20,286 nt of DNA from a virus: IMG/VR virus record IMGVR_UViG_3300030107_000343, positions 1-20,286 of that record; one strand, 5' to 3'. The translations under genes and the position numbers were made by a program. Below, piece by piece: positions 1 through 20,286 of this stretch. Position 1 is the first letter of the stretch, and every line of letters starts with the position of its first letter. The notes under the pieces were generated by a model, which was given only the letters and a program-made list of their open reading frames with translations, was not told where the DNA came from and ran no database searches.

Positions 1-356
1 TGAATAGGATTGTAGTCGCCCATATAAGAATGAACACTCCAAAGCTCATCAGTCATTACCTCCCGATTACCTTGTAAGGGATTACCAGATGCAGCACAGA
101 ACTGCTTCACATAATCCATCGCCAACCCTTGAATCATCATGTTGAAATCTTTCATTTCTTCACAAAGGTGATCCATCGTAAGCTGCTGCCCGTGACCTAT
201 CTGGCCTACCAACGTACCCGCATGACTCTTACGCTCTTCGGCAACCATTAGCTTATCGAGATAAGTATTTAGATCACCCACCATATTCTCAGGTAACTGA
301 GTCTCCAGCATAAAAACCGCCGGAAGCGTGTGGAATGTATAAGGCTGCGGCTCCAT
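1..356 (-). CDS. Probable 2OG-Fe(II) oxygenase, N-terminal part (runs off the left edge)
   Basis: The ATG at 356-354 opens a frame that stays open to the window edge, giving 118 complete residues and the first two bases (CA) of codon 119. The visible end reads DELWSVHSYMGDYNPI, and codon 119 must be His or Gln. Trp followed by a Tyr-Asn-Pro-[IL]-His stretch resembles the region just before the iron-binding HxD motif in phage 2OG-Fe(II) oxygenases that I know from marine phages. The iron ligands themselves are outside the window, so the call rests on this lead-in only. The start overlaps the stop of the preceding gene (TAATG), so translation is probably coupled. If correct, it may hydroxylate a virion or host protein, but no substrate can be inferred. 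Confidence 0.5.
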   Translation of the reverse strand, partial: MEPQPYTFHTLPAVFMLETQLPENMVGDLNTYLDKLMVAEERKSHAGTLVGQIGHGQQLTMDHLCEEMKDFNMMIQGLAMDYVKQFCAASGNPLQGNREVMTDELWSVHSYMGDYNPI

Positions 357-697
357 TAGCTAGGTATCGCAAACTCGTTATTACGGACAGGATTAGTCTG
401 AGGGTTCGTAATTACAGAATCATACTGGCTTGCAAATATCTGATCCCACTTTGCTGTTGGACAAAGGTCTTCTAGTTCTTTTTTAGTCCAATCACCTTCA
501 GCTTTTGCAGTGAAATTATTAATGTCTTTACCGTCTGCATCTTTATCTACTGCGTTAATGTCTACGGTTTTACTGCTGGTATAATAATCAGCTTGCCCTT
601 CAGTACCTTGTTCGTACTTCATTTCAAGATGCCAATGAGTCACTTTGCCTCCCTCGCTTGAGGGGATAGCCTTTATTAAAGTTTTTTTAACCGCCAT
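356..697 (-). CDS. Hypothetical 113-aa protein downstream of the tail fibre
   Basis: I do not recognise this family. The protein is soluble-looking, has no membrane segment or signal peptide, and contains many charged and Asn/Asp residues. It starts MAVKKTLIKAIPSSEGGKV and ends NNEFAIPS. A strong Shine-Dalgarno AGGAG lies six bases before the ATG and overlaps the stop codon of the tail-fibre gene, so it is probably translated from the same late message. Its place between the fibre and a probable oxygenase suggests a fibre-associated or accessory virion protein, but this is only positional. An antisense frame at 645-1004 is judged a shadow. Confidence 0.8.
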   Translation of the reverse strand: MAVKKTLIKAIPSSEGGKVTHWHLEMKYEQGTEGQADYYTSSKTVDINAVDKDADGKDINNFTAKAEGDWTKKELEDLCPTAKWDQIFASQYDSVITNPQTNPVRNNEFAIPS

Positions 698-706
698 TTT
701 ATGCTC

Positions 707-3679
707 CTATTCGCAATTACAGTTGTTAAGTTTTTCAGTTAGCTCGTCTACTTTAGTAGAAAGCTCTTGTACCGCTTTGACCATGATTGGCATTAAAGCC
801 CCCTCACCAACACGTTGTCTTTTATCTTCACCAGACTCACTCCACAATTCAAAACCATCTTTCAAGTCATATCGATCAATAACTTCTTTAACTTCTTGTG
901 CAATAAAACCGTGGTTATACTTACCGTTCATTACTCGTTCTTCAGAATCAGGATCGTGCACTTTCATTTCTGAAGGCACATCTTTTGCTTTTCTCCAAAG
1001 ATAAGTAACAGGTCTTAGTTCATTAACAAATTTAAGACCAACTTTTTCATCTTGAATGTCTTCTTTAAGGCGAACATCTGAAGGAGCAGTAACTGAGGTG
1101 CCCCCAAATGCAATATTACTGTCTGTGCTAGCTTTGCCAAAAGTAAAATTACTATTACCTGTACCAGTTACGTTATACCCAATCACTACTTGTGTGTCAG
1201 CAGCAGCAGCAGAAGGATGACAGTAACTTCCGATTATAACATTGTTTGAGCCTGTCTCGAGGTTGACACCATAAGAACCCGCATCATGTCCAATTACTAC
1301 ATTATGATTACCAGTAGTAAGAAGATCGCCAGCAGACGAACCTAACATAGAGTTGAAACCACCAGTAGTTATGTCTGAACCGGCATAGTATCCAATTATG
1401 GCGTTGTAGGAACCCGAAGTTGATTGCTCCATAGCATGATAGCCGAGAGAGCTGTTGTAATTACCATTACTTGCAGTCAACATACAGGATGCACCGACTG
1501 CAGTGTTTGTGCTGGCGTTAACCACTTGTAACGCCTTCTCTCCAACAGCGGTGTTGTAATGCCCTGTGGTGTTTCCACTTAGCGCAGCCATTCCAATTGC
1601 GGTATTCGACTCGCCATCAAGGTTTGCATCTAATGCAGTTGCTCCGACTGCGACATTAGAATGGCCTGTAGTGTTCGTTAGCAGGGCATCAAAACCAACT
1701 GCGGTATTAATTTCGGCAGTCGTGTTGGCATTTAAAGCCCGATAACCCACGGCAGTATTTCCATCCGCCGTAGTGTTAGAAGCAAGAGCATTATGACCAA
1801 CAGCGGTTGAGCGATCTCCGCTTGTGTTGTCTAACATAGCCTCTTTTCCAACTGCGACATTATAAGAGGCAGTGCTGTTGTTTGTTAAAGCATGATACCC
1901 GACTGCGACACATTGCCCTCCTCCAGTGTTTGCGGCTAAAGCAGCAGACCCCACAGCAGTATGGTAGTTACCATCCGTATTTGCTCCCAATGCTCCCTGT
2001 CCGATTGCTATATTGTGAGCGCCCGTGGTGTTCGCGTCTGCGGCTTGGTGTCCAATGGCTACATTATTTGAAGCTGTGGTGTTGTCATTAAGTGCATCAT
2101 GGCCGATTGCTACGTTGTATCCACCAGTGGAATTGTTTAACAAAGCCCCTCGACCCATAGCAGTATTACTTACACCTGTGTTGAGCTTTAATGCACTTGT
2201 GCCTACCGCTGTGTTGTTTGCGCCTGTAGTGACTGTTAGTAAGGCATTATACCCCACCGCAGTGTTGTCTGAAGCCGTGGTGTTATTTGATCCCGCAAGA
2301 CCTCCAACAAAGGTAAGTCCTTGTCCAGTAGTATTATCTAAACCTGATTCATAACCTACTGCCACATTGTACACATTAGTAGCCGTAGTAAAGTTTTGAT
2401 TTAATAGAGCCGAGTAACCTAGAGCAGTTGACCTAGACCCTAAAGTATCTCCACCTAAAGAGTGCATTCCTATCGCTGTGTTCAAGCCACCCTCTGTCAA
2501 AGAATCACCAGAATTTGCTCCAACAAGCGTGTTTTGCAAACCTGTGGTAATTGCTGTTCCTGCAACATATCCAACCGCAGTAATGTTTGATGCGGTGGTG
2601 TTTGAAAGAAGGGCATCCTTACCAATACCTATGTTGTTAGCCCCTGTGGTGTTGTTATATAGAGCATAATCTCCAACACCTACATTGTAAGATCCTGTGG
2701 TGTTTAACTCTAAACTAGCGTTCCCTAAAGCAGAATTCTGCGCTCCTGTCGTATTTGTTCGTAAGCTGTCTTTACCAACAGCAGTGTTCTTAGCGGCTGT
2801 AGTGTTTGCTGCTAAAGCATCAAAGCCAACTGCGGTGTTGTCTGAGGCTGTAGTGTTTGCTTCTAGCGCACTAGCTCCCACGGCTGTATTATAATTTCCA
2901 GTTGTAGTGGCTTCCATAGCTGAATCACCGATCGCTGTATTATAACCAGCAGCAGTTGCTACTAATAAGGCATCCTTACCTACTGCTGTATGGTTAGAAC
3001 CTGTGGTATTAGCTCCTAAAGCTCCTTGTCCAAGTGCGGTATTTGCTGTACCTGTTGTATTTGCGTCTAAAGCACCTGATCCGACTGCTGTATTGTTAGA
3101 AGCTGTGGTGTTTGCACCACCAGCATTGTCACCGACAAAAGTGTTGTCAGATCCGCTTGTAAGCGCATCACCCGCAGCCTCACCAATAGCTACGTTATCT
3201 GTACCTGTGGTAAGCCCTGTGCCAAACGCGCCGCTACCAAGCCCTACGTTGCCTGTACCGCCTAGTACGTCTAGGACATCAGTAACCGCAGCGCCAGAGC
3301 CAGCACCATCAGTAGCTACCATGCGGATACCGCCGTTTGGTATGACCACATTTGCGCCTGTCCCTGCGGTTAATGTAACTGTGTCACCAGCGGAGTTTTG
3401 TATTACCCATACGTTAGAAAGAGTATTTGGAGCCAGGGTAACTGTACAAGCCTGTGAGAGAGATCCTGTGAGGGTAAGAGCCATCGAGCGAAAGGCGTCA
3501 CTAGCCCCATCCGCCATCGTAATCGTTGCTGTAGAGGCATCTGAAAGAGCTTCCGATCCTGTCCCAAATTTTTCCGCGATCATTTCCAGGTTCAAATTTG
3601 TGGTCGTGCCCCAAGTTCCTGAACCATCGCCTGTCGCCATTTCATTTAGGCGAAGATCGTTTACATATGTACTTGTCAT
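707..3679 (-). CDS. Tail fibre/spike with about 40 YadA-head-like repeats and C-terminal S74 chaperone domain
   Basis: The protein has 990 residues. Residues 1-60 (TYVNDLRLNEMATGDGSGTWG) match a virion-attachment N-terminus common in marine phage fibres. Residues 144 to about 829 hold about 40 copies of a 17-residue unit of the type NTAVGxxALxxNTTGxx. This resembles the head repeats of trimeric autotransporters, which build a parallel beta-roll. Residues 867-990 form an intramolecular chaperone of the peptidase S74/endosialidase type: SDVRLK places Ser867 and Lys872 five residues apart, as in the known Ser-Lys self-cleavage dyad, followed by GFIAQEV and a terminal heptad coiled coil. It probably folds as a trimer, releases its chaperone by autoproteolysis and binds the host surface. 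The Shine-Dalgarno GAGGT precedes the ATG, just after the upstream stop. The last residues, CNCE, are Cys-rich. Confidence 0.92.
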   Translation of the reverse strand: MTSTYVNDLRLNEMATGDGSGTWGTTTNLNLEMIAEKFGTGSEALSDASTATITMADGASDAFRSMALTLTGSLSQACTVTLAPNTLSNVWVIQNSAGDTVTLTAGTGANVVIPNGGIRMVATDGAGSGAAVTDVLDVLGGTGNVGLGSGAFGTGLTTGTDNVAIGEAAGDALTSGSDNTFVGDNAGGANTTASNNTAVGSGALDANTTGTANTALGQGALGANTTGSNHTAVGKDALLVATAAGYNTAIGDSAMEATTTGNYNTAVGASALEANTTASDNTAVGFDALAANTTAAKNTAVGKDSLRTNTTGAQNSALGNASLELNTTGSYNVGVGDYALYNNTTGANNIGIGKDALLSNTTASNITAVGYVAGTAITTGLQNTLVGANSGDSLTEGGLNTAIGMHSLGGDTLGSRSTALGYSALLNQNFTTATNVYNVAVGYESGLDNTTGQGLTFVGGLAGSNNTTASDNTAVGYNALLTVTTGANNTAVGTSALKLNTGVSNTAMGRGALLNNSTGGYNVAIGHDALNDNTTASNNVAIGHQAADANTTGAHNIAIGQGALGANTDGNYHTAVGSAALAANTGGGQCVAVGYHALTNNSTASYNVAVGKEAMLDNTSGDRSTAVGHNALASNTTADGNTAVGYRALNANTTAEINTAVGFDALLTNTTGHSNVAVGATALDANLDGESNTAIGMAALSGNTTGHYNTAVGEKALQVVNASTNTAVGASCMLTASNGNYNSSLGYHAMEQSTSGSYNAIIGYYAGSDITTGGFNSMLGSSAGDLLTTGNHNVVIGHDAGSYGVNLETGSNNVIIGSYCHPSAAAADTQVVIGYNVTGTGNSNFTFGKASTDSNIAFGGTSVTAPSDVRLKEDIQDEKVGLKFVNELRPVTYLWRKAKDVPSEMKVHDPDSEERVMNGKYNHGFIAQEVKEVIDRYDLKDGFELWSESGEDKRQRVGEGALMPIMVKAVQELSTKVDELTEKLNNCNCE
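710..1081 (-). other. S74-type intramolecular chaperone/autoprotease domain of the tail fibre
   Basis: Residues 867-990 of the fibre. Seen: SDVRLKEDI at the domain start, L(R)PVTYLWRK, HGFIAQEV, and a terminal helix VQELSTKVDELTEKL with heptad spacing. In the known family the chain is cut just before the Ser after trimer folding, with a Lys five residues later as partner. Both residues are present here, so the domain looks active. Confidence 0.88.
1193..3250 (-). repeat. About 40 tandem 51-bp degenerate repeats coding 17-aa beta-roll units
   Basis: The repeats encode residues 144 to about 829 of the tail fibre. I counted roughly 40 units starting at each N-[TVI]-[AG]-[VIL]-G. Most are exactly 17 residues; a few have one residue fewer or three to four extra (for instance around residues 420 and 800). 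The DNA copies are diverged, not identical. The strict 51-base period also keeps antisense frames open, which explains several spurious plus-strand ORFs here. Confidence 0.9.
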
Positions 3680-3680
3680 T

Positions 3681-4382
3681 TTACGCTACCTCTTTCCAAT
3701 TCGGTGTTTGACTATCGTCAATAGTTGGCCAACTCGTTGTTTGACTGTCATTAACAGCCTCCCAATCCGCATCTTGGCTATCATCAATAAGTCCCCAGAC
3801 GTTAACGCCGCTCGTTGTACAGGCCGCTTCCACTCCTGTAACTGAAACATTCGCATCGCCATCGAACGTAACCGTTCCAATAGATCCGGTAAGCGCATCC
3901 ATCGAAACTTCGATAGTGTTGCTTGTGATGGCCGTGGGCGTTCCGACTGCTGTTGTTCCTGCCACGCCTGTGACAGAGACTGTCGCCGTACCCGTAACCG
4001 TAACCGATCCCAAAGCTCCTGTACCAGCAACACCCGTGGGTGAAACATTTGCGCCAGCTGAGACTGAAACTGACCCAAGCGTTCCTGTACCCGCCACCCC
4101 TGTGGGAGTGACATTTGCTGTACCCGTGACCGTAAGCGTACCAAGAGTACCAGTGCCTGATACCCCAGTAGGACTAACACTCGCATCAGCGGATACAGAA
4201 ACCGATCCAAGGGTCGCTGTTCCTGCAACTCCTGTGACGCTGACATTCGCATCCGCGCTAATCGAGACGGTGCCAAGAGTGCCTGTCGCATCAGGTACTG
4301 CTTCACCATTACCCCACGTTCCGTCACCCCATCCGTGAGAAGACGAATTCCATCCGCTAAATGCAACTTTAATGTCAGCCAC
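3681..4382 (-). CDS. Repeat-rich virion structural protein, 233 aa
   Basis: The start is GTG at 4382-4380, with Shine-Dalgarno AGGAT overlapping the preceding TAG stop. The N-terminus is Trp/Gly-rich (GWGDGTWGN). Residues 32-154 hold about five tandem 22-residue units of the type ANVSPTGVAGTGTLGSVSVS, probably beta strands alternating with Gly/Thr turns. Residues 199-229 hold three copies of a [ND]DSQxxxW unit. The short DSQ-W repeat is something I have seen in marine phage structural proteins, but its function is not known to me. The stop lies one base before the tail-fibre start, so it is probably a fibre partner or tip/collar component. A second long minus-strand frame at 3686-4384 is a shadow made by the repeats. 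Confidence 0.85.
   Translation of the reverse strand: MADIKVAFSGWNSSSHGWGDGTWGNGEAVPDATGTLGTVSISADANVSVTGVAGTATLGSVSVSADASVSPTGVSGTGTLGTLTVTGTANVTPTGVAGTGTLGSVSVSAGANVSPTGVAGTGALGSVTVTGTATVSVTGVAGTTAVGTPTAITSNTIEVSMDALTGSIGTVTFDGDANVSVTGVEAACTTSGVNVWGLIDDSQDADWEAVNDSQTTSWPTIDDSQTPNWKEVA
3696..3788 (-). repeat. Three copies of a [ND]DSQxxxW unit
   Basis: Encodes residues 199-229 of the 233-aa structural protein: IDDSQDADW, VNDSQTTSW and IDDSQTPNW, spaced 10-11 residues apart and close to the C-terminus. The repeated acidic-Ser-Gln plus Trp pattern looks like a small binding or oligomerisation motif. Confidence 0.8.
3921..4289 (-). repeat. Tandem 66-bp repeats coding 22-aa beta units
   Basis: Encodes residues 32-154 of the 233-aa protein. 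Units start near residues 45, 67, 89, 111 and 133, with a partial unit before them. Each has the pattern A[NST]V[ST][PV]TGV[AS]GT and then LG[ST][VL][ST]V[ST]. A degenerate remnant recurs around residue 177. Confidence 0.85.
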
Positions 4383-4392
4383 ACGTTATATC

Positions 4393-4863
4393 CTATGCGA
4401 TTCTTATAATCGCGTTACTAGCGTCTGCTGCTGGAAACTGGATAGTAAAGTCACCGCTTGTGGATGTCTTATCCGCTCCAAAGTCCAATATAGCTACTGC
4501 TCTGTTAGCTGACCCTGCTGTCGTAGAGGAATTATAAATTAACGCCCCTCTCGCCGTAATTGAGCTACTTGACCAAGTGCTGTCAGAAAAATCTGTTAAC
4601 GCTGTAGTACCTGAAGTAGTCGGATCTACATTGGTAAGCGTATTGCCTCCTGCTGTATAACCCGTACCAGATACTTCGTTAGTTGTTGCGTAAGCCGTAG
4701 TAGAAGCTGACATTGTTGCACTACTTGTGTACAAAGCAATCTTAAAGGTATTGCCCGTACCCGTAGTGGTAGTCGTACCCCCACCAGAGCCATTGTGGAA
4801 ATTATGTATTCCCTGTAAAAGCTCGGATTTAAACGAGGTTGCCATAGCTGTCGTGATAGCCAT
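4393..4863 (-). CDS. Ser/Thr-rich virion structural protein, 156 aa
   Basis: The pattern FKSELLQGIHNF, then TFKIALYTSSATM, TNEVSGTGYTAGG, and ITARGALIYNSST belongs to a family I recognise as recurrent in marine and other phage structural clusters, without a firmly known role. The protein is short, Thr/Ser/Gly/Ala-rich and probably all beta. The ATG overlaps the preceding stop (TAATG), and a strong Shine-Dalgarno AAGGAG sits inside the end of the upstream gene, so the two are probably coupled. Position suggests a tail or neck component. A decoration protein is an alternative. Confidence 0.85.
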   Translation of the reverse strand: MAITTAMATSFKSELLQGIHNFHNGSGGGTTTTTGTGNTFKIALYTSSATMSASTTAYATTNEVSGTGYTAGGNTLTNVDPTTSGTTALTDFSDSTWSSSSITARGALIYNSSTTAGSANRAVAILDFGADKTSTSGDFTIQFPAADASNAIIRIA

Positions 4864-5153
4864 TATAGTCTCCTTAAAATATCAGCAACATCTGGATGAC
4901 CCTGCTGAATAAACTCGTTAACAAGCGTTGTTCTATCGCTCTTAACCGCTTGTTTGATAATACCTAAAACCACATGGTAAATGCGATTTTTAAATGCTTC
5001 TGCCTGTTGCCTTACTATAGGATCTACCGAATCTGAAACACTGACTATCTGTTCAACAGCCCGTTCAGCTAACTCTTCGGGGGATAACCCTCTATGTTCA
5101 GTCGTTTTAACAACAACATCCCCTATACTTGAATCGACTGCTAACTTAAACAT
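4863..5153 (-). CDS. Conserved small phage protein, 96 aa, helical
   Basis: The residues RGLSPEELAERAVEQIVSVS, then IRxQAEAFK-like and QAVKSDRTT, match a small protein I have seen repeatedly in marine phage structural regions, but I know no assigned function. The sequence is predicted mostly helical and has no membrane segment. It starts nine bases after the stop of the adaptor-like gene, with Shine-Dalgarno GAGGT, and its own end contains the ribosome-binding site of the next gene. It may be a small assembly factor or head-tail joining protein; this is only inference from location. Confidence 0.8.
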   Translation of the reverse strand: MFKLAVDSSIGDVVVKTTEHRGLSPEELAERAVEQIVSVSDSVDPIVRQQAEAFKNRIYHVVLGIIKQAVKSDRTTLVNEFIQQGHPDVADILRRL

Positions 5154-5162
5154 AATACCTCT

Positions 5163-5801
5163 TTACGATACTGGGACACTAGCTTGCCCCGAATAGTATG
5201 TATCCTGTTGCAATTTACCATCACCAAGATTTTTCAATAAGGTTATGGATTCTAAATACATATTATTATAAATCTGAACCATATCAGGTTCACCTTTCAT
5301 AAATCGTATAGCTTCTACTAAAGACCTATTTAATAACGCAGAATCAAAATTCTCACTTAGCCAAGGTAGTGTACTTGCTGTAACAATGGATTCAGGATAA
5401 TACCCGTAATGCAGTTCCATCGTATACCCGCTATTTGGGGTTGGCCCTAAGATAAAAGAAGAATCATCAAATATAGCGTAATGTTTAGGGACTCCTGTAG
5501 TTGAAGGGTTAGGATATGCTTCACGGATAAAATTAACATCTTTGTTTAAAAGATATGTGTATACCCCATCCGAATCCGCTACAGCCAAGCTATAGGTATA
5601 AAGAAAATCTGTAGGTACTGATAAGTACTTATTACCCGAAGTCAACGCTCCTGTTACATTTTTACGAAGCGAAGGAAGCTGTACAGTGTTATAAATAGCC
5701 TGTTCAGCCTGTTGAGCAAACATAGCAAGCTGATCGCTTGTAAAGGAAGTCTCACAGATATCCTCTATATTCGCCGTTAATTGGGCATAAGTCATACTCA
5801 T
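5163..5801 (-). CDS. Putative head-tail adaptor protein, 212 aa
   Basis: The N-terminus (TYAQLTANIEDICE, then QAEQAIYNTVQLPSLRKNVTG) and the middle (YLSVPTDFLYTYSLAV) resemble the phage adaptor family that docks on the portal ring and forms the neck of short-tailed phages. Length is usual for that group. The ATG overlaps the stop of the 55-aa gene in ATGA, and no strong Shine-Dalgarno is seen, so expression probably depends on coupling. A second ATG two codons later is possible. Together with the 228-aa connector-like protein this would give a two-layer neck below the portal. Confidence 0.65.
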   Translation of the reverse strand: MSMTYAQLTANIEDICETSFTSDQLAMFAQQAEQAIYNTVQLPSLRKNVTGALTSGNKYLSVPTDFLYTYSLAVADSDGVYTYLLNKDVNFIREAYPNPSTTGVPKHYAIFDDSSFILGPTPNSGYTMELHYGYYPESIVTASTLPWLSENFDSALLNRSLVEAIRFMKGEPDMVQIYNNMYLESITLLKNLGDGKLQQDTYYSGQASVPVS

Positions 5802-5965
5802 GCAAGCGTACCACGTACCATCGTACCTTTAGTCGCAGCACCTGCGCCGCGCATCTTAATCCCAGAAGTTTTAATCCCACTCATATCAGGTTTGGGGGCA
5901 TCTTTACAAGGGTATACACCCTTATCTTTATGCACTTTAACCTCTTTCATATCAAATACGTCCAT
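5798..5965 (-). CDS. 55-aa protein with RGAG-type C-terminal motif
   Basis: A small gene fits exactly between its neighbours. The ATG at 5965-5963 has a strong Shine-Dalgarno AGGAG that overlaps the zinc-ribbon gene's stop, and its TGA overlaps the next ATG. The sequence starts MDVFDMKEVKVHKDKG and ends KMRGAGAATKGTMVRGTLA. The RGAGxAxKG core is the same as in the three basic proteins at 7256-9341, suggesting a shared motif. The protein contains one Cys (residue 20), is basic and has no membrane segment. I do not know its function. Tight packing on both sides supports it as a real gene. Confidence 0.75.
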   Translation of the reverse strand: MDVFDMKEVKVHKDKGVYPCKDAPKPDMSGIKTSGIKMRGAGAATKGTMVRGTLA

Positions 5966-5974
5966 TTTACGCTC

Positions 5975-6328
5975 CTATGAAGTCACTATGGTTACTGTTC
6001 CTATTTCTCCCGTCCCAACTAAATCGTTAGGTGTTAAATCATACGGGTCTCTTCCTACACCCACCGGGTTCCATCCCCACTGGGTATCTCTACTTTCTGT
6101 TAATTCCGCAGTATCTGAACGCGGGTCTCGTATTGCTTGAGGATCATTAACAGGGAACTCGCCTAATCTTAACTGGGGTTGATCAGGGTTCCAACACTCA
6201 GGACACGCTTTTATATGCGTATTCCTACCTTTTTCAACTAGGTCTTTAAGTTCTCTTAGTTTGTACTGAAATCCACAAACATCACAGATCCCTAATGCTT
6301 TTCGGGCTGAAGCAAAGCGATTTGCCAT
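5975..6328 (-). CDS. Zinc-ribbon virion-cluster protein, 117 aa
   Basis: Cys15-Asp-Val-Cys18 and Cys42-Pro-Glu-Cys45 form two CxxC knuckles 23 residues apart, a classic zinc-ribbon layout. The following CWNPDQPQ stretch matches a small marine phage protein family with no assigned role. The C-terminal half is Gly/Pro/Asp-rich and ends GTGEIGTVTIVTS, likely an extended beta tail. The ATG lies two bases after the stop of the connector-like gene, with only a weak Shine-Dalgarno. It could be a metal-stabilised neck or plug piece; a nucleic-acid-binding role is the alternative. Confidence 0.75.
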   Translation of the reverse strand: MANRFASARKALGICDVCGFQYKLRELKDLVEKGRNTHIKACPECWNPDQPQLRLGEFPVNDPQAIRDPRSDTAELTESRDTQWGWNPVGVGRDPYDLTPNDLVGTGEIGTVTIVTS

Positions 6329-6330
6329 TT

Positions 6331-7017
6331 CTATACATACCCAATACGAGGAACAAATCTAGCAGAAGTTTTTTCCCTGTCTTCTCCTGCTGCTAGATTA
6401 AATTGTTCTTCATAAATTTCTTTTAGCATAGGGACACGAGGCATTAATTCAGGATCTTTCTGGGCAATATAATAGGCTAACCCTGCCATTAATGCGGGTA
6501 GAAACCTAAAATTCATATCCGCAGTTTCAACTCCAGAACCAGCGTCTTCTATCCGACGCATACGCCAATAATAAAACACATACCCACTCTTATCTGGTAC
6601 AGGCCAGACATTTATCTTAGGGGTTGTACGAAGACGCTCCACATAAACCTGTATTGGTCTACCTTCTGATAATTTATTAGGGATAGACGAATAAGTGCTG
6701 ACACTAATTCGACTTATCGTAAGGTCTTGCTGAGTAGTTGCATTACCTGAATCTGTACGAACAACGTGTTCTAACAGGTCAACCGTATCAGCGGGTAGGT
6801 CATATTCAGACGTACCCTCAGTTAACGTGACTGACCCCTCATCTACCGTCCATAAATTTATCCCTCTATTTTGCCATTCAATAGTCAATAAATTCATAGA
6901 CCTACGAGCGGTTCGCAAATCATAACCCGCCCGCATTTCACGCCCAGCGCGTTCCCACGCTTCTTCAGCGATCTCCGTAAAATCAGGATTAAAAGCAGTA
7001 GTGCCGGATGTCGCCAT
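6331..7017 (-). CDS. Putative head-tail connector protein, 228 aa
   Basis: The N-terminal part (EIAEEAWERAG, then RTARRSMNLLTIEWQNRGINLW) is a helical motif recurrent in marine phage proteins annotated as connector or tail-accessory. The remainder is a beta-rich section with YDLPADTVDLLE and a helical section near FLPALMAGLAYYIAQK. The layout is similar to the adaptor at 5163-5801. I infer that it forms one ring of the neck. Its ATG directly follows the TAG of the Lys-rich gene, and the purine-rich codons for that gene's Lys tail (AAGAAGAAG) probably serve as its ribosome-binding site. A tail-tubular role is an alternative. Confidence 0.6.
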   Translation of the reverse strand: MATSGTTAFNPDFTEIAEEAWERAGREMRAGYDLRTARRSMNLLTIEWQNRGINLWTVDEGSVTLTEGTSEYDLPADTVDLLEHVVRTDSGNATTQQDLTISRISVSTYSSIPNKLSEGRPIQVYVERLRTTPKINVWPVPDKSGYVFYYWRMRRIEDAGSGVETADMNFRFLPALMAGLAYYIAQKDPELMPRVPMLKEIYEEQFNLAAGEDREKTSARFVPRIGYV

Positions 7018-7245
7018 CTACTTCTTCTTAGCTGCTTTCTTAGCTGGTTCTTTCTTAGCGGGTTCTTTCTTAGCGGCGGCTTTCTTAGGCGGTTGTAACT
7101 CTTTTAATCGAGCTTTTGCCTCCTCTTCACTCATTAGGTCAGCATCTACGATGGCATAAGAACCATTCTCCTGCTTAACACCAATCTGAAATACAGGTCT
7201 GCCATCTACGAAATTACCGTTTTGATAGACTTCAAATTTATCCAT
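7018..7245 (-). CDS. 75-aa protein with Lys/Ala/Pro tail
   Basis: The first 50 residues are an ordinary small beta/alpha domain (FEVYQNGNFVDGRPVFQIGV). Residues 51-75 are almost only Lys, Ala, Pro and Glu, with repeated AKKEP units like linker-histone tails. This tail could bind packaged DNA or another polyanion. The Shine-Dalgarno AAGGAG sits just before the ATG. I do not recognise a family. Its location next to three basic proteins supports a link with virion DNA, but this is inference. Confidence 0.75.
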   Translation of the reverse strand: MDKFEVYQNGNFVDGRPVFQIGVKQENGSYAIVDADLMSEEEAKARLKELQPPKKAAAKKEPAKKEPAKKAAKKK

Positions 7246-7255
7246 ACAAGTCTCC

Positions 7256-7963
7256 TTACCTCATTTTAGCAGGTCGTACACCCTTACGGGCTATACCTGC
7301 ACCACGAACTTTTGGTTTCCTTTTCTTAACTTTACCGCCTTTTTTGTACCCTTCTGCCCTTTCTCTTCTTTCTTCCGCACTCATCTTTTTAACAGGCTCG
7401 TCATCACGACTTTTACCCCATTTTTCATAAGCAAGCGCACCGGCAACAGGAACGGCACCAGCTCCCACAGCTTTCAGTCCTGTCTTTATTAAATCTCTTC
7501 TCGCCTTTATGTTCTCTGGTTTTTTCTTTTGGACATTTTTCTTTTCTGTACGTTGGGCTTTAACTCTTTTCTGCTGTAATTTCGGTGACTTTTCTAGTTT
7601 ACGTACTGACCCCCGAGTTTTTAAAGGGTTTTTAGGGTCTACCCGCCCTGTTGTAGGGCTGTTTATGTAGTCATCTAACTCTCGGGCACTTTTATTTTCA
7701 TAATATTTGCCCCTAGCATCAAACATTTTGTCATATTTGTCCTGAAGGTTTTTATCTTTAGGGTCGGTTTTACCGGTTTTACCAAGAGACTTACCATATT
7801 CTTTACTTTTCTCTTTCAGCGTTTGGTAAGCTTTACCTTCTTGCCCGCGTTCTTTTTGTTTAACTGCTTGACGTACAGCAGTCTGACCGTATTTTTTTAT
7901 GGCCGCTTGTACCCCTTGTCTACCTATAAACGCTATTACGGCTGCTATTGCTGGTGCGGGCAT
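7256..7963 (-). CDS. Basic protein A of the RGAG-motif family, 235 aa
   Basis: The N-terminus has a modestly hydrophobic Ala-rich helix (residues 1-18, PAPAIAAVIAFIG). The middle is extremely Lys/Arg-rich, then residues around 165-185 are Gly/Ala-rich and hydrophobic (LKAVGAGAVPVAGALAY) and could insert in a membrane. The last 24 residues contain GGKV, then VRGAGIARKGVRPAKMR. The same end is found in the two following basic proteins. I know no function. Candidates are an internal virion protein that binds DNA or is ejected with it. The Shine-Dalgarno TAGGAG precedes the ATG and overlaps the stop region of basic protein B. Confidence 0.75.
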   Translation of the reverse strand: MPAPAIAAVIAFIGRQGVQAAIKKYGQTAVRQAVKQKERGQEGKAYQTLKEKSKEYGKSLGKTGKTDPKDKNLQDKYDKMFDARGKYYENKSARELDDYINSPTTGRVDPKNPLKTRGSVRKLEKSPKLQQKRVKAQRTEKKNVQKKKPENIKARRDLIKTGLKAVGAGAVPVAGALAYEKWGKSRDDEPVKKMSAEERRERAEGYKKGGKVKKRKPKVRGAGIARKGVRPAKMR

Positions 7964-7973
7964 ATTTTTTCTC

Positions 7974-8591
7974 CTATCTCATCTTACAGGCGCGTACACC
8001 TTTTTGGCATATCCCTACACCACGAATTTTACCGCCTCTCTTGTACCCCGGAACAGCGGGCTTTTTAACTACCCCACCGGCATTCTTCTTAGTCTTTTTT
8101 GGGCCTTTTAAAACGCTTTCGATTTCTTTAGCCGTTTTCTTAGGGTCTTTTTTGTCAATGCTACGTACTGTCCCCTGTCTCTTATTAAGCTTCGTATCTT
8201 TAAGGGCATCGCCAAGTTTAACATCCCCAGATGCTAAATCTGCTAAAGTATAGGATCTACCACTTTTAGTATTAGGGTTTGTTTTCTTGGTTTTTCCAGC
8301 AGCCGCCTTTCTTGCTTTAGACTCTTTTTCTTCTCTATCGTAATCGTCCTTAGCCCACTTCCAAAATTTTTGTTGTACTCCAGATTGTTCTAAAGGATCA
8401 TCTCTGGTAGGAGATTTTTGATGCTTCTTAACGGCAGCACGTACTTCTTCTCTAGTTACAGTTTTACCCTCTTTATACCCTTTAACTGGCCCGCCTTTTG
8501 TATGGTGCGCCCTGCGGTAGGCGGCTCTACTAGACCAACCGCCCGTTCGACTTCTATCATTTGCTGGTCTATATGCAGCTCTTCTAGGCAT
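7974..8591 (-). CDS. Basic protein B of the RGAG-motif family, 205 aa
   Basis: The N-terminus MPRRAAYRPANDRSRTGG and a central Lys-rich region give a strongly positive protein without any membrane segment. A short stretch RQGTVRSIDKKDPK resembles TRGSVRKLEKSPK of basic protein A. The end is GYKRGGKIRGVGICQKGVR and then ACKMR, nearly the same as its neighbours. Another GGPVKGYKEGKTV segment near residue 32 resembles part of the motif. The ATG follows a TAGGAG ribosome-binding site that overlaps the stop of protein C. Function unknown; a DNA-binding or internal-virion protein is the main inference. Confidence 0.75.
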   Translation of the reverse strand: MPRRAAYRPANDRSRTGGWSSRAAYRRAHHTKGGPVKGYKEGKTVTREEVRAAVKKHQKSPTRDDPLEQSGVQQKFWKWAKDDYDREEKESKARKAAAGKTKKTNPNTKSGRSYTLADLASGDVKLGDALKDTKLNKRQGTVRSIDKKDPKKTAKEIESVLKGPKKTKKNAGGVVKKPAVPGYKRGGKIRGVGICQKGVRACKMR

Positions 8592-8600
8592 ATCCTTCTC

Positions 8601-9341
8601 CTATCTCATCTTACAAGGGCGTACGCCCTTACGAGCGATTCCTGCACCGCGAACTTTACCGCCTTTTGCGTAACCTTTGGGTTCTTCCATCCGACGTTTT
8701 ACCCGCGATAGCCTTCTTTTTATCCTTTTCTTCCTGCCTTCACCTACAGACTCAGAAGCAAGGCGCTTCTTCAACCTTTCAGCCCTACGCTCTCGAAAAG
8801 ACTTTTTCTTTGTGTCAGCCTTACCTTTGGAATCCTTCTTTGGCTTTGCTTTCTCTACCGCAGAACCATCGGCTCGCTTTAATCCAAGGGCTTTATTGTA
8901 AGCGTCTCGTTTACTTAGCGTTGGATCTAAATCCTCTTTAAAAAGAGCGGCTTTCTTTTTACCGTCTTTACCCATGTAATACTTCGATCCGGCTTTTTTA
9001 GCAGCCGCGACAGACTTGTATTGCTTCCACTTAGGGCCAGTAGCAGCTTCCTTTTTGGGTCTTGTCATCTCAGAATAGTTAACAGCCCCACCAATAGGCG
9101 GTAGATAGGGGGTTGTTTCACTTTCTGGCTTCATTTTGCTTTCCGGCTTGGGCCAATTCTTCCTCATACCCGCAACGAAATCTGCCTCATCTTTAGCTTT
9201 CGTAGCCATCCTCTTTCTTTCCAAATCTAAAGCGGCATCATCCGACATTTGCTGTCCTCTTTTATATCGGTCAGTCGCTTGGTATGCAGGGTCTGCATTA
9301 CGCCTTAGTATCCTTTCTTTCTGCGCTCTTGACATTGCCAT
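8601..9341 (-). CDS. Basic protein C of the RGAG-motif family, 246 aa
   Basis: The N-terminus MAMSRAQKERILRRNADPAY is helical and charged. The C-terminal half contains dense Arg/Lys helices (RERRAERLKKRLASES, RKKRIKRRLSRVKRRMEE) that look like nucleic-acid or capsid-interior binding helices. The end is GYAKGGKVRGAGIARKGVR and then PCKMR. No enzyme motif or signal peptide is visible. The ATG follows AGGAG with normal spacing. It is the first of three consecutive genes with this end, suggesting duplication or shared targeting. Function unknown. Confidence 0.75.
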   Translation of the reverse strand: MAMSRAQKERILRRNADPAYQATDRYKRGQQMSDDAALDLERKRMATKAKDEADFVAGMRKNWPKPESKMKPESETTPYLPPIGGAVNYSEMTRPKKEAATGPKWKQYKSVAAAKKAGSKYYMGKDGKKKAALFKEDLDPTLSKRDAYNKALGLKRADGSAVEKAKPKKDSKGKADTKKKSFRERRAERLKKRLASESVGEGRKKRIKRRLSRVKRRMEEPKGYAKGGKVRGAGIARKGVRPCKMR

Positions 9342-9350
9342 TATATTCTC

Positions 9351-9965
9351 CTACGCATGGAACGCGGTCATAGTAGTAAACGTGGATTGCGTATACTGTA
9401 TATAGACCCCGCTTGTGAACAAAATACCTTCTTCCGGGACAGTGATATCCCGTGTAACCGTCGCACTTGCCACAGTCCCTACTTTCATAGTGCTTGTTCC
9501 AGTAGGAGAGGTTGTTAAGAAATCAACAGTTCCAGCAGTGCCGGAATTAACGATATAGGCTCCTTTCAACCTAGACCTCCCCGCAAAAATAACATCTGCG
9601 GCGGAATTATTAATTCCTGCTGAAACATTACCCGCTGGATCACCCACCGCTGCAATAGCCGTGACGGTTTTAAAATACTTTGACCCCGTAGCGGTTCCCG
9701 CGTTTGCACCAGTGATTGATTCCGTTTGAGAATCCCCATTTACATCAGTTCCTGTAACCGTAAAGGAAATTCCAGAATCATCACCTGCGGATAAAATAGT
9801 TACGATACGCCCAGAGTCAAAGGTACAACTACCACCAGAAGCAAGTGCGCCACCAATCGTTAAATTAGCATCGTCACCTACAGCGGCGGCAGTTGATATA
9901 CCGTCTGCATCCAAGGCTTGTGTATCGGCGGTTATAAATACCGCGTTTACATCTGAATAGCCCAT
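9351..9965 (-). CDS. Beta-rich virion structural protein, 204 aa
   Basis: Short hydrophobic strands alternate with Gly/Ala/Thr/Asp turns. Pieces such as RIVTILSAGDDSGISFTVTG, then DVNGDSQTESITGANAG belong to a virion protein type I recognise from marine phages, often annotated only as structural. No membrane segment or enzyme motif is present. It starts with AGGAG six bases before the ATG. The distance from the upstream gene is only 27 bases. A capsid decoration or head-surface role is plausible, based on composition and its place shortly after the capsid gene. Confidence 0.75.
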   Translation of the reverse strand: MGYSDVNAVFITADTQALDADGISTAAAVGDDANLTIGGALASGGSCTFDSGRIVTILSAGDDSGISFTVTGTDVNGDSQTESITGANAGTATGSKYFKTVTAIAAVGDPAGNVSAGINNSAADVIFAGRSRLKGAYIVNSGTAGTVDFLTTSPTGTSTMKVGTVASATVTRDITVPEEGILFTSGVYIQYTQSTFTTMTAFHA

Positions 9966-9992
9966 AAATCACTCCTTGCTATAAAACAATCC

Positions 9993-10550
9993 TTATTCAA
10001 ACGGTGTAGCTAACGTGCCATCACCATGAAGGAATGCTTCACAATGCCAAACGGCAGCGGTGGTCGCTTTAAGACGAATAATACCGCCAACCAACCATCC
10101 TTGGGCAGCAGTGCCTAAATCGATTGTATCGTCATCGCTTGCGTCAGGAATAAAAGTGTTAGTGTCGCCAGCAGTTGCAGGATCAAAAACTTGAGCAAAA
10201 CCAGAATATAGATCGCTGGCGTTGCCTGTATTAATCTGCCCTGCACCAGTGAATGTGGTTCCGACAATAAATGTATATTGAAGCCCTGCTGCCGCAGTAG
10301 GTAGTGTCACTACAATCCCAGCAGCACGGTTTAATGTAAACACTGCGCCAGATTGGGTAGTAGCTACTGTATAAGTAGCATCTTCAATCGAAACAATATT
10401 GTCATAAGAAGATACATAACCTGTGGTAACTAGATTACCGCTAGTATCAATATCTAAGTTGGTAGTGATTGCTCCCGTACCGGCAGTTTTGGTGATTTGT
10501 TCAAAACCACCTTCTGAACGAACGGGGCCGTTAAAAGTAGTATTCGCCAT
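9993..10550 (-). CDS. Virion structural protein, 185 aa
   Basis: The N-terminus MANTTFNGPVRSEGGFEQI is shared with structural proteins of cyanophage and other marine phages. The rest is beta-rich, with a patch VVTLPTAAAGLQYTFIVGTT typical of surface or fibre-like proteins. It is the first gene after the terminator that follows the major capsid gene, with AGGAG 6 bases before its ATG. It may be a capsid-decorating fibre or a whisker-like component. The exact role is not known to me. Confidence 0.75.
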   Translation of the reverse strand: MANTTFNGPVRSEGGFEQITKTAGTGAITTNLDIDTSGNLVTTGYVSSYDNIVSIEDATYTVATTQSGAVFTLNRAAGIVVTLPTAAAGLQYTFIVGTTFTGAGQINTGNASDLYSGFAQVFDPATAGDTNTFIPDASDDDTIDLGTAAQGWLVGGIIRLKATTAAVWHCEAFLHGDGTLATPFE

Positions 10551-10618
10551 GTTTGTCTCCTGTCTTGGCTAGTGTCAGCCACATTACGTGACTGTCAGGG
10601 CAAATTCGATCTTATAAC

Positions 10619-10645
10619 AAAAAAAAGGGGGTAACAAGTACCCCC
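10619..10645 (-). terminator. Intrinsic terminator after the major capsid gene
   Basis: On the minus strand, GGGGGTA pairs with TACCCCC around a five-base loop (CTTGT), then eight T follow at 10626-10619. The stem starts 15 bases after the capsid stop. It should end or reduce transcription after the capsid gene and so set its dose relative to downstream genes. Confidence 0.9.
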
Positions 10646-10660
10646 TCTTCAGTTTGCGTA

Positions 10661-11569
10661 TTACGCTCCGGGTGAACCGTACACGCCAAGTGGGTCAGAT
10701 ACCCCAAATGAGTATCGCTCCCTTGCTTTATAACGACTATTGCCCGTATCAAAGTCAGCGTCCATAGACGTAGACATTGCTGTACGAGTAAAGTGCTTCA
10801 AGCCATTAGGTACGTCAGTCATAACGAACCACGCATCAGTATCGGTAAGATAATGATTTACCGCGTAGCCTTCTGGTATAGAACCATTGCTACGCATCGC
10901 GTTGATGTCGTTATCTGCTGTACCGACCCGACCCTCAGTTTCCAACAACCGTGTTGCAACGAATTGCAGTGCGGGTGGGATAATGAGTTTCTTAGGCCGA
11001 GCAGCAATAAGGAGACTACGCTCATCAGTCCAGCCAGCTATGTCGATAACAGCCGCTTCCAAAGAAGTTTCGTTAAGGTCAGCAGCGGTGCTGGGACGGT
11101 TAGAGTTAGTACCTCCAGATACTAGTGGGTGGGCAGTCGAACACAAAGTCTGACCATCACCATAGGTAGTACCAGCAGCAAAGGCGTTGTTCAAAATTGA
11201 AGCACCTTTAACTTGTTTGGTATATGCCATAGCGCGAGCCAATGCTTTGGTATAGCGAGACGATAGCGAGTCATAAAGGTTATCTTCGATAGCCTCTTCA
11301 GTAACACTGAAACCCATTGCTATTGTTTCGTGATTATACCTAGCAGTCCATGCTTCTTGTGCATTGTCATATTCGATGGCAGAGCCTTCGTTTTTAACAG
11401 GTGCAGCAGAGAAACCGGACAGTTTGGTTTCTTCTTCAAAAGAACGGTCAGAAGATTCAGATTCAAAAATCTCCTTATGCTCTTCCCCATATTTAGCGTA
11501 CTCCAGTCCAAACAAAGCGTTTAGTCCGGGCAGGAGTTCCTTTAATAGTTGGGCGCGAGAAATAGCCAT
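10661..11569 (-). CDS. Major capsid protein (HK97-fold, Mu gpT-like)
   Basis: The N-terminus has MAISRAQLLKELLPGLNALFG and residues 71-75 AWTAR. The pattern FSVTEEAIEDNLYD, then LCSTAHPLVSGG, TSLEAAVIDI, KKLIIPPALQFVATRLL and YSFGVSDPLGVYGSPGA corresponds to the major head subunit family related to Mu gpT, which uses the HK97 fold. Length (302) fits that family. No N-terminal delta domain is seen; scaffolding is provided by the separate gene at 12649-13665. The Shine-Dalgarno AGGAG lies nine bases before the ATG, and a strong terminator follows directly. The high-expression logic and place after a decoration-like gene fit the call. Confidence 0.9.
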   Translation of the reverse strand: MAISRAQLLKELLPGLNALFGLEYAKYGEEHKEIFESESSDRSFEEETKLSGFSAAPVKNEGSAIEYDNAQEAWTARYNHETIAMGFSVTEEAIEDNLYDSLSSRYTKALARAMAYTKQVKGASILNNAFAAGTTYGDGQTLCSTAHPLVSGGTNSNRPSTAADLNETSLEAAVIDIAGWTDERSLLIAARPKKLIIPPALQFVATRLLETEGRVGTADNDINAMRSNGSIPEGYAVNHYLTDTDAWFVMTDVPNGLKHFTRTAMSTSMDADFDTGNSRYKARERYSFGVSDPLGVYGSPGA

Positions 11570-11581
11570 ATTAAATTACTC

Positions 11582-12181
11582 CTAAACGCCAGTAGCGTTA
11601 TAATACTGGTGATCACCAAAGTTCCACTTAACGATGAATTCAACGTAAGTGTCTGCCGCAGTAGCGGTTTCTGGAACTACATCAACAACCCTAATAGGAA
11701 GAGTAGCAGTAGTTGCAGCCGAGCTACCAAGGATAGCGACTTTGGAATTACCCGTAACAGTTGATCCAGTATTTTGAACCAATGATACGTTATTGTTTAC
11801 GATAGTACGCCCGTAACCAGCTATAGTCGTTGTGCCTGATACCGCAGCTACTTTAAATAGTGCGTCAGGGTCATCACATACATAGGCCATAATATCGCTT
11901 GCAACAGTGCTTGCAGGATACGATTGCCTAAATGTAAGTTGACTAGTAGAAGGATCAGTGTACGTACACCCAAGAAAAACCCCAATAGGAGTGGCAGTAG
12001 TCGTGCCAGAGTCAATGTTCAGAGTACCATCGCTCGCGTACTTAACAACATCACCATAATAAATAGCGGTGCCGTAGTTGGAAGCGATTTTCATCTGACG
12101 AGTAGACCCAGCAAACACTTGCCCACCGATTAAATTAACCGGCTTTAGTCCATAAGGGGCATCAACAGTAGGATATGCCAT
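11582..12181 (-). CDS. Capsid-associated structural protein, probable decoration protein, 199 aa
   Basis: The N-terminus has APYGLKPVNLIGGQVFAGS and the C-terminus VKWNFGDHQYYNATGV. Both patterns recur in a protein found directly before the major capsid gene in many marine phages. It is beta-rich, with no membrane segment. The ATG has GAGGT upstream. By order (scaffold, unknown, this protein, capsid) it is likely incorporated in the head, most simply as a decoration protein. A minor capsid role cannot be excluded. Confidence 0.75.
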   Translation of the reverse strand: MAYPTVDAPYGLKPVNLIGGQVFAGSTRQMKIASNYGTAIYYGDVVKYASDGTLNIDSGTTTATPIGVFLGCTYTDPSTSQLTFRQSYPASTVASDIMAYVCDDPDALFKVAAVSGTTTIAGYGRTIVNNNVSLVQNTGSTVTGNSKVAILGSSAATTATLPIRVVDVVPETATAADTYVEFIVKWNFGDHQYYNATGV

Positions 12182-12206
12182 AATTAACCTCTAAAAACTA
12201 AAATGT

Positions 12207-12656
12207 TTAATTGCCTTGTCCGAAAGTAACCTTCGATTGCCTATCATTAAATAGTGGCATACGAGGATCATTTTCGCGCATCAGGTTGTTATCCACAGAG
12301 GCCATTTGAGATTGTGTTTGGTTTTCAAAATGTTCAGTACGTTCTTCAACCAATTCTCTTGGAGCCTTACAAAGCATCAATCCACCAATTACAACATTAT
12401 CCGCAAAGCGTTCCTGCTCTACAGTAACCATTGTAATCTCTGGGTGATCCTTTGCTAAACAGGGTTCCCAACCTTCACGTAATTTGGAAGACACATTAGT
12501 AGCATCGACCAGCCCTTGCGTACTAACACGAACCCAATGAAATTCATATCCGTCTTGTGGCGTAGGTGATGGTAACGTCTCTGGACGCTGCCAAGCTCGC
12601 TTTCGGACATTCTTTTCCCGAGTAGTGTTCTCACGATTTAGTCTGTTCTCAGCCAT
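12207..12656 (-). CDS. Conserved head-cluster protein, 149 aa
   Basis: I place the start at the ATG 12656-12654, because AGGAG lies five bases before it and ATGGCTGA overlaps the scaffold stop. An upstream TTG would add six residues that only read through the ribosome-binding site. Residues 1-25 are basic. The middle GYEFHWVRVSTQGLVDATNV, then LREGWEPCLAKDHPE resembles a small family that sits beside scaffold genes in marine phages, function unknown. The residues after about 100 are polar and probably disordered. It may regulate assembly or bind the scaffold, by location only. Confidence 0.8.
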   Translation of the reverse strand: MAENRLNRENTTREKNVRKRAWQRPETLPSPTPQDGYEFHWVRVSTQGLVDATNVSSKLREGWEPCLAKDHPEITMVTVEQERFADNVVIGGLMLCKAPRELVEERTEHFENQTQSQMASVDNNLMRENDPRMPLFNDRQSKVTFGQGN

Positions 12657-13665
12657 TTTGTCTCCTCTCTTCAAGTGCAGCCTGTTTGGCGTATTCTTCT
12701 AGTGGAACTCCAAGCCTATTGGCGAGGGCCACTTGTGTTTGCGTTAATTTCACCTTTTTAGGTGCTGTGCTCCGCGTAGCGGGTGCAACCACGTTAGATT
12801 GTCGCTTCGGTTTCTCAACTTCCGGTTCTTCCTGAAAGTAATCAGGAAATGTCGTTCGCATACGAGAATCAATAGTCTCATAGTATTCATCACTTCGTGG
12901 ATCAACTCCTTCTTTAACGAGTTTAGTATGCAACCCATACGCGTATCCACGCATCTCATCGTCTGTATCAAACCAAGGATTAGCTTTTTGCCATGCCTCG
13001 GCCTTCAAATCCGTTTCGACAGTCGGCGTACGGGTGTCGTATTCATCCATTTGTACAGGAGTTCCATCGTCCTGTAAAGTAGGTACTTCAAAATTATCTA
13101 GTTTATCTGCTTTCAGTTTAGCAGCGGTTAGTTTCTCTTGAGCTTCAACAAGCCCATCTGTATCGCCTGACTCGTGAGCCACACGATATTCTTGTTTTGC
13201 CTGTTCAACTTCAACCGTTGTATTCTTTTTAGCTTGCTCTAATAGCGCATTCTGGTTTTTAGTTACGCTACCTTTCAACTCCTTGTTCTCATCAACAAGT
13301 CGTTGGGCAAGACGCTCTAGTTCACTTTTCTCTCGTTGGGCAGATTCTTTAGCGCGACGTTCATCATGATAACCTTTACTAAAATGCTTTATACGGTTGC
13401 GTACTTTCTCAGAGTATTCTTCTAATTCTTCGTCCGTAACGTCTGCCGGAGGGTCTGAAGGTTTACGGTTTCTATCTGCTTTAGGGGTGTCATTTACCAC
13501 CTCTATATCTATAGCTTCCTCAATAATTTCTTCTTTTGCTTCAGGTTCTGGGGGTTTACCTGAAATATCTACTTCAATAGCACCGGAATCTTCTATTTCT
13601 ATATCTGTGTTCACTGATTCGTCCTGTTCATCTGGAAATGAGTATTCTACTTTTTGAAATGCCAT
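12649..13665 (-). CDS. Capsid assembly scaffold protein, 338 aa
   Basis: Residues 1-75 are highly acidic and disordered. Residues about 80-190 are a long charged coiled coil (VRNRIKHFSKGYHDERRAKE, then LAQRLVDENKELK). The terminus around residues 290-338 is positively charged and helical. This layout, the length and the place immediately before the capsid genes fit a T7 gp9-like scaffolding protein that shapes the procapsid and then leaves. A strong AGGAGGT precedes the ATG, suggesting high expression. Its stop overlaps the next start by eight bases (ATGGCTGA). Confidence 0.82.
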   Translation of the reverse strand: MAFQKVEYSFPDEQDESVNTDIEIEDSGAIEVDISGKPPEPEAKEEIIEEAIDIEVVNDTPKADRNRKPSDPPADVTDEELEEYSEKVRNRIKHFSKGYHDERRAKESAQREKSELERLAQRLVDENKELKGSVTKNQNALLEQAKKNTTVEVEQAKQEYRVAHESGDTDGLVEAQEKLTAAKLKADKLDNFEVPTLQDDGTPVQMDEYDTRTPTVETDLKAEAWQKANPWFDTDDEMRGYAYGLHTKLVKEGVDPRSDEYYETIDSRMRTTFPDYFQEEPEVEKPKRQSNVVAPATRSTAPKKVKLTQTQVALANRLGVPLEEYAKQAALEERRQNG

Positions 13666-13675
13666 GTTTTACCTC

Positions 13676-14056
13676 CTATGCCTTTTGGATACCACGAGGA
13701 TCATCCACTACTGCTTCAATGGAATCATCATTCATTAAACGATACTCTCGTCCATCTACGGTAAACCGTGTACCTGAATTGGCGCGAAACATAACATAAT
13801 CACCTTGTTTACACCACGGCCCTGTAGGGAATCTTTCTGCATCAGCGTAACACTGATCCCCCATATCTAATACAAGCCCTATTATGGACATAATGTATTC
13901 ATGGTGTTTGGTGGTGTTTGCTTTTATCAGGTCTGAACCATCAAAAGTTTCTTCAACAAAAGGGAGTGCTATCAATACCCTATACCCCACAGGTTTGGGT
14001 AATTGTGCGTCAAGTTCTTGTTCTCTAGCTTCTATAGATTTTGCTGCTTTAGCCAT
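13676..14056 (-). CDS. GroES-like co-chaperonin (Cpn10), 126 aa
   Basis: The start at 14056 is chosen because GGAAG lies six bases before it and ATGGCTAA overlaps the upstream stop. An ATG at 14089 would add 11 residues inside the previous gene. Residues 20-32 (PKPVGYRVLIALP), 60-66 (GLVLDMG) and 82-117 (CKQGDYVMFRANSG, GREYRLMNDDSIEAVV) match the Cpn10 beta-barrel. The stretch 33-53 is in the place of the mobile loop that contacts GroEL. It likely works with host GroEL to fold the capsid protein, as known for T4 gp31. The N-terminal 19 residues are extra. No GroEL-like gene is seen. Confidence 0.72.
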   Translation of the reverse strand: MAKAAKSIEAREQELDAQLPKPVGYRVLIALPFVEETFDGSDLIKANTTKHHEYIMSIIGLVLDMGDQCYADAERFPTGPWCKQGDYVMFRANSGTRFTVDGREYRLMNDDSIEAVVDDPRGIQKA

Positions 14057-14246
14057 CGTCATCTTCCAAATAATTGCGCGAGAGGTCATCTATGTATCCT
14101 AAACAGGTTTGTAGACCCCGAATTAAACCTGTTACCTCTTGATACTGAGAGAAGTCTTTAGCTCCTCCACCACCAAGAAATTCTAATGCAGAGGATTTAT
14201 CTTCCTCGATTTTTTCTTTCAATACGTCAAAGACGGTTTTAGCCAT
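14049..14246 (-). CDS. Small conserved phage protein, 65 aa
   Basis: The sequence FDVLKEKIEEDKSSALEFLG, then VTGLIRGLQTCLGYIDDLSRNY is a helical, charged small protein that I have seen next to portal genes in marine phages, with no known function. It ends in an acidic EDDDG tail. The ATG lies two bases after the portal stop, and no strong Shine-Dalgarno is visible beyond a purine-rich AAAGGTAAAG stretch. The end overlaps the co-chaperonin start. A portal-associated or assembly factor is a guess from position. Confidence 0.8.
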   Translation of the reverse strand: MAKTVFDVLKEKIEEDKSSALEFLGGGGAKDFSQYQEVTGLIRGLQTCLGYIDDLSRNYLEDDDG

Positions 14247-14248
14247 AC

Positions 14249-16711
14249 TTATTCTTTACCTTTTTTACCCTCATTTATTGCTTTAAGTAGTTCCAGATCC
14301 GATTTGGTGTTGTCTCTACGTCGATCAGCCGCCATCTTCACGCCTGATTTTTTCGCATCAATAACCAACTCTTCCCTATCCAACTTAAGTTGTTCCATAT
14401 CTATCGCAGCATCTGCTTGATCCTTCTTGGTCTTCCTTTCCAGTTCCGCTGCTTTAAGTTGTATATCTGCCTGATCTTTCTGCGCTTTGCGTTGCGCTTC
14501 CTGACCTTTAAGCTGCAACTCGGCTTGCTGCATCTGTACCAAAGGATCTTGAGCTTGCTGTTGAGCTTGCTGTTGTGCCGCTTGTTGCTGGTGCATTTGT
14601 GTAAGTTGTTGCCCTGCGTCAGCAACCAATCTAGCAAGACTCACTTCCATCTCTTCTGGTAGCTCTTGATTAGGCTTGGGTAATGCAACCCCAAGACGTT
14701 CTTCTATCTGTTTGCGATAATTAAAGGCTAGATGCTCTGCTATATGCGCCTGTAAAGAGGCCATAATCTGCTGTGCCTGTGGGTTTTGGGCCATAGTTTG
14801 AGCAATCATGGGGTCTTGAATAAACGCTTGGTGTGCTTTTATATGCGCTTCGTGGTCTTGGTAAATGAACGCCTTCATTGGTTTGCCAGTTAATGCGTCC
14901 ATATTCTCACTTACAGGATCTGTAGGCGTAGCATCATCTTCCGTGGGAACTAATTTATCTGCGTTTTTAACCCCCAACACTTCAATCATTTGTCTATGTA
15001 GTTGCGGCAAATCATATATTTGAGGTGCGGATTGAGACATTTGTAGGACAGCTTGATACTGAACTACCCGCTGTGCCATTGTGGAACTATTAGGATCACT
15101 AACAGGGATTACATCAACTAATGCGTAGTCTGCTTGTCGTGCGCTAATTTCCCCTCGTACTGGCTCGTACCCGTACTCTGCGGGCGCGTACTCCTCCATA
15201 ATAGCTTTAAGGAGTTTAAACTCCTGTTTCATCGCGTAATGGACTCGTGCCTGTACCGCTGCCATAGGCTTAAGGGTACGCTCTAACAGGGCTAGAGTTG
15301 TACCTACCGGCGCATTAGCTGACATATCAGAGATATTCATGTCACTAATCGCCCCTAACCGTCTACCTTCTGTAGTAATCTGGTTAAGGAGGGCTAGTAG
15401 AGTCTGACTCGGTTCCTTGTAAGGAAGCGTCATTATATTATCTTTAATGCTTCCCGACGGAACATCTACATCTTTAAATTCGCCCGGTTCTATCGGGGTA
15501 TCGTCCCCTTTAATCCGTAGACCACGAGATTTTAAACCGCCCGGAAGATTAGAAAGTGTCCCTGCGTCCACCAACTGCCGTATAAGGGAAGTTCCTGCTT
15601 TAGCGTACCCCCCTATTATATGTATCAACCCAAGTCCGTAGAATCCAAATCCGGGGACATAAACATAGTGTACGAAATGCTGACGTTTAAGTGATAGATC
15701 ATCATCAGGACTCCAATTTCTACGAAGCCCTAATATTTCACCTGAACCTTTTTCTATCGTAACAACATAAGGTCTTGCAATCTCATCTTCAGAATCATCC
15801 AGCCCTTCAATAATGAGATCCGCATGAATTTCGTAAACAGCAAACCGATCATCATCTGTAAGCGAGAACCCACCTTCTTCGGCCTTGGCTTTCTCTATAT
15901 CCGTATGAAACGGTTGTGGCTCTCCCAAATCAAAGTCTCGATAAAACCCACTGACCTGTAACTTCTTAAGTTCATTCTTAGTCTTACGCATAACGTGGGT
16001 GACACGTTCTGCTGTTTCAATGTTTGACGCTCCATAAGGAATTATTACATCTTCAGCGGGGATATAGACCGCTACCTGTCTACCCAAATTCGGATCAAAA
16101 TATACTTTCTTAAACGCTGATCCTGCCAGACCAAGGCTGTATAGTAGACGCTCGTGTTCAGGACGATACTCCACCATGCGCTCAGTAAGCTCATAGTTCA
16201 TATCCGCCTTAACTCTTAACGCAGCATCTTCCTTATCCTTTGTTTCTTCCCCAAGAATTTTAGTTCGTACTGGCCCCGCCGCTGGAAACGTCTCACTCAT
16301 TGTCTCTGCTTGGAAACGAATGGCTGCTTCTGCTAAGACCGTAGAGTAAACTCCACAAGCTCCTTCCCACGGCTCTGTTCTTTCCTCGTACTTAAACCCG
16401 AGTACATCTAACCCTTTAACAAACGTATCTGCCCAATCTTTCCGACTGTCGATATCCGCATCTACTAATCCAAGAATCTCTTGAGACAATTCATTCAAAT
16501 CACTCTCATCCAACACATCCGCCAGATTCATACCGAAGGACATCTCTCCTTCCATCTCTGCGCCGGGGATTAGTGTGATCTCAACACTACCGTCATCGAG
16601 CGTTACCATTTCAGGATTAACAATCTCAATTTCTAATTCTTTACTTTCCTCAGACAGCAATTCACCTTCTAACCCATCAGGTGCTGCATATAGTCCTTTC
16701 TCAATCGCCAT
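14249..16711 (-). CDS. Portal protein, 820 aa
   Basis: A long protein immediately after terL. Residues around 85-150 contain RKDWADTFVKGLDVLGFKYE, EPWEGACGVYSTVLAEAAIR and FPAAGPVRTKI, a pattern typical of portal proteins of marine short-tailed phages. The section around VYIPAEDVIIPYGA and the following helices fit the portal core and wing. Residues 701-820 are a Gln-rich coiled region with many QQ and KKDQAD units. The extra length suggests a long C-terminal helical barrel as in P22. It forms the dodecameric ring for DNA entry and neck binding. The start overlaps the terL stop (TAATG), so translation is coupled. Confidence 0.92.
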   Translation of the reverse strand: MAIEKGLYAAPDGLEGELLSEESKELEIEIVNPEMVTLDDGSVEITLIPGAEMEGEMSFGMNLADVLDESDLNELSQEILGLVDADIDSRKDWADTFVKGLDVLGFKYEERTEPWEGACGVYSTVLAEAAIRFQAETMSETFPAAGPVRTKILGEETKDKEDAALRVKADMNYELTERMVEYRPEHERLLYSLGLAGSAFKKVYFDPNLGRQVAVYIPAEDVIIPYGASNIETAERVTHVMRKTKNELKKLQVSGFYRDFDLGEPQPFHTDIEKAKAEEGGFSLTDDDRFAVYEIHADLIIEGLDDSEDEIARPYVVTIEKGSGEILGLRRNWSPDDDLSLKRQHFVHYVYVPGFGFYGLGLIHIIGGYAKAGTSLIRQLVDAGTLSNLPGGLKSRGLRIKGDDTPIEPGEFKDVDVPSGSIKDNIMTLPYKEPSQTLLALLNQITTEGRRLGAISDMNISDMSANAPVGTTLALLERTLKPMAAVQARVHYAMKQEFKLLKAIMEEYAPAEYGYEPVRGEISARQADYALVDVIPVSDPNSSTMAQRVVQYQAVLQMSQSAPQIYDLPQLHRQMIEVLGVKNADKLVPTEDDATPTDPVSENMDALTGKPMKAFIYQDHEAHIKAHQAFIQDPMIAQTMAQNPQAQQIMASLQAHIAEHLAFNYRKQIEERLGVALPKPNQELPEEMEVSLARLVADAGQQLTQMHQQQAAQQQAQQQAQDPLVQMQQAELQLKGQEAQRKAQKDQADIQLKAAELERKTKKDQADAAIDMEQLKLDREELVIDAKKSGVKMAADRRRDNTKSDLELLKAINEGKKGKE

Positions 16712-18264
16712 TAGTAATACCCACCTTTACGTTGTTTAAAGTAACGTATCTCATCCGGTTCATCGCTTGGTAGACGAATAAAGCCGCCCTGCCTAAATCG
16801 CATTAGTGCCATAACCGTGGAGTCAACCAAGTCATCATGGCTCATAAAGGGAAATCCTGCAATCTCTTCAACTACCTCTTCAGCCCACCTCGTTTCAGGA
16901 ACCCAGCATATACCAGACGCTACGATGTCTGCTACCGAGTTTAACCGCGCTAGTTTATCACCAGATCCCCTGTGAGGGGTATACTCCTGTATCGGTAATC
17001 CCATGCGCCTCATCTCCTGATAGAGAGCCGTGCCCGCGCTCTTCTTCTCCACAATGAACGCGTCTGGCTCCCATCCAGCGTACTCGTCCATTGCCAACTC
17101 TTTTAACTCAGGGAACTCCATACGCTTTTTTATGCTATTTAGCAAGATAATATTATACGCATCGGTTTCTTCATTCATAAACACACCCCACGTAGTGAGG
17201 GCTGTAAAGTCTGCACGGTTATGTGTTTCGGCGGCTGCGTCCAAGGACATAATTAAATATTCACACGGAGGAGGATCTTCAGGAGTCCATATCTGCCACC
17301 AATCACGTTTGACAATAGACGCTTCCTCTGCGGTCGGCTCCTGTTGATACTGTGCGTTCCACTGGAAAGTCGGCATAGATGCCTTGGTTCTCAGTAACGC
17401 CTCCAGATCAAAGAACTCAGGCCACAGGGGTTTCTGTATAGATTCTCCACTTTCTTTGTCTGTTGTATCCAATATCGCGGGGAATTCCACCACTTCATAC
17501 TGATCCGCCCGCTCATTATTCGTCATATCCTTGGTGACACGCCCCGTCAGGTCGTCCATATGCCAACGGGTCTGGATAATCGCTACACGACCTCCGGGCA
17601 TCAGACGAGTACGAGCACCAAATGTGAACCAATCGTAGGCTTTCGCAAAAACGTCAAAATTCCCGTTAATTACATCCTGTTCCGAGTGAGGGTCATCCAC
17701 CAGCAACAGATCCGCACCACGACCTGCGATGGATGAACCAATACCACAGGCGTAGTATTCGCCACCCACATTCGTATTCCATCGACCCGCTGATTTAGAG
17801 TCTATTGCTAGGCTAACTGTAGGGAATATCTCTTTATATCCGTCTGTAGCGATCAAATTACGTACTTTACGACCAAAATCCACCGCCAGATCCGTGGTAT
17901 GGGACACCATCATAACCTTTTTATTGGGATTTCGCCCTAAAAACCACGCTGGGTACATAATTGACACTAAATTAGACTTACCGTGCCGTGGTGGGATGTT
18001 GACACAGATCCTATCCTTTTGACCCTGTTCGATATCCATGAGCATATCGGCCAACAGCCTGTGGTGTTTACCCACAATGAAGTCATCCTGCATCCTTTTG
18101 CAGAATTCAATCAAATCGTCGTACGCTGCTTGGTTTTTTCTCCGCGATGCAAGCTCATCCACCATAGAATTGATCTCTGCGACCTCTTCAGGCGTATAAA
18201 TATCCAGATTGTCCAGCATTTGCTGGATTTCATCCTCAGTAAAGTCTAAGGCTGGCTCTGACAT
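16711..18264 (-). CDS. terL: Terminase large subunit (ATPase-nuclease)
   Basis: The ATPase half has a Walker A-type PPRHGKS at residues 91-97, LLLVDDPH (Walker B) at 186-193, and QTRWHMDD at 231-238 as coupling motif. The nuclease half has Asp342 (MSLDAA), Asp352 (ADF), Glu406 (FIVEKK) and the HDDLVD motif at 476-481, the acidic metal-binding set of the RNase H fold. Length (517) is normal. All key residues are present, so it looks active. It drives DNA into the procapsid and cuts concatemers. Its ATG overlaps the last 19 bases of terS, and its ribosome-binding site GAGGAAG is inside codons for the acidic end of TerS. Confidence 0.97.
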   Translation of the reverse strand: MSEPALDFTEDEIQQMLDNLDIYTPEEVAEINSMVDELASRRKNQAAYDDLIEFCKRMQDDFIVGKHHRLLADMLMDIEQGQKDRICVNIPPRHGKSNLVSIMYPAWFLGRNPNKKVMMVSHTTDLAVDFGRKVRNLIATDGYKEIFPTVSLAIDSKSAGRWNTNVGGEYYACGIGSSIAGRGADLLLVDDPHSEQDVINGNFDVFAKAYDWFTFGARTRLMPGGRVAIIQTRWHMDDLTGRVTKDMTNNERADQYEVVEFPAILDTTDKESGESIQKPLWPEFFDLEALLRTKASMPTFQWNAQYQQEPTAEEASIVKRDWWQIWTPEDPPPCEYLIMSLDAAAETHNRADFTALTTWGVFMNEETDAYNIILLNSIKKRMEFPELKELAMDEYAGWEPDAFIVEKKSAGTALYQEMRRMGLPIQEYTPHRGSGDKLARLNSVADIVASGICWVPETRWAEEVVEEIAGFPFMSHDDLVDSTVMALMRFRQGGFIRLPSDEPDEIRYFKQRKGGYY

Positions 18265-18884
18265 TCTTCCTCATCGTCGTATTCTTCCTCTTCCTCCTCT
18301 GGAAGCCCTAGTTCCTCGTCTATATCTATGGCTTCCCCCTCTAAAACCACCGCGTCCTCCACATATTCAGTCGGATTAACGAGTTTTTCGAGCTTACTGC
18401 GTAGTTTTTCGCGTAAATCGTCCGTGGATTGGTGGGTAATCGTCACTTCCGACTTCTCAGCGAACAATCCAACGTCTGAAATCTTACCTAATAGCTCCAA
18501 AGCACGTATGCGTATACGCGGATCAGCGTTTTCTGACTCTATCAGCAGTTTATTTGTGACCAAATGACGTATCTGGGTCGCACTGTCAACCACAGATTCC
18601 CCAAATTCCTTCAATATCTGGTTAGTTAGGATAAGTGAGGCTGGTGTGAGCGTCGAAATCTTCTTAGAGGATGCCTTCTTGGAGGTTTTTTCAGGGTCGT
18701 CGGCGTAAGCTAGTGCCAATTTAGCCGCTACGTCCTTGTCTTCCTTGGTTGGTTCTATATCCAATCCGTGCTCTGCCAATTCTAATGCGGTATTACAAGC
18801 GGCTTCTGCGCGAATCTTCAGATCCATATAAGATTCTTCTGGAGAAAACGGAACTCCCAGTTCTGGGACTATCGTTAAACTCAT
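18246..18884 (-). CDS. terS: Terminase small subunit
   Basis: Residues around 105-160 (IRHLVTNKLLIESENADPRI, LELLGKISDVGLFAEKSEVT, DLREKLRSKLEKL) match a TerS family found before TerL in marine phages. The C-terminus after residue 170 is very acidic. TerS recognises the packaging site in concatemeric DNA and hands it to TerL. It is the first gene of the minus-strand operon. No convincing Shine-Dalgarno is seen before the ATG, and a candidate promoter gives a leader of only about 26 bases. A later ATG at codon 20 is possible but has no better site. The overlap with terL indicates coupled translation. Confidence 0.88.
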   Translation of the reverse strand: MSLTIVPELGVPFSPEESYMDLKIRAEAACNTALELAEHGLDIEPTKEDKDVAAKLALAYADDPEKTSKKASSKKISTLTPASLILTNQILKEFGESVVDSATQIRHLVTNKLLIESENADPRIRIRALELLGKISDVGLFAEKSEVTITHQSTDDLREKLRSKLEKLVNPTEYVEDAVVLEGEAIDIDEELGLPEEEEEEYDDEEECQSQP

Positions 18885-18916
18885 ATATGTGTCGCAGGTT
18901 GTAAGCCGTTAACGCG

Positions 18917-18944
18917 AATATATACAAAAAATAATTTTTTACAA
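18917..18944 (-). promoter_or_regulatory. Candidate late promoter for the terS-led operon
   Basis: On the minus strand, TTGTAA at 18944-18939 and TATATT at 18922-18917 are separated by 16 bases. The -10 matches the consensus at five of six positions; the -35 at four of six. It would start the transcript about 26 bases before the terS ATG. The surrounding DNA is AT-rich. Not proven; a phage-specific promoter would look different. Confidence 0.45.
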
Positions 18945-18951
18945 CTACTTA

Positions 18952-19061
18952 TGGGACTCCAAAGGGGGGTGTTCCTATATATGAGGGGGGTGGGGGTCGA
19001 AACTCAGGAAAATACGATTTGTTTGTGGAAATTAATAATACTAGAAAATGGCGGAGTCCCA
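18952..19061. repeat. Widely spaced inverted repeat (TGGGACTCC / GGAGTCCCA)
   Basis: TGGGACTCC at 18952-18960 recurs as its exact reverse complement GGAGTCCCA at 19053-19061. The arms are nine bases long and 92 bases apart, and they enclose the long G-runs. The arms could be paired protein-binding sites, for example for TerS or a regulator. Such a short repeat could arise by chance. Confidence 0.5.
18964..18996 (+). other. Long G-runs upstream of terS
   Basis: Runs of six, six and five G at 18964-18969, 18985-18990 and 18992-18996, otherwise AT-rich spacers. Nothing like this occurs elsewhere in the window outside terminator stems. G-rich tracts could affect DNA structure or serve as a recognition site. 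Confidence 0.6.
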
Positions 19062-19071
19062 GATCAGTATC

Positions 19072-19094
19072 GGGTGCATGGGGTATGGGTAGGG
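19072..19094 (+). promoter_or_regulatory. G-quadruplex pattern
   Basis: Four G-tracts (three, four, three and three G) are separated by loops of five, three and two bases, the canonical three-tetrad pattern. It is about 190-210 bases upstream of terS and about 50 bases before the plus-strand promoter candidate. Folding is not shown, only permitted by the sequence. Confidence 0.55.
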
Positions 19095-19101
19095 TAAAAT
19101 T

Positions 19102-19115
19102 TGTGTAAATACACA
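19102..19115. promoter_or_regulatory. Operator-like palindrome TGTGTA-AA-TACACA
   Basis: Perfect six-base inverted arms around two A, next to a T-run at 19116-19121. It sits about 28 bases upstream of the -35 element candidate for the plus-strand unit. A dimeric regulator is the likely reader if it is functional. It is a weak terminator candidate because the stem has only two G-C pairs per arm. Confidence 0.45.
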
Positions 19116-19142
19116 TTTTTTGGTGGTATCTAATGCCATTTC

Positions 19143-19170
19143 TTGATACATGGCGATGATATGTTATTGT
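19143..19170 (+). promoter_or_regulatory. Candidate promoter for the plus-strand genes
   Basis: TTGATA (19143-19148, five of six to -35 consensus) and TATTGT (19165-19170, four of six to -10 consensus) are separated by 16 bases. Short inverted arms GCCAT and ATGGC (19135-19139, 19150-19154) flank the -35. A start near 19177 would exclude the upstream ATG at 19150 as a start codon. Confidence 0.4.
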
Positions 19171-19215
19171 ATAGGTGTCGGCGGCGGAAACGCTACCGGC
19201 ATTTCATTAACTAAC

Positions 19216-19220
19216 AGGAG
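19216..19220 (+). promoter_or_regulatory. Shine-Dalgarno that sets the GTG start
   Basis: AGGAG ends ten bases before GTG 19231. The ATG at 19150, 81 bases upstream in the same frame, has no such site, so GTG is preferred as the start. The spacing is at the long end of normal. Confidence 0.6.
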
Positions 19221-19230
19221 ATTTGCCACC

Positions 19231-20010
19231 GTGCAATCAAATGAACAGACGGTATCTGTAAATACCCGCATGTACAACGCGATAGTTCGTACACACAATG
19301 AACCTCTGACTAACAGAGACTTCGATTCGATAACTGAATTGGGGTTGATAGTCGGACAATCCCAAGAGACCGCGGCAAAGGATCTCGACAACTGGAAAGA
19401 AGCGACACGCCAATTCTTTACAATCAATGGTGAGTTAGATGGCGATCTACTCTACACGTCTATGACGAAGCTTCCGCCAGCGGTCAAGGAACATATGACC
19501 GAGGTTGAGAAGAAAACGCATGACACGGTCAGAAATAGACTGATAAAGCCATTGCATAGAGGACAGGCGGAATCATCCGATGTAGTCCTTAAGAATGGCG
19601 AGCCATTGGTTAGCGAATTCGAAAAGATGTACAAAATGACTCCGAATAAAATCGGAAGCACGTATGGCGACAATGTACAGTCGACTATCGAGGGACATCG
19701 GAAAAACGTGAACCAAATTGTTCAGATGTTCATAAGAGGTTTTAAGCCAGAGGTTGATAAGCCAGAGCCAGAGGTCGAGGTCAAATCGATGCCGGAGATT
19801 GCACTGGCGACACGCGACGACCTAATGGCTTTCGAGGTCATACCTGACAACGTCAATATGATGAGAGTTGGTGAGATACTTGAACAGCTGTTCATAGAAG
19901 TAGGTGGCACACCGGAACAATGGGCGGAAGCCGATGGTTCAGATGCCGACGACATAGAGTCAGACGACGAAGTAGAGTCAGACGACGATGTAGATTGTGA
20001 TTTCAGCTAA
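19231..20010 (+). CDS. Unknown 259-aa protein with acidic repeated tail
   Basis: I do not recognise this family. The start is set at GTG 19231. The body is hydrophilic and mostly helical (MYNAIVRTHNEPLTNRDFDS, then AAKDLDNWKEATRQFF; KNVNQIVQMFIRGF). A Pro/Glu linker (KPEVDKPEPEVEVKS) separates it from a second helical part. The last 27 residues are largely Asp, Glu and Ser, including an 18-base tandem repeat at 19954-19989 (IESDDE, VESDDD). Such tails occur in DNA mimics, histone-like chaperones and single-strand DNA-binding proteins. It is the first gene of the opposing unit, so an early or regulatory protein is likely. No catalytic motif is visible. Confidence 0.75.
   Translation: MQSNEQTVSVNTRMYNAIVRTHNEPLTNRDFDSITELGLIVGQSQETAAKDLDNWKEATRQFFTINGELDGDLLYTSMTKLPPAVKEHMTEVEKKTHDTVRNRLIKPLHRGQAESSDVVLKNGEPLVSEFEKMYKMTPNKIGSTYGDNVQSTIEGHRKNVNQIVQMFIRGFKPEVDKPEPEVEVKSMPEIALATRDDLMAFEVIPDNVNMMRVGEILEQLFIEVGGTPEQWAEADGSDADDIESDDEVESDDDVDCDFS
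19954..19989 (+). repeat. Two 18-bp tandem units coding the acidic tail
   Basis: The two units differ only at the first and last positions and encode IESDDE and VESDDD near the C-terminus of the 259-aa protein. Such a short in-frame duplication can lengthen an acidic tail without a frameshift. Confidence 0.7.
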
Positions 20011-20018
20011 ACTCAACC

Positions 20019-20036
20019 GGGGGGTTTCGGCCCCCC
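20019..20036 (+). terminator. GC-rich UUCG hairpin after the 259-aa gene
   Basis: Six G pair with six C, and an inner T-G pair closes a TTCG loop. It lies 8 bases after the stop. No long T-run follows, only ACTATTT, so termination may be partial or factor-assisted. Near-identical to the hairpin at 20262-20277. Confidence 0.6.
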
Positions 20037-20054
20037 ACTATTTAAGGAAACAAA

Positions 20055-20255
20055 ATGACAGAGACAGAGAGACAAATTGCTCGCGCGAGATGGGAAGCGG
20101 AGCAGGAAAAATTAGATAAATTACTAGCAGATGCCGTAGCAGAGAGAGACAGAATCTTCTTTAGACGGCAACATATCAGAAATGTATGCGCGATTTTGTT
20201 TACATTTTGGGCCACGTTTTCATTATGGGTGGCTTGGTACAACGACATCATCTAA
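20055..20255 (+). CDS. Small single-pass membrane protein, 66 aa
   Basis: Residues 1-40 form a charged helix (RQIARARWEAEQEKLDKLL). Residues about 41-61 (IRNVCAILFTFWATFSLWVA) are a hydrophobic, Trp-rich membrane span preceded by RRQHIR, which predicts the N-terminus inside. A Shine-Dalgarno AAGGAA precedes the ATG. I do not recognise a family. A holin-like, spanin-like or superinfection-exclusion role is possible, but holins usually have more than one span or a different layout. It is bounded by two similar hairpins. Confidence 0.7.
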   Translation: MTETERQIARARWEAEQEKLDKLLADAVAERDRIFFRRQHIRNVCAILFTFWATFSLWVAWYNDII

Positions 20256-20261
20256 CCAACC

Positions 20262-20277
20262 GGGGGCTTCGGCCCCC
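20262..20277 (+). terminator. UUCG hairpin after the 66-aa gene
   Basis: GGGGGC and GCCCCC form a perfect six-pair stem around TTCG with the optimal C-G closing pair. It starts six bases after the stop. No T-run follows within the visible window. The preceding CAACCGGGGG is shared with the hairpin at 20015-20023. Confidence 0.65.
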
Positions 20278-20286
20278 TCCGAAACC

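Follow-up and report, generated by a model that had tools for sequence, protein, structure and literature searches.

A conserved C-terminal peptide on unrelated, mostly basic proteins of the head gene block in a lineage of aquatic phages

Many proteins with unrelated bodies carry one short peptide that is anchored to their C-terminal end and conserved at the protein level, and nearly every genome uses one subtype of it. Tagged genes occur only among the packaging, head and neck genes of a single phage lineage, which has an SU10-type adaptor and comprises relatives of HTVC023P and Pag-Yong1. The observation, which had been made in a preliminary description of a single viral sequence, is confirmed and is larger in extent than first noted. 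An address-tag role would fit everything seen. Because the end is fixed while the bodies vary, with one subtype per lineage and tagged genes in the head block only, we lean towards reading the tag as a docking peptide for one phage-made partner, which would recruit variable accessory proteins, most of them basic, to the head during its assembly, probably into the procapsid.

The window, that is, the whole stretch of DNA analysed, is a virus record of 20,286 bases, and its genes are described here on the minus strand. Their order is TerS-like, TerL, portal, a small protein, GroES, a scaffold-position protein, two small proteins, the major capsid protein (MCP), two small proteins, three tagged basic proteins, a 75-aa protein, an SU10-type adaptor, a 117-aa protein, a 55-aa protein and the tail genes. 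The MCP gene (10661..11569 (-); phrog_371, E=1.8e-20) is the landmark 5' of the tagged slot and the adaptor gene (6331..7017 (-); PF24175, E=3.4e-12) the landmark 3' of it; the slot also holds the open reading frame of the 75-aa protein (7018..7245 (-)), which has a K/A-rich end without the tag. The MCP is 63-69% identical to its counterparts in HTVC023P, HTVC027P, DSL-LC04 and Pag-Yong1, and also matches PF25209 and Mu-like gpT in Pfam. TerL shows 45-46% identity to the pelagiphages HTVC027P/HTVC023P; for DSL-LC04 and Planktothrix phage Pag-Yong1 the figure is 42-46%. The portal matches phrog_1216 in a PHROGs profile search. With TerL, capsid, portal and adaptor all related, the window belongs to the HTVC023P / SU10-like short-tailed phage lineage. 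Pelagiphages in culture are related to the phages with the tag, and those of the HTVC023P type have been described as widespread (PMC9599517).

Protein A (8601..9341 (-); 246 aa, net charge +43) ends in YAKGGKVRGAGIARKGVRPCKMR, protein B (7974..8591 (-); 205 aa, +36) in YKRGGKIRGVGICQKGVRACKMR and protein C (7256..7963 (-); 235 aa, +40) in KKRKPKVRGAGIARKGVRPAKMR. They have in common one 16-residue end peptide, R-G-[AV]-G-I-[AC]-x-K-G-V-R-x-x-K-M-R, which runs up to the stop codon and reads RGAGIARKGVRPCKMR in A (8604..8651 (-)), RGVGICQKGVRACKMR in B (7977..8024 (-)) and RGAGIARKGVRPAKMR in C (7259..7306 (-)). The three adjacent basic proteins with a common C-terminal motif, as first reported, are therefore all in place. 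An AGGAG-like ribosome-binding site lies upstream of these three genes and of the gene for the 55-aa protein, and A, B and C have pI values of 10.4-10.5 and net charges of +36 to +43; these genes are credible, having this site and, for the three large proteins, a pI above 10. Protein A also has relatives in IMG/VR, and protein C has one in locus L006 (2341-3054). Dissimilarity of the bodies, likewise claimed at the outset, was borne out, since A, B and C fall into three separate clusters once low-complexity K/G/M sequence is masked. Pfam and PHROGs searches with the three proteins gave nothing usable. In the AlphaFold model of protein A, the N-terminal part is predicted to be helical and the tag to be unstructured (pLDDT 42-46), as expected for a linear motif, which is weak evidence because the overall pTM is only 0.25.

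The 55-aa protein (5798..5965 (-)), a member of a single-copy family, ends in KMRGAGAATKGTMVRGTLA and had been described as carrying the core of the same motif. Its end is indeed related and conserved, but it is a distinct peptide, scoring 5.2 on the tag matrix against a threshold of 12 (43 of 20,000 shuffles reach that score). Family comparison delimits a conserved 17-residue end, RGAGAATKGTMVRGTLA (5801..5851 (-)), a GPM-type variant of the tag; across the family, identity averages 77% over these last 17 residues and is 21-25% in the remainder, and in 130 of the 131 proteins the distance from core to stop is exactly 8 residues. The family genes directly precede the nozzle/tail gene, between adaptor and nozzle. 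This end is related to the main tag and separately conserved.

Three subtypes of the tag were distinguished, all anchored to the C-terminus: the window type (VR), the freshwater type R-A-D-G-x-A-x-K-G-K-T-x-G (KT) and the type R-G-x-G-A-A-x-R-G-x-x-F-x-G (FG). A degenerate DNA pattern for the window type, containing no stop codon, was run over IMG/VR and gave at least 90 matches, with 80 loci listed; among the matches listed, 90 of 90 lie in the reading frame, with exactly one residue left before the stop. Patterns for KT and FG were also run, the latter again without a stop codon, and 125 of the 126 FG matches listed have exactly two residues before the stop. Pattern scans pick their own residues, and the unbiased statements rest on loci selected by capsid or adaptor, in which gene calls, as in all analysed loci, were mechanical. 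In these loci, 81 of 2,724 genes are tagged at the exact C-terminus, and the tag occurs in none of 16,200 sequences in which the last 30 residues of the same proteins were shuffled; the tag is more than chance. A relaxed core is C-terminal there in 164 of its 174 occurrences and internal in 10. Over all loci, the position matrix recognised 466 tagged proteins; in 347 of them the tag is exactly terminal (offset 0-1), and in 82 more it lies within 12 residues of the end; the others comprise 19 N-terminal cases in one family of 61-64 aa and 18 located elsewhere. The idea that the motif is found at C-termini only therefore holds for 429 of 466 proteins (window and KT subtypes) and fails for the 61-64 aa family.

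Exact C-terminal position is also a property of known C-terminal degrons, and the tag could be imagined as a signal for a protease or chaperone, either a degron or a maturation cleavage site. This is very unlikely, as some tags bear extensions of 5-9 residues, one family has the motif at its N-terminus, and, in the long contigs scanned, the KT pattern is found nowhere but in the slot upstream of the adaptor. In addition, a PHROGs scan of the proteins of the window, which is a fragment, matched no stand-alone prohead protease; the match of the MCP to capsid-protease profiles covers their later part. A PDB sequence search with the tag peptide found nothing. Short tag peptides gave no tblastn matches among phage records, probably because of their short length and low-complexity masking, since tagged isolates exist. 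A description of the motif was not found in the open-access literature searched, which is weak evidence of absence.

Window-type tags occur as 127 distinct DNA variants that encode 52 peptides, with codon variation near background at most positions. Within genomes, tags on unrelated bodies use different codons at 1,151 of 2,319 identical residues (1,474 expected from independent draws), and only 2 of 226 tag pairs are without any codon difference. Because synonymous codons differ, the peptide is seen to be kept by selection on the protein and not by recent copying. An RNA- or DNA-level element was ruled out by synonymous codons that vary nearly like background at most positions, and recent gene conversion by the rarity of within-genome pairs sharing all codons. 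The ends might still have spread among neighbouring genes by duplication or recombination and have no function, given that they are common to neighbouring genes and that a tail exchange is visible in L006, where a body 84% identical to that of A is joined to the linker and tag of B in what looks like a natural exchange of ends. Such functionless spread is scarcely credible with a peptide that stays fixed while synonymous sites diverge and with ends conserved across contigs on unrelated bodies.

The 352 tagged bodies with enough unmasked sequence form 210 clusters without detectable similarity to each other, 173 of them singletons. The largest cluster carries an SKKQHNFM module, and another is joined by a YKSxAAAKKAG...KEDL...SLRDY region, part of which is also present in protein A; each of the two clusters bears both KT and VR tags. 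Pfam and PHROGs searches with 73 tagged representatives brought out only DUF6321, EF-hand loops and the SKKQHNFM module. The tagged proteins have a net charge per residue of +0.141 versus -0.002 elsewhere, and K/G/M-rich repeats occur in their bodies.

The tag itself is rich in Arg, Lys and Gly, so nucleic-acid binding is possible, which counts against the docking reading. Accordingly, the main rival explanation sees in the tag a histone-like or RG-rich tail of DNA-condensing proteins, one that touches the DNA or RNA of the phage and binds no protein; the strong basicity of the tagged proteins and the repeats in their bodies speak for it as well. We nevertheless consider it doubtful. The non-basic residues of the tag are about as fixed as the basic ones (the two Gly at 95%, Ala at 83% and Met at 71%), the spacing to the stop is exact, and fixed lineage differences such as GVR versus GKT would be needless for non-specific DNA binding.

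Among loci with at least two tags, KT and VR are mixed in 2 of 120, whereas label shuffling averages 53 mixed loci and never falls below 41. Subtype changes number five on a tree of 199 adaptors and three on a tree of 92 capsids, so that one subtype per genome largely reflects shared ancestry. Independent subtype switching as proof of co-evolution was set aside, as three to five changes are too few to decide. The notable point is a subtype that remains constant across a lineage whose tagged bodies change.

The genomic placement of the tag is equally restricted. Of the contigs picked by the three patterns, 112 of 120, 113 of 119 and 113 of 120 among the matches listed also contain further genes of this head module, and the contigs without them are all shorter than 5.5 kb. 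Of 399 tagged genes of the VR and KT subtypes that could be placed, 390 follow the capsid gene, precede the adaptor gene, or both. The KT pattern has 19 matches in 14 long contigs (51-87 kb); all are on the coding strand and no more than about 2 kb upstream of the adaptor, and a reversed-pattern control gives 0 matches. Genes of the FG subtype are found mainly in the TerL-portal and portal-GroES gaps; a position between capsid and neck, about which the preliminary description asked, is thus essentially true of VR and KT and not of FG, which clusters around portal and TerL. No recognised tag is present in the capsid-adaptor slot of 27 of the 114 contigs having both genes, and variant ends are visible in some of these. 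The preliminary description had also raised the occurrence of the motif in non-phage genes, and the window-type pattern had no match in the genomes of 84,980 bacterial and archaeal species, which fits lytic phages.

The FG subtype, being near portal and TerL, makes docking to portal or terminase as possible as encapsidation. A further reading is that the tag docks the proteins as assembly factors on the exterior of the portal and neck or on the terminase, with none of them packaged inside the head. FG-type genes between TerL, portal and GroES, and the 55-aa family between adaptor and nozzle genes, would suit it. It seems improbable to us, as it leaves the high basicity and the high turnover of the bodies unexplained, and as two body modules are found within virion proteins of other phages.

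The first of these modules, SKKQHNFM, is an N-terminal stretch of about 40 aa in the jumbo-phage proteins PHIKZ165.1, 121Q gp51 and CBB_322. It forms the N-terminus of CBB FDG95_gp322, which from the matching numbering should be CBB_322, a protein for which mass spectrometry of virions gave 30 unique peptides and 43.57% coverage (PMC5259590). The second, DUF6321, occurs in a neighbour within the slot, is itself tagged in L103, and ends S-CREM2 gp137, which was detected in the virion by 4 unique peptides (PMC10665884). Isolated phages also encode tagged proteins, namely gp32 and gp51 in HTVC023P and, in Planktothrix phage Pag-Yong1, a 308-aa protein ending in GRDGCAKRGRTKGRFI. The body modules in common with virion proteins of other phages indirectly support the presence of tagged proteins in virions.

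Under the docking reading, the short linear C-terminal peptide would bind one common partner encoded by the same phage, for which the scaffold, the inner face of the capsid or the portal are candidates in the procapsid. The tagged proteins would be recruited as the head is built, probably into the procapsid, and would end up in the virion, where their variable basic bodies may help condense DNA or enter the host along with it. The tag would then act much as the capsid-targeting sequence of T4 internal proteins does, giving a constant terminal address to bodies that change rapidly. We infer the common partner, its place in the procapsid and the fate of the tagged proteins in the virion from the pattern of conservation described above. 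Should the tag prove to be a head address, one functional class would unite hundreds of small proteins that now lack annotation, and genes making virion cargo would become predictable. Phage heads could also be loaded with proteins by way of such a C-terminal handle, and attention would turn to delivered proteins with a possible effect on host defences as infection begins.

Several known systems resemble parts of this arrangement. The jumbo-phage SKKQHNFM proteins have their module in common with the largest tagged cluster, but the complete copies KTN4_204, 121Q gp51, Eowyn gp244 and Rhizobium phage gp083 are without the C-terminal tag. Encapsulin cargo-loading peptides are C-terminal and direct different cargoes into a shell of the HK97 fold; they differ in sequence, take no part in phage packaging and carry enzymes, whereas the cargo here would be basic phage proteins. 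SU10 is a short-tailed phage with a related adaptor, and its ejection proteins gp20-24 travel in the head until infection, when they are released (PMC9509320); by their numbers, they would be encoded downstream of the tail genes, unlike the tagged proteins. The nearest of the known arrangements is that of T4, whose diverse internal proteins have only the capsid-targeting sequence (CTS) in common (PMC3012670). Like the tag, the CTS of IPI-III and Alt is short, conserved and terminal, and the head proteins that bear it are otherwise very diverse (PMC3012670, PMC5694885). A conserved terminal peptide on diverse bodies is found here as well, with 210 clusters and exact C-terminal anchoring. However, the CTS is N-terminal and the tag C-terminal (429 of 466 within 12 aa of the end; 19 N-terminal, in one family), the CTS is removed by the gp21 protease while no protease was recognised in the window, and the two sequences are unrelated. 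Because of its C-terminal position and the lack of a recognised cleavage system, the tag is not assigned to the T4 CTS family. More tentatively, the whole of this lineage of abundant aquatic phages may use a C-terminal address peptide with lineage-specific subtypes to bring basic effector or DNA-packing proteins of unlimited variety into its heads, in a C-terminal and possibly uncleaved counterpart of the T4 CTS system.

An exchange of ends between tagged proteins is visible in contig L006, where a natural fusion protein (1465-2331) combines the body of basic protein A with the linker and 16-residue C-terminal tag of basic protein B; a few residues beyond the tag are altered or additional. The KT-type motif, a subtype of the tag, is N-terminal in a family of 61-64 aa starting MAYTRSADGIAKKGKTEGKN (L080 13865-14053; relatives in L045, L068, L090, L103, L259 and other contigs), and in several contigs the gene of this family directly precedes the 55-aa-type gene. 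In addition, EF-hand-like loops (LDKNKDGKISGEDF and LDKNSDGKISGEDF) are present in some proteins encoded between the major capsid protein and the SU10-type adaptor (L002 33143-33508 and the L180 gene starting at 119), and Pfam gave EF-hand matches in two of 73 tagged representatives.

Within the head gene block of the window lies a phage-encoded GroES co-chaperonin gene (13676-14089), which matches phrog_3188. A fibre-like protein of 990 aa (707-3679) carries numerous NTAVG-type repeats, and its end resembles, by eye, the S74 chaperone domain.

A ~40-aa N-terminal module, MPSxSKKQHNFM...GVPQSVGKDF, is common to proteins of aquatic podoviruses (L045 9176-9553) and phiKZ-like jumbo phages (PHIKZ165.1 of phiKZ, NC_004629.1 171676-171804), with ~77% identity between the two groups, and the N-terminus of CBB_322, a virion-detected protein of jumbo phage CBB, is a relative of it. 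DUF6321 (L103 2124-2444; L045 8670-8915; L004 23227-23472; L422 1541-2749) is in these aquatic podoviruses a small basic protein on its own, tagged in some cases; in cyanomyoviruses it makes up the C-terminal domain of a bigger protein, whose gene lies between the terminase genes.
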